DNA of 48,670 nucleotides, taken from Anaerobranca gottschalkii DSM 13577. GTDB taxonomy: Bacteria > Bacillota > Proteinivoracia > Proteinivoracales > Proteinivoracaceae. The translations under genes were made by a program, and so were the position numbers. The stretch is from positions 1 to 48,670 of the forward strand of contig NZ_FOIF01000010.1 of NCBI RefSeq assembly GCF_900111575.1. Reading direction: 5' to 3'. Each line of letters opens with the position of its first letter. The stretch's first letter is position 1. The notes under the pieces are model-generated. The model saw nothing but the letters and a program-made list of their open reading frames with translations, was not told the origin of the DNA and did not search any database. Below are positions 1-48,670 of the stretch, one piece after another.

Positions 1-1588
1 AAATTACCTTATCATAGGATATTTTTGTGTCATCAAAAAGTACATGGCTTACATTAACTACAGTGATATTTTCTAAACTTAATAAAGTTTTCTCAATCTC
101 TCTAGCTACTTTTTCATCAAGACTGGCAAATGCTTCGTCTAAAAAGATGATATCTTTATTGGCAAGAAGACTTCTGGCAATAGCTATTCTACTTTTTTCA
201 CCGCCAGATATATTCTTACCATTGTCGTAAATTATTGTATCTAATTTATTTGGTAATTCTTCTACAAACTGGGTAAGCCCTGACCTTCGAATAGCTAAGT
301 TAATCTCTTCATCACTATAATCTTTATAAAGGGTTAGATTATTTCTCAGCGTATCTTCAAAGAGAAAAACTTGCTGCTCTACATTTGCAATGATGTTAAA
401 ATAACTTTCTTTAGTTATATCTTTCAAGTCTAAATTATCAATAGTTATTACACCGTTAGATGGAAGAAAATATTTACGTAATAGTTTTAGTAAAGTGGAT
501 TTACCTCCACCACTGGGACCAACAATTAGATATTTCCCACCCTTTTTAAATTTTAAATTAATATTCTTTAAGATTAGATGATCATCGTATCCAAAGGAAA
601 CATCCTTTAATTCTAAGGTATCATTAAAAGAAGTAAGTACAATCTTCTCCTCGTATTGATTGTTATTTTTAAGGGTTTCTTCCATTTTTTTAAATAAAGA
701 TTTAACAGAAAATATTTTTGGCAACCATTCGGCAACTTGCATTAGAGGGTTAATGATTTTATCCATATTACTAATTATTAATACTACTCCACCGGCAGTC
801 ATATGACCTCTAATAGCCATAAAAATTACTACTGCGGCAATGCCAAAAAAGGAAAGAAGAACTGTAAAATGTTGGATTGCCAAGAAAAATGTATATATCT
901 TATCAATAACATAACCTTTATATTGGATATCTTTACTTTTATTATAGAAATTGTCCTTAACTTTAGAACTAAGGTCATTGGCTTTAATAATAGAAAATGC
1001 TCCAAGAACTTCTCTAATATAGGAAGTATAATCTTCGAAAAGTTTAGATCTTTGAGCTTGATGTCTTTGAAGAGGTTTGCTTAAAAATATTGTTAAAATA
1101 GTACTTAATAAAGTAATGATAACTGCTAATAACAAGGCGAAGGGGCTTACAGAGTAAATAACAATTACAGCTACTAGGAAAGAAATAACATTCATGCAAA
1201 CTTGAAAAATACCTTCAATATAATTGTTTTCAATTATATTCATATCATTAGTCATTGCTGAGATATACAAACCATTATTATCCCTTTGAAATTCACTAAT
1301 ATTTTTTTTGAAAACACTATTCATAAAAGCAAACTTAAGGGAAGAAAGTGTTTTGTATTTGTATAACCCTTTCGCAAAGGATAAAGCAAGATTGATAGGT
1401 AACAATGATATAGCTAAAAAAACTAAAATCTTTGCTTCATTAAAAAATAACATTTTATCTCCTGCTAATGCAGTATCAACGACCCTCATCATAAATATCG
1501 AAATGAATCCTTCAATAATAGAAGAGGCAGCACCGATTAAAACAGCTAAAATCAAAAATGGCCATTTGTTAAATACTGAATTTTTCAT
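1..1588 (-). CDS. ABC transporter, fused membrane and ATP-binding domains (partial, 3' end outside window)
   Basis: The reading frame starts at an ATG at 1588 and runs off the left edge, giving about 529 residues. The N-terminal half is hydrophobic and fits a six-helix exporter membrane domain. The C-terminal half is an ABC ATPase: Walker A GPSGGGKST (around 500-525), signature SGGEKSRIAIAR (around 180-210), Walker B IIFLDEAFASLDE (around 115-155) and an H-loop SH near 50. Only the last few tens of residues are missing. The start overlaps the stop of the upstream ABC gene by four bases (ATGA), so the two are translationally coupled and probably form a heterodimeric exporter. The family exports peptides, lipids or drugs from the cytoplasmic membrane. 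The substrate cannot be read from the sequence. Confidence 0.9.
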   Translation of the reverse strand, partial: MKNSVFNKWPFLILAVLIGAASSIIEGFISIFMMRVVDTALAGDKMLFFNEAKILVFLAISLLPINLALSFAKGLYKYKTLSSLKFAFMNSVFKKNISEFQRDNNGLYISAMTNDMNIIENNYIEGIFQVCMNVISFLVAVIVIYSVSPFALLLAVIITLLSTILTIFLSKPLQRHQAQRSKLFEDYTSYIREVLGAFSIIKANDLSSKVKDNFYNKSKDIQYKGYVIDKIYTFFLAIQHFTVLLSFFGIAAVVIFMAIRGHMTAGGVVLIISNMDKIINPLMQVAEWLPKIFSVKSLFKKMEETLKNNNQYEEKIVLTSFNDTLELKDVSFGYDDHLILKNINLKFKKGGKYLIVGPSGGGKSTLLKLLRKYFLPSNGVITIDNLDLKDITKESYFNIIANVEQQVFLFEDTLRNNLTLYKDYSDEEINLAIRRSGLTQFVEELPNKLDTIIYDNGKNISGGEKSRIAIARSLLANKDIIFLDEAFASLDEKVAREIEKTLLSLENITVVNVSHVLFDDTKISYDKVI

Positions 1589-3246
1589 ACGGCAATCTCC
1601 CCCCGAAAATATTCTTCACTGGTATATTTATTGATTTTCCCGTTAACTATTTCTAGAACATAATCGTATTTTTCTGTAATTCCTTGATAATAGCGATGGG
1701 AAATGGCGATAACGGTACTATCTAAAGAGAGAATAGTATTTTCGATACTCCTACCTAATTCTTCATTTAAACTTGAAGTCCCTTCATCAACGAACAATAT
1801 CTCTGAATCTTTAATAATTGCCCTTGCTATCGAGATCCGCTGCCTTTCACCACCAGACAAATTTTTACCATTTTCTAAAATCATCTCATTTAAACCTAAA
1901 GCCTTTTTATTTATAACATCTTTTAAACCGGCGGCATCAATAGCTTTAACAATTTTCTCTTCTTCATAGTCTTTATAAAGGGTAATATTATTAATTATGG
2001 TATCTTCGAACAAGAAAACATCTTGATAGATAAAGCCAACCTTTTGATTGAGGCTATCTTCATTTATCTCTTTATAATCAATACCGTCAACGGTGATCAT
2101 TCCTTGATAATCATCATAAATTTTAGAAAGTAATTTAATAAGGGTAGATTTGCCAGCTCCACTAGCACCTTTAATTAAGTATTTCTTTCCTTTTTCAATT
2201 GTAAAACTTACACCACGAAAAACTTCTTTACCTTCATAGTTAAAATATAAATCTTTGACTTCTATCAGGGATTGGAAGGAAAATTCTTTATCTCCAGAAG
2301 AGGCTGGAAGGATATCTTCATCGGACTTAGTTATTTTATTGTAGATATTGACTGAGGATTTGAGTTCATTTAACAATGGCAATAAGCGAACCATACTCCA
2401 TACAGAATTGCTTGATAATTGAAACATAAATATCAGTCTTGTTAGGGACATATCGGTAGAGTGGAGGTTTAACAAATATATTAGTATAGAAACAACCACA
2501 AAATATCCCATCAAATTACTAACCCTAGCTTGGCCTTCGGTAAATACAGTATATTGGTACTTCCTTTTCTCTAGATTCTTTATTTTAAGTAGAGTTTTCT
2601 TTAGGAATCTATCTTCTATATTATTCAATTTTAAAATTTCTAAGCCGTTAAAGGTATTAGCAATATCTATTGAAAATTCTTCATTACTATTAGAAACTTT
2701 TTCTTGTAGTTCAACAGTTTTCTTTTCAAATAATTTTATAATTAAGAGTAAAAGCAATGAAATAAAAAGTATACCTATTGCAAACAAAAAGTCCATAAAT
2801 CCTAATATAATTATTACGGCAACGAAGGTACCACCGGTAAATATAACATTGATTAGTTTTAAGAAAAAATTATTTTCAAAGATGTTAATATCATTGATTA
2901 AGTTAGATATATATGAGTCCTTTGATTTCATATTAAAGGTTTTATATGATGACTTCATGATTTTATCAAAGGCCTTAACTCGAACATCTAAAAGAGTATC
3001 CCGCATAAAAGAAATTCTCATAAAACGGGAGATAAGATACAGGACCGAACCTAAAGTAACAGCACCCAAAGAAACAAATACTACCTTAGTAAAGTGCTCT
3101 ATAGTGGCAATTTCAATACTTCCTATCATTAAAGCCAAAGTAAAGTTAATAATCAATTGATCTGCTATAGGTATCATACAAGCTAAGATGTATAAAGCGA
3201 ATCTGAATTTTCTCTTTAACAAAAGTTCCTTCACATTTCTCACCAT
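1585..3246 (-). CDS. ABC transporter, fused membrane and ATP-binding domains
   Basis: This is a 553-residue half-transporter, close to the usual length for a type IV exporter. Hydrophobic segments fill residues 15-300. The ATPase follows, with Walker A GASGAGKS at 360-367, signature LSGGERQR at 463-470, Walker B ILFVDE at 483-488 and H-loop His517, so all catalytic motifs are intact. It is the first gene of a two-gene minus-strand operon with the partial ABC gene. The ATG at 3246 has only a weak ribosome site. A GTG four codons later sits better behind GGATGGTGAG, so the true start may be 3234. It looks like the partner of the downstream half-transporter. Peptide or bacteriocin export is possible but not shown. 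Confidence 0.9.
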   Translation of the reverse strand: MVRNVKELLLKRKFRFALYILACMIPIADQLIINFTLALMIGSIEIATIEHFTKVVFVSLGAVTLGSVLYLISRFMRISFMRDTLLDVRVKAFDKIMKSSYKTFNMKSKDSYISNLINDINIFENNFFLKLINVIFTGGTFVAVIIILGFMDFLFAIGILFISLLLLLIIKLFEKKTVELQEKVSNSNEEFSIDIANTFNGLEILKLNNIEDRFLKKTLLKIKNLEKRKYQYTVFTEGQARVSNLMGYFVVVSILIYLLNLHSTDMSLTRLIFMFQLSSNSVWSMVRLLPLLNELKSSVNIYNKITKSDEDILPASSGDKEFSFQSLIEVKDLYFNYEGKEVFRGVSFTIEKGKKYLIKGASGAGKSTLIKLLSKIYDDYQGMITVDGIDYKEINEDSLNQKVGFIYQDVFLFEDTIINNITLYKDYEEEKIVKAIDAAGLKDVINKKALGLNEMILENGKNLSGGERQRISIARAIIKDSEILFVDEGTSSLNEELGRSIENTILSLDSTVIAISHRYYQGITEKYDYVLEIVNGKINKYTSEEYFRGEIAV

Positions 3247-3455
3247 CCAATCTTTAAAATTTTAATTATAAATTTAAAAATTTAAAACTTTACTTTAATT
3301 ATACACATAAATCTTAAAATTTCAAGAGTTATTTTGAATATTTTTATTTATAAATTTAATAATTTTAAGTTTTTAATTAAAAATGTTAAAAAATAATAAC
3401 ACAGTGCTTTGTATTTGTAATGAATAAAAATTATTATACTAATTATAAAAAACTC

Positions 3456-3484
3456 TTGACTTGAAAATGAAAAAAGTATATAAT
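3456..3484 (+). promoter_or_regulatory. sigma-A promoter of the tRNA-Gly/tRNA-Met operon
   Basis: TTGACT (3456-3461), a 17-base spacer and TATAAT (3479-3484) lie 32 bases upstream of the first tRNA. This is a near-consensus vegetative promoter, as expected for stable RNA. The rest of the 3247-3455 gap is very AT-rich, with no gene or hairpin I can support. Confidence 0.85.
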
Positions 3485-3516
3485 TTATATTGCTGTGAGA
3501 GTTAAATAAGTTTTAT

Positions 3517-3590
3517 GCGGGTGTAGCTCAATGGTAGAGCCCTAGCCTTCCAAGCTAGTTACGTGGGTTCGATTCCCATCACCCGCTCCA
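3517..3590 (+). tRNA. tRNA-Gly (TCC)
   Basis: This is a complete 74-base cloverleaf. The acceptor stem is GCGGGTG/CACCCGC, the anticodon stem-loop is ctagc-cttccaa-gctag with anticodon TCC, the T-loop is ttcgatt, and CCA is encoded. Confidence 0.96.
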
Positions 3591-3607
3591 ATTTTATTAA
3601 TAAATAT

Positions 3608-3684
3608 GGCGGCATAGCTCAGTTGGCTAGAGCATACGGTTCATACCCGTAGTGTCCGGGGTTCAAATCCCTGTGCCGCCACCA
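3608..3684 (+). tRNA. tRNA-Met (CAT), elongator type
   Basis: This 77-base cloverleaf has acceptor stem GGCGGCA/TGCCGCC, anticodon stem TACGG/CCGTA with loop ttcatac (CAT), and an encoded CCA. Position 1 pairs normally (G-C), unlike initiator tRNA, and the sequence resembles the Bacillus elongator tRNA-Met. A lysidine-modified tRNA-Ile2 is less likely. Confidence 0.93.
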
Positions 3685-3695
3685 ACAGGTATATT

Positions 3696-3718
3696 ACATC
3701 CCTTAAGGGATGTTTTTT
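3696..3718 (+). terminator. Rho-independent terminator after the tRNA pair
   Basis: A perfect palindrome, acatccctt/aagggatgt, is followed by a T-run. It lies 12 bases after the tRNA-Met CCA end. Confidence 0.85.
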
Positions 3719-3777
3719 ATTTTGTAACATAAAAATTTAAAAAGGGAATAGATTTAATTATGTAAAATAAAGAAAAG

Positions 3778-3810
3778 AGTCCCTAAAAAATAGAAGGGAC
3801 TTTTATTTTT
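3778..3810 (+). terminator. Second hairpin with T-rich tail upstream of rnhA
   Basis: The arms agtccct (3778-3784) and agggact (3795-3801) are followed by tttattttt. It may be a backup terminator for the tRNA operon, because rnhA starts 50 bases downstream. Confidence 0.6.
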
Positions 3811-3859
3811 CGCAAAAAATGGTAAAATATATCTTAATAAAAGAAGGAGGGGGTTGTAG

Positions 3860-4351
3860 ATGAAAAAAGTATATATTTATACCGACGGTGCATGTTCTGG
3901 AAACCCTGGACCGGGAGGATATGGGACAATATTAAAATACAATGAACATGTAAAAGAGTTATCGGAGGGTTACAAACTTACTACTAATAACCGAATGGAA
4001 CTCTTAGCAGTTATTAAAGGGTTCGAAGCTTTAAAAGAACCTTGTGATGTAACTGTTTTCTCAGATTCTAAGTACATAGTTGATGCAATAAATCAAAAAT
4101 GGGTATATAAATGGAAAAATCAAGGATGGATGAGAAATGGTAAGGAAAAAGCCTTAAATTCTGATTTATGGAAAAGGCTTTTACAATTGATGGAACCTCA
4201 TAAAACCCAATTTCTTTGGGTAAAAGGACATGCAGGTCATCCTGAAAATGAAAGATGTGATTTTTTAGCTACAGAAGCTATAAAAAAACCACATCTTTTG
4301 GATGATGAAGAATTTATGAAAGAAAGATCAAAGGAAAATAGTTTATTTTAA
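3860..4351 (+). CDS. rnhA: Ribonuclease HI
   Basis: This 163-residue enzyme cleaves the RNA strand of RNA:DNA hybrids, removing primers and R-loops. The catalytic residues are in place: Asp9 in YTDGACSGNPGPGG, Glu47 in TNNRMEL, Asp69 in FSDS and Asp134 in ERCD, with His124 in the flexible loop. The basic handle-like segment (KWKNQGWMRNG) is present, so this is an Escherichia coli-type RNase HI rather than a handle-less form. An aaggaggggg ribosome site sits seven bases before the ATG. The 3' end overlaps the convergent hemerythrin gene by nine bases. Confidence 0.96.
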   Translation: MKKVYIYTDGACSGNPGPGGYGTILKYNEHVKELSEGYKLTTNNRMELLAVIKGFEALKEPCDVTVFSDSKYIVDAINQKWVYKWKNQGWMRNGKEKALNSDLWKRLLQLMEPHKTQFLWVKGHAGHPENERCDFLATEAIKKPHLLDDEEFMKERSKENSLF

Positions 4352-4900
4352 ACCTAGTTTTCTTTCAAATTCCTTTACCATATTTGTATATTTGAAAATA
4401 GCATTTTGACTGGTTTCTCTTTTTTCATATTCTTCTACCATCTCATGAAATTTCCTTAAAGTTTCAGGTTTAAGCTGTTTTTCTGCAAACATGAAAAGGG
4501 CATTATCTTCTTTATCAATATGACGATGTAAAAGGTCTGTGTAGCAGATGGCATTGGCGATTATATCTAATCTAGCTTCATCATCACCTTCTTCATGTTT
4601 TTTTAGAGCGTCTTCTAAATTCTTGATAAATAACCTACCTAAATCGTGTTCCGCATACATCCCACTTAACGGCGCTTCAACTAAATCTTTACCTAATTCT
4701 TCTGTCATTATTTGAAATAAGAATTCTTCTTCCTTACCATGGTGATGTTTATCGGCAAAATTTCTAACAAAGTCGATACAATCTCTAAACAACATATAAT
4801 CTACTTTGTTATTTAAAACTTCTACACAAGCTGCCCTTATTATCCTAAGCATTCTCTTTATGTACTTATGTTCATCAATCATCAATTGAATACCATTCAT
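4343..4900 (-). CDS. Hemerythrin HHE-domain protein
   Basis: This 185-residue helical protein has the histidine and acid pattern of a di-iron hemerythrin-like domain: His11, His52-54 with Glu58 (KHHHGKEEEF), His85, and His125/His127 with Glu131 (LHRHIDKEDN). Family members bind oxygen or nitric oxide, or sense redox and iron. In an anaerobe an oxygen-binding or protective role is plausible, but this is inferred. A taggagg ribosome site precedes the ATG by eight bases. It is a single gene converging on rnhA, with the last nine bases shared and no separate terminator between them. Confidence 0.88.
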   Translation of the reverse strand: MNGIQLMIDEHKYIKRMLRIIRAACVEVLNNKVDYMLFRDCIDFVRNFADKHHHGKEEEFLFQIMTEELGKDLVEAPLSGMYAEHDLGRLFIKNLEDALKKHEEGDDEARLDIIANAICYTDLLHRHIDKEDNALFMFAEKQLKPETLRKFHEMVEEYEKRETSQNAIFKYTNMVKEFERKLGLK

Positions 4901-5028
4901 ACCTTAAACCTCCTATTTTTAATTTTATTATACACATAGTTTTCTTTTTCTATTATGATATTTATCACAAGTTTATTGTTTTTCAGGATTTAATTTATTT
5001 TAAAAATATATTGAGGGAGGAATTAAAA

Positions 5029-6273
5029 ATGGATTATTTAGAAAAAACCCTTTATAATTATGAAAATTACGTAAACCCTGCTATGGCTAGGCTATTTCGC
5101 TTTATGGGCCTTGCTACAATTGAGGAAAAGGCTGAAGGAATCTACATAACGGATAATAACGGAAAAAAATACATAGATTGTATTGGTGGATATGGTTCAA
5201 TTAACTTAGGTCATTGTAACAGAGAAATAATTGAAGCATGTAAAGAACAAATGGACAAAATGCCACTATCTTCTAAGGTCTTGATAAACTCTAAGCTTGC
5301 AGAACTTTGTGCTTTACTAGGTGAAATTACCCCAGAAGGTTTACAATACTCATTTATCTGTAACAGTGGAGCAGAGGCAGTAGAAGGAGCCCTTAAATTA
5401 GCTAAAATAGCTACTGGAAAAAGTGAAATTATTGCAACAAAGGGCGGTTTTCATGGTAAAACCTTAGGTTCTTTAAGTGCTACTGGTAGAGAGCTCTTTA
5501 GAAAGCCCTTTGAACCACTATTGCCAGGTTTTAAACATGTTCCCTTTGGTGATTTAAAGGCTGTGGAAGAAGCTATAACTCCAGACACTGCAGCGGTAAT
5601 CATTGAAATTATTCAAGGGGAAGGGGGAGTTATTGTACCCCCTGAAGGATATATTGTAGGTTTGAGGGAACTATGTACTGAAAAGGGAGTATTATTGATA
5701 GTAGATGAAGTTCAGACAGGGATGGGTAGAACAGGAAAAATGTTTGCCTGTGAACATTTTAATATAATCCCAGACATCCTTTGTCTAGCAAAGGCGTTAG
5801 GTGGAGGGGTAATGCCAATAGGTGCATTCGTTTCTACAGCGAAACTATGGGAAAAATTTATTGAAGCTCCCTTATTACATACATCTACTTTTGGAGGTAA
5901 TCCACTAGCTTGTACTGCAGCTATTAAAACAATAGAAATTCTCAAACGGGATAATATTATAGATGAGGTTTGGGAAAAAGGTCAATATTTTATCGATAAA
6001 CTATTAAAACTACAAGAAAAATATCCTAATGTTATTAAAGAAGTTAGGGGAATGGGGCTTCTCATAGGTTTAGAGTTTAGCAAAGAAGGAATTGGTGGTA
6101 TGTTAATGTCAGAAGTTATTGATAGGGGACTATTAGTAGCTTATACATTAAATAACGAAAAGATTATCCGGATTGAGCCACCATTAATTATAACTAGAGA
6201 AGAAATAGACAAGGTTGTGGAAATTTTAGACGAAGCTTTTGCCACTGTAGCTATGTTTGTTGAAGAATTATAA
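5029..6273 (+). CDS. Class III PLP-dependent aminotransferase (putrescine aminotransferase-like)
   Basis: This is a 414-residue fold-type I enzyme. Visible motifs are the CNSGAEAVEGALK cofactor loop, VDEVQTGMGRTG (PLP-pyridine Asp226) and LAKALGGG with the Schiff-base Lys255. It resembles putrescine, ornithine or acetylornithine aminotransferases, which transfer a terminal amino group to 2-oxoglutarate. The substrate is not fixed by the sequence. I chose the ATG at 5029, eight bases after a strong gagggagg site. An upstream in-frame TTG at 5011 would place the ribosome site inside the coding sequence. It is followed after 18 bases by a START-like gene, so the two probably share a transcript. 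Confidence 0.88.
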   Translation: MDYLEKTLYNYENYVNPAMARLFRFMGLATIEEKAEGIYITDNNGKKYIDCIGGYGSINLGHCNREIIEACKEQMDKMPLSSKVLINSKLAELCALLGEITPEGLQYSFICNSGAEAVEGALKLAKIATGKSEIIATKGGFHGKTLGSLSATGRELFRKPFEPLLPGFKHVPFGDLKAVEEAITPDTAAVIIEIIQGEGGVIVPPEGYIVGLRELCTEKGVLLIVDEVQTGMGRTGKMFACEHFNIIPDILCLAKALGGGVMPIGAFVSTAKLWEKFIEAPLLHTSTFGGNPLACTAAIKTIEILKRDNIIDEVWEKGQYFIDKLLKLQEKYPNVIKEVRGMGLLIGLEFSKEGIGGMLMSEVIDRGLLVAYTLNNEKIIRIEPPLIITREEIDKVVEILDEAFATVAMFVEEL

Positions 6274-6291
6274 AATTTAGGAGGGGTAAAA

Positions 6292-6726
6292 ATGCCTTTT
6301 GTAGAAACTAGTATAACAGTTAAAGGTAACATAGAGGAGATTTATCCAATAGTTAAGGATATGGAAAGTTATCCTAACTTTATGGAAAGTGTTAAATCGG
6401 TGAAAGTTATAGAAAGGGATGGAAATACCACCTTAACTAAATGGGAAACAGAGCTTAAAGGGAAGCCTTTCAATTGGGTAGAAAGGGATACCTTTTACGA
6501 TGAAGATTATAGAATAACATATCAATTGGTTTCAGGGGATTTGAAGAAATTTGAAGGTCAATGGACATTGACAGAAACAGAAAAGGGAGTAGAAATTCAC
6601 TTAACAGTAGATTTTGAATTTGGTGTTCCTATGATAGCTTCATTACTTAATCCTATAGCTAAATTAATTATCAAACAAAATTGTGATTCGATGCTTACCG
6701 CCATAAAACAACAAATTGAGGGTTAA
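6292..6726 (+). CDS. START-like (SRPBCC / polyketide cyclase-type) protein
   Basis: This 144-residue protein looks like a small helix-grip ligand-binding domain: an N-terminal strand, a helix with YPIVKDMESYPNFMESV, several beta strands and a long amphipathic C-terminal helix. Related proteins include coenzyme Q-binding COQ10-like and aromatase/cyclase-like families. They bind hydrophobic molecules, and many have no known enzyme activity. It has its own aggagggg ribosome site and lies 18 bases after the aminotransferase. No catalytic residues can be assigned. Confidence 0.75.
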   Translation: MPFVETSITVKGNIEEIYPIVKDMESYPNFMESVKSVKVIERDGNTTLTKWETELKGKPFNWVERDTFYDEDYRITYQLVSGDLKKFEGQWTLTETEKGVEIHLTVDFEFGVPMIASLLNPIAKLIIKQNCDSMLTAIKQQIEG

Positions 6727-6760
6727 TTTGTCCTAATAGTTTATACCAATCGCAAAAATA

Positions 6761-6808
6761 TTGCCCTTTATAATAGGAATAACCCTATTACAAAAGGGCA
6801 ATTTATTT
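6761..6808 (+). terminator. Long hairpin between the START-like gene and ndk
   Basis: ttgcccttt (6761-6769) pairs with aaagggcaa (6793-6801), and an inner stem taatagg/cctatta closes a six-base loop. The sequence tttattt follows. It probably terminates the aminotransferase operon just before ndk, or it could act in the ndk leader. Confidence 0.7.
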
Positions 6809-6832
6809 AATATAATCTTTTTAAGGATGGTG

Positions 6833-7237
6833 ATGAAATTGGAGAGAAGTTTTGTAATGATAAAGCCTGATGGCGTTAAAAGGGGACTGATTGGGGAAAT
6901 TATCAACAGGTTTGAAAGAAAAGGCTATATTATAAAAGATTTAAAAATGATGACTATACCAGAAACTTTAGCTGAAAAACATTATCAAGAGCATCAACAA
7001 AAACCTTTCTTTAATGAACTAATTCAATATATTACATCAGGGCCTGTAGTGGCGATGATATTAGAGGGAGAAAATTGTATTTCAGGGGTAAGGACAATTG
7101 TTGGCAGCACTGACCCAACAAAAGCAGCCCCTGGGACCATTAGGGCAGATTATGCTACTAATATCCGCTATAATGTTATTCATGCCTCTGATTCACCAGA
7201 AAGTGCCCAGCGGGAAATAGACTTGTTTTTTAAGTAG
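6833..7237 (+). CDS. ndk: Nucleoside diphosphate kinase
   Basis: This 134-residue enzyme transfers the gamma-phosphate between nucleoside di- and triphosphates. It has the family start [13 protein letters not shown], the nucleotide-binding region around [23 protein letters not shown], and the active-site histidine in NVIHASDS, where most family members have HGSDS. The open frame extends further upstream through the hairpin at 6761, but homology begins at MKLERSF. The ATG at 6833 follows AAGGATGGTG, so it is the likely start. A TTG two codons later is an alternative. The gene is monocistronic. Confidence 0.95.
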
Positions 7238-7265
7238 TATATTTTAAGTAATATATAGAAGGAAT

Positions 7266-7308
7266 TCCTGTTATTTTGCCGAATTAAATAATAATCAAAA
7301 TAACAGGA
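7266..7308 (+). promoter_or_regulatory. 13-bp perfect inverted repeat covering the cheR ribosome site
   Basis: The arms TCCTGTTATTTTG (7266-7278) and CAAAATAACAGGA (7296-7308) are separated by 17 bases. The right arm runs into the AGGAGGAG ribosome site of cheR, so the folded mRNA would hide the site. The loop contains TTTTGCCGAAT, which fits the TGNCGAA core of a Spo0A box. The repeat could be a translational switch or a DNA operator. Both are inferences. Confidence 0.6.
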
Positions 7309-7318
7309 GGAGTAGCAG

Positions 7319-8095
7319 ATGTTGTTAGAAAGAGAATATGTACAATTCTTAGAAAAAATCTACAAAAAAACAGGGCTGAATCTCAACCTATACAAAGAAA
7401 AACAAATGAAAAGAAGGATTGACACCTTAGTTCAAAAATATAATAAGAACACCTATGAAGATTATTATAACTTGATTTTAGGAAACAGGGAATTGTTTGA
7501 CGAATTTATGGATAAAGTGACTATCAATGTCTCTGAGTTTTTCCGGAACTTAGAAAGATGGGAAGTATTGAAAAAAGAAATAATCCCAATCTTAAGGCAA
7601 TATAATAAGGGAAAATTGAAGGTTTGGAGTGCCGCTTGTTCTACCGGTCAAGAGCCTTACTCCCTTACAATGCTTTTAACCAATCTAGAGATCCCCCACG
7701 AAATTTTAGCAACAGACCTAGATAAAAAAGTTCTAAGTAAAGCTAAAGAGGGAAAATATGATATTAAAGAAATTTCTGGGATACCTGAAATTTACCACCA
7801 ATATTTAGTTAAAGAAAAGGATCAATTCAGGATAAATCCTAGTTTAAAAACAAATATCACCTTTAAAGAGCATAATCTTCTAACCAATGACTACCCAAAG
7901 GGTTTTGATTTAATCCTCTGTAGAAATGTAATGATATATTTTAAAGAAGAAATTAAAAAAGAAATTTATAGTCAGTTTAATCAATCATTAAATAGAGGGG
8001 GAGTATTATTTGTAGGAAGTACAGAGCAAATTTTCTTCCCGCAAAAGTTAGGGTTTAAATCAATTCAAACCTTTTTCTATCAGAAAATAGAATAA
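7319..8095 (+). CDS. cheR: CheR-type protein-glutamate methyltransferase
   Basis: This 258-residue protein has the small helical N-terminal CheR domain (about 1-70) and an S-adenosylmethionine methyltransferase domain. The motifs are VSEFFRN, VWSAACSTGQEPYSL (SAM-binding loop), ATDLDKKVL and LILCRNVMIYF. CheR methylates glutamates on chemoreceptors during adaptation. No cheB, receptor or flagellar gene lies nearby, so it is an orphan here. The ATG at 7319 follows aggaggag. The ribosome site lies in the right arm of a perfect inverted repeat. A strong hairpin follows the stop codon. Confidence 0.93.
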   Translation: MLLEREYVQFLEKIYKKTGLNLNLYKEKQMKRRIDTLVQKYNKNTYEDYYNLILGNRELFDEFMDKVTINVSEFFRNLERWEVLKKEIIPILRQYNKGKLKVWSAACSTGQEPYSLTMLLTNLEIPHEILATDLDKKVLSKAKEGKYDIKEISGIPEIYHQYLVKEKDQFRINPSLKTNITFKEHNLLTNDYPKGFDLILCRNVMIYFKEEIKKEIYSQFNQSLNRGGVLFVGSTEQIFFPQKLGFKSIQTFFYQKIE

Positions 8096-8121
8096 AAAAA
8101 CACCTAATAGGGTGGAAAAGA

Positions 8122-8148
8122 TAAGGTGTTGGTATTACCAACACCTTA
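8122..8148. terminator. Hairpin after cheR
   Basis: A 12-bp perfect stem, taaggtgttggt/accaacacctta, with a three-base loop starts 27 bases after the cheR stop. The following tail is AT-rich with no strong T-run. It probably ends cheR transcripts. Confidence 0.6.
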
Positions 8149-8166
8149 TTAGTAGATAAAATAAAA

Positions 8167-8188
8167 AAAGACCTAAATTTAGGTCTTT
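8167..8188 (-). terminator. Terminator of the six-tRNA operon
   Basis: The hairpin aaagaccta-aatt-taggtcttt is followed on the minus strand by seven T residues (the A-run at 8163-8169). It lies ten bases after tRNA-Lys. It may also stop readthrough from cheR. Confidence 0.8.
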
Positions 8189-8198
8189 ATATTCAAAA

Positions 8199-8274
8199 TG
8201 GTGAGCCATCCGCGACTCGAACGCGGGACACCCTGATTAAAAGTCAGGTGCTCTACCGACTGAGCTAATGGCTC
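8199..8274 (-). tRNA. tRNA-Lys (TTT)
   Basis: This 76-base cloverleaf has acceptor GAGCCAT/ATGGCTC, anticodon loop cttttaa (TTT) and an encoded CCA. It is the last gene of the minus-strand tRNA operon and closely resembles Bacillus tRNA-Lys. Confidence 0.95.
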
Positions 8275-8278
8275 ATAG

Positions 8279-8354
8279 TGGCTGGGGTAGCAGGACTCGA
8301 ACCTACGAATGCGGGAGTCAAAGTCCCGTGCCTTACCGACTTGGCTATACCCCA
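8279..8354 (-). tRNA. tRNA-Gln (TTG)
   Basis: This 76-base cloverleaf has acceptor TGGGGTA/TACCCCA, anticodon stem CGGGA/TCCCG with loop ctttgac (TTG), and an encoded CCA. The U1-A72 pair is typical of tRNA-Gln. Confidence 0.95.
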
Positions 8355-8362
8355 ACATTAGA

Positions 8363-8448
8363 TGGTGGAGAGGACTGGATTCGAACCAGTGAAGGCGGAG
8401 CCAGCAGATTTACAGTCTGCCCCCTTTGGCCAACTCGGGAACCTCTCC
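8363..8448 (-). tRNA. tRNA-Tyr (GTA)
   Basis: This 86-base type II tRNA has a long variable arm (tggctccgcc region), acceptor GGAGAGG/CCTCTCC, an anticodon loop with GTA and an encoded CCA. Confidence 0.95.
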
Positions 8449-8463
8449 ATGTTAAAGAAAAAA

Positions 8464-8539
8464 TGGAGCCGACGATGGGACTCGAACCCGCAACCTGCTG
8501 ATTACAAGTCAGCTGCTCTGCCAATTGAGCTACGTCGGC
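8464..8539 (-). tRNA. tRNA-Thr (TGT)
   Basis: This 76-base cloverleaf has acceptor GCCGACG/CGTCGGC, anticodon stem-loop gctga-cttgtaa-tcagc (TGT) and an encoded CCA. Confidence 0.95.
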
Positions 8540-8547
8540 ATATTTAG

Positions 8548-8624
8548 TGGCGGAGCTGACGGGATTCGAACCCGCGATCTCCTGCGTGACAGGCAGGCAT
8601 GTTAGGCCTCTACACCACAGCTCC
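8548..8624 (-). tRNA. tRNA-Asp (GTC)
   Basis: This 77-base cloverleaf has acceptor GGAGCTG/CAGCTCC, the anticodon loop ctgtcac (GTC) flanked by gcctgc/gcaggag as in other tRNA-Asp genes, and an encoded CCA. Confidence 0.95.
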
Positions 8625-8625
8625 A

Positions 8626-8702
<77 letters not shown>

Positions 8703-8714
8703 ACAACAATAACA

Positions 8715-8743
8715 AGTATAATACAAGACCAAATCAATGTCAA
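8715..8743 (-). promoter_or_regulatory. sigma-A promoter of the six-tRNA operon
   Basis: Read on the minus strand, TTGACA (8743-8738), a 17-base spacer and TATACT (8720-8715) end 12 bases before tRNA-Pro. It is a near-perfect vegetative promoter. Confidence 0.9.
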
Positions 8744-8761
8744 GTGTTTTTTTGAAAAAAA

Positions 8762-8971
8762 TTAAAAGTTTTTTATAGCATCCCAGAAATTTGACCAAAT
8801 TTCTCTATTAAATAAGGATGTAAAATTACCTTGATTATCTTTAGTAATTAAATAAATTCCTATTTGGAGACCAATAATAAAAAGGAGAGCTGCTATTACT
8901 GGAAACCAAGTATATTTAAAAAATTTAACAGTTCCTTGACTAACTACCACTTTAACTTTTTTCCGAACCAC
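8762..8971 (-). CDS. Small single-pass membrane protein, EpuA-like
   Basis: This protein of about 69 residues has a basic N-terminus (VRKKVKVVVSQG), one membrane helix (WFPVIAALLFIIGLQIGIYLI) and a C-terminal tail with LFNREIWSNFWDAIKNF. The layout resembles the EpuA family, short Firmicute membrane proteins often labelled DNA-directed RNA polymerase subunit beta in databases, which end with a similar Trp-containing motif. An open frame allows a GTG at 8980, but that lies one base from the aggagg ribosome site. The GTG at 8971 has correct spacing, so I use it. The gene sits upstream of the tRNA promoter on the same strand and ends 18 bases before it. The function is unknown. Confidence 0.6.
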   Translation of the reverse strand: MVRKKVKVVVSQGTVKFFKYTWFPVIAALLFIIGLQIGIYLITKDNQGNFTSLFNREIWSNFWDAIKNF

Positions 8972-9052
8972 TTTACCCACACCTCCTGCTACTTAAATTA
9001 TACATTATTATAATTATATATTACAAGAAATATTTAATAAGGGGAAAAACAT

Positions 9053-9673
9053 ATGAAAAAATTTTGTTCTATAATTATTTTATTGTTTTTATTAAATTTA
9101 AATACAGAATATATTGAGAGGGAAGAGATACCTAAAGATTTAGGCTTAAATGTCCTTGAAATTTATAATTATAAAGAAGAAATACTTATTTTCTTTGATG
9201 GGTACCACCAAAATGGTGTGATTTATTTCGGGGATTTTAAAGATATCCACTTAATCTACGATTTCAGTGATTTAGATTTTATATTGGTAAGGGATAATAC
9301 TAGTAATGTAAAAAATCTCAATTTTTACTTTATAGGGCAAAGAACTAATATTGAATTACAAGATGAAGACAACAACCTAATAATTATTGATGAAAATACT
9401 ATATTTTTAGAATTAAAAAGATTTAAGTTTATTATATCTAATGATTTAGTTTCTGTCCAACACCTTTACAAATATGATCCCCAATTCTTTATACTCAGTC
9501 AATTAACAGATATTACTAAGGTAATAGAAAGTTTTAGTGTTGAACAAATTTTTATTGTAAGTGAAGAGTATCCTTCAGAAAATAATCCTTTAGTTTCCTT
9601 GATACCTAAAGGTTATTATGTACAATTTATTTGCAATGAAAGTTCATATAAATATCAATTTAAGATGTATTAA
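9053..9673 (+). CDS. Hypothetical secreted or membrane-anchored protein
   Basis: I do not recognise this 206-residue protein. It begins with a short basic stretch and a hydrophobic segment (residues 5-17, SIIILLFLL), which would act as a signal peptide or anchor. There is no lipobox. The rest is rich in Ile, Asp, Asn and Glu and looks mostly beta-stranded. It weakly recalls the metallo-beta-lactamase-like C-terminal part of ComEC in strand spacing, but no metal-binding HxHxDH motif is present, so I do not assign it. An aagggg site lies eight bases before the ATG. A small hairpin follows the stop and the zinc-ribbon gene is next. Confidence 0.6.
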   Translation: MKKFCSIIILLFLLNLNTEYIEREEIPKDLGLNVLEIYNYKEEILIFFDGYHQNGVIYFGDFKDIHLIYDFSDLDFILVRDNTSNVKNLNFYFIGQRTNIELQDEDNNLIIIDENTIFLELKRFKFIISNDLVSVQHLYKYDPQFFILSQLTDITKVIESFSVEQIFIVSEEYPSENNPLVSLIPKGYYVQFICNESSYKYQFKMY

Positions 9674-9681
9674 AATAAAAA

Positions 9682-9748
9682 CCCTACCTTTTAGGTATTT
9701 TTTAGCAAATTTTTAATAGTAATTTAATAAAAAAGGAAAAAGGTAGGG
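9682..9748 (+). promoter_or_regulatory. Inverted repeat that could mask the ribosome site of the next gene
   Basis: CCCTACCTTTT (9682-9692) is exactly complementary to AAAAGGTAGGG (9738-9748). The right arm is the ribosome site of the gene at 9756. The left arm can instead form a short local hairpin (tacct/aggta) followed by six T residues, which resembles a weak terminator. The two structures exclude each other. Confidence 0.45.
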
Positions 9749-9755
9749 GAGAAAA

Positions 9756-10127
9756 ATGATATTAAAGTTATTAAATGAATATGAATTAAGAATTGCAGAA
9801 TACGATCAGTATTTAGTGGTTTTTTTCAAACAAAATCCAGATGTAATAATTGGTCGTCTAAAAGTAAAAAATACCCTTGAAAGGGAAGAACAAAAAGAAA
9901 GATTTAAACTAATGCCTGCAGATTTAGTAGATGATCGAATCTTAAGCCTCTTTGATGGAATACTGTATACAGGAGGGATAATATCTCCAGTAAGATGTAT
10001 ATATTGCCATAAAAAACTATATTTTGATGAATATACCTTAAAAAATAACTATACTATAGAGTGTTGTTATTGTCACAATGAAAATAAGATCCAGTTTTGT
10101 AATTCAATTAGTGACGTAATATTATAA
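9756..10127 (+). CDS. Hypothetical zinc-ribbon protein
   Basis: This 123-residue protein has no family I can name. Residues 85-115 contain two CxxC pairs (CIYC and CCYC, 21 residues apart), the pattern of a treble-clef or zinc-ribbon metal site. The N-terminal part is a mix of short strands and charged helices. A cytoplasmic location is likely because there is no signal or membrane segment. It lies 82 bases after the hypothetical secreted gene on the same strand, and its ribosome site lies in the right arm of an inverted repeat. A DNA- or RNA-binding role is only a guess. Confidence 0.6.
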   Translation: MILKLLNEYELRIAEYDQYLVVFFKQNPDVIIGRLKVKNTLEREEQKERFKLMPADLVDDRILSLFDGILYTGGIISPVRCIYCHKKLYFDEYTLKNNYTIECCYCHNENKIQFCNSISDVIL

Positions 10128-10130
10128 AAT

Positions 10131-10155
10131 AAAAGGGGAAGGGGAGAGCCCTTCC
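10131..10155 (-). terminator. Terminator of the SASP gene
   Basis: The hairpin ggaaggg-gagag-cccttcc has a T-rich tail on the minus strand (ccttttatttta). It lies between the convergent zinc-ribbon and SASP genes and may serve both. Confidence 0.65.
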
Positions 10156-10162
10156 TGTAAAA

Positions 10163-10381
10163 TTATAGCTTACCGTTTTCCATTAAATATTTTTCCGCAT
10201 TTTTAATCATTACTTTAACCATAGCACCACCAATTTTACCGCCAATTTTCCCACACTCGTAGGAAGTCATATTAGCCCAACCTTGAGTTTCGATTTTATT
10301 TCTAATTCCCAACTGTTCAGCAATTTCATATTTAAACTGATCAAGGATTTCCTCTGACATAATTTTATTTCTCTTAGCCAT
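10163..10381 (-). CDS. Alpha/beta-type small acid-soluble spore protein (SASP)
   Basis: This 72-residue protein has the two marks of alpha/beta-type SASP: the N-terminal FKYEIAEQLGI segment, where germination protease normally cuts, and the C-terminal MTSYECGKIGGKIGGAMVKVMIK block, related to the family's MTSRxxGxxGG DNA-binding motif. Such proteins coat and protect spore DNA. The frame stays open well upstream, but the ATG at 10381 lies behind a strong aaggaggtgat site and matches the family start. The gene is the main evidence that the organism makes spores. Expression from a forespore sigma-G promoter is expected, but I could not find a clear one. Confidence 0.88.
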   Translation of the reverse strand: MAKRNKIMSEEILDQFKYEIAEQLGIRNKIETQGWANMTSYECGKIGGKIGGAMVKVMIKNAEKYLMENGKL

Positions 10382-10476
10382 AAATATCACCTCCTTTACT
10401 ATTAGTTTTAGCATTAAATAATTTGCTATGTTAGTATATCTTTCTATAATAAGTGAAGGCTGCCAATAAACTTTAA

Positions 10477-10502
10477 TAGGTGGAGTTGTTAGTCTCCACC
10501 TA
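10477..10502. terminator. Hairpin between the lipoprotein and SASP genes
   Basis: The stem taggtggag/ctccaccta has an eight-base loop. It lies after the lipoprotein stop on the minus strand and probably ends its transcript. The plus-strand tail (tttttaat) is more T-rich than the minus-strand tail. Confidence 0.55.
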
Positions 10503-10534
10503 TTTTTAATCAATATCCTATACCAAACTTTTTG

Positions 10535-11173
10535 TTAACGTCCCATCCTTGGTGTCATATCTCTAATGATTTGAGCTATTTCATCTAAAGACTCACTGAT
10601 TGGTCTGCCTTGCTGAATATTTCTTGAAATGTTTTCTATCCTATTGGTGATTTCAGGATCTGCTGTAACTAACGCTTCGCTGATTTCTGGGAATTCCCTT
10701 TCTACTTTATCAGCAATTTGTCTTTTCATTTGTTGTCCAGCAGCATTATCCCTATTTCTTGCCTGTTGTTCATTTCCACCCTCTATCCTTACACCAATTA
10801 GAGCCATATTTCCCATAACTACTGCAGTGGCTCTATCAACATTCTCCATCCTTGTTACCATTTGGGCTATCCTTTCAGCAGTATCATCAGCTCTATTATT
10901 TGCCCTTGGAGCAGGTGTAGGTGCTGGAGCCGGTGTTGGAGCTGGTGGTGCTGGCCTCATATTAGGAGTTTGTGGAACATTAGGATCGTATGGAGATGGA
11001 TTTACTGGCGGTCTGTATGGATCTGGAGTTTGATCAGGTGGAACATTTGGTGCTGGAACAGGACTTGGTGCAGGAGCAGGACTTGGTGATGTTCTACATC
11101 CTACAACGGTAAATATCATCGCAAATACTAATAAACCAACCAAATAAAATTTGGTTTTATTCAAATAAAACAC
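10535..11173 (-). CDS. YhcN/YlaJ-type sporulation lipoprotein
   Basis: This 212-residue protein has a lipoprotein signal ending in VVGC (Cys26), so it should be lipidated and anchored outside the membrane. Residues 27-92 are a low-complexity linker very rich in Pro and Ala. The C-terminal domain (from about 93) has RADDTAERIAQMVTRMENVDRA and VMGNMALIGVRIEG, which matches the YhcN/YlaJ family. Members of this family are found in spore membranes and coats. A caggtgttt-type ribosome region (aaggaggtg) precedes the ATG. It is followed by the SASP gene on the same strand, each with its own hairpin, so the two are probably separate sporulation genes. Confidence 0.85.
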   Translation of the reverse strand: MFYLNKTKFYLVGLLVFAMIFTVVGCRTSPSPAPAPSPVPAPNVPPDQTPDPYRPPVNPSPYDPNVPQTPNMRPAPPAPTPAPAPTPAPRANNRADDTAERIAQMVTRMENVDRATAVVMGNMALIGVRIEGGNEQQARNRDNAAGQQMKRQIADKVEREFPEISEALVTADPEITNRIENISRNIQQGRPISESLDEIAQIIRDMTPRMGR

Positions 11174-11333
11174 CTCCTTAAATTTTTTTTGCTTCTTCGT
11201 TAATATCTTTCCACTTGCATAAACAATATATACTTGACAAAATTAGTAGTTTTATACCTAAAAATCTATAATTTTACAAAAAAATTTTTTAATGATAAGA
11301 TTATTAAAAGAGAAATTTGTAGAGGTGAAGGAA

Positions 11334-12107
11334 ATGAATGTAATGATAACCAATGATGATGGCATTTATGCCAAAGGCATAGATGCTTTAGTAAAAGAGT
11401 TTTCAAAAAAAGGACACAAAGTCTTTGTAGTTGCACCTGAAAGGGAGCGAAGTGCCGTTAGTCAAGCAATAACTCTACATAAACCTTTAAGAATACAAGG
11501 GGTAGATAAATGGAAAGATATTGAAGCCTATGCGGTAAATGGTACTCCAACCGATTGCAGTAAATTAGGATTAACAGAATTAATAAAGGAACCAGTGGAT
11601 GTAGTGGTTTCAGGAATCAATAAAGGCCCTAACTTAGGAACCGATGTTTTGTATTCTGGAACTGTTTCAGCAGCAATTGAGGCAACTATTATTGGGGTAC
11701 CTGCTATTGCCATATCTTTAGTTGGACATAATAATGAACTTGACTATACCTTTGCTGCACAAGTTGCAGAAAAATTGGCTGTGGAACTATTAAAACAGGG
11801 AGTACCTAAAGATACTTTATTAAATGTCAATGTCCCCCATTTACCAAAAAATGAAATTAAAGGTGTTGCCATAACTTCTTTAGGACAAAGGAGATATGAT
11901 AAACTCTTCCATAGAAGGGAAGATCCTAGAGGAAACGTGTATTATTGGATGGTAGGAGAGGTACAGGATTATATAGAAGATCAAAATACCGATGTGGCAA
12001 AAATTAAAGAAAATTATATCACTATATCCCCTATCCATTTTGATTTTACAAAATATAACTTAATAAATATGTTGGAAAATTGGCAGTTAGATGAAAAATT
12101 GTTTTAA
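11334..12107 (+). CDS. surE: 5'/3'-nucleotidase SurE
   Basis: This 257-residue enzyme hydrolyses nucleoside monophosphates. It opens with [14 protein letters not shown], where the Asp pair (8-9) binds the divalent metal, followed by [14 protein letters not shown] and [22 protein letters not shown], all typical of SurE. The frame extends 14 codons upstream, but the ATG at 11334 directly follows gaggtgaagga and matches family starts. It is followed after 71 bases by deoC, so both enzymes could serve nucleotide salvage, although each has its own ribosome site and the gap is large enough for a promoter. Confidence 0.95.
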
Positions 12108-12178
12108 AAACTATTGGAAAAAATCTCGAAAAGATATATAATAATGTTAGATGTCAGACAACTAATGGAGGGATTTTC

Positions 12179-12865
12179 ATGGAAAAACACTTTGATAAAA
12201 ATTTGGCTTCAATGATTGATCATACTTTACTAAAAGCACAAGCAGCAAAGGAAGAAATTATTAAATTATGTCAAGAAGCAAGGGAGTATGGTTTTGCTAC
12301 TGTATGTGTAAATCCCTGCTACATAGAATTGGCTAAAAAAGAATTAACAGGAAGTAATGTGGGAATTACTACAGTAATTGGTTTCCCCCTTGGAGCTTCT
12401 ACTACTGAAGTTAAGAGATTTGAAACAAAAGATGCATTAGATAAAGGGGCAACTGAAATCGACATGGTTTTGAATGTGGGAATGATGAAATCTGGGGATT
12501 ATGATTATGTTTTAAATGACATTAAAGCTGTGGTAGAAGAGGCAAAAGGAAGGGGTATAGTAAAGGTAATCTTAGAAACCTGTTATCTCACTGAAGAAGA
12601 AATTGAAAAAGCTTGTCAGTTATCTATGGAAGCTGGGGCAGATTTCGTAAAAACATCTACTGGTTTTGGTACAAATGGTGCAACTGTAGAACACATTCAA
12701 TTGATGAGAAAAACTGTTGGAGAAGATAAAGGAGTAAAGGCATCTGGAGGAATAAGAAACAAAGAAGTGGCTGAAGCAATGGTTAGAGCAGGTGCTAACC
12801 GTATCGGTGCCAGCAGTAGTATAGCTATTGTAGAAGGTAAGGAAGCTTCCCAAGGTACATATTAA
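12179..12865 (+). CDS. deoC: Deoxyribose-phosphate aldolase
   Basis: This 228-residue TIM-barrel enzyme splits 2-deoxyribose 5-phosphate into glyceraldehyde 3-phosphate and acetaldehyde. The Schiff-base lysine is Lys158 in [11 protein letters not shown], the proton-relay lysine is Lys187 in GVKASGGIR, and the aspartate is Asp95 in EIDMVLNVG. Length and motifs are normal. The ATG follows ggaggg by seven bases. A strong terminator follows, so deoC ends its transcript. No other deo genes are nearby. Confidence 0.96.
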
Positions 12866-12883
12866 TTCCAAAGATAAACACTT

Positions 12884-12920
12884 AATAATCTCCTTAAATA
12901 TAAAGGAGATTATTATTTTT
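12884..12920 (+). terminator. Terminator after deoC
   Basis: The 12-bp stem aataatctcctt/aaggagattatt is followed by attttttg. It starts 19 bases after the deoC stop. Confidence 0.9.
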
Positions 12921-12927
12921 TGTCGAA
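12921..12927 (+). promoter_or_regulatory. Possible Spo0A box upstream of the amidase gene
   Basis: TTTTTGTCGAAT contains the core TGTCGAA recognised by Spo0A, 53 bases before the amidase start. A seven-base match in AT-rich DNA is weak evidence, but the gene is wall-related and the organism makes spores. Confidence 0.3.
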
Positions 12928-12979
12928 TAATATATAAGGTTAAAGTTTATTATTAAAATCTAATTAGAAGGTGTAAACG

Positions 12980-14080
12980 ATGAGAAACAGAAATTTATTC
13001 ACTAGAAAAAGACCAACAAATAAGAAGAAGTTATTAACACTATTTTTCCTTTTAATATCTTTTAGTATATTTATTTTTCTACTATCTTTTTTAAACTCTC
13101 AAGAAGAATCTACTTCTTCTTTAAAGCGAAAATTAAAAATTCCTACTGACAGTAAAAATGTAGTACAGGAAATTCCTAAAACCGGGCTACCTCAGGAAAA
13201 TTATTTTCTAGGAGTAACTGGTTTTCAAGAGGGAACAAATAACTTTATTAGATTTAACTTTACTAACCTAGAAAAAAGTGAAGTAAAGGTAGTAGACTCT
13301 AAGGAAAATATTAAAATTACAGTTACTAATGTACAAAACGCCGCAGAATTTTCTAATGGCTCCCATTTATTAAGCCATGTGACAATAGATGTCAAAGGGC
13401 AAACTATAACCTTCCTTTTAGATAAAAGACCTTTAGAGGGAAGGGGACAAAGGTATTTAATACAACAAGCCCCCCAATACATCCAATTTAAGCTTTTATC
13501 ACCAGGCTTAGAAGGAAAAAGGATTGTCATAGACCCCGGACACGGCGGTATTGATCCAGGAGCCGTTGGTTCAACGGGGATAACAGAAAAAGAGGTGGTA
13601 TTACCTATTGCACTTAAGCTTAAAGGGTTACTTGAAGAAAAAGGAGCAGAAGTGATTTTAACAAGATATTCCGATGAACGTCCTTTTCCAGGTACTTATC
13701 ACAATGATTTAATAAAAAGGGTTGAATTTGCTGCCAACTTTAATGCAGATATGTTCATTTCCCTTCACAATAATGCCAATGATATAAAAAGTGTAAGGGG
13801 TATTGAAACACTGTACAATGCCAATACCTTTAATGGTTTACAGTCCAGAGAATTAGCTATCTTAGTACAACAACATTTAGTATCAGCATTTGGTGCTAGG
13901 GATCGGGGAGTGGTAAATCGCAATAGTATTCAACTTAGGGGAAAAAATTTCATATCTGTCCTTCCTGAAATCTTGTTTATTACTAATCCTGAAGATGAAA
14001 AAATAATTTTAAGGGCAGATTTTGCAGAAAAAGCGGCCCAAACTTTGTTTAATGCCATTAAAGAGTATTATTCAAACTAG
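12980..14080 (+). CDS. N-acetylmuramoyl-L-alanine amidase (Amidase_3), membrane-anchored
   Basis: This 366-residue protein has a basic start and one membrane segment (about 18-38), which exports or anchors it. Residues 74-170 are a beta-rich region resembling an AMIN-type wall-binding domain. The catalytic domain (181-363) is Amidase_3, with zinc ligands His188 in DPGHGG, Glu203 in ITEKEV and His263 in SLHNN, and the catalytic Glu330 in VLPEILF. The family cuts the bond between muramic acid and the peptide in peptidoglycan, with relatives in spore cortex formation, germination and cell separation. The sequence resembles CwlC/CwlD-type enzymes but does not fix the role. The gene is monocistronic. 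Confidence 0.9.
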   Translation: MRNRNLFTRKRPTNKKKLLTLFFLLISFSIFIFLLSFLNSQEESTSSLKRKLKIPTDSKNVVQEIPKTGLPQENYFLGVTGFQEGTNNFIRFNFTNLEKSEVKVVDSKENIKITVTNVQNAAEFSNGSHLLSHVTIDVKGQTITFLLDKRPLEGRGQRYLIQQAPQYIQFKLLSPGLEGKRIVIDPGHGGIDPGAVGSTGITEKEVVLPIALKLKGLLEEKGAEVILTRYSDERPFPGTYHNDLIKRVEFAANFNADMFISLHNNANDIKSVRGIETLYNANTFNGLQSRELAILVQQHLVSAFGARDRGVVNRNSIQLRGKNFISVLPEILFITNPEDEKIILRADFAEKAAQTLFNAIKEYYSN

Positions 14081-14145
14081 ACACTCCTAAGCTCCTTAAT
14101 GTATAATTGAATTTCTAAAAGAGTTTTGGGAGGTTGAAAATAATT

Positions 14146-15258
14146 ATGTTTATAACTAGGGGCAATTATAATGGGGATACAATAGTCAAATATCAACTAT
14201 TAGAATTATATCAACCTTTATTGGGCTATGAGGCTATAGCCCTTTGGATATATTTAAAACATTGTATTAACAATAATTTAAACATGTCCTTTAAGGAAAT
14301 TTATCAAAAATTACAAATGTCTGAGACAACTGGGACCATAGCCTTTAAGCTACTACTTAAATATCAGTTAATAAAACAAGAAAAGGATAAACTGGTTTTG
14401 TTAGAGCCCATGTCTTCAAACCAGTTTATTAAGTTTGTAAAAGATAATGAAAATATTGATATCGAAACGAAAAAAAGATTTTTTACTTTAGTAGAAAGTT
14501 ATCTTGAACCGAAAGAAGAAGTTCTATTAGGTAATGAAGAAACTCCTTTTATCGAAAATAGTGATGAAATTACAGTAATTCAGCGTGAAGATGAGTTAGT
14601 AGCTCGCTTTATTAAAGAATGTAAATTTCATCCCACTAAACAATTGAGACAACTATTTGATGATTGGTTTTATCATATAAAAGATTTTAGGCTTTTAGAG
14701 GAATTATTAATTAGAACGAAAAATAAAATTGAAACTGATGGAATCAAGGGTTGTCCTAGTAAATATGCCGATAAAATTGTTAAAGAATGGCTATTGATGG
14801 GAATTAAAACTTATGAAGATTTAAATAAAAAAGATCAAGCATTTAAACAAAATTGGGAAGTTTATCGTATGGTAGAAAAGGAGTTAAATAAAGGGTATGA
14901 TACTTTAACTCCTGAAGAAAAGAATATGATAAATCTTTGGTTAAAAGGTGATAAATCCTTAGAAGCCTTAAGTCCTACATTGATCCAAGAAACGATAAAA
15001 CTGATAATAAGACATGGATTTTATAAGGGTAAAGGTTCTCCCACTGTTGCCTTTGTTAATAAAATAATCAATAAATTACAAAGGGCTAAGGTCAAATCAT
15101 TACAGGAAGTGGAACAGTATCTTTTACCAAAAAGTAATAATAAAGAACCCTTAGAAAAGAAAAATTTCACCCACGAACACAGCAAATCTGACTTAGAAGA
15201 AGCTATTAGAAAAAAAACACTATTATCTTATGGCCTCAATGGGGAGGGAAATAATTGA
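14146..15258 (+). CDS. Replication initiation protein of the DnaB/DnaD family (helicase-loading)
   Basis: This protein of about 370 residues is related to Firmicute DnaB/DnaD initiation proteins. The N-terminal part (YQLLELYQPLLGYEAIALW) fits a winged-helix domain. A C-terminal DnaB_2-type domain includes FHPTKQLRQLFDDWF and KYADKIVKEWLLMGIKTYEDL. In Bacillus these proteins remodel origin DNA and bring the helicase-loader complex to the membrane. The open frame begins at a TTG that abuts the gggagg site, so the ATG at 14146, twelve bases after it, is the better start. It is the first gene of a three-gene replication operon, and its stop overlaps the next start (TGATG). Confidence 0.85.
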   Translation: MFITRGNYNGDTIVKYQLLELYQPLLGYEAIALWIYLKHCINNNLNMSFKEIYQKLQMSETTGTIAFKLLLKYQLIKQEKDKLVLLEPMSSNQFIKFVKDNENIDIETKKRFFTLVESYLEPKEEVLLGNEETPFIENSDEITVIQREDELVARFIKECKFHPTKQLRQLFDDWFYHIKDFRLLEELLIRTKNKIETDGIKGCPSKYADKIVKEWLLMGIKTYEDLNKKDQAFKQNWEVYRMVEKELNKGYDTLTPEEKNMINLWLKGDKSLEALSPTLIQETIKLIIRHGFYKGKGSPTVAFVNKIINKLQRAKVKSLQEVEQYLLPKSNNKEPLEKKNFTHEHSKSDLEEAIRKKTLLSYGLNGEGNN

Positions 15259-16256
15259 TGGAAGAATTGTATAATAAAATGTTAGATAGTGATAATTTTT
15301 TAATCAGACAAAAAATTGTAGCAAGCCATCAGAAAAATATTGAAAAACTTTATCAACAATTTCCTGACCTGAAAAAATTAGATACAGATATTGCTAATCT
15401 TCAAAAAGAGTATGCCATAGAATTAGCAAAAAAAATTAAGGGAGAACAATCCAAAGACCTTAAAACTCTACAGGAAAGATTAGATATCTTAGTTAGTCAA
15501 AAAAATCAATTCTTAAAAAACAATAATATTCCAGTTAACTATAAAGAACCCCAGTGGAAGTGCGGAAAGTGTCAAGATAGGGGAAAAATCTATACTTCTT
15601 TAGGAGTAAAGCCATGTGATTGTCAAGTTGATGATTCTTTGGTTTTCAAAAAAAGAAGGGCAGGTCTTACCCCGAAAATCCAAAACTCCACCTTTGAAAA
15701 CACTAATTTTTTAAAATACTTACCAAATGATAGGAAAAATGCAGAAACTGTATATAAGGTAATTCAAAACTACTTAAATAAATTAGTTACTTATATTAAA
15801 AAAGGACAAGCCTTTCAAGAAGGAATTTTTATCCATGGCCAAACGGGATCAGGTAAAACCCATCTTTTAGGTTGTATAGCAAATTTTCTTATAGAACAGC
15901 AAATTGATGTTCTTTATGTGGTATATGCTGACCTCCTAGACAAAATTAGAGAAACATACAATGAAGAAGCTACAGAAACAGAGAGTGCCATATTGCGTAG
16001 GGTTACCTCAGTTTCTGTATTACTCATTGATGATTTAGGGATGGAAAAAAATTCTGAATTTGCCCAAAAGTATTTAGCCCAAATAATTGATCATCGTTAC
16101 CGCAATATGTTACCAACAATTATAACTTCAAATTTCACCTTAACTGAGTTAAAAGAAAGAAGTAAAAATGATATGTATGGTGAAAGGGTAATTTGGCGGT
16201 TAGTGGAAATCAGTCATTTATTCCAGTTAACTGGAAACTTACGGAACACACTTTAA
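15258..16256 (+). CDS. DnaI/DnaC-type AAA+ helicase loader
   Basis: This 332-residue protein has a helical N-terminal half with a zinc-binding site (Cys102, 105, 120 and 122 in KCGKC and PCDCQ) and a C-terminal AAA+ ATPase: Walker A GQTGSGKT (194-201), Walker B SVLLIDDLG, and sensor-like TIITSNF. This is the layout of Bacillus DnaI, which loads the replicative helicase onto DNA. The start overlaps the stop of the preceding gene and the stop is 18 bases before the primase-helicase gene, so all three are co-transcribed. A phage-type loader is possible, but the neighbours are chromosomal. Confidence 0.9.
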   Translation: MEELYNKMLDSDNFLIRQKIVASHQKNIEKLYQQFPDLKKLDTDIANLQKEYAIELAKKIKGEQSKDLKTLQERLDILVSQKNQFLKNNNIPVNYKEPQWKCGKCQDRGKIYTSLGVKPCDCQVDDSLVFKKRRAGLTPKIQNSTFENTNFLKYLPNDRKNAETVYKVIQNYLNKLVTYIKKGQAFQEGIFIHGQTGSGKTHLLGCIANFLIEQQIDVLYVVYADLLDKIRETYNEEATETESAILRRVTSVSVLLIDDLGMEKNSEFAQKYLAQIIDHRYRNMLPTIITSNFTLTELKERSKNDMYGERVIWRLVEISHLFQLTGNLRNTL

Positions 16257-16274
16257 TGGGGAGGAGGGTAAAAC

Positions 16275-18821
16275 TTGAATTATGAAGCTATTTTAAATGA
16301 AATAAAGGATAAAATAGATATTGTAGATTACATTGGACAGTTTACAGAGCTAAAGAAAAGGGGAAACCTTTATCAAGGAAAGTGTGTTCTTCACAATGAC
16401 AAAGATACCCCCTCACTAACGGTTTATGATGAAACCCAAAGTTTTTATTGTTTTGGTTGTAAAGCTGGTGGAGGAGTTTTAGACTTTGTAAAGGAATATT
16501 ATAATTTTGATTTCAATGAAGCATTAGAATTCTTGGCGGAAAAAGCAGGGATTCAATTATCCCATATTGATTTATCAGTATATCGTAAAAAAAAGGCGAG
16601 GGTTCAACAAAATCAAGTACAACTAGAAGCTTCTAAAGAAGTTATGATCAAAACGGCAAATGTGGGTAAAGAGTACCTGAAAAGTAGGGGTATTACAGAA
16701 CAAACGGTAAATGATTTTGAATTAGGATATGATGATAAAAACAATTCTATAGTAATTCCCATCCACGACGGTATGGGTAAAGTAGTGGGGTTTAGTAATC
16801 GGTTTTTAGATGAAGGGGTAGAACCTAAATATAAAAACTCTAGGAATGATGAAGTTTTCAACAAAGGGGAACTTTTATATAATCTCCATAGAGGTAGAAA
16901 ACACCTAACCGATACCCTTTACGTAGTAGAAGGTTATTTCGATGTCATGAGTTTGTGGCAAAGTGGTTTTTTAAGTTCAGTAGGGATAATGAAGGATGTC
17001 CTTACAGAACAGCAAGGGAAAATAATTGCTAAGCTATGTAAAGGTAAACAATATAAAGCTGGAAAAACCATTATTTTAATTCCCGATAATGATTCTACTG
17101 GTATAAAAAGTGTTGAAAAAAATAAAAAAATATTATTAGATGAGGAACCTACTTTAGACATTCGGGTAGCCATACCAGAACATCCCTATAAAGATGTCAA
17201 TGATATCTTAAAGGCTGAGGGAGAAGAGGGAGTTCAAAGGCTTTTAGAAAAGACCGTCTACGCCGATTACTTTATTTTAAAACATCTACTAAATGAGCAG
17301 AAAACCGTTGAAAAGGAATATTTAGTTGCTAAAGAATATATCACTCAAAATGTCTATAATGAAATGGTAGCAGAAGATTTAATTAAGTATCTGGCGGAGC
17401 GTTGGTCAAAAACAGTTTTACAGGTTAGAGAATATTTAGAAATCACAAAGGGAAAAACTAAAGGTAAAATGCCCCACAATACCTTTGTTGAGAAACAAGT
17501 GTTGGGAATACTATTGGAACACCCAGGAAAAATTGATGAAGTTGCCGATGTTTTAATTCCCGACCTCTTTTATAATAATCAAAATAGATATATCTACGAA
17601 ATTATTCTCAATCAATATCAAAAAACAGGGGAAGTATCACAACTACATTTATATTTAGAACTGCAAAAAAGAGAAGCTGTAGATAATATTCAAAACTTAT
17701 TTACCGAACTAACTTCAAATGCTCCACCACCTTCAGAACTCCATAAAGGAGTAGGAATTCTAAAAGATTTATACCTAAAGCGTAAGCTTTATAAAGCTGT
17801 AGAACAAATCGGAGATTTAGTTACTGAAAATGAAGAGGCATCTGTAGATAGTATTGCTTCTCAAGCTCAAGAACTAATTTTCCAAGCCACTGATATCAAT
17901 ACAAATCAAAAAACTATCTATGATATTAATGAACTACTTGCAAATAGGTTAGAAGAATATGTTAAGCGAAAGGAAGGATTAACTCCTAGGGGACTTCAGA
18001 CAGGGTTTATGTCCCTAGATAGCTTAACAAATGGTTTTAAAAATAAACACTTAATAATTTTAGCTGCTGCTACTTCTACCGGTAAAACTGCCTTTAGTTT
18101 AAATATTGTAAGGAATGTAATTAAGAGAAAACTCCCTGTAGCTTTTATCAGTCTTGAGATGAGTGCAGAAGAAATTATGGATAGATTGATAATCCAAGAG
18201 TTAATGATCGATAACCAAAGGTATGAACGGGGAGAATTAGGTGATAAAGAATTTACAGAATTTGTTCAAAACCTTAACCTTTTATATAACTTGCCATTAA
18301 GAATCAGTGATGAAAGGGGTATAAATGTTTCCCAAATAAGGGCTAGATTAAGGAGAATGAAGGCCCAAATGGGAGGATTAGGCTTAGTTGTTATCGATTA
18401 TCTTCAAACTATAGCCATCCCCGAAAATGCTGCTAACCAAACTACCGCTAGGGCAGTAGGTGAAATAGTCCTTCAGTTGAGGAATTTAGCTGCTGAACTA
18501 GATACTCCAATCATCCTGCTTTCTCAGATAAACCGTAGTTATTCCCAAAGACAAGATAAAAGACCTCAAGTTTCAGACCTTAGGGAATCTGGAAATATTG
18601 AGGAATTTGCCGATATGATAATTTTCCTATATCGCCATGCCCGAACTAGTCTTCAGGCCTTTGAAGAAGCAAAGGCTGAAGGAAGGGAAAATGAAGTAGA
18701 AATTATCGTAGCTAAAAACAGGACTGGTAAGACTGGAACTACTACTTTGATCTTTGATGACAGATATTTACGCTATATTGATCCTTTAGGAGAATCTTTA
18801 GAAAAAAGTGCTCCTAGGTAG
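16275..18821 (+). CDS. Fused DnaG-type primase and DnaB-type replicative helicase
   Basis: This 848-residue protein begins at a TTG behind ggaggaggg. Residues 1-100 are a CHC2 zinc finger (Cys37, His40, Cys59, Cys62). Residues 130-330 are the DnaG catalytic core: EPKYKNSRNDEVFNKG, TOPRIM Glu219 in VVEGYFDV, Asp271/Asp273 in IPDNDSTG, and DVNDIL at 307-312. Residues 330-395 resemble a short DnaG-like linker. Residues 402-500 match the DnaB N-terminal domain (EKQVLGILLEHP). Residues 570-840 are the RecA-type motor: Walker A with Lys604, catalytic Glu628 (FISLEMS), Walker B IDYLQ, RESGNIEEFAD, and the arginine-finger region KNRTGKTG. Every active-site motif is intact. It should prime and unwind at replication forks. 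In most bacteria these are two genes. Confidence 0.93.
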   Translation: MNYEAILNEIKDKIDIVDYIGQFTELKKRGNLYQGKCVLHNDKDTPSLTVYDETQSFYCFGCKAGGGVLDFVKEYYNFDFNEALEFLAEKAGIQLSHIDLSVYRKKKARVQQNQVQLEASKEVMIKTANVGKEYLKSRGITEQTVNDFELGYDDKNNSIVIPIHDGMGKVVGFSNRFLDEGVEPKYKNSRNDEVFNKGELLYNLHRGRKHLTDTLYVVEGYFDVMSLWQSGFLSSVGIMKDVLTEQQGKIIAKLCKGKQYKAGKTIILIPDNDSTGIKSVEKNKKILLDEEPTLDIRVAIPEHPYKDVNDILKAEGEEGVQRLLEKTVYADYFILKHLLNEQKTVEKEYLVAKEYITQNVYNEMVAEDLIKYLAERWSKTVLQVREYLEITKGKTKGKMPHNTFVEKQVLGILLEHPGKIDEVADVLIPDLFYNNQNRYIYEIILNQYQKTGEVSQLHLYLELQKREAVDNIQNLFTELTSNAPPPSELHKGVGILKDLYLKRKLYKAVEQIGDLVTENEEASVDSIASQAQELIFQATDINTNQKTIYDINELLANRLEEYVKRKEGLTPRGLQTGFMSLDSLTNGFKNKHLIILAAATSTGKTAFSLNIVRNVIKRKLPVAFISLEMSAEEIMDRLIIQELMIDNQRYERGELGDKEFTEFVQNLNLLYNLPLRISDERGINVSQIRARLRRMKAQMGGLGLVVIDYLQTIAIPENAANQTTARAVGEIVLQLRNLAAELDTPIILLSQINRSYSQRQDKRPQVSDLRESGNIEEFADMIIFLYRHARTSLQAFEEAKAEGRENEVEIIVAKNRTGKTGTTTLIFDDRYLRYIDPLGESLEKSAPR

Positions 18822-18849
18822 TTGACAAATTATTTACAAGTGGTAAACT
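18822..18849 (+). promoter_or_regulatory. Promoter of the M-box/mgtE unit
   Basis: TTGACA (18822-18827), a 16-base spacer and TAAACT (18844-18849) start one base after the primase-helicase stop. The -35 is perfect and the -10 is fair. Confidence 0.6.
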
Positions 18850-18858
18850 AAATATGTA

Positions 18859-19027
18859 ACCTCGTTAGGTGAGGCTACTATATGAACATAGGCTACTGCC
18901 CAGAAATGTCTAGAGACACCAATGGGTAGAACAGGCACTGCCGAAATAAGGCATGCTTAATGTAGCTGAGTGTTATGTATTAACTACTCTACGTCATATA
19001 GTGCTGAAACTCAAACGTATGAGGTGG
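18859..19027 (+). ncRNA. M-box (ykoK leader) magnesium riboswitch
   Basis: The leader carries the conserved M-box blocks in order: cgttaggtgaggct, atatgaacataggct, actgcccagaaatgtc, gacaccaatgggta, gaacaggcactgccgaaataagg, taatgtagctgagt and gctgaaactcaaacg. The aptamer senses Mg2+. A strong intrinsic terminator follows before mgtE, so high Mg2+ is expected to stop transcription. Its position in front of a Mg2+ transporter supports the call. Confidence 0.95.
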
Positions 19028-19050
19028 GTTAATTATGCTATGCATTTATT

Positions 19051-19080
19051 GCCTTCCTCAAATTGAGGAAGGCTTTTTTT
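19051..19080 (+). terminator. Riboswitch-controlled terminator before mgtE
   Basis: The 10-bp stem gccttcctca/tgaggaaggc has a three-base loop and is followed by seven or more T residues. It lies between the M-box aptamer and the mgtE ribosome site. Confidence 0.9.
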
Positions 19081-19127
19081 AATAACACATAAGAAACTAT
19101 GTGTATATTTTGAAAGGGGTGAGTTAA

Positions 19128-20483
19128 ATGGCATTAGAAAAACAAGCATGGGAGAAAATATTACGCTATTTAAGGATAAGGGATAAAGAACGAACGGATC
19201 TACTAGACGATCTACTACCCCAAGATTTAGCAGAACAAATTTATAGTTTACCAAATCAAGAGAAAATAGAGATATTTGGTTTATTGAACAATGAAGAAGC
19301 AGCAATAATTTTAGGTGAAATGGAACTAGAACAACAAGCAAAAATAATTTCTCTGTTATCACCTAAAATTGCAGCAGATATTTTATCTGAAATGCCTTAC
19401 GATGATATGACTGACCTTTTAGGTGAACTAAAAGAAGATCTGAAAAACAAAATTTTAGGCTACATGCAAAGTGATGATGCTGAAGAAGTAAGGGAACTGC
19501 TAGAATATCCAAAGGACTCTGCTGGTGGTATTATGACCACAGAGTTTATCGCCTTCAAAGAAACTTTAACTGTAAGAGAAGCTATTAAAGGATTAAGGGA
19601 ACTAGCACCTTCGGCAGAAACAGCCTATTATATCTATGTCATTGACGAAGATGAAAGGTTAGTGGGGGTTGTTTCATTAAGGGAGTTAATTATCGCCGAT
19701 GAAAACGAGATTTTAAGGGAAATAATGAGAACCAATGTTGTAAGTGTAGAAGCAGAAACTGACCAAGAGCAGGTTGCTCAAATGGTACAAAAATACAACT
19801 TCCTAGCAATTCCCGTTACTGATAAAGATAATAAACTACTAGGTATAATTACTGTAGATGATATCATGGACGTTATAGAAGAAGAAACAACTGAGGATAT
19901 CTACCACTTAGTAGGTACTTCAGAAGTAGAAGGAACTACCTTAGTTGAAGCAAGACCTTTCTCCATTGCAAGAACCCGTTTACCTTGGTTAATTATATGT
20001 CTCTTAGGTGGATTGTTTTCAGGAAGTGTAATCTCCGTTTATGAAGAGACATTAGATGCCATCGTAACTTTGGCATTCTTTATCCCAGTTATTATGGATA
20101 TGGGTGGAAATGTTGGTTCCCAATCTTCCACAGTTTTTGTGAGGGGAGTAGCCACTGGCGAAATTCCACCAAATAAGATGTTTAAGTATTTCTTAAAAGA
20201 AATTAAAGTGGGCCTTATTATGGGGATAATCTGTGGTATAACCATTGCTTTGGCTGCATCTTTATGGCAAGGTATGCCTATCTTAGGCTTAGTGGTAGGG
20301 ATTTCTATGTTCTGTACAGTTACTTTGGCGGCAACTATCGGTACATTAATACCTCTAATCTTTACGAGATTCGGTATTGATCCTGCTGTTACAGCCGGTC
20401 CCTTTGTAACTACTATAAAAGATGTAACAGGGTTAATGATTTACTTCTATATCGCTACAGCTTTTATGGATTATTTAATGTAA
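19128..20483 (+). CDS. mgtE: Magnesium transporter MgtE
   Basis: This 451-residue protein has the full MgtE layout. A helical N-domain (about 10-130, with the MgtE_N pattern ending GYMQSDDAEEVRELLEYPKDSAGGIMTTEF) is followed by two CBS domains (about 140-255) and a C-terminal membrane domain of five helices from about 285, with VITGIK-like packing and the conserved MDMGGNVGSQSST segment lining the pore. It is a Mg2+-gated channel in the cytoplasmic membrane. Expression should be set by the M-box and terminator upstream. The ATG follows gaaaggggtg. A terminator follows the stop. Confidence 0.97.
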   Translation: MALEKQAWEKILRYLRIRDKERTDLLDDLLPQDLAEQIYSLPNQEKIEIFGLLNNEEAAIILGEMELEQQAKIISLLSPKIAADILSEMPYDDMTDLLGELKEDLKNKILGYMQSDDAEEVRELLEYPKDSAGGIMTTEFIAFKETLTVREAIKGLRELAPSAETAYYIYVIDEDERLVGVVSLRELIIADENEILREIMRTNVVSVEAETDQEQVAQMVQKYNFLAIPVTDKDNKLLGIITVDDIMDVIEEETTEDIYHLVGTSEVEGTTLVEARPFSIARTRLPWLIICLLGGLFSGSVISVYEETLDAIVTLAFFIPVIMDMGGNVGSQSSTVFVRGVATGEIPPNKMFKYFLKEIKVGLIMGIICGITIALAASLWQGMPILGLVVGISMFCTVTLAATIGTLIPLIFTRFGIDPAVTAGPFVTTIKDVTGLMIYFYIATAFMDYLM

Positions 20484-20485
20484 TT

Positions 20486-20509
20486 AAAAAGCACCTTCTG
20501 GTGCTTTTT
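20486..20509 (+). terminator. Terminator after mgtE
   Basis: The stem aaaaagcacc/ggtgcttttt with a tetraloop begins two bases after the mgtE stop. Confidence 0.9.
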
Positions 20510-20512
20510 CTA

Positions 20513-20541
20513 TTGACATTAGTATGTCAAATATATACTAT
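20513..20541 (+). promoter_or_regulatory. Probable asnS promoter
   Basis: TTGACA (20513-20518), 17 bases, then TACTAT. A perfect TATAAT also occurs at 20539. The -35 is the left half of a palindrome, TTGACAT-TAGT-ATGTCAA, which could be an operator. No T-box leader motif is visible between it and asnS. Confidence 0.55.
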
Positions 20542-20642
20542 AATAGTATAAATTATCCAGGGAAAAATCCTGTGAAAGTTGTATTAAACTAAATTAAGTG
20601 ATATAATTTACAGAATAAAACTTTGTAGTTGGAGGGTAGATT

Positions 20643-21935
20643 ATGGTAGAAACAAGAATAGCTGATATAGCTAAATTTGAAGGACAAGAAGTAATAATTA
20701 AAGGGTGGCTTTATAACAAAAGGTCTTCTGGAAAAATCCTATTTTTACAAATCAGGGATGGTTCTGGGTTCATTCAAGGGGTAATGGTAAAAAACGAAGT
20801 AGGTGAAGAAATTTTCGAAAAAGCTAAAGAAATTACCCAAGAATCTTCCATTATCGTTTATGGTACAGTAAAAAGGGAAGAAAGGGCACCAAGTGGTTTT
20901 GAGTTAATACTAAAGGATGTTGAATTGGTTCACTTAGCCCCTACATATCCCATTGCCAAAAAAGAACATGGTGTGGATTTCCTAATGGATCATCGCCATC
21001 TCTGGCTCCGTTCTCCAAGACAAGTAGCTATTATGAGGGTGAGAAATACCATTGTCAATGCTACCAGGGAATTTTTTGATAAAAATGGTTTTACTTTGAT
21101 CGATGCTCCTATTTTAACCCCATCTGCCTGTGAAGGAACTACTAACCTATTTGAAACTGAGTATTTTGATACTAAAGCATATCTATCTCAAAGTGGACAA
21201 TTATACATGGAAGCTGCTGCTATGGCTTTAGGAAAGGTTTATTGTTTTGGACCAACCTTTAGAGCGGAAAAATCAAAAACTAGGAGACATTTAATTGAGT
21301 TCTGGATGATTGAACCAGAAATGGCCTATGTTGAATTTGAAGAAAACTTACAAATCCAAGAACAGTTTGTTTCATATATTGTAGAAAAAGTCTTAGAGAA
21401 AAACCTAGCAGATCTTAAAGTATTAGATAGAGATATTTCTAAGTTAGAAAATATTAAAGCACCTTTCCCCCGAATTACTTACGATGATGCCATTAAGTTG
21501 TTACAGGAAAAAGGTGAAGATATAAAATGGGGCGATGATTTTGGTGCACCCCATGAAACTATTATTGCTGAATCCTTTGATAAACCGGTATTTGTGACCC
21601 ATTATCCAACTGAAATTAAAGCCTTTTACATGAAACCCCATCCTCAAAGACCAGAAGTGGTATTGGCAGCAGATTTAATTGCACCAGAAGGTTATGGTGA
21701 AATTATTGGTGGTAGTGAGAGAATTGCTGACTTAGATCTGTTACTAAAGAGGATTGAAGAACACAATCTCCCTAAAGAAGCCTATCAATGGTACATTGAT
21801 TTAAGGACTTATGGTTCAGTCCCCCATTCTGGTTTCGGTCTAGGTTTAGAAAGAACTGTAGCCTGGATTTGTGGACTAGATCATGTCAGGGAGACAATAC
21901 CTTTCCCCAGATTATTAAACAGACTTTATCCATAA
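20643..21935 (+). CDS. asnS: Asparaginyl-tRNA synthetase
   Basis: This 430-residue class IIb synthetase attaches asparagine to tRNA-Asn. The N-terminal OB-fold (about 1-105) reads the anticodon. The catalytic core has motif 2 [22 protein letters not shown] and motif 3 [16 protein letters not shown]. The AEKSKTRRH and EFWMIEPEM sequences are typical of AsnRS rather than AspRS. The ATG follows ttggagggt. Terminator hairpins lie on both sides, so the gene is transcribed alone. Confidence 0.95.
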
Positions 21936-21940
21936 GATGG

Positions 21941-21966
21941 AAACCGTGGGAAACCACGGTTTTTTT
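21941..21966 (+). terminator. Terminator after asnS
   Basis: The stem aaaccgtgg/ccacggttt with a GAAA loop is followed by a T-run. Confidence 0.92.
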
Positions 21967-22071
21967 GTATATTCTCCTTCCTTAAAAAATATATAAAAAT
22001 TAGAAGGGTTTTAATCTTCTGTGTTGAAAATATATTATGTACAATTATCCTCGGGAGGAGGTATCGGCGAT

Positions 22072-23139
22072 ATGTCTGAAATGATGAAGGTTGTGATGAA
22101 AACTAAAGGGGAAAGGGGAGCAGTATTAACTGTCAAGGAAATTCCTAAAATAGGGCCTAAGGAGGTATTAGTTAAAGTTTTGGCCACCAGTATATGTGGT
22201 ACTGATCTTCACATATATAAATGGGATCAATGGTCGCAAAAACGAATAAAACCACCTTTAGTGGTAGGCCATGAATTTGCCGGTGAAGTGGTAGAGGTGG
22301 GTAGTGAAGTAGAAAATATCAAGGTGGGAGATGTGGTTTCTGCAGAAACCCATATCGTTTGTGAAGTTTGTGAACTGTGTCGGACTGGAAATGCCCATTT
22401 ATGTGCAAATACTAAAATATTAGGGGTAGATACCCAAGGTACATTCGCTGAATACGTAGCTTTACCAGCAGTTAACGCTTGGGTAAATCCTAAAGGAGTA
22501 GATCCTGCTTTTCTCTCAATCCAAGAACCTTTAGGTAATGCTGTCCAAACTTTATTAGCGGGAGAAATTATTGGTAAAACCGTTGCTGTAGTAGGTTGTG
22601 GTCCTATCGGCATTTTTGCAGTTGCTGTGGCTAAAGCTGTGGGAGCAGCTAAAGTGATAGCCTTAGAAGTTAATGACTATCGCTTAAACTTAGCTAAAGA
22701 GCTGGGAGCAGATGTAATAATTAACCCTAAAAATGAAGACCCTATAATTAAAGTATTAGAAGAAACAGAAGGCTTAGGGGTAGATGTGGTAGCAGAAATG
22801 TCAGGAAACCCCACAGCTTTAAAGCAAAGTCTAAAATATGTTAAATTAGGAGGTAGAGTTTCTCTCCTTGGAATACCTGCTGAAGAAGTTTCAATAGATA
22901 TCGCCAATGATGTTGTTTTTAAAGGGATCAACCTTCAAGGTATAGTGGGAAGGAGAATGTACGAAACTTGGTATCAAGTTAAAGGTTTAATACAGTCTGG
23001 AAAATTAAATCTCGCCCCTGTTGTCACCCATCGACTACCTTTGGAAGAATTCCAAAAAGGCTTTGAACTTATGGAATCTGGACAGTGTGGTAAAGTAGTC
23101 CTATATCCAGACATTAAAATTTTAGAACAGTATAAATAA
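22072..23139 (+). CDS. tdh: L-threonine 3-dehydrogenase
   Basis: This 355-residue zinc-dependent medium-chain dehydrogenase oxidises threonine to 2-amino-3-ketobutyrate. It has the catalytic zinc site [12 protein letters not shown] and GHEFAGEV, four cysteines of the structural zinc ([18 protein letters not shown]), and a Rossmann fold with [20 protein letters not shown]. The ATG at 22072 lies ten bases after gggaggagg. An upstream GTG frame would include the ribosome site. It is followed after 13 bases by kbl, the next enzyme of the pathway, which fixes the substrate. Confidence 0.95.
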
Positions 23140-23152
23140 GGAGGAAGAAATT

Positions 23153-24328
23153 ATGAACCTATCCTTTTTAGAAGAAAAAATAGCTGAATTAAAAGAAGCA
23201 GGAGTCTATAGGAAATTACCGGTATTAGAAGGTCCTAACGAGGCTGAGATAATTTTGAATGGTCAGAGGGTAATTAACTTATCTTCCAATAATTATCTCG
23301 GTTTTGCCAATCATCCAAAACTTAAAGAAGCAGCTATAGAAGCAGTAGAAAAATATGGTGTCGGTGCTGGTGCAGTTAGAACCATTGTCGGTAATATGGA
23401 TCTTCACGAAGAATTAGAAAAGTTATTAGCTCAATTCAAAAGGGAAGAAGCGGTAATGGTATTTCAATCAGGGTTTAACTGTAATGCCGGTACCATTCAA
23501 GCTATTGTAGAGAGGGGAGACTTAATTGTTTCCGATGAACTGAACCATGCCAGTATCATAGATGGTTGTCGCTTAAGTAGCGCCGATAAGACAATCTATA
23601 AACACTGTGATATGGAAGATTTAGAAAGGGTACTTCAGGAAAATAGAGAAAAATACCGGAATGTATTGATTATTACCGATGGGGTATTCAGTATGGATGG
23701 AGACATTGCCCCATTACCAGAAATAGTTAAATTGGCAGAAAAATATAATGCTTTAACCTATGTCGATGATGCCCACGGTTCTGGAGTATTAGGGGAAAGT
23801 GGACGGGGAACAGTAGATCACTTTAACCTTCACGGGAAAGTTGACTTTACCATCGGTACCTTATCGAAGGCTATTGGAGTTATTGGTGGTTATGTTGCAG
23901 GTAGTGAAGTGATGAAAGATTGGTTACTACACCGAGGTAGACCCTTGCTCTTTAGTACATCTCTACCACCAGCAGCGGTGGCACCTATTATAGTGGCGAT
24001 AAAAGAACTTATGAGAACAACGGAATATACTGAAAGATTGTGGGATAATGCCCGTTACTTTAAAGCTGGTTTACAAGAACTAGGATTTGACTTAGGTAAA
24101 AGCCAAACTCCAATTACCCCTGTGATAATCGGCAATGAAGCTAAAACGATGGAATTTAGTCGCAAACTCTTAGAAAAAGGGGTATTTGTATCTGGAATTG
24201 TATTCCCTACAGTTCCAAGGGGAACCGGTAGAGTTCGTTGTATGGTAACAGCAGGGCATACTAAAGAACAATTAGATAAAGCTATTGCTGTTTTTAAAGA
24301 AGTGGGACATCAGATGGGAATAATTTAG
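23153..24328 (+). CDS. kbl: Glycine C-acetyltransferase (2-amino-3-ketobutyrate CoA ligase)
   Basis: This 391-residue PLP enzyme of the alpha-oxoamine synthase family converts 2-amino-3-ketobutyrate and CoA to glycine and acetyl-CoA. Visible motifs are [45 protein letters not shown] and the PLP lysine in [13 protein letters not shown]. The motifs are shared with 8-amino-7-oxononanoate synthase, but the tdh gene 13 bases upstream makes the threonine pathway assignment firm. A taaggagg site precedes the ATG. Confidence 0.95.
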
Positions 24329-24410
24329 TTAAAAAATTTATCTAGGATGGGAACTTTTATAAAAAACAAATCGTCTAAAGGGTACCAATAAATGTAAGGA
24401 GGAGAATAAA

Positions 24411-26207
24411 ATGAAAAGGAGCTTGTCCTTATTAATCATAACAATACTTCTTTTATCTGTTGCAGGTTGTACTGAACCCACCAGTTCCCATACTAGTAAT
24501 CCCTTACCAACGGTAAATAATTTGGCTAACCTTAATAGATTGCTTAAAAACAGTCAGCGCTATTGGGGGATTAGATTTGGTGCAGAGATTGCTTTAGATA
24601 CTGCTGAAAAACAATCAAACACCAGAGACCACTCGTCAACTAATGTTCAAGTAAAAGGTATTGACGAAGGAGATATTATTAAAATAGATGGTGAATATCT
24701 GTACGGAATTGTAGGTAGCGAAATAGTAATTGTTCGCCTTTATCCAATTGAGGAAGGGGAAATAGTAGGGAAAATAACTTTCAAGGAAAATTTCCTTCCC
24801 CAAGAATTGTATATTGATGGAGATAAACTAGTAGTAATAGGATATAAATACGACTATTCAACATATGATAGGCCAGTTTTCCACGGCAGATGGTTTTATT
24901 ATAGTGATTTTACTCAAGTTTATGTCTATGATATATCTAACCACGGAAAACCAAAGCTCACTAGGGAATTAGAAGTAGAAGGTCATATTTTATCTACTAG
25001 GTTGAAAGATTCTTACCTTTATTTGATTACTAACAAATACCTATGGTATACGGAAATTTCAGGAAACCCTGCTCCTAGGTATAAAGACTCAGCTAAAGGG
25101 GATGAAGAAGAACAAAAAAAATTAGAAGAGATCTACTATTTCCCACAAGGAGAACTTTCAGGTTTTATCAATATAGTAGCCCTATCTATTCAAGATGACA
25201 AAAAAGAAGCTACGATAGAAACCTTTTTAGGTAATGGGCAAAATATCTACATGTCCCATGAAAATTTATACATCGCCCTTACCACTGATAATTCTACAAT
25301 AATTCACAAATTTGCTATAGATAAACAAAATATTTCTTATAAAGGTCGAGGTAAAGTTTCAGGTTGGGTATTAAACCAATTTTCTATGGATGAATACGAA
25401 GGTTATTTCCGCATAGCAACTACTAGTCATCGGAATGAATCATTAAACAACCTTTACGTTCTTGATCAAAATATGAAGACAGTAGGTAAACTGGAAAATT
25501 TAGCACCTACTGAACGAATCTATGCCGCAAGATTTACCGGTGAAAAGGCATATCTTATAACCTTTGAAATAATCGACCCCTTATTTGTCATTGATTTACA
25601 AAATCCCAGAGCCCCTAAAGTGTTAGGTGAGTTAAAGATTCCGGGGTTTAGCAACTATCTACATCCCATTGATGAAAATCACCTCTTAGGAATAGGAAGG
25701 GATACAACGGTAACAAATATTTGGGGAAGGGAAATGGCTATAGAACTAGGTATAAGACTAACTATTTTTGATGTAACAGATCCTAATAATCCTAAAGAAA
25801 AATTTGTAGAAACTATTGGAGGCAGAGGAACCTATTCAGAAGCTTTATACAATCATAAAGCAGTATATTATCATAATAATCGTTTAGCATTTCCAGTTTG
25901 GGAAACAAAAGAAATTGTCAACTCTCCATCTGGAAGGGATTCAGCAGTATCAAGTATAGATTATAATATTTCTTTTATTGGAGCATATATCTATGAAATA
26001 AGTACTGATAATGGATTTAAATTAGGAGCTAAAATTTCTCATTTTACAGCAGAACAGATGGAAAATCTCCATGAAAAATGGTATATTGATTCTAGTATTA
26101 AGAGAATTGTCAGCATAGAAAATTATCTCTATTCAATTTCAGATACTGAAATTCAAATTCACGATATTTCTAATTATCAAACAGTTAAAACCATAAAAAT
26201 TCAATAA
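24411..26207 (+). CDS. Lipoprotein with C-terminal beta-propeller domain
   Basis: This 598-residue protein has a lipoprotein signal with lipobox VAGC (Cys20). The segment NVQVKGIDEGDIIKIDGEYLYGI is the hallmark of the family of secreted proteins with a beta-propeller distantly related to WD40 (Beta_propel). The rest is a series of beta-rich repeats such as VYVYDISNHGKPKLTRELEV and LFVIDLQNPRAPKVLGEL, which look like propeller blades. Such proteins are extracellular, tethered to the membrane, and of unknown function. A gtaaggaggag site precedes the ATG. It is monocistronic, followed by a long hairpin. Confidence 0.85.
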   Translation: MKRSLSLLIITILLLSVAGCTEPTSSHTSNPLPTVNNLANLNRLLKNSQRYWGIRFGAEIALDTAEKQSNTRDHSSTNVQVKGIDEGDIIKIDGEYLYGIVGSEIVIVRLYPIEEGEIVGKITFKENFLPQELYIDGDKLVVIGYKYDYSTYDRPVFHGRWFYYSDFTQVYVYDISNHGKPKLTRELEVEGHILSTRLKDSYLYLITNKYLWYTEISGNPAPRYKDSAKGDEEEQKKLEEIYYFPQGELSGFINIVALSIQDDKKEATIETFLGNGQNIYMSHENLYIALTTDNSTIIHKFAIDKQNISYKGRGKVSGWVLNQFSMDEYEGYFRIATTSHRNESLNNLYVLDQNMKTVGKLENLAPTERIYAARFTGEKAYLITFEIIDPLFVIDLQNPRAPKVLGELKIPGFSNYLHPIDENHLLGIGRDTTVTNIWGREMAIELGIRLTIFDVTDPNNPKEKFVETIGGRGTYSEALYNHKAVYYHNNRLAFPVWETKEIVNSPSGRDSAVSSIDYNISFIGAYIYEISTDNGFKLGAKISHFTAEQMENLHEKWYIDSSIKRIVSIENYLYSISDTEIQIHDISNYQTVKTIKIQ

Positions 26208-26233
26208 GACAAAAGTTTAAAGCAAAGGGAGAA

Positions 26234-26284
26234 AATTTAATGGCATGCTTTATCTTATTTAAAAGATAAGGCATGCCTTAAATT
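26234..26284. repeat. Long imperfect hairpin between the beta-propeller lipoprotein gene and glgB
   Basis: Three stem blocks stack: aatttaa/ttaaatt, ggcatgc/gcatgcc and tttatctt/aagataag (one G-T), with one bulged T and a six-base loop, about 22 pairs in all. No T-run follows on either strand, so it is not a standard terminator. It could be a terminator variant, an RNA-processing site or an operator. Confidence 0.6.
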
Positions 26285-26331
26285 CAATTTACATATATAT
26301 AATAATATATTTTTTCGAGAGGTGATAGGAT

Positions 26332-28173
26332 ATGGAAAATATGATAAGGGCTATTAATTTATTCCATCAAGGAGAAAACTTTGAAGCATATAAATTTTTT
26401 GGTGCCCATCTTAATGGGGAAGGGGTTACCTTTACTTTATGGGCACCTAGGGCTAGAGCAGTGGAGGTTGTCGGTAATTTCAATAACTGGGATGGAAATA
26501 ACCATAAAATGAATAAAATTTCAGAGGGTGTTTGGCAAATTTTTATCCCTGGTTTAAAAGAATGGGAAATATATAAATACAAAATTTTAACAGAGGATGG
26601 AAATACGATCTTAAAAGCAGATCCCTTTGCTTTTTATTCAGAATTAAGGCCAAATACTGCCTCAGTTATAGTAAATTGGAAAAATTATCAATGGGGAGAC
26701 GGTAGATGGCAGGAAAGGAAAAATAAAATCGATGTATACCAAGGACCCCTTTCCATATATGAAGTCCATTTAGGGACTTGGAGAACTAAAAATGGTAATT
26801 TAATGAACTACCGAGAAATAGCCCATGAACTTGTTCCCTATGTTAAAGAAATGGGCTACACCCATATAGAACTTATGCCGGTAATGGAACATCCCTTTGA
26901 TGGTTCTTGGGGTTATCAAGTAACTGGTTTTTTCAGTCCTACCAGTAGGTATGGTTCAATTAAAGACTTAAAATATTTTATCGACTACTGTCATCAAAAT
27001 GAACTTGGTGTAATTTTAGATTGGGTACCTAGCCATTTTTGTCGGGATGACCATGGATTAAGGATGTTTGATGGTAGCCCTTGTTTTGAAAATGAAAATC
27101 CGAAAAAGGCAGATAACCCTCAATGGGGAACTAGTAATTTTGATTATGGAAAAGGAGAAGTTGTAAGTTTTCTGATATCCAATGCCCTTTATTGGTTAAA
27201 AGAATTTCACGCCGATGGTTTAAGGGTTGATGCTGTAGCTAATATACTTTACTTAGATTTTTGCAAGGGTCCCCAAGATTTTATTCCCAATAAATATGGG
27301 TCCAATGAAAACCTAGAAGGAATAGAGTTTTTAAAAAAATTAAACACAGTGGTTAAAAACCACAGTCCCAATAGTTTAATGATAGCTGAGGATTCTTCCA
27401 CTTTCCCTAAAGTTACAGGTACTGTTGAAGAAGGGGGATTAGGTTTTACATACAAATGGAACCTTGGATGGATGAATGATACATTAAATTATATGGCCCA
27501 TCCTTGGCCAAGGAAGGCTGAAAAACATCATCAAATGACCTTTTCTCTAACTTACAGTTTTTTTGAGAAATTTCTTTTGCCTTTATCCCATGACGAAGTT
27601 GTCCATTGTAAAAAATCCTTGATCGATAAAATGGATGGAGATTATTGGCAAAAATTTGCCGCTCTTAGGACATATTATGGTTTTCAATACACCCATCCAG
27701 GGAAAAAACTATTATTTATGGGGGGAGAATTTGGGCAATTTATTGAATGGCGAGATTACGAAGAATTGGAATGGCATTTACTAAGGTTTGACCTCCATAG
27801 AAAACTACAAATTTATGTTAAAGATTTAAACCATTTTTACCAAAAGGAAAAAACCCTTTGGGAATTAGATTACGGATGGGATGGTTTTCAATGGCTAGAG
27901 GCTGATGACAAAGAAAACAGTATTTATGTTTATCAAAGAAGGGATTTGGAAGGAAATGTTTTAGTGGTCATCTGTAACTTTACCCCTATAGTACACCATA
28001 GTTACAGTTTTGGAGTAATAACTAATGGAGTATATGAAGAAGAATTTAATAGTGATTTAGAGAAATATGGAGGATCAAACTTATATAATGGTATTCCCCT
28101 TACTACTTCAAATAACATTTTGACTGCCTTGATACCACCACTTGCCATTATTTGTTTAAAGTTGAAAAAATAG
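26332..28173 (+). CDS. glgB: 1,4-alpha-glucan branching enzyme
   Basis: This 613-residue GH13 enzyme makes alpha-1,6 branches in glycogen. Residues 15-110 are the CBM48 domain. The catalytic barrel has GSWGYQVTGFFSPTSRYG, the nucleophile Asp300 in GLRVDAVANI, the acid Glu353 in MIAEDSS, and the stabilising Asp421 in PLSHDEVVH. The length fits the short-N-terminal form of the enzyme. No glgA, glgC or glgP lies nearby, so glgB stands alone here. The ATG follows gagaggtgatagga. The enzyme has been studied from Anaerobranca, but I cannot compare the sequences here. Confidence 0.95.
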   Translation: MENMIRAINLFHQGENFEAYKFFGAHLNGEGVTFTLWAPRARAVEVVGNFNNWDGNNHKMNKISEGVWQIFIPGLKEWEIYKYKILTEDGNTILKADPFAFYSELRPNTASVIVNWKNYQWGDGRWQERKNKIDVYQGPLSIYEVHLGTWRTKNGNLMNYREIAHELVPYVKEMGYTHIELMPVMEHPFDGSWGYQVTGFFSPTSRYGSIKDLKYFIDYCHQNELGVILDWVPSHFCRDDHGLRMFDGSPCFENENPKKADNPQWGTSNFDYGKGEVVSFLISNALYWLKEFHADGLRVDAVANILYLDFCKGPQDFIPNKYGSNENLEGIEFLKKLNTVVKNHSPNSLMIAEDSSTFPKVTGTVEEGGLGFTYKWNLGWMNDTLNYMAHPWPRKAEKHHQMTFSLTYSFFEKFLLPLSHDEVVHCKKSLIDKMDGDYWQKFAALRTYYGFQYTHPGKKLLFMGGEFGQFIEWRDYEELEWHLLRFDLHRKLQIYVKDLNHFYQKEKTLWELDYGWDGFQWLEADDKENSIYVYQRRDLEGNVLVVICNFTPIVHHSYSFGVITNGVYEEEFNSDLEKYGGSNLYNGIPLTTSNNILTALIPPLAIICLKLKK

Positions 28174-28285
28174 CATTACTCAGTTTCGGTATAAAAAAAT
28201 TTCGAGAATAGATTAATTTGATGCAGGAAAATTTAAAAAATTGTAGAATATTACAGTGGTATTTTATTAGTAGGGGTGTATCACA

Positions 28286-30454
28286 GTGGAAATAAGTGAA
28301 TCAAAAATTAAAAGATGTTGGAAAAATTATTATCTTTTTTTAATTGTAGTTTATATTCTTATATTTTCTCTAACTATAAATTTTATTTACAGGGGGTTAG
28401 ATTCTAGGGAAAGGCATATAGAATACATAGTGGCATTAGATTTATATAAATTAACTTGGGATGAAATAAATTTGAATGTCAAGAATTATATTATACAACA
28501 AGACCATAAATTTTTAGAAGTATACAATTATATTATAGATAACGATAAAGATATAGAACTGATAAAAAAACTATTAGATTTAGGTTTAACTAATGATGAA
28601 GAAATATTAGTTGAAGAGTTAATCTATCTAGGCAATCAACTAAAAGTCTTAAATAACCAGGCAATTGAAGAAGTTGAGGAAGCAAATTCAATAAATAAGT
28701 CTCCAGGGTTAGTACCAGTACAAGTAAATTTCCCAAATATGACAATTTTTACGAAAGAGTATCTCTATATATTAGAACAACATAGGGAAAAAATGATTCA
28801 ATTAAAAAACTCCGTTGAGACAAGAATGATAGAACAAACAAATAAAAGACTTCTTTATTTAAAAATTTTTTCTTATCCTATTATCGCAATAGCATCAATT
28901 CTCCCTGCATTTATAGCATACCACTATCAAAAAACGAAAAAATTTAATGAAAGATTACAAATAGAGAAAGGATTGCAATCAATTACTTTAGAAAATATCG
29001 GTGATGGAGTAATTGCAGTAGATAAAGCTGGATTAATTACCATTTTTAATCCGGCAGCCCAATCAATTACTGGTTATACTTCAGCTGAAGCTATAGGTAA
29101 GCCTATAAACGAAATAATAAAACATAAAGAGAAAAATAAACATTTTTGTAATGTATTTGTTGAAGGGATCGGTTGTGAAGAAAAAGATGATACTAGAAGA
29201 TTTTGGATAGTGGATAAATCAGGGAAAGAAAAATATATAACTAAAATTTGCCGGCAAATTAACAATGAAAGTAGTCCAATAAATATTGTATTTACAATTA
29301 GAGACATTACAGAAAAAGTTCTAATGGATAGGGAAAAGGAGCTAAGCCAAAGATTAAATTCTTTAGGTCGTTTGGCAGGTGGAATAGCCCATGATTTTAA
29401 TAACTCCTTAACCATTTTAGGAGGAAATATTGATCTTTTTACCCTTTATTTAAAATCAGAGAACACCACAAAGTTATTACCTATATTAAACAACTTAGGG
29501 GGAGAAGTTAAGAGGGCAAAACAGCTCACTAGTAAACTTTTAACCTTTGCCAGGGGTGGCATGCCCATAAAGGAACCCTATAATTTAGAAGTAATGGTTA
29601 AAGAAGGAATGGATAGAGCATTAAAGGATAGTAAGATTATACCAGTTTTTCAAAATGATAATAAAGATTTGCTAATAAATGCTGATTCCGCCCAGATGAT
29701 AGAGGTTTTTGAAAATATTATAAAAAATGCCAAAGAAGCTATGAACCCTGAAACAGATACTTTATGGATAGAAATTTCTCAAATTGAAATCGAAGAAAAT
29801 AAAGAATATTTAACTTCAGGAAAATATGGTTTGATTACTATAAAAAATGATGGTGAAGAAATTCCTGAAGATGTTTTACCTAATATTTTTGATCCATATT
29901 TTAGTACTAAAGGAAATGAAGGTTTAGGTTTATCAACTTGTTATTCTATAATTAAAAACCACGGTGGATATATTCGGGTACAATCAAATGAAAATTATAC
30001 TGTATTTTATATTTATTTACCAATAATAGAAGAAAAAAGGGAAGAAATTGTCCAATCTTCCACTATTGAAAAAGAAAACCTCTCTATCTTGGTAATGGAT
30101 GATGAAAAAAGTATTAGAGAAGTCTGTGAAAATTTACTAATAGAACTTGGACACAGGGTAGAGACAGTAGAAAATGGTGAGATGGCTATTGAAAAATATC
30201 GAATAAAATGGGAAGAAAATGATCCCTATGATTTGCTAATCTTAGATTTATATATAGTAAATGGTTTAGGTGGTAAAGAGACTTTAAAGGAAATATTAAA
30301 AATAAACCCTCAAGCCAAAGCTGTTGTTTCTAGTGGATATAGTGATGATGGGGTTATGGCAAATTATCAAGAATACGGATTTATAGGGGTTTTACGAAAA
30401 CCTTATGATTATCAAAAATTAAAGGACTTAATTATTAAAATTCCATTAACATAA
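28286..30454 (+). CDS. Membrane hybrid sensor histidine kinase with receiver domain
   Basis: This 722-residue protein begins at a GTG. Membrane segments at about 15-36 and 192-213 enclose a helical sensor of about 155 residues with no family I can name. A PAS domain (about 228-345) has NIGDGVIAVDKAGLITIFNPAAQSITG. The HisKA block has His369 in GGIAHDFNNSLT. The HATPase has the N-box ENIIKNAKEA and the G-box GNEGLGLSTCYSIIKNHGG. A C-terminal receiver (about 599-720) has Asp605/Asp606, the phospho-acceptor Asp654 in LILDLYI, and Lys705. All phosphotransfer residues are present. No response regulator or phosphotransfer gene is adjacent, so its target is unknown. Confidence 0.92.
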   Translation: MEISESKIKRCWKNYYLFLIVVYILIFSLTINFIYRGLDSRERHIEYIVALDLYKLTWDEINLNVKNYIIQQDHKFLEVYNYIIDNDKDIELIKKLLDLGLTNDEEILVEELIYLGNQLKVLNNQAIEEVEEANSINKSPGLVPVQVNFPNMTIFTKEYLYILEQHREKMIQLKNSVETRMIEQTNKRLLYLKIFSYPIIAIASILPAFIAYHYQKTKKFNERLQIEKGLQSITLENIGDGVIAVDKAGLITIFNPAAQSITGYTSAEAIGKPINEIIKHKEKNKHFCNVFVEGIGCEEKDDTRRFWIVDKSGKEKYITKICRQINNESSPINIVFTIRDITEKVLMDREKELSQRLNSLGRLAGGIAHDFNNSLTILGGNIDLFTLYLKSENTTKLLPILNNLGGEVKRAKQLTSKLLTFARGGMPIKEPYNLEVMVKEGMDRALKDSKIIPVFQNDNKDLLINADSAQMIEVFENIIKNAKEAMNPETDTLWIEISQIEIEENKEYLTSGKYGLITIKNDGEEIPEDVLPNIFDPYFSTKGNEGLGLSTCYSIIKNHGGYIRVQSNENYTVFYIYLPIIEEKREEIVQSSTIEKENLSILVMDDEKSIREVCENLLIELGHRVETVENGEMAIEKYRIKWEENDPYDLLILDLYIVNGLGGKETLKEILKINPQAKAVVSSGYSDDGVMANYQEYGFIGVLRKPYDYQKLKDLIIKIPLT

Positions 30455-30456
30455 TA

Positions 30457-31616
<1,160 letters not shown>

Positions 31617-31635
31617 TTTTGGGGGAGGAATTAAC

Positions 31636-32658
31636 TTGAAAAGAAATACAAAAAACAAAAATAATAAGAAGAAAATTATCTTAATTATTATAGCAGCTCT
31701 ATTAATACCTTTTTTGATTTACGGAGGCTCTTTTGCATATAGGCTATATAGTCTTTACAGTTCAATTTATCAACCCATCGATGATGAAGATTTTGAACCA
31801 ATAGATCCTAATGATTTACTAGATGATGAAGAAATAGATGGGGAAGATGTACCACTAGACCAAGTGGAAAAATATAAATATGAAGATGACAAATATTATA
31901 ACAAAGAGCGTTCACCTAAAGATCCTAATAAACTCAATATCCTCCTCATCGGTGTAGATTCTAGAACCATTGGAGGAGTTGGTAGAGCTGATTCTATCAT
32001 GGTGGTACAGTATAACAAAAGCACAAAAAAATCTGCAATTCTTTCCATACCTAGAGATACCTTTGTAAGAATACCGGGAAGAGGATACGATAAAATAAAC
32101 CATTCCTTTGCTTTTGGTCGAACAAGGCTTCTAAAAGAAACAGTGGAGAACTACTTGGACATCCACATCGATCACTATGTCCAAGTAGATATGCAAAGCT
32201 TTGTTAAAGCAGTGGATACCATTGGTGGTATAACTGTTAATGTACCAGAAGATATGATTGATTATAATGATAACGTACTTTTTAGAAAAGGAACCCATCA
32301 CATGAATGGGGAACAAGTATTGAGATATGTAGGTGCCCGTAAACTAAAATCTGGTGGTGGTAGTGACTTTGGCCGTATTCGCCGCCAACAACAGGTTATA
32401 GCTATAATTTTGAATAAAATTATAAAGGAATACTCTTTAAATCAAACTTTAAAGGTAATGGAAGATATTAGTCCTTATATCAGGACAGACATTACTCCGA
32501 TGACGGTAATAAACAACTGGTCAGCCTTTACCAGTTTAAATGTAAATGAGATAAAGATGGAAACACTAACAGGAACAGGGTTTATCCACAATAGAGTATT
32601 TTATCTCCGTATCCCTGTTTCTGAAGCTAGGGAAAAAATGGCTAATTTAACAGAGTAA
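31636..32658 (+). CDS. LytR-CpsA-Psr (LCP) family glycopolymer ligase
   Basis: This 340-residue protein has a short basic N-terminus, one membrane segment (about 13-35, IILIIIAALLIPFLIYGGSFAY), an acidic linker (IDDEDFEPIDPNDLLDDEE region) and an extracellular LCP domain: LNILLIGVDSR, GRADSIMVVQYN, LSIPRDTFVRIPGRGYDKINHSFAFG and the phosphate-binding GGSDFGRIRRQQQ. LCP enzymes attach teichoic acids or capsular polysaccharides to peptidoglycan. I chose the TTG at 31636, six bases after gggggagg. An upstream in-frame TTG at 31597 lies before the ribosome site. It precedes polysaccharide genes, which fits the role. Confidence 0.92.
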   Translation: MKRNTKNKNNKKKIILIIIAALLIPFLIYGGSFAYRLYSLYSSIYQPIDDEDFEPIDPNDLLDDEEIDGEDVPLDQVEKYKYEDDKYYNKERSPKDPNKLNILLIGVDSRTIGGVGRADSIMVVQYNKSTKKSAILSIPRDTFVRIPGRGYDKINHSFAFGRTRLLKETVENYLDIHIDHYVQVDMQSFVKAVDTIGGITVNVPEDMIDYNDNVLFRKGTHHMNGEQVLRYVGARKLKSGGGSDFGRIRRQQQVIAIILNKIIKEYSLNQTLKVMEDISPYIRTDITPMTVINNWSAFTSLNVNEIKMETLTGTGFIHNRVFYLRIPVSEAREKMANLTE

Positions 32659-32665
32659 GCTTTTT

Positions 32666-32695
32666 ACAGTAGCTCTATAGCTACTGTTCTTTTTT
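32666..32695 (+). terminator. Terminator after the LCP gene
   Basis: The 9-bp stem acagtagct/agctactgt with loop ctat is followed by tctttttt. Confidence 0.9.
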
Positions 32696-32761
32696 GGTAT
32701 TTGTTATAAATAAATTTGTGATATAATTTATAATTATTTTAATAAAAAGAGGGGTTTATTA

Positions 32762-33223
32762 ATGACTGATAAATTGAAGGTAATAATTGCTTGGTTATTA
32801 GTTTTTATTTGGATGGCTATAATCTTTTACTTTTCCAGTCAACAGGGTGAAGAATCCTCTGAATTAAGCTCAGGATTAGTTCAAGTAGTTGTTGAGATTA
32901 CAGAAAAATTAGTACCTAACACGGTAAATAGGCTAGATTATAACACTCTTCATCATTTCATAAGGAAACAAGGTCATTTTTTCATCTATTTTATTTTAGG
33001 GATATTGACTAGCAATGCTTTAACATTATCTAGAGTAAAGGGACAAAAAAATATTTGGCTGTCACTGTCAGTATGTGTTATTTATGCTATAACAGATGAA
33101 GTTCATCAAGTATTCGTTCCAGGCCGAAGTGGAGAAGTTAGGGATGTTTTGATAGATAGTATTGGAGCTTTTGCAGGAATTGTCATATACAGAAATTTAA
33201 GGTTTTTAAAAAAAGGATTTTAA
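32762..33223 (+). CDS. VanZ family membrane protein
   Basis: This 153-residue protein has four membrane segments and the VanZ signatures: FYFSSQQGEES after the first helix, KQGHFFIYFILG in the second region, and DEVHQVFVPGRSGEVRDVLIDSIGAFAG near the end. VanZ proteins give low-level teicoplanin resistance in enterococci. In most bacteria they are of unknown function in the cell envelope. The ATG follows aaagagggg. A terminator lies before it and a 312-base gap after it, so it is probably transcribed alone. Confidence 0.9.
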   Translation: MTDKLKVIIAWLLVFIWMAIIFYFSSQQGEESSELSSGLVQVVVEITEKLVPNTVNRLDYNTLHHFIRKQGHFFIYFILGILTSNALTLSRVKGQKNIWLSLSVCVIYAITDEVHQVFVPGRSGEVRDVLIDSIGAFAGIVIYRNLRFLKKGF

Positions 33224-33535
33224 AGTTATAGCTAAGTTAACTTAGAAAATTTTTAAATCCATTTTTTGACGGATTATTTTTTTCTGTTTTTGCAGGAAAG
33301 GAAGGGATTTTGTCGAATTTATATTTAGTTATTATTCTAAGATTAGAACATAAGGGAAAAATTCTAATAAGTTGGTGTATATAAAACCTGTAAAAGTAAG
33401 AGTTAATAAGTACTTTTGTTGAAAAAAGTTGATAAAATAATCTTGTAATATAGGACTTTAGTTGATAAAATTGAACTTAGGTTAAACTTTGTTTAATTTG
33501 TTAATGGAAATATATTATTTTAGGAGGAGGTTAAT
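33224..33535. other. 312-base intergenic region upstream of the surface-polysaccharide genes
   Basis: The gap is AT-rich. I see no open frame, tRNA or strong terminator. TTTTGTCGAATT at 33309-33320 contains a Spo0A-box-like core. Promoter-like pairs occur (TTGTTG with TAATCT around 33417-33445), but none is convincing. The far end has the taggaggagg ribosome site of the next gene. A long leader or several regulatory sites could fit the space. Confidence 0.5.
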
Positions 33536-35449
33536 TTGGAAACAGTAGTTTATACAGTCAATGAAGGTCTAAAAAAATTAGTTAAAACTTTGTTAACTAC
33601 ATTAGATAATTTAACAGTTGTTCAAAGAAAGATAACTTTAGTTATTATTGATATTATACTAATTCAATTTTCATTAATATTAGCTTTGTATTTAAAATAC
33701 GGTGGTGGATTTACCTTATCTAGATTATCTACCTTTTTCCTTTACTCAGCGATTGTTACAACTATAATGATAGCATCTTTATATATCAACAACATATATA
33801 ATAGTTTATGGAGATTTGCTAGTATAGAAGAGTTAATTTTAGTTTTTAAAGGAACTACATTAGGTACGATAGTTATAGGAATAATAGGAAGCTTATCTTA
33901 TCTAAATTTTGAAGTAACATTAGTTATGATTTTTTACCTTTTAAATATGGCCTTTATTGGAGGATCTAGATTTTCTTATAGACTTTTAAGAAGAGCTTTT
34001 CAATCATATAAAAAAGATTGCCTGCCACCTACTAGGGTAATGGTAATTGGAGGTGGTGAAGCAGGGGCAATGCTAATAAAAGAATTATTACATAGTAGAG
34101 AAATTAATAAAAGACCAATAGCTATAATAGACGATAATCCTTGTAAAAAAAGTTGCTTAATTCATGGTATACCAGTAGTAGGGGACAGAAATGAAATCAC
34201 TTCTAAAGCTAAAGAATTGGCCATTGATGAGATTATAGTTGCGATACCATCAGCCAATAAAAAAGAACTTAAAGAAATCCTTAACTTGTGTAAACAGACG
34301 AAATGTAAGATAAAAACATTACCTGGAATTTATGAAATAGTAGATGGTAAAGTAAGTGTAAGCCATATTAGAGATGTAGAGATAGAAGACTTACTAGGTA
34401 GAGAACCTGTAAGTGTTGATTTAAAAGAAATCAGTGGTTATTTAAAAGATCAAGTTGTATTGGTAACAGGGGGCGGTGGGTCAATTGGCTCAGAACTCTG
34501 TCGACAAATAGCTTCCTTTGAACCTAAACAGTTAATTATTTTAGATATTTACGAAAACAATGCCTATGAAATTCAACAAGAGCTTATTAGGAAATATAAC
34601 AACAAAATTAATTTAGAGGTTATAATCGCTTCTATTAGAGATAAAAAGAGGATGGAATATATTTTCCAAACCTTTAGACCACAAATAGTATTCCATGCCG
34701 CTGCCCATAAACACGTACCTCTTATGGAAAAAAGCCCAACGGAAGCTATTGAAAACAACGTTTTCGGCACTTTAAATGTAGCCGAATGTGCAGATAAATT
34801 TGGTGCAAAAAGATTTATACTAATCTCAACTGATAAAGCAGTTAATCCTACAAACATTATGGGAGCGACAAAAAGATTAGCAGAAATGATTATTCAAACC
34901 TTAGATAAAAAAAGCAATACTAAATTTGCAGCTGTTCGTTTTGGTAATGTATTAGGAAGTAATGGTAGTGTGATACCTCTATTTAAAAAGCAAATAGCAG
35001 AGGGTGGACCGGTAACAGTTACACATCCAGAAATAAATCGCTATTTTATGACTATCCCGGAAGCTGTCCAACTAGTTATTCAAGCTGGGGCTATGGCTAA
35101 AGGGGGAGAAATCTTTGTATTGGATATGGGTGAACCGGTAAAAATAGTAGACCTTGCCTATGACCTAATTAAATTATCAGGTTTAGAGCCAAATGTTGAT
35201 ATAAAGATTGAGTTTACAGGATTAAGACCAGGAGAGAAACTCTATGAGGAATTACTGATGGCAGAAGAAGGACTGCAAAAAACTGAACACAATAAGATTT
35301 TTATAGGAAAACCTCTAGATCTAGATTTTAATAAACTTCACATGGAATTAACATTCTTAAGAAAAATTCTAATGGATGGAGAAGTAAATCAAATTACTCA
35401 ACTAATGACTCAAATTGTACCTACTTACAAAAGGGTAGAAGGATTGTAA
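33536..35449 (+). CDS. Membrane-bound NDP-sugar 4,6-dehydratase (CapD/PglF type)
   Basis: This 637-residue protein starts at a TTG five bases after taggaggagg. Four membrane helices (about 35-145) are followed by a first Rossmann-like domain (MVIGGGEAGAML, 168-180) and a second short-chain dehydrogenase domain with VLVTGGGGSIGSE (308-320) and STDKAVNPTNIMGATKR, where Met replaces the usual catalytic Tyr, as is normal for this subfamily. Such enzymes dehydrate UDP-GlcNAc at carbons 4 and 6, the first step to diamino- or deoxy-sugars for capsules, O-antigen or protein glycans. The neighbouring galU and kinase-like genes support a surface-polysaccharide role. Confidence 0.9.
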   Translation: METVVYTVNEGLKKLVKTLLTTLDNLTVVQRKITLVIIDIILIQFSLILALYLKYGGGFTLSRLSTFFLYSAIVTTIMIASLYINNIYNSLWRFASIEELILVFKGTTLGTIVIGIIGSLSYLNFEVTLVMIFYLLNMAFIGGSRFSYRLLRRAFQSYKKDCLPPTRVMVIGGGEAGAMLIKELLHSREINKRPIAIIDDNPCKKSCLIHGIPVVGDRNEITSKAKELAIDEIIVAIPSANKKELKEILNLCKQTKCKIKTLPGIYEIVDGKVSVSHIRDVEIEDLLGREPVSVDLKEISGYLKDQVVLVTGGGGSIGSELCRQIASFEPKQLIILDIYENNAYEIQQELIRKYNNKINLEVIIASIRDKKRMEYIFQTFRPQIVFHAAAHKHVPLMEKSPTEAIENNVFGTLNVAECADKFGAKRFILISTDKAVNPTNIMGATKRLAEMIIQTLDKKSNTKFAAVRFGNVLGSNGSVIPLFKKQIAEGGPVTVTHPEINRYFMTIPEAVQLVIQAGAMAKGGEIFVLDMGEPVKIVDLAYDLIKLSGLEPNVDIKIEFTGLRPGEKLYEELLMAEEGLQKTEHNKIFIGKPLDLDFNKLHMELTFLRKILMDGEVNQITQLMTQIVPTYKRVEGL

Positions 35450-35491
35450 ATATTATATCTATATAAAAAGACGTAAAGAAAGGGGCTAAGA

Positions 35492-36406
35492 ATGATGAGT
35501 GTCCGTAAAGCAATTATACCAGCTGCAGGTTTAGGTACCCGTTTTTTACCTGCAACAAAGGCTCAGCCTAAAGAAATGCTGCCTATAGTTGATAAACCAA
35601 CTCTGCAGTATATCATAGAAGAGGCTGTCCAATCGGGAATTGAAGAAATTTTGATTATAACAGGAAGAAATAAAAAAAGTATAGAGGATCATTTTGATAA
35701 ATCAGTAGAACTGGAGTTAGAACTTGAAAGTAAAGGAAAACATGATTTATTAGAAGAAGTTAGAAGAATTTCAGATATGGTTAATATTCACTACATACGA
35801 CAAAAAGAACCAAAGGGTCTTGGTCATGCAATTTATTGTGCTAAGAGTTTTATTGGAAATGAACCCTTTGCTGTTTTATTAGGGGATGATATCGTTTACC
35901 ATCCAGAAAAACCTTGTTTAAAACAAGTGATTGAAGCTTATGAAGAATATAAAACTACAATTTTAGGGGTACAGGAAGTAGCTAGAGAAGATGTCAACAA
36001 ATATGGCATCATCGATGGAAAACATATAGAAGATAGAGTTTATAAAGTAAAAGATTTAGTGGAAAAACCTACTGTAGAAGAAGCTCCCTCTAATGTAGCT
36101 ATTTTAGGAAGATACATAATTAGTCCTGCAATCTTTGGAATACTAGAACATACAAAGCCGGGAAAAGGTGGAGAAATTCAACTTACTGATGCATTAAAGG
36201 AGTTAGCTCAAAAAGAAGCAATGTACGCTTATAATTTTGAAGGTAGAAGGTATGATGTTGGAGATAAATTAGGCTTTCTAGAAGCTACAGTAGATTTTGC
36301 CTTAAGGCGTGACGACTTAAGGGAAGGTTTCTTAAAATATCTTTTGACAAAGGTTAAAATTATTAATAAAACAGTTTTTGAAGAAGTAGCAATAAGTGAT
36401 AATTAG
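35492..36406 (+). CDS. galU: UTP-glucose-1-phosphate uridylyltransferase
   Basis: This 304-residue nucleotidyltransferase makes UDP-glucose. The signature PAAGLGTRFLPATKAQPKEMLPI binds the nucleotide, and LLGDDI, YGIIDGK and LVEKP are also typical. Two ATG codons occur in a row at 35492. Either may be used after gaaagggg. It follows the dehydratase by 42 bases and precedes the kinase-like gene by 11, so all three are one operon. Its UDP-glucose can also enter the Leloir pathway encoded by the gal genes at 42435-48366. Confidence 0.96.
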   Translation: MMSVRKAIIPAAGLGTRFLPATKAQPKEMLPIVDKPTLQYIIEEAVQSGIEEILIITGRNKKSIEDHFDKSVELELELESKGKHDLLEEVRRISDMVNIHYIRQKEPKGLGHAIYCAKSFIGNEPFAVLLGDDIVYHPEKPCLKQVIEAYEEYKTTILGVQEVAREDVNKYGIIDGKHIEDRVYKVKDLVEKPTVEEAPSNVAILGRYIISPAIFGILEHTKPGKGGEIQLTDALKELAQKEAMYAYNFEGRRYDVGDKLGFLEATVDFALRRDDLREGFLKYLLTKVKIINKTVFEEVAISDN

Positions 36407-36417
36407 GAGGTTAGCCA

Positions 36418-37380
36418 ATGGAAAGAGAATATTACAATGAAGAAATAGAGATAAAAGAGATGATTTTTGTAATAGTAAAAAGATTAAAGTTAATATTATC
36501 GGTTATCATTTTGACCACTCTTTTTGGAATTATTTACTCGTTTATTTATAAAAATAATATAAAATTAAATATAGCTATATCTTTTGTTTTAGGTTGTATG
36601 TTAAGTGTATTTATTGTTTTTATGATTGAGTATTTTAAAAATACCATTAACTTTAAATCAGATGTAATAAAACATTTAGGATTAAAAGTTATTGGTGTAA
36701 TTCCAAGATTGCCAGAAAGTAAAAATGCAATAGAGAATAAATTTGTTTTTGAATGTATTAATATGATTATAAGTAATCTTAACATAAATTTTAACAGCAA
36801 AGTATTAACTTTTACTAGTTCTGGTCCAGAAGAGGGTACTACAAAAACTATTCTTAATATTGGAAAACTACTTGCTAAAAGAGGCAAGAAAGTTGTTCTA
36901 TTAGATTGCAATTTAAGAAATCCCAAAATTCACGAAAACTTTAACTTATATAATGATAATGGACTTATAGAGATAATTAAAGAAAATGTTAACTATAGTG
37001 AAAGTGATATTTGTAAAAAAACAAATATAGATAATTTATGGTTTATAAATTCTGGTGTAAATACAGATAATCCGTTAAAAATATTAGAGTCAGAGAAGTT
37101 AAGAGAATTTATCGATTATTTAAGGGATAATTTTGATTATATTTTAATTGATACTCCTCCTGTATCTATTGTTACCGATGCTTTAATTTTATCTAATATT
37201 TCTGATGGAACTATATTAATTTGTGCATCGGAAAAATCTGAGATAGAATTGGCAAAAAGAAGTGTAGATTTATTAAAAGAAGTAAAAGCTAATATAGTTG
37301 GAGTTATTTTAACTAATGTAAGTAAATATAACCCTGAGAAATATTATAAATTTGAAAAATCAGTGTATTATAAATCGTAA
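36418..37380 (+). CDS. Wzz/BY-kinase-like protein with a degenerate P-loop
   Basis: This 320-residue protein has an N-terminal Wzz-like membrane hairpin: helices at about 22-44 and 50-72, with a loop of only about six residues where Wzz proteins usually have 100 or more. The C-terminal part aligns with CpsD/CapB tyrosine kinases: Walker A' VVLLDCNLRNPKIHENF, Walker B YILIDTPPVS and a tyrosine cluster at the end (Tyr304, 309, 310, 317, 318). The Walker A is SSGPEEGTTKT (134-144), where the canonical form is GxxGEGKST, so Thr141 replaces the essential lysine. ATP binding is therefore doubtful. It is the last gene of the operon, with no glycosyltransferases after it. Its base composition is more AT-rich than that of galU. 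Confidence 0.85.
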   Translation: MEREYYNEEIEIKEMIFVIVKRLKLILSVIILTTLFGIIYSFIYKNNIKLNIAISFVLGCMLSVFIVFMIEYFKNTINFKSDVIKHLGLKVIGVIPRLPESKNAIENKFVFECINMIISNLNINFNSKVLTFTSSGPEEGTTKTILNIGKLLAKRGKKVVLLDCNLRNPKIHENFNLYNDNGLIEIIKENVNYSESDICKKTNIDNLWFINSGVNTDNPLKILESEKLREFIDYLRDNFDYILIDTPPVSIVTDALILSNISDGTILICASEKSEIELAKRSVDLLKEVKANIVGVILTNVSKYNPEKYYKFEKSVYYKS

Positions 37381-37384
37381 AAAA

Positions 37385-37440
37385 GAAAAAGGGCTATCGG
37401 GAAGTAGTTAATTATATACTTTCCCCGACAGTCCTTTTCA
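37385..37440. terminator. Bidirectional terminator between convergent genes
   Basis: aaaagggct-a-tcggg-aagta pairs with tactt-tc-cccga-cagtcctttt (one G-T pair and small mismatches). T-rich tails lie on both strands. It separates the kinase-like gene from the SpoIID-like gene. Confidence 0.8.
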
Positions 37441-37442
37441 TT

Positions 37443-39560
37443 TTATTCAACTGGAAACTTTTCGATAGAGCCTACTGTCTTTTGTAGTATTAGAATAGCA
37501 TCTGACACATCAATTCTGCCATCACCATTAACATCTCCAACTTTATATAAAAGATCTGACTTAGGATAATCTCCTACGATATATCTTAAAATGATAATAG
37601 CATCACTGACATTAACATTACCATCACCATTAACATCACCGAATTTATGTAGGTATACAGTCCACTCTCTAATACTACCATCAATACCTGTAACTTTATA
37701 AATAACTGGTTTAGAAAAATCATTGATTGTTTTTCCACTTTCTTGTAGAACATTATTAACTTCTGCCTTAGCTCCTTCAGACAATTGGAAAGAAGCTATT
37801 AATTTTGTAAGATCTGTTTTAGCTGGCATTTTTATAGATACAGTGTTGTTTTCATTATCGATAATTGTATTGCCAATTTGATTTGGAATGCTAAAACTAA
37901 TTATTTTTGTCAACTGTTCAGATGGATCAATTGCACCAGATCCATCTCCAGGTTTAGGGGGAAGGGGAGGAACATCGGTATTTAAATGGGTTAAAGTTGT
38001 ACCTACGAAGTAAAAGGCAAGAATTTGATCATATGTTTTGTTATGGGCTGCTGCCATTTGTTGAGCACCCCTTTGGCTCATACCTACACCATGGCCGAAC
38101 CGTCCTGCAGTTATGTAAAAACCGCCTTCAGTTTGTTCTACTCCCCTCATCCTTGTGTTAGAACTTAAATAAGGGTGTTCGTTAGTAAACCCATTGCCAG
38201 CTGGGATCATTAATTGGATGGATACATCTAAATCCCTTTGTTCAACAGTTTCTAATTCATATTGGATAGTAATATTAGCATTGGCTGTTACGTAATTTCT
38301 ACTTCCGGTTCCTGGCCACCTTTCTAAACCATTCTCTAAATTGTTAACAGAGATTATTTTAATATCATTAGCTTTTTCAATAGGTATACCTAATTTTTCA
38401 AGCTCAATAAAAGCTTGTTTTTGTAAGTCATAAAGGACTGGATTGGCATATAAGTATTTACCATTAGGAATCACCAAGGACAAAGTTCCTGAGATATAGG
38501 CTTCTTTCCCTTGATAGAGGATTTTATGCCAAGTTTGACCTATCTCATTTTGTAATGTATCTATCCATTGAAAAGCACTATATAGTGGAGCTGTACCTAA
38601 AATAGAATGATTAGTCCCAGGGCCAGAACGTATATTGACATTACTATTAGTCTTTACAACTATTACTGCACTATCACCTGGTAAAGATATGGCTTTATGT
38701 TCAGAATCTTCTACTTGTTTTGGTACATAAAATCTATGATAGATACTTTGTGGATTTTCTAAGTCATAAGGGTCATCTTTTTGAACAAGATACGGCAAAC
38801 TAGCGTTGACACTGGAGCCACCACCCCATGCGTTCCCTGGAAGCTCAGTTTGTCCACCATTTGAAGCTGAATAAAAGGTGTCGATAATAACACCATTGTA
38901 GGTGAGGACTTGTCCCTTTGTTTCATTAACTGCTTGAATAACCCTACCGAAAGCAGGGTTATATCCCCGATAAACTTGATGCTGTGGTGTATCTAAAATA
39001 TCAAAATCTGAACTGGAACTTGCTGACATAATTTTTTTAATAGCATAGCCTCTGGCGGCAACTGCTTGGGCCTTTAAAGCTTCTAGAGGGAAAGAATTAC
39101 CCATTTCATAAGCTACAACTCCATAAAGATACTGTTCTAAAGGAACATGATTTACTACCCTTAAATTCTTCGTTTGGGTATTTACAGTAAAGCGGATATT
39201 CCCTAAATAGGGAACATCTCCATGATCTGTACCTCTAACTGTTAAAATACTGTCTTCAGAATGCCTTACAAAGGTTAATGAATTTCCAACTATTTTATCA
39301 ACATTAGGTCCTAATATTCTTACTCTGTTATCTGAAGTAACAGAAATAAAATAATTTCCATTTGCTAAAGAAATAGATGGATCTTCCGAAATAGAATAAA
39401 CCCCATTGATAGTAATAGGGACAGTTGAATTATTTATAGAGATAAGTACTCTGATAATACTGTAATCCTTAGCGGCATAAACGGGAAAATAAGGGACTAA
39501 AAAATACGTTAGCACTACTAATAGGACAAAAATAGAAATTCTTTTTAATAATTTATTCAT
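37443..39560 (-). CDS. Secreted SpoIID/LytB-domain protein with SH3 and dockerin domains
   Basis: This 705-residue protein has a signal peptide (1-29). A SpoIID/LytB domain begins near 100 with NHVPLEQYLYGVVAYEMGNSF and EALKAQAVAARGYA. Glu152 is the expected catalytic acid of the lytic transglycosylase. A bacterial SH3 domain (about 299-365, NVNIRSGPGTNHSILG) is inserted, then SpoIID resumes with GRFGHGVGMSQRGAQ (487-500). A beta-sandwich resembling DUF5018 covers 550-637. The end is a type I dockerin with two calcium loops, DVNGDGNVNVSD (642-653) and DVNGDGRIDVSD (676-687). The SpoIID family cleaves peptidoglycan. The dockerin would bind a cohesin protein. The ATG follows ggggggagagga. Confidence 0.9.
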   Translation of the reverse strand: MNKLLKRISIFVLLVVLTYFLVPYFPVYAAKDYSIIRVLISINNSTVPITINGVYSISEDPSISLANGNYFISVTSDNRVRILGPNVDKIVGNSLTFVRHSEDSILTVRGTDHGDVPYLGNIRFTVNTQTKNLRVVNHVPLEQYLYGVVAYEMGNSFPLEALKAQAVAARGYAIKKIMSASSSSDFDILDTPQHQVYRGYNPAFGRVIQAVNETKGQVLTYNGVIIDTFYSASNGGQTELPGNAWGGGSSVNASLPYLVQKDDPYDLENPQSIYHRFYVPKQVEDSEHKAISLPGDSAVIVVKTNSNVNIRSGPGTNHSILGTAPLYSAFQWIDTLQNEIGQTWHKILYQGKEAYISGTLSLVIPNGKYLYANPVLYDLQKQAFIELEKLGIPIEKANDIKIISVNNLENGLERWPGTGSRNYVTANANITIQYELETVEQRDLDVSIQLMIPAGNGFTNEHPYLSSNTRMRGVEQTEGGFYITAGRFGHGVGMSQRGAQQMAAAHNKTYDQILAFYFVGTTLTHLNTDVPPLPPKPGDGSGAIDPSEQLTKIISFSIPNQIGNTIIDNENNTVSIKMPAKTDLTKLIASFQLSEGAKAEVNNVLQESGKTINDFSKPVIYKVTGIDGSIREWTVYLHKFGDVNGDGNVNVSDAIIILRYIVGDYPKSDLLYKVGDVNGDGRIDVSDAILILQKTVGSIEKFPVE

Positions 39561-39675
39561 TCCTCTCCCCCCAATATAATTCCTTTATATTTTAATGATA
39601 AAGTGAAAGGCTAAATAAGTCAATTAAATTAAAATATTTATTTTTAGGACAAAAGCACTAGATATATTCTAGCCC

Positions 39676-39703
39676 TTGACAAAAAGTTCAGATTTGGTAA
39701 ATT
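39676..39703 (+). promoter_or_regulatory. htpG promoter
   Basis: TTGACA (39676-39681), a 16-base spacer and TAAATT (39698-39703) lie just upstream of the CIRCE element, so HrcA bound there would block RNA polymerase. Confidence 0.7.
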
Positions 39704-39707
39704 AATA

Positions 39708-39734
39708 TTAGCACTCTTTTCTTTAGAGTGCTAA
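39708..39734 (+). promoter_or_regulatory. CIRCE operator (HrcA binding site)
   Basis: TTAGCACTC-N9-GAGTGCTAA is a perfect match to the CIRCE consensus. It lies 27 bases before the htpG start and just after the promoter. HrcA repression of htpG is predicted. Confidence 0.95.
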
Positions 39735-39760
39735 CTATTTTGTAGGAAGGAGTGTAAGTG

Positions 39761-41629
39761 ATGGTAAAAAAAGAATTTAAAGCAGAGTCCAAGAGATTGT
39801 TGGATTTGATGATCAACTCTATTTACACTAATAAAGAAATCTTCCTAAGAGAGCTTATCTCCAATGCCAGTGATGCCATTGATAAAATGTATTATAAAGC
39901 TTTAACAGATGAAAACATTACTTTTAATAAGGATGATTACTACATTAAAGTTATTCCTGATAAAACTAATAGAACATTAACTATTTTTGATACAGGAATA
40001 GGTATGACAAAGGAAGAGTTAGAGGAAAACTTAGGTACTATTGCTAAAAGTGGTTCTTTCGATTTTAAAAAAGAAATTGAATTGAAGGATGGTTATGATA
40101 TTATTGGCCAATTTGGAGTAGGATTTTATTCAGCCTTTATGGTTGCCGATACTGTAACTGTCATTAGTAAAGCCTTTGGTGAAAATCAAGGATACAAATG
40201 GGAATCATCGGGAGCTGATGGCTATACCATTGAACCCTATGAAAAAGAACTAGTAGGTACTGAAATAATCCTTAAATTAAAAGAAAATACCGATGATGAA
40301 AATTATGACGAGTTTTTAGAAGAGTGGAAACTTAAAAGTATTATTAAGAAATACTCTGATTTTATTAGATACCCAATTAAAATGGATATTAAAAAGGAAG
40401 TTGAAAAAGAGGGGAAAAAAGGAGAATACGAAGAAGTAATTGAAGAGCAAACAATAAATAGTATGGTTCCCCTTTGGAGGAAAAATAAAAATGAATTAAC
40501 TCCAGAAGACTATGAGAATTTTTATAGAGAAAAACGATATGGTTTTGATAAACCTTTAAAATATATACATATGACAGTCGATGGTGCCATACGCTTCAAC
40601 TCAATTTTATATATACCGGAACATGTACCCTATGATTTTTACACCAAAGACTATGAAAAAGGTTTAGAACTTTATTCTAAAGGGATCTTAATAATGAATA
40701 AATGTCCTGATTTGTTACCAGACTACTTTAGTTTTGTTAAGGGTATGGTGGATTCTGAAGACCTCTCTTTAAATATCTCTAGGGAAATCCTTCAACAAGA
40801 TAGGCAGTTAAGGATAATAGCCAAAAGGATTAAAGATAAAATAAAGAATGAACTATTAGGATTATTGAAAACTGATAGGGAAAAATATGAAAAGTTCTTC
40901 AAAAGTTTTGGCCGTCAACTTAAATACGGGGTTTATGAAAACTTTGGTCAAAACAAAGAAGATTTACAAGATTTGTTGATGTTTTACTCATCTACAGAAA
41001 AGAAACTAGTAACATTAGAAGAATACATCTCAAGGATGAAGGAAGAACAAAAATATATCTATTATGCTAGTGGTGAATCTGTAGAAAGAATCGAGAAAAT
41101 GCCTCAAATAGAAGTCTTAAAGGAAAAAGGTTATGAAATTTTATTCTTTACCGATGATGTTGATGAATTTGCTATCTGGATGTTATTTAGTTACAAAGAT
41201 AAAGAATTTAAATCTGTCTCTTCCGGTGATTTAGGTATTGAAGAATTGGATAAACAAGGAGAAGAAAAGGAAGAAGAGGCAATCTTTAAAGCCATCAAAG
41301 AATTACTAGGAAATAAAGTTAAAGCTGTAAAACCTTCTAAAATCCTAAAAACCCATCCTGTTTGTTTGACAGCAGAAGGTAATATTTCTATAGAAATGGA
41401 AAAAATCCTGGCCAATTTACCTAACAATCCCGAAATAAAAGCACAGAGGGTTTTAGAAATCAATACTAATCATAAAGTATTCCAAAAATTAAAAGATACC
41501 TATAATAATAACAAAGAGAAATTTGATTTATATGTAAAGGTTCTCTATAATCAAGCATTATTAATAGAAGGATTACCTATAGAAGATCCAGTTGAATATA
41601 CAAATAATGTTTGTGAACTTATTTTTTAA
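39761..41629 (+). CDS. htpG: Chaperone HtpG (Hsp90)
   Basis: This 622-residue Hsp90 has the N-terminal GHKL ATPase: [18 protein letters not shown] (catalytic Glu in the FLREL region), [11 protein letters not shown], and [15 protein letters not shown], with the middle and C-terminal dimer domains following. It helps fold proteins under stress. The ATG at 39761 is preferred over a GTG one codon earlier because aaggag lies eight bases before it. A CIRCE operator and promoter precede it and a terminator follows. The last strands include the [21 protein letters not shown] tail typical of the family. Confidence 0.97.
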
Positions 41630-41655
41630 AAGTGCCTTCAAAGGCACTTTTTTTA
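41628..41655 (+). terminator. Terminator after htpG
   Basis: The stem aaaagtgcctt/aaggcactttt is followed by a T-run. The left arm begins in the stop codon. Confidence 0.92.
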
Positions 41656-41664
41656 ATAAAAAAC

Positions 41665-41693
41665 CTTGATTAGAACATATGTTCTTGTTATAA
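41665..41693 (+). promoter_or_regulatory. Promoter of the coiled-coil gene
   Basis: TTGATT (41665-41670), 17 bases, then a perfect TATAAT (41688-41693). The spacer holds the SOS-type palindrome. Confidence 0.85.
41671..41684 (+). promoter_or_regulatory. LexA/SOS-type box between -35 and -10
   Basis: AGAACATATGTTCT is a perfect 14-base palindrome with the GAAC-N4-GTTC core of the Firmicute LexA box. Its position inside the promoter spacer is what repression needs. Confidence 0.75.
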
Positions 41694-41726
41694 TATAAAT
41701 AATAAATTAAAAAGGAGATGGAGGGT

Positions 41727-42338
41727 GTGGAGTTATTACTAAAAGAAATTCTGACAGAAGTTAGGGGCATAAAAGTTGATGTATCGGGGTTAAAGGAATA
41801 TATGTCTAATCTTAAAAACGATATGACGGGATTAAAACAAGATGTAGCTAATCTAAAAGATGATGTAACGGGATTGAAACAAGACGTAGCTAATCTAAAA
41901 GATGATGTAACGGGATTGAAACAAGACGTAGCTAATCTAAAAGATGATGTAACGGGATTGAAAAGAGATGTTGCTAATTTAAAAGACGATGTATCTGGTT
42001 TGAAACAAGATGTTACTATTTTAAAAGATCATGTTGCTGAACTTAAGACAGATATGAATTTAGTTAAAGCAAATATTACAGTTCTCAATACTGATATTGA
42101 TGTTATTAAAGGAAATATAGTGCAATTACAGCAAGGTTTTACCCGTTTAGAAAAACAACAATTACAATTTGCTGAGAAACAAATTCAAATGGATAAAAAG
42201 TTAGATATTATATATATGCAAACAGCAAATTTAACTGAATTTAAAACAAATCTAAGTAAGAATATCGACTATTTGCTGCTTGAAAATGCCAAAATAAAAA
42301 GGGAAATCCACTTTATTAAAGAATCAATAAACAAATAA
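41727..42338 (+). CDS. Coiled-coil protein with 14-residue tandem repeats, probably SOS-regulated
   Basis: This protein of about 203 residues is nearly all coiled coil. Residues 25-105 are built of a 14-residue (two-heptad) unit of the type DVANLKDDVTGLKQ, repeated about six times. The C-terminal 80 residues are non-repetitive but still helical (LEKQQLQFAEKQIQMDKKLD). There is no signal or membrane segment. An ATG at 41718 lies directly against the aaggag site, so the GTG at 41727, ten bases after it, is the likely start. I do not recognise the family. The promoter with an SOS box suggests a DNA-damage role, but the sequence shows no enzyme motif. Confidence 0.8.
   Translation: MELLLKEILTEVRGIKVDVSGLKEYMSNLKNDMTGLKQDVANLKDDVTGLKQDVANLKDDVTGLKQDVANLKDDVTGLKRDVANLKDDVSGLKQDVTILKDHVAELKTDMNLVKANITVLNTDIDVIKGNIVQLQQGFTRLEKQQLQFAEKQIQMDKKLDIIYMQTANLTEFKTNLSKNIDYLLLENAKIKREIHFIKESINK
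41775..42026 (+). repeat. 42-bp tandem repeat within the coiled-coil gene
   Basis: Units begin at about 41775, 41817, 41859, 41901, 41943 and 41985. The units at 41859 and 41901 are identical over 42 bases, and the flanking ones diverge increasingly. The reading frame is kept because 42 is a multiple of three. Identical central units suggest recent duplication. Confidence 0.9.
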
Positions 42339-42343
42339 AATTT

Positions 42344-42369
42344 CAATCCTAACTGGATTGATTTTTTTT
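42344..42369 (+). terminator. Terminator after the coiled-coil gene
   Basis: The stem caatcc/ggattg with a five-base loop is followed by a run of eight T residues. Confidence 0.85.
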
Positions 42370-42434
42370 ATAACTTGTAATTTATTAGCAAAAAATGTAA
42401 TATAAAAATATACTAATTATTAGAGGTGATTTAT

Positions 42435-43421
42435 ATGGCTGTTTTAATTACTGGAGGGGCAGGGTATATCGGCTGCCATACTGTTAAGTATTTTTTAGAA
42501 CAAGGGGAAGAAGTAGTAGTTGTAGATAACTTACAAACTGGCTATAAAGAGGCAATTAGGGGAGTTAAATTATACCAAGGAGATATCCGGGATAAAGATT
42601 TTTTGAAGGAAGTTTTCCGAAAAGAGAATATCGATGGAATAATCCACTTTGCTGCCAATTCCTTAGTAGCTGAAAGTATGGTAAAACCCTATGAGTACTA
42701 TCACAACAACGTTTATGGAACATTATGTCTATTAGAAGTAATGAAGGAATGTGATGTAAAAAAAATCGTCTTTTCTTCAACGGCTGCTACCTATGGTGAA
42801 CCTCAAAATATCCCAATATTAGAAGATGACCGGACTAATCCTACAAACACCTATGGTGAAACTAAGTTAGCTATGGAAAAAATGATGAAATGGTTTGATA
42901 AAGCCTATGGAATAAAGTACGTTTCCTTAAGATACTTTAATGCCGCTGGTGCCGATCAAAGTGGTACAATTGGGGAATACCACATGCCAGAAAGTCACTT
43001 AATTCCCCTAATTTTACAAGTACCCCTTGGAAAAAGGGAAGAAGTATATATTTTCGGTGATGACTATCCTACAAAGGATGGAACTTGTATTAGGGACTAT
43101 ATCCATGTAGTAGATTTAGCTGCTGCCCACCATTTAGCTTTAGAATATTTGAGAAAGGGAAATCCTAGTGATATTTTCAATTTAGGAAATGGCAATGGTT
43201 ATTCTGTAAAAGAAGTTATAGAAGTTGCAAGAAAAGTTACTGGCCATCCTTTACCGGCAGTTGTCAAAGAAAGAAGGGATGGAGATCCTGCTGTTTTAAT
43301 CGCTTCTTCGGAAAAAGCTAAAAAAGTATTAGGTTGGCAACCTAAATATTATCAACTAGAAAAAATAATCGCCGATGCTTGGAATTGGCACAGTAAAAAT
43401 CCCAATGGATATAATTCATAG
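42435..43421 (+). CDS. galE: UDP-glucose 4-epimerase
   Basis: This enzyme of about 328 residues interconverts UDP-galactose and UDP-glucose. The NAD-binding GGAGYIGCHTV, the catalytic Ser/Thr region STAATYGEP and the YGETKLAMEK (YxxxK) pair are intact, and the C-terminal part has RDGDPAVLIASSEKAKKVLGW. The ATG at 42435 follows gaggtgat. An in-frame GTG at 42426 falls inside the ribosome site. The galR gene starts seven bases after the stop, so the two are one operon. It opens the Leloir locus and also serves surface-sugar synthesis with galU. Confidence 0.96.
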   Translation: MAVLITGGAGYIGCHTVKYFLEQGEEVVVVDNLQTGYKEAIRGVKLYQGDIRDKDFLKEVFRKENIDGIIHFAANSLVAESMVKPYEYYHNNVYGTLCLLEVMKECDVKKIVFSSTAATYGEPQNIPILEDDRTNPTNTYGETKLAMEKMMKWFDKAYGIKYVSLRYFNAAGADQSGTIGEYHMPESHLIPLILQVPLGKREEVYIFGDDYPTKDGTCIRDYIHVVDLAAAHHLALEYLRKGNPSDIFNLGNGNGYSVKEVIEVARKVTGHPLPAVVKERRDGDPAVLIASSEKAKKVLGWQPKYYQLEKIIADAWNWHSKNPNGYNS

Positions 43422-43425
43422 GTGA

Positions 43426-44430
<1,005 letters not shown>

Positions 44431-44461
44431 CTACTCTACAGGAATAAAAGTAATAGAAAGA

Positions 44462-44500
44462 TAAGCAAGGATTGTTAACTTCACAGTCCTTGCTTTTATT
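44462..44500 (+). terminator. Terminator after galR
   Basis: The stem agcaagga/tccttgct, with inner tt-gttaac-like sequence, is followed by tttattttt. Confidence 0.8.
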
Positions 44501-44526
44501 TTTCTTAATTTGCATAAAATTTTGCA

Positions 44527-44555
44527 TTGACCATTTAGTAAAAGTTTACTAAAAT
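44527..44555 (+). promoter_or_regulatory. galK-galT-galM promoter
   Basis: TTGACC (44527-44532), a 17-base spacer and TAAAAT (44550-44555) precede galK by 39 bases. Confidence 0.8.
44534..44553 (+). promoter_or_regulatory. Probable GalR operator
   Basis: TTTAGTAAA-AG-TTTACTAAA is a perfect 9-bp arm palindrome that fills the promoter spacer and touches the -10. It has the size and symmetry of LacI-family operators and lies downstream of the galR gene. Confidence 0.75.
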
Positions 44556-44593
44556 GTATTTAGAATATTTTTTAAAAACAGGAGGACCTAATA

Positions 44594-45769
44594 ATGTTAA
44601 AAGTGGATGATTTAAAAGAAAAGTTTTGGCAAATTTTCGGAAGGGATGAAGAATTGCAGGTCTTTTTTGCCCCTGGGAGGGTAAATATCATTGGAGAACA
44701 CATCGATTATAACGGAGGATTAGTTTTTCCCTGTGCTATTCATCTAGGGACTTATTTGGTCTTGAGAAAAAGGGATGATAATAAAGTATTTGCTTATTCT
44801 GCTAATTTCCCCCAAAAAGGAATAATTGAAGAAGATTTATCTAATTTACAATATAATCCTTCTAGAGGTTGGTTTAACTATGTAACGGGGATCTTTTATA
44901 CATTACAAGAAAAAGGCTATCCATTAAGACATGGTTTTGATTTATACTTTTATGGAGATTTGCCTAATGGTGCGGGATTGTCTTCCTCTGCTTCTATAGA
45001 ACTGGTAACAGCCTATGCTTTAAATAAAATATACTCCTTAGGAATTGACAAAGTAGAACTAGCTAAACTTTGCCAGGAATCGGAAAATAGATACAATGGA
45101 GTGAATTGTGGGATAATGGACCAATTTTCCGTAGGGATGGGAAAAAAGGATCATGGTATCCTGTTAAATTGCAATACCCTTGATTATGAATACATACCCT
45201 TTGAATTAAAAGATCAATCCCTTGTCATAATCAACAGTAATGTCCAGCGGAGTTTAGCAGATTCTAAATACAACGAAAGGCGGAGAAGTTGTGAAAAAGC
45301 TCTAAAAATTTTACAAAGACACTTAGAAATATCCCATCTTTGTGAAGTTACCCCAAGGGAATGGGAAGATTTACAAAGGTTAATCGATGACGAAGAAACG
45401 AAAAAAAGGGCAAATCACGCCATTATGGAAAATCAAAGGGTTAAAGATGCAGTAGAAGCTTTAAAAAAGGAGGATTTAAAAAAATTAGGGAATCTATTAT
45501 ACAAATCCCACTATTCATTACAAAAAGATTACGAAGTAAGTGTTGAACAACTAGACTTACTAGTAGAATTAGCAAAAGACTATCCCGGAGTTTGGGGGGC
45601 AAGGCTTACAGGGGCAGGTTTTGGTGGTTGTACAATCAATATTGTTGATGACCAAAGGGTAGAAGGATTTATTCAATTCATAGCGGAAAATTACCATAAA
45701 AAAACAGGGTTAAAACCCAGTAGTTATATTACCAAAATTTATGAAGGAGTTAAAGAATTAGAAAAATAG
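44594..45769 (+). CDS. galK: Galactokinase
   Basis: This 391-residue GHMP kinase phosphorylates galactose at carbon 1. It has the sugar-binding PGRVNIIGEHIDYNGG, the phosphate loop LPNGAGLSSSASIE, the catalytic-Asp region GVNCGIMDQFS and the C-terminal GARLTGAGFGGC. An aggagga site precedes the ATG. galT starts 13 bases after the stop. It begins the second Leloir operon and is likely repressed by GalR. Confidence 0.97.
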   Translation: MLKVDDLKEKFWQIFGRDEELQVFFAPGRVNIIGEHIDYNGGLVFPCAIHLGTYLVLRKRDDNKVFAYSANFPQKGIIEEDLSNLQYNPSRGWFNYVTGIFYTLQEKGYPLRHGFDLYFYGDLPNGAGLSSSASIELVTAYALNKIYSLGIDKVELAKLCQESENRYNGVNCGIMDQFSVGMGKKDHGILLNCNTLDYEYIPFELKDQSLVIINSNVQRSLADSKYNERRRSCEKALKILQRHLEISHLCEVTPREWEDLQRLIDDEETKKRANHAIMENQRVKDAVEALKKEDLKKLGNLLYKSHYSLQKDYEVSVEQLDLLVELAKDYPGVWGARLTGAGFGGCTINIVDDQRVEGFIQFIAENYHKKTGLKPSSYITKIYEGVKELEK

Positions 45770-45782
45770 AGGTGGTGACAAT

Positions 45783-47312
45783 GTGTTAGAACTATCTATT
45801 GAAAAACTATTGCTATTTGGAAAAAGTAGAGGTTTTTTTAAAGAAGAAGATGAGAGGTATGTGAGAAATAGGATTTTAGAAATCTTAGATTATCACGATT
45901 ATTCACTACCGGAAAACATCATCCCTAAATTACTCCCCGATGAAGGTAAAGAAGATATTTTAGCAGAAATTATCCAGTGGGCAGTAGATAGGGGAATAAT
46001 CGAAAGTGATTCCTCCCTCTATAGTGATATGTTAGATTCTGCCTTAATGGGAGCTATGCTCCCTAGACCATCGGAGGTTATCGAAAATTTTAATGACCGC
46101 TATCGCCAATCCCCTAAAGAGGCCACCGATTATCTATATAACTTGAGTATCGATAGTAATTATATCCGGAAAAGTAGAACAGATAAAAATATTAGCTGGG
46201 TCCATAACTGCCAATATGGTGATATCCAGATAACCATCAATATATCCAAGCCAGAAAAGGATATTAAAGAAATCCAAGCTGAAAAAAATGCTCCTAAAAC
46301 CGGCTATCCCTTATGTCTCCTTTGTCCTGAAAATGAAGGTTACAAAGGAAGATTAAATCACCCGGCAAGGCAAAACTTAAGGATTATCCCTTTAATTTTA
46401 GGGGGAGAAAAATGGTTTTTCCAGTATTCACCATATTTATATTATGATGAACATTGTATTTTATTAAACGAAAAACACACCCCTATGGTGATAGAGGAAA
46501 AGACCATTATCAAAATGTTAGATTTCTTAGACCTTTTTCCCCATTATTTCGTAGGTTCCAATGCCGATTTACCTATTGTCGGTGGTTCTATTTTACACCA
46601 CGATCATTTTCAAGGGGGAAATTATACCTTTCCAATGGAAAGGGCTCCATTGAAGAAGAAATTATCCTTTCCCCTTTATCCTAATGTTAAAGGTGGTATC
46701 TTAAAATGGCCCCTATCGGTGATCCGACTAGAAAGTAATGATAGAAAGGCTTTGCAAACTATAGCTGGGGAAATCATAGAGGCTTGGAGAAGTTACAGTG
46801 ACGAAAAGGCAGAAATTTTACCCTTTACCAAAACTGAACCCCACAATACGATAACTCCCATTGCCAGGATTGCCAATGGCTGTTATCAACTGGATTTAGT
46901 TTTGCGAAATAATCGCTGTAATGAATTCTACCCTGAAGGAATTTTTCACCCCCATCGAGAAATTCACAATATAAAGAAAGAAAATATAGGACTAATTGAA
47001 GTGATGGGACTGGCGGTTTTACCTGGCCGGTTAGTAAAAGAAATGGAACTAATAGAGAGATATTTACTTCAAAGGGAGATTACCCTGGAAGAACAAAAGT
47101 TACTGGATAAACACCTGGATTTTTGTAAAGAAATAGCGGAAAAATACCCTAAAATCGAAGAGAAGGAATTAAAAACCATCATTAAAAAAGAAATAGGGGA
47201 GAAGTTTGTAGAAGCTTTAAAACATTCAGGGGTTTATAAAGATGACCAAAGGGGATTGAAACACTTTATAAAATTCATTTCATCTATAGGGGGAGTTGTC
47301 CTTGAAAATTGA
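45783..47312 (+). CDS. galT: UDP-glucose-hexose-1-phosphate uridylyltransferase (Firmicute type)
   Basis: This 509-residue protein is the Firmicute-type GalT, larger than the E. coli form. It exchanges UMP between UDP-glucose and galactose 1-phosphate. The active-site HHDHFQGG (in GGSILHHDHFQGG) carries the nucleophilic His, and the cysteine-rich region YPLCLLCPENEGYKG is also typical. It begins at a GTG after gaggtggtg. The overlapping ATG is in another frame and closes at once. The stop overlaps the galM start by 11 bases. Confidence 0.95.
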   Translation: MLELSIEKLLLFGKSRGFFKEEDERYVRNRILEILDYHDYSLPENIIPKLLPDEGKEDILAEIIQWAVDRGIIESDSSLYSDMLDSALMGAMLPRPSEVIENFNDRYRQSPKEATDYLYNLSIDSNYIRKSRTDKNISWVHNCQYGDIQITINISKPEKDIKEIQAEKNAPKTGYPLCLLCPENEGYKGRLNHPARQNLRIIPLILGGEKWFFQYSPYLYYDEHCILLNEKHTPMVIEEKTIIKMLDFLDLFPHYFVGSNADLPIVGGSILHHDHFQGGNYTFPMERAPLKKKLSFPLYPNVKGGILKWPLSVIRLESNDRKALQTIAGEIIEAWRSYSDEKAEILPFTKTEPHNTITPIARIANGCYQLDLVLRNNRCNEFYPEGIFHPHREIHNIKKENIGLIEVMGLAVLPGRLVKEMELIERYLLQREITLEEQKLLDKHLDFCKEIAEKYPKIEEKELKTIIKKEIGEKFVEALKHSGVYKDDQRGLKHFIKFISSIGGVVLEN

Positions 47313-48366
47313 TAAAAGTTTTTATGGAGAGGTGGAAGGTAGGAAGGTCTTTCAGTATTCCCTAAAAAATTCAACTGGAACAGAGCTGATAGTTTTAAAT
47401 TATGGTGCTATAATCAACAAATTATTACTCCGGGATAGAAAGGGAGAATTAGCCAATGTAGTTTTAACACTACCGGATTTAGAATCTTACCAAAAAAATC
47501 CCCATTACCTAGGTTGTGTTATAGGTAGATATGCTGGAAGAATTAGAAAGGGCCAAATAGTCATCGATAATCAAAATTATCAACTTTCCCAAAATGAAGG
47601 GGAAAACACCTTACACGGCGGATTTCTTGGTTTTGGAAGGGTAATTTGGGAGGCAGAAACAAGGGTTTTAGGAGACTATGGAGAAATCCATTTGACTTAT
47701 CGAAGTCCCCATGGGGAAGAAGGGTTTCAGGGAAATTTAAATTTGACCGTTATCTATCGATTAAATGAAAGGGATAATTTAGAAATAACTTATAGAGGAA
47801 TTAGTGATAGAAATACCTGTCTTTCACCGACTAATCACAGTTATTTCAACCTTTCTGGAAAAGTTCAATCTGTAGAAGAGGATTATTTAAAAATCTACAG
47901 TAACCAGGTTTTAAAAAGTAGGGAAGATTTAACAGCTGAGAAAGATTTGGTAACTATAGAAGAATTAAACATTCAAGGACCTTATATTAAAATCAAAGAA
48001 TACATGGATCTTTTAGAAAAAATTAGTAATTTCCGGGGTATAGATCACACCTTTTATGTAGGGGATAAAGGGGGAGAATTGGTAAAAATCGCCGATTATT
48101 ACCATCAACCTAGTGGCCGGCTACTAGAAGTTTATACTAATCATCCCTATATCAACATCTATTCTGGGAATTTCCTCAACCCTTCTGTAACTTTAGAGGG
48201 GGGATCCAGGGCAGTGGCCTATGGTGGAATCTGTTTTGAAACCTGTGAGCAACCTAATGCACCCCATTGGGGGTTAGGTATTCTACCTCAAGGTGTCCTT
48301 TATCAAAAAAAATGTCTTTATAAATTTAGTGTAAAAGGTAATGTAAAAAGTTCTATGAAAAAATAG
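47302..48366 (+). CDS. galM: Aldose 1-epimerase (mutarotase)
   Basis: This enzyme of about 354 residues interconverts the anomers of galactose before galactokinase acts. Typical motifs are GCVIGRYAGRI, NTLHGGFLGFGRVIWEAE, NHSYFNLSG with the catalytic His, and GICFETCEQPNAP with the catalytic Glu. It starts with a TTG at 47302, six bases after gggggag, inside the end of galT. An earlier TTG abuts the ribosome site. It closes the galK-galT-galM operon. No clear terminator directly follows. Confidence 0.93.
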   Translation: MKIDKSFYGEVEGRKVFQYSLKNSTGTELIVLNYGAIINKLLLRDRKGELANVVLTLPDLESYQKNPHYLGCVIGRYAGRIRKGQIVIDNQNYQLSQNEGENTLHGGFLGFGRVIWEAETRVLGDYGEIHLTYRSPHGEEGFQGNLNLTVIYRLNERDNLEITYRGISDRNTCLSPTNHSYFNLSGKVQSVEEDYLKIYSNQVLKSREDLTAEKDLVTIEELNIQGPYIKIKEYMDLLEKISNFRGIDHTFYVGDKGGELVKIADYYHQPSGRLLEVYTNHPYINIYSGNFLNPSVTLEGGSRAVAYGGICFETCEQPNAPHWGLGILPQGVLYQKKCLYKFSVKGNVKSSMKK

Positions 48367-48407
48367 ATTAAATACCACACGAACAGATTAGCATAAAGAA
48401 AAATAAC

Positions 48408-48557
48408 GTAATCGCTCTTGACAAACAGTCTTAAAAGGCTAATTCAAAGATAACAAGGGCGAAGGGAACAAAAGAAAGGCATAACAAATAAGCCCTTGAC
48501 GTTACCAATTTTAGCCTTTTAAGACTTCGGTTTGTCAAGAGTTCGCAAGCCGATTAC
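48408..48557. repeat. Large imperfect inverted repeat at the right edge
   Basis: Three blocks pair: gtaatcg (48408-48414) with cgattac (48551-48557), ctcttgacaaac (48415-48426) with gtttgtcaagag (48530-48541), and agtcttaaaaggctaa (48427-48442) with ttagccttttaagact (48511-48526). That is 35 pairs, with a 9-base and a 3-base bulge only on the right arm. A second inner pair, caagggc/gcccttg (48454-48460 and 48492-48498), extends it. The fold could be a mobile-element end, a structured RNA or a long terminator. Confidence 0.7.
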
Positions 48558-48588
48558 TAGTTCCTGCCCGGGCTCTGCTAAACAAAAG

Positions 48589-48670
48589 CTAGGCTGTTTC
48601 TTCTGTAATCCATTGTTGGGCTAATTTAATAAGTTTTGCCCACTTTGCAGGCATAGTAGGAAGGTTACTA
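48589..48670 (-). CDS. 3' end of an unidentified minus-strand gene (partial)
   Basis: A minus-strand frame enters from the right edge and encodes 26 residues (including MPAKWAKLIKLAQQWITEETA, up to a TAG at 48591-48589). I cannot identify it from this length. The large inverted repeat lies directly downstream, an arrangement seen where an insertion-sequence transposase ends near its terminal structure, so a transposase tail is possible. It could equally be an unrelated gene or a chance frame. Confidence 0.35.
   Translation of the reverse strand, partial: SNLPTMPAKWAKLIKLAQQWITEETA

Follow-up and report, generated by a model that had tools for sequence, protein, structure and literature searches.

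Bacteria are described as uniformly using DnaG (PMC5862659). In the usual system the collar formed by the N-terminal domains of DnaB recruits DnaG through the C-terminal domain of the primase, and a hexamer carries one to three primases (PMC13220808, PMC12418098); for B. stearothermophilus, one primase per ring has been reported (PMC12418098). Here we consider a gene of Anaerobranca gottschalkii DSM 13577 that joins a primase to a DnaB helicase in one polypeptide, and that lies within a stretch of 48,670 nucleotides (contig NZ_FOIF01000010.1, positions 1 to 48,670 of the forward strand; hereafter, the window). The question is whether this gene is an accessory of the genome or its only primase and replicative helicase and, in the latter case, from what sources it was assembled.

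Domain architecture and the junction

The fusion gene occupies positions 16275..18821 of the forward strand and is a single open reading frame of 848 codons (848 aa) with a TTG start. A ribosome-binding site on the same strand, GGAGGAGGG (16260..16268), read directly from the sequence, lies 6 bases 5' of this start, and a G-rich Shine-Dalgarno sequence also stands ahead of the same start in relatives. The protein begins with a CHC2 zinc-binding domain (aa 4-96, 16284..16562; Zn_ribbon_DnaG, PF01807, E 1.2e-26), which in structure comparison matches the zinc domain of 1d0q with Z 15.6 and 41% identity. The primase catalytic, or RNA polymerase, domain with its C-terminal helical subdomain follows (aa 102-392, 16578..17450), as delimited by an AlphaFold model and structural alignment, and contains a TOPRIM core (aa 214-312, 16914..17210; Toprim_2, PF13155, E 1.3e-11) with E219, D271 and D273; the Pfam match to DNAG_N, at aa 157-206, covers profile positions 77-126 only. 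The helicase half, which aligns colinearly with Geobacillus DnaB 11-443, comprises a DnaB N-terminal domain (DnaB_N, aa 399-497, 17469..17765; PF00772, E 4e-15), whose helical hairpin extends past the Pfam match to about aa 539 in the full-length model, and a RecA-type motor (DnaB_C, aa 573-834, 17991..18776; PF03796, E 7.7e-82).

Along with the TOPRIM residues, the zinc ligands (C37, H40, C59, C62) and K185 are present, as are the DnaB motifs GKT, SLEM, IDYLQ, SQINR and DLRESG, and nearly all of these are invariant in an alignment of 12 genomes. The sequence-only reading, that one 848-codon frame holds CHC2, TOPRIM and a complete DnaB with the catalytic residues of both halves, is therefore borne out by reading frame, Pfam and alignment; all catalytic domains of bacterial DnaG and DnaB are found here on one polypeptide. 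In the Walker A loop AAATSTGKT stands in place of ARPSMGKT, an alteration whose effect is not established, and the protein falls under the cut-offs of two curated models (TIGR00665, 353.8 versus 385; TIGR01391, 250.9 versus 283.6).

What the polypeptide does not possess is the helicase-binding domain of DnaG. The same reading supposed that this C-terminal domain had shrunk to a linker at residues 330-395, which proved wrong: in the structural comparison, residues 104-392 match B. subtilis DnaG 112-435 (Z 28.4, rmsd 2.4, 275 residues), a stretch that spans the RNA-polymerase domain in full, its final helices as well, so that residues 330-392 are the last part of the catalytic domain. Modelled alone, the primase half reached pLDDT 89 in AlphaFold, and it matches DnaG more closely in structure (Z 24-28) than it does the T7 gp4 primase (Z ~17). 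Since the catalytic domain ends at about residue 392 and DnaB_N starts at about 399, no space is left for a helicase-binding domain of ~150 residues, and by Pfam and the models it is wholly absent. The junction itself, some eight residues (391-398) after which a full DnaB begins, is of very low model confidence, and the full-length model is middling (pLDDT 67) and does not fix the placement of the primase relative to the ring.

This poorly modelled junction is one reason to consider that the gene encodes a precursor, cleaved after translation or read again from an internal start, and that an ordinary separate primase and helicase result. T7 makes a short form of gp4, and the source gene has an ATG near codon 399, just before DnaB_N (KGK-M-PHN), with AAAGG ahead of it. 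This methionine, however, is found only in the two closest genomes, others having WFPHD, APHN or LPND, and no conserved internal start was seen in the 12-genome alignment; a primase freed in this way would, moreover, be without a helicase-binding domain. We judge such processing improbable and prefer to regard the fusion as a single-chain primase-helicase.

Class-wide conservation and the housekeeping loci

The class was sampled through 13 genomes of Proteinivoracia, the source included, which represent seven genera and four families and of which three are single-contig; the fusion was found in all 13. The remaining eleven copies in the 12-genome alignment share 49-95% identity with the window protein, and frames are ~844-860 aa long across the class, with the exception of an artefactually longer frame in one genome (G010). 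There a 1263-aa frame combining loader, primase and helicase was rejected, being bridged by N runs; at this locus (L102) the N runs give a false 1260-codon frame over dnaI and the fusion that could mislead automatic annotation. The source assembly is a draft of 110 contigs, which might favour explaining the fusion as an assembly join or frameshift, a possibility that the sequence-only reading had placed near codons 330-400. No such break exists: the frame continues through the junction in 12 full-length genomes, the three single-contig genomes among them agree, and an artefact of this kind is scarcely conceivable. Comparison of the true fusion with that of a congener (G001) gave dN 0.023 and dS 0.57 (dN/dS about 0.04); purifying selection acts on each half and at the junction, the linker being no less constrained than the halves.

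Gene order in the class is deoC - amidase - DnaD/DnaB_2 - DnaI - fusion - (mgtE) - asnS, with small local changes. In the window the next upstream gene (15255..16256, forward strand) encodes a DnaI/DnaC-type AAA+ helicase loader, recognized by IstB/DnaI-like matches and as a PHROG DnaC-like loader, and is preceded by a gene for a DnaD/DnaB_2-type replication initiation protein (14134..15258, forward strand; PF07261, E 3e-11; PHROG DnaD-like); both hold the same position throughout the class. As these two genes stand immediately upstream on the same strand, we place the fusion gene in a replication-initiation operon, and this is without phage genes, as the absence of phage context noted earlier had indicated. 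On the other side of the fusion, an M-box magnesium riboswitch (RF00380, 18854-19030, forward strand, 153.6 bits) precedes the mgtE magnesium transporter gene (19128-20483), which is an ordinary arrangement.

The source genome has a single CHC2 match, a single DnaG-like gene and a single strong DnaB_C match, the second DnaB_C match being weak and situated in a 478-aa frame of RadA size. In every one of the 13 class genomes the single CHC2 match lies in the same frame as the only strong DnaB_C match, and the remaining TOPRIM matches, in six class genomes, are in small frames of 189-256 aa. Searches for CHC2, DnaG-like and DnaB_C sequences, whose scope did not include AEP-type primases, found no separate dnaG or dnaB in these 13 genomes. 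The proviso that this be the cell's only primase or helicase is thus met so far as genome searches show, with one CHC2/DnaG-type primase and one true DnaB per genome. A separate DnaG of ~600 aa is present in other families of the phylum, and the genomes listed outside the class, which are only part of a sample of 398 phylum genomes, show an ordinary DnaG. Three genomes (G193, G283, G396; 99% completeness) had no CHC2 zinc-finger match at all, which may reflect loss or replacement of the gene or sequence missing from the data.

The chromosomal slots of the two genes could also be compared, the names of slot genes other than the searched markers being read from translations. In one relative (G027) the dnaG slot reads ppdK-dgt-dnaG-rpoD, and in G014, G019, G036 and G050 dnaG is ~2 kb ahead of rpoD. 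In three class genomes (G002, G004, G008) no dnaG precedes rpoD, the order being ppdK - (carboxypeptidase) - dgt - rpoD, with a small gene between dgt and rpoD in G002; in G000 and G005 dgt is also missing ahead of rpoD. The dnaB slot of G017, the nearest relative by RpoB, reads rpsF-ssb-...-rplI-dnaB-purA, and no dnaB lies between rplI and purA in G008, where the two adjoin directly, or in G000, G002 and G004, where two unrelated genes lie between them. Because the canonical slots are empty in the class and filled in relatives, gene order suggests that both housekeeping genes were most likely present ancestrally and then deleted.

These results bear on whether the fusion is an acquired accessory element alongside a normal dnaG and dnaB, which the sequence-only reading held would follow from finding the normal genes elsewhere and from a phage or plasmid placement in trees. 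The second part stands only to the extent that the primase half is of mobile-element type, resembling plasmid and phage proteins; the gene as a whole is a fixed, class-wide member of a syntenic chromosomal operon free of phage genes. The first part fails, given that no second copy occurs in the 13 genomes and that both canonical slots are empty. An accessory role thus has very little to commend it, and we favour the fusion as the sole pair.

Ancestry of the two halves

In phylogenetic trees the primase half falls outside 20 housekeeping DnaGs (support 100/100) and groups with Zn-TOPRIM-DnaB_C proteins of ~670 aa from plasmids and viral contigs, and its placement with the DnaG of G017 is rejected (p-AU 0.0003). 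It has PDND, in common with most mobile-element rows, where housekeeping DnaG has [FY]D[AG]D, and KDxND where housekeeping DnaG has DPDE. Between two reference points the fusions have 128-129 residues and the mobile elements 118-130, versus 162-177 in housekeeping DnaG; a deletion of ~45 residues is common to the primase half and mobile-element primase-helicases. Once long branches are removed the fusions nest among the mobile-element rows (95/81). A topology that sets the mobile-element primases apart as a group of their own could not be rejected (p-AU 0.75). By these comparisons the primase half resembles a mobile-element-type primase and not the lineage's own DnaG, and it is unsettled whether its place is within the mobile-element primases sampled.

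The failure to reject that separate group, and the long stem branches in the trees, leave some room for the primase half to be the lineage's own DnaG after all, if fast evolution following the fusion pushed it out of the housekeeping clade. Yet PDND, KDxND and the ~45-residue deletion occur in most or all mobile-element primase-helicases, none of the three is present in the housekeeping DnaGs compared, and both the rejected grouping with G017 and the nesting obtained without long branches argue in the same direction. We regard a rapidly diverged native DnaG as unlikely, though not negligibly so, and retain a primase of mobile-element type.

In the RpoB tree the class adjoins G017 (99/98). Vertical inheritance of the DnaB half, as sister of G017, was rejected (p-AU 0.0015); the helicase half forms a clade (100/99) with six DnaBs that are encoded alone on the chromosomes of other Bacillota, their sources being three further families and the MAGs Bu80, CSSed10_292 and B1Sed10_159, and a GNIEEFAD motif is common to this clade and the fused helicase. 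It also fits a DnaB replicative helicase in having DnaB_N and DnaB_C, Walker A/B, SLEM, SQxNR and DLRESG, and in clustering with cellular DnaB. Judged by these phylogenies, the helicase half is of cell type but is not the DnaB of the nearest relative, and the two halves of the fusion have different ancestry.

The divergent DnaBs nearest to the fused helicase (L105, L106 and L107, in G019, G027 and G036) stand immediately after a DnaB_2-type gene, and no gene for a DnaI-type loader separates the two. In G026 (L125) and G049 (L092, L126), which belong to families f18 and f41, searches turned up only highly divergent DnaB-like genes; these score 64-103 bits against the profile of the fused helicase, lie on a branch 3.2 long and are possibly another replicative-helicase replacement.

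Relation to known enzymes and a proposed mechanism

The fusion fits housekeeping DnaG in its CHC2 and TOPRIM-containing RNA-polymerase domains and fails to do so in the helicase-binding domain, in clustering and in the DPDE and [FY]D[AG]D motifs; it fits the mobile-element type in its primase (truncated DNAG_N, PDND, KDxND) but not in its helicase, which is of cell type. Like T7 gp4 and mitochondrial and plant Twinkle, it is a single chain in which a zinc/TOPRIM primase precedes a RecA-type helicase of the hexameric kind, and it may be like T7 gp4 in bearing six primases per ring, which for the fusion is inferred only. T7 gp4 and Twinkle are without the DnaB N-domain collar, whereas the fusion has a cell-type DnaB with DnaB_N and its gene is the sole cellular pair. 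The closest primase type, by tree and motifs, is that of the mobile-element Zn-TOPRIM-DnaB_C proteins (Selenomonas plasmids pSRC3 and pSRC4; IMG/VR contigs L298-L316), which share the three primase features just named. Unlike the fusion, the pSRC3 and pSRC4 proteins have no DnaB_N match in Pfam; DnaB_C of their type reaches only ~40-70 bits against the fusion motor profile, and these are not chromosomal housekeeping genes. Zn-TOPRIM-DnaB_C primase-helicases of 631-677 aa also occur in four other Bacillota genomes (L391-L394, in G152, G210, G324 and G280), probably as integrated or plasmid elements.

The order CHC2-TOPRIM-DnaB_N-DnaB_C recurs in BpsS140_00057 of Bacillus phage vB_BpsS-140 (857 aa, annotated DnaG; L062:5989-8562), which differs in its ~25% identity and nearly complete DNAG_N. 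Because both its halves fall elsewhere in the trees, on long branches, it most likely arose by a separate fusion event. The IMG/VR contigs L150-L162, with matches to both halves, were rejected as having separate genes without fusion; among phage matches with at least 80% coverage besides H1, H2 proved on inspection to be two separate genes and the others carry two annotated genes. In the open-access papers searched we found nothing relevant on DnaG-DnaB fusions, dnaG loss or these organisms, and no account of a fusion that serves a bacterium as its only primase and replicative helicase, although a subscription paper could exist. Primase-helicase fusions as such are known from T7, Twinkle, plasmids and one Bacillus phage; what is new is cellular use and the combination of known parts.

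Sequence establishes the architecture of the protein, with its motifs intact and no helicase-binding domain, its occurrence as the sole copy, its conservation throughout the class, the emptiness of both slots and the different ancestry of the halves; from these we infer the following course. In the class ancestor a mobile-element-type primase would have been fused in frame in front of a cell-type DnaB, at its N-terminus, beside DnaI and a DnaD-like initiator; replication of the chromosome would then have passed to the chimaera, with loss of the usual dnaG and dnaB. DnaI would load the hexamer, it and the DnaD/DnaB_2 protein still serving ring loading; the RecA ring would unwind DNA and the DnaB N-domains would make the collar, at which the covalent link would replace DnaG recruitment. 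Each subunit would bear its own primase, so that up to six would be permanently coupled to each ring, in the manner of T7 gp4. That the protein forms hexamers, makes primers and unwinds DNA is inferred, as are the 6:6 stoichiometry and the order of events, without biochemical or genetic data. We hold it to be very probable that the chimaera has taken the place of both housekeeping genes and serves chromosome replication as a single-chain primase-helicase like T7 gp4, its biochemistry being untested; that the whole class copies its chromosome in this way with no free primase, a fixed 6:6 ratio and a primase unable to cycle at the fork is likely, with somewhat less assurance.

Models of Okazaki-fragment timing depend on the primase coming and going. 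If the proposal is true, this freedom of the primase seems to have been lost in living cells with complete genomes, and the role of primase cycling would become directly testable. The displacement resembles that by T7-like enzymes in organelles, but here two core, essential genes would have been displaced, in free-living bacteria, by a chimaera derived in part from mobile elements.
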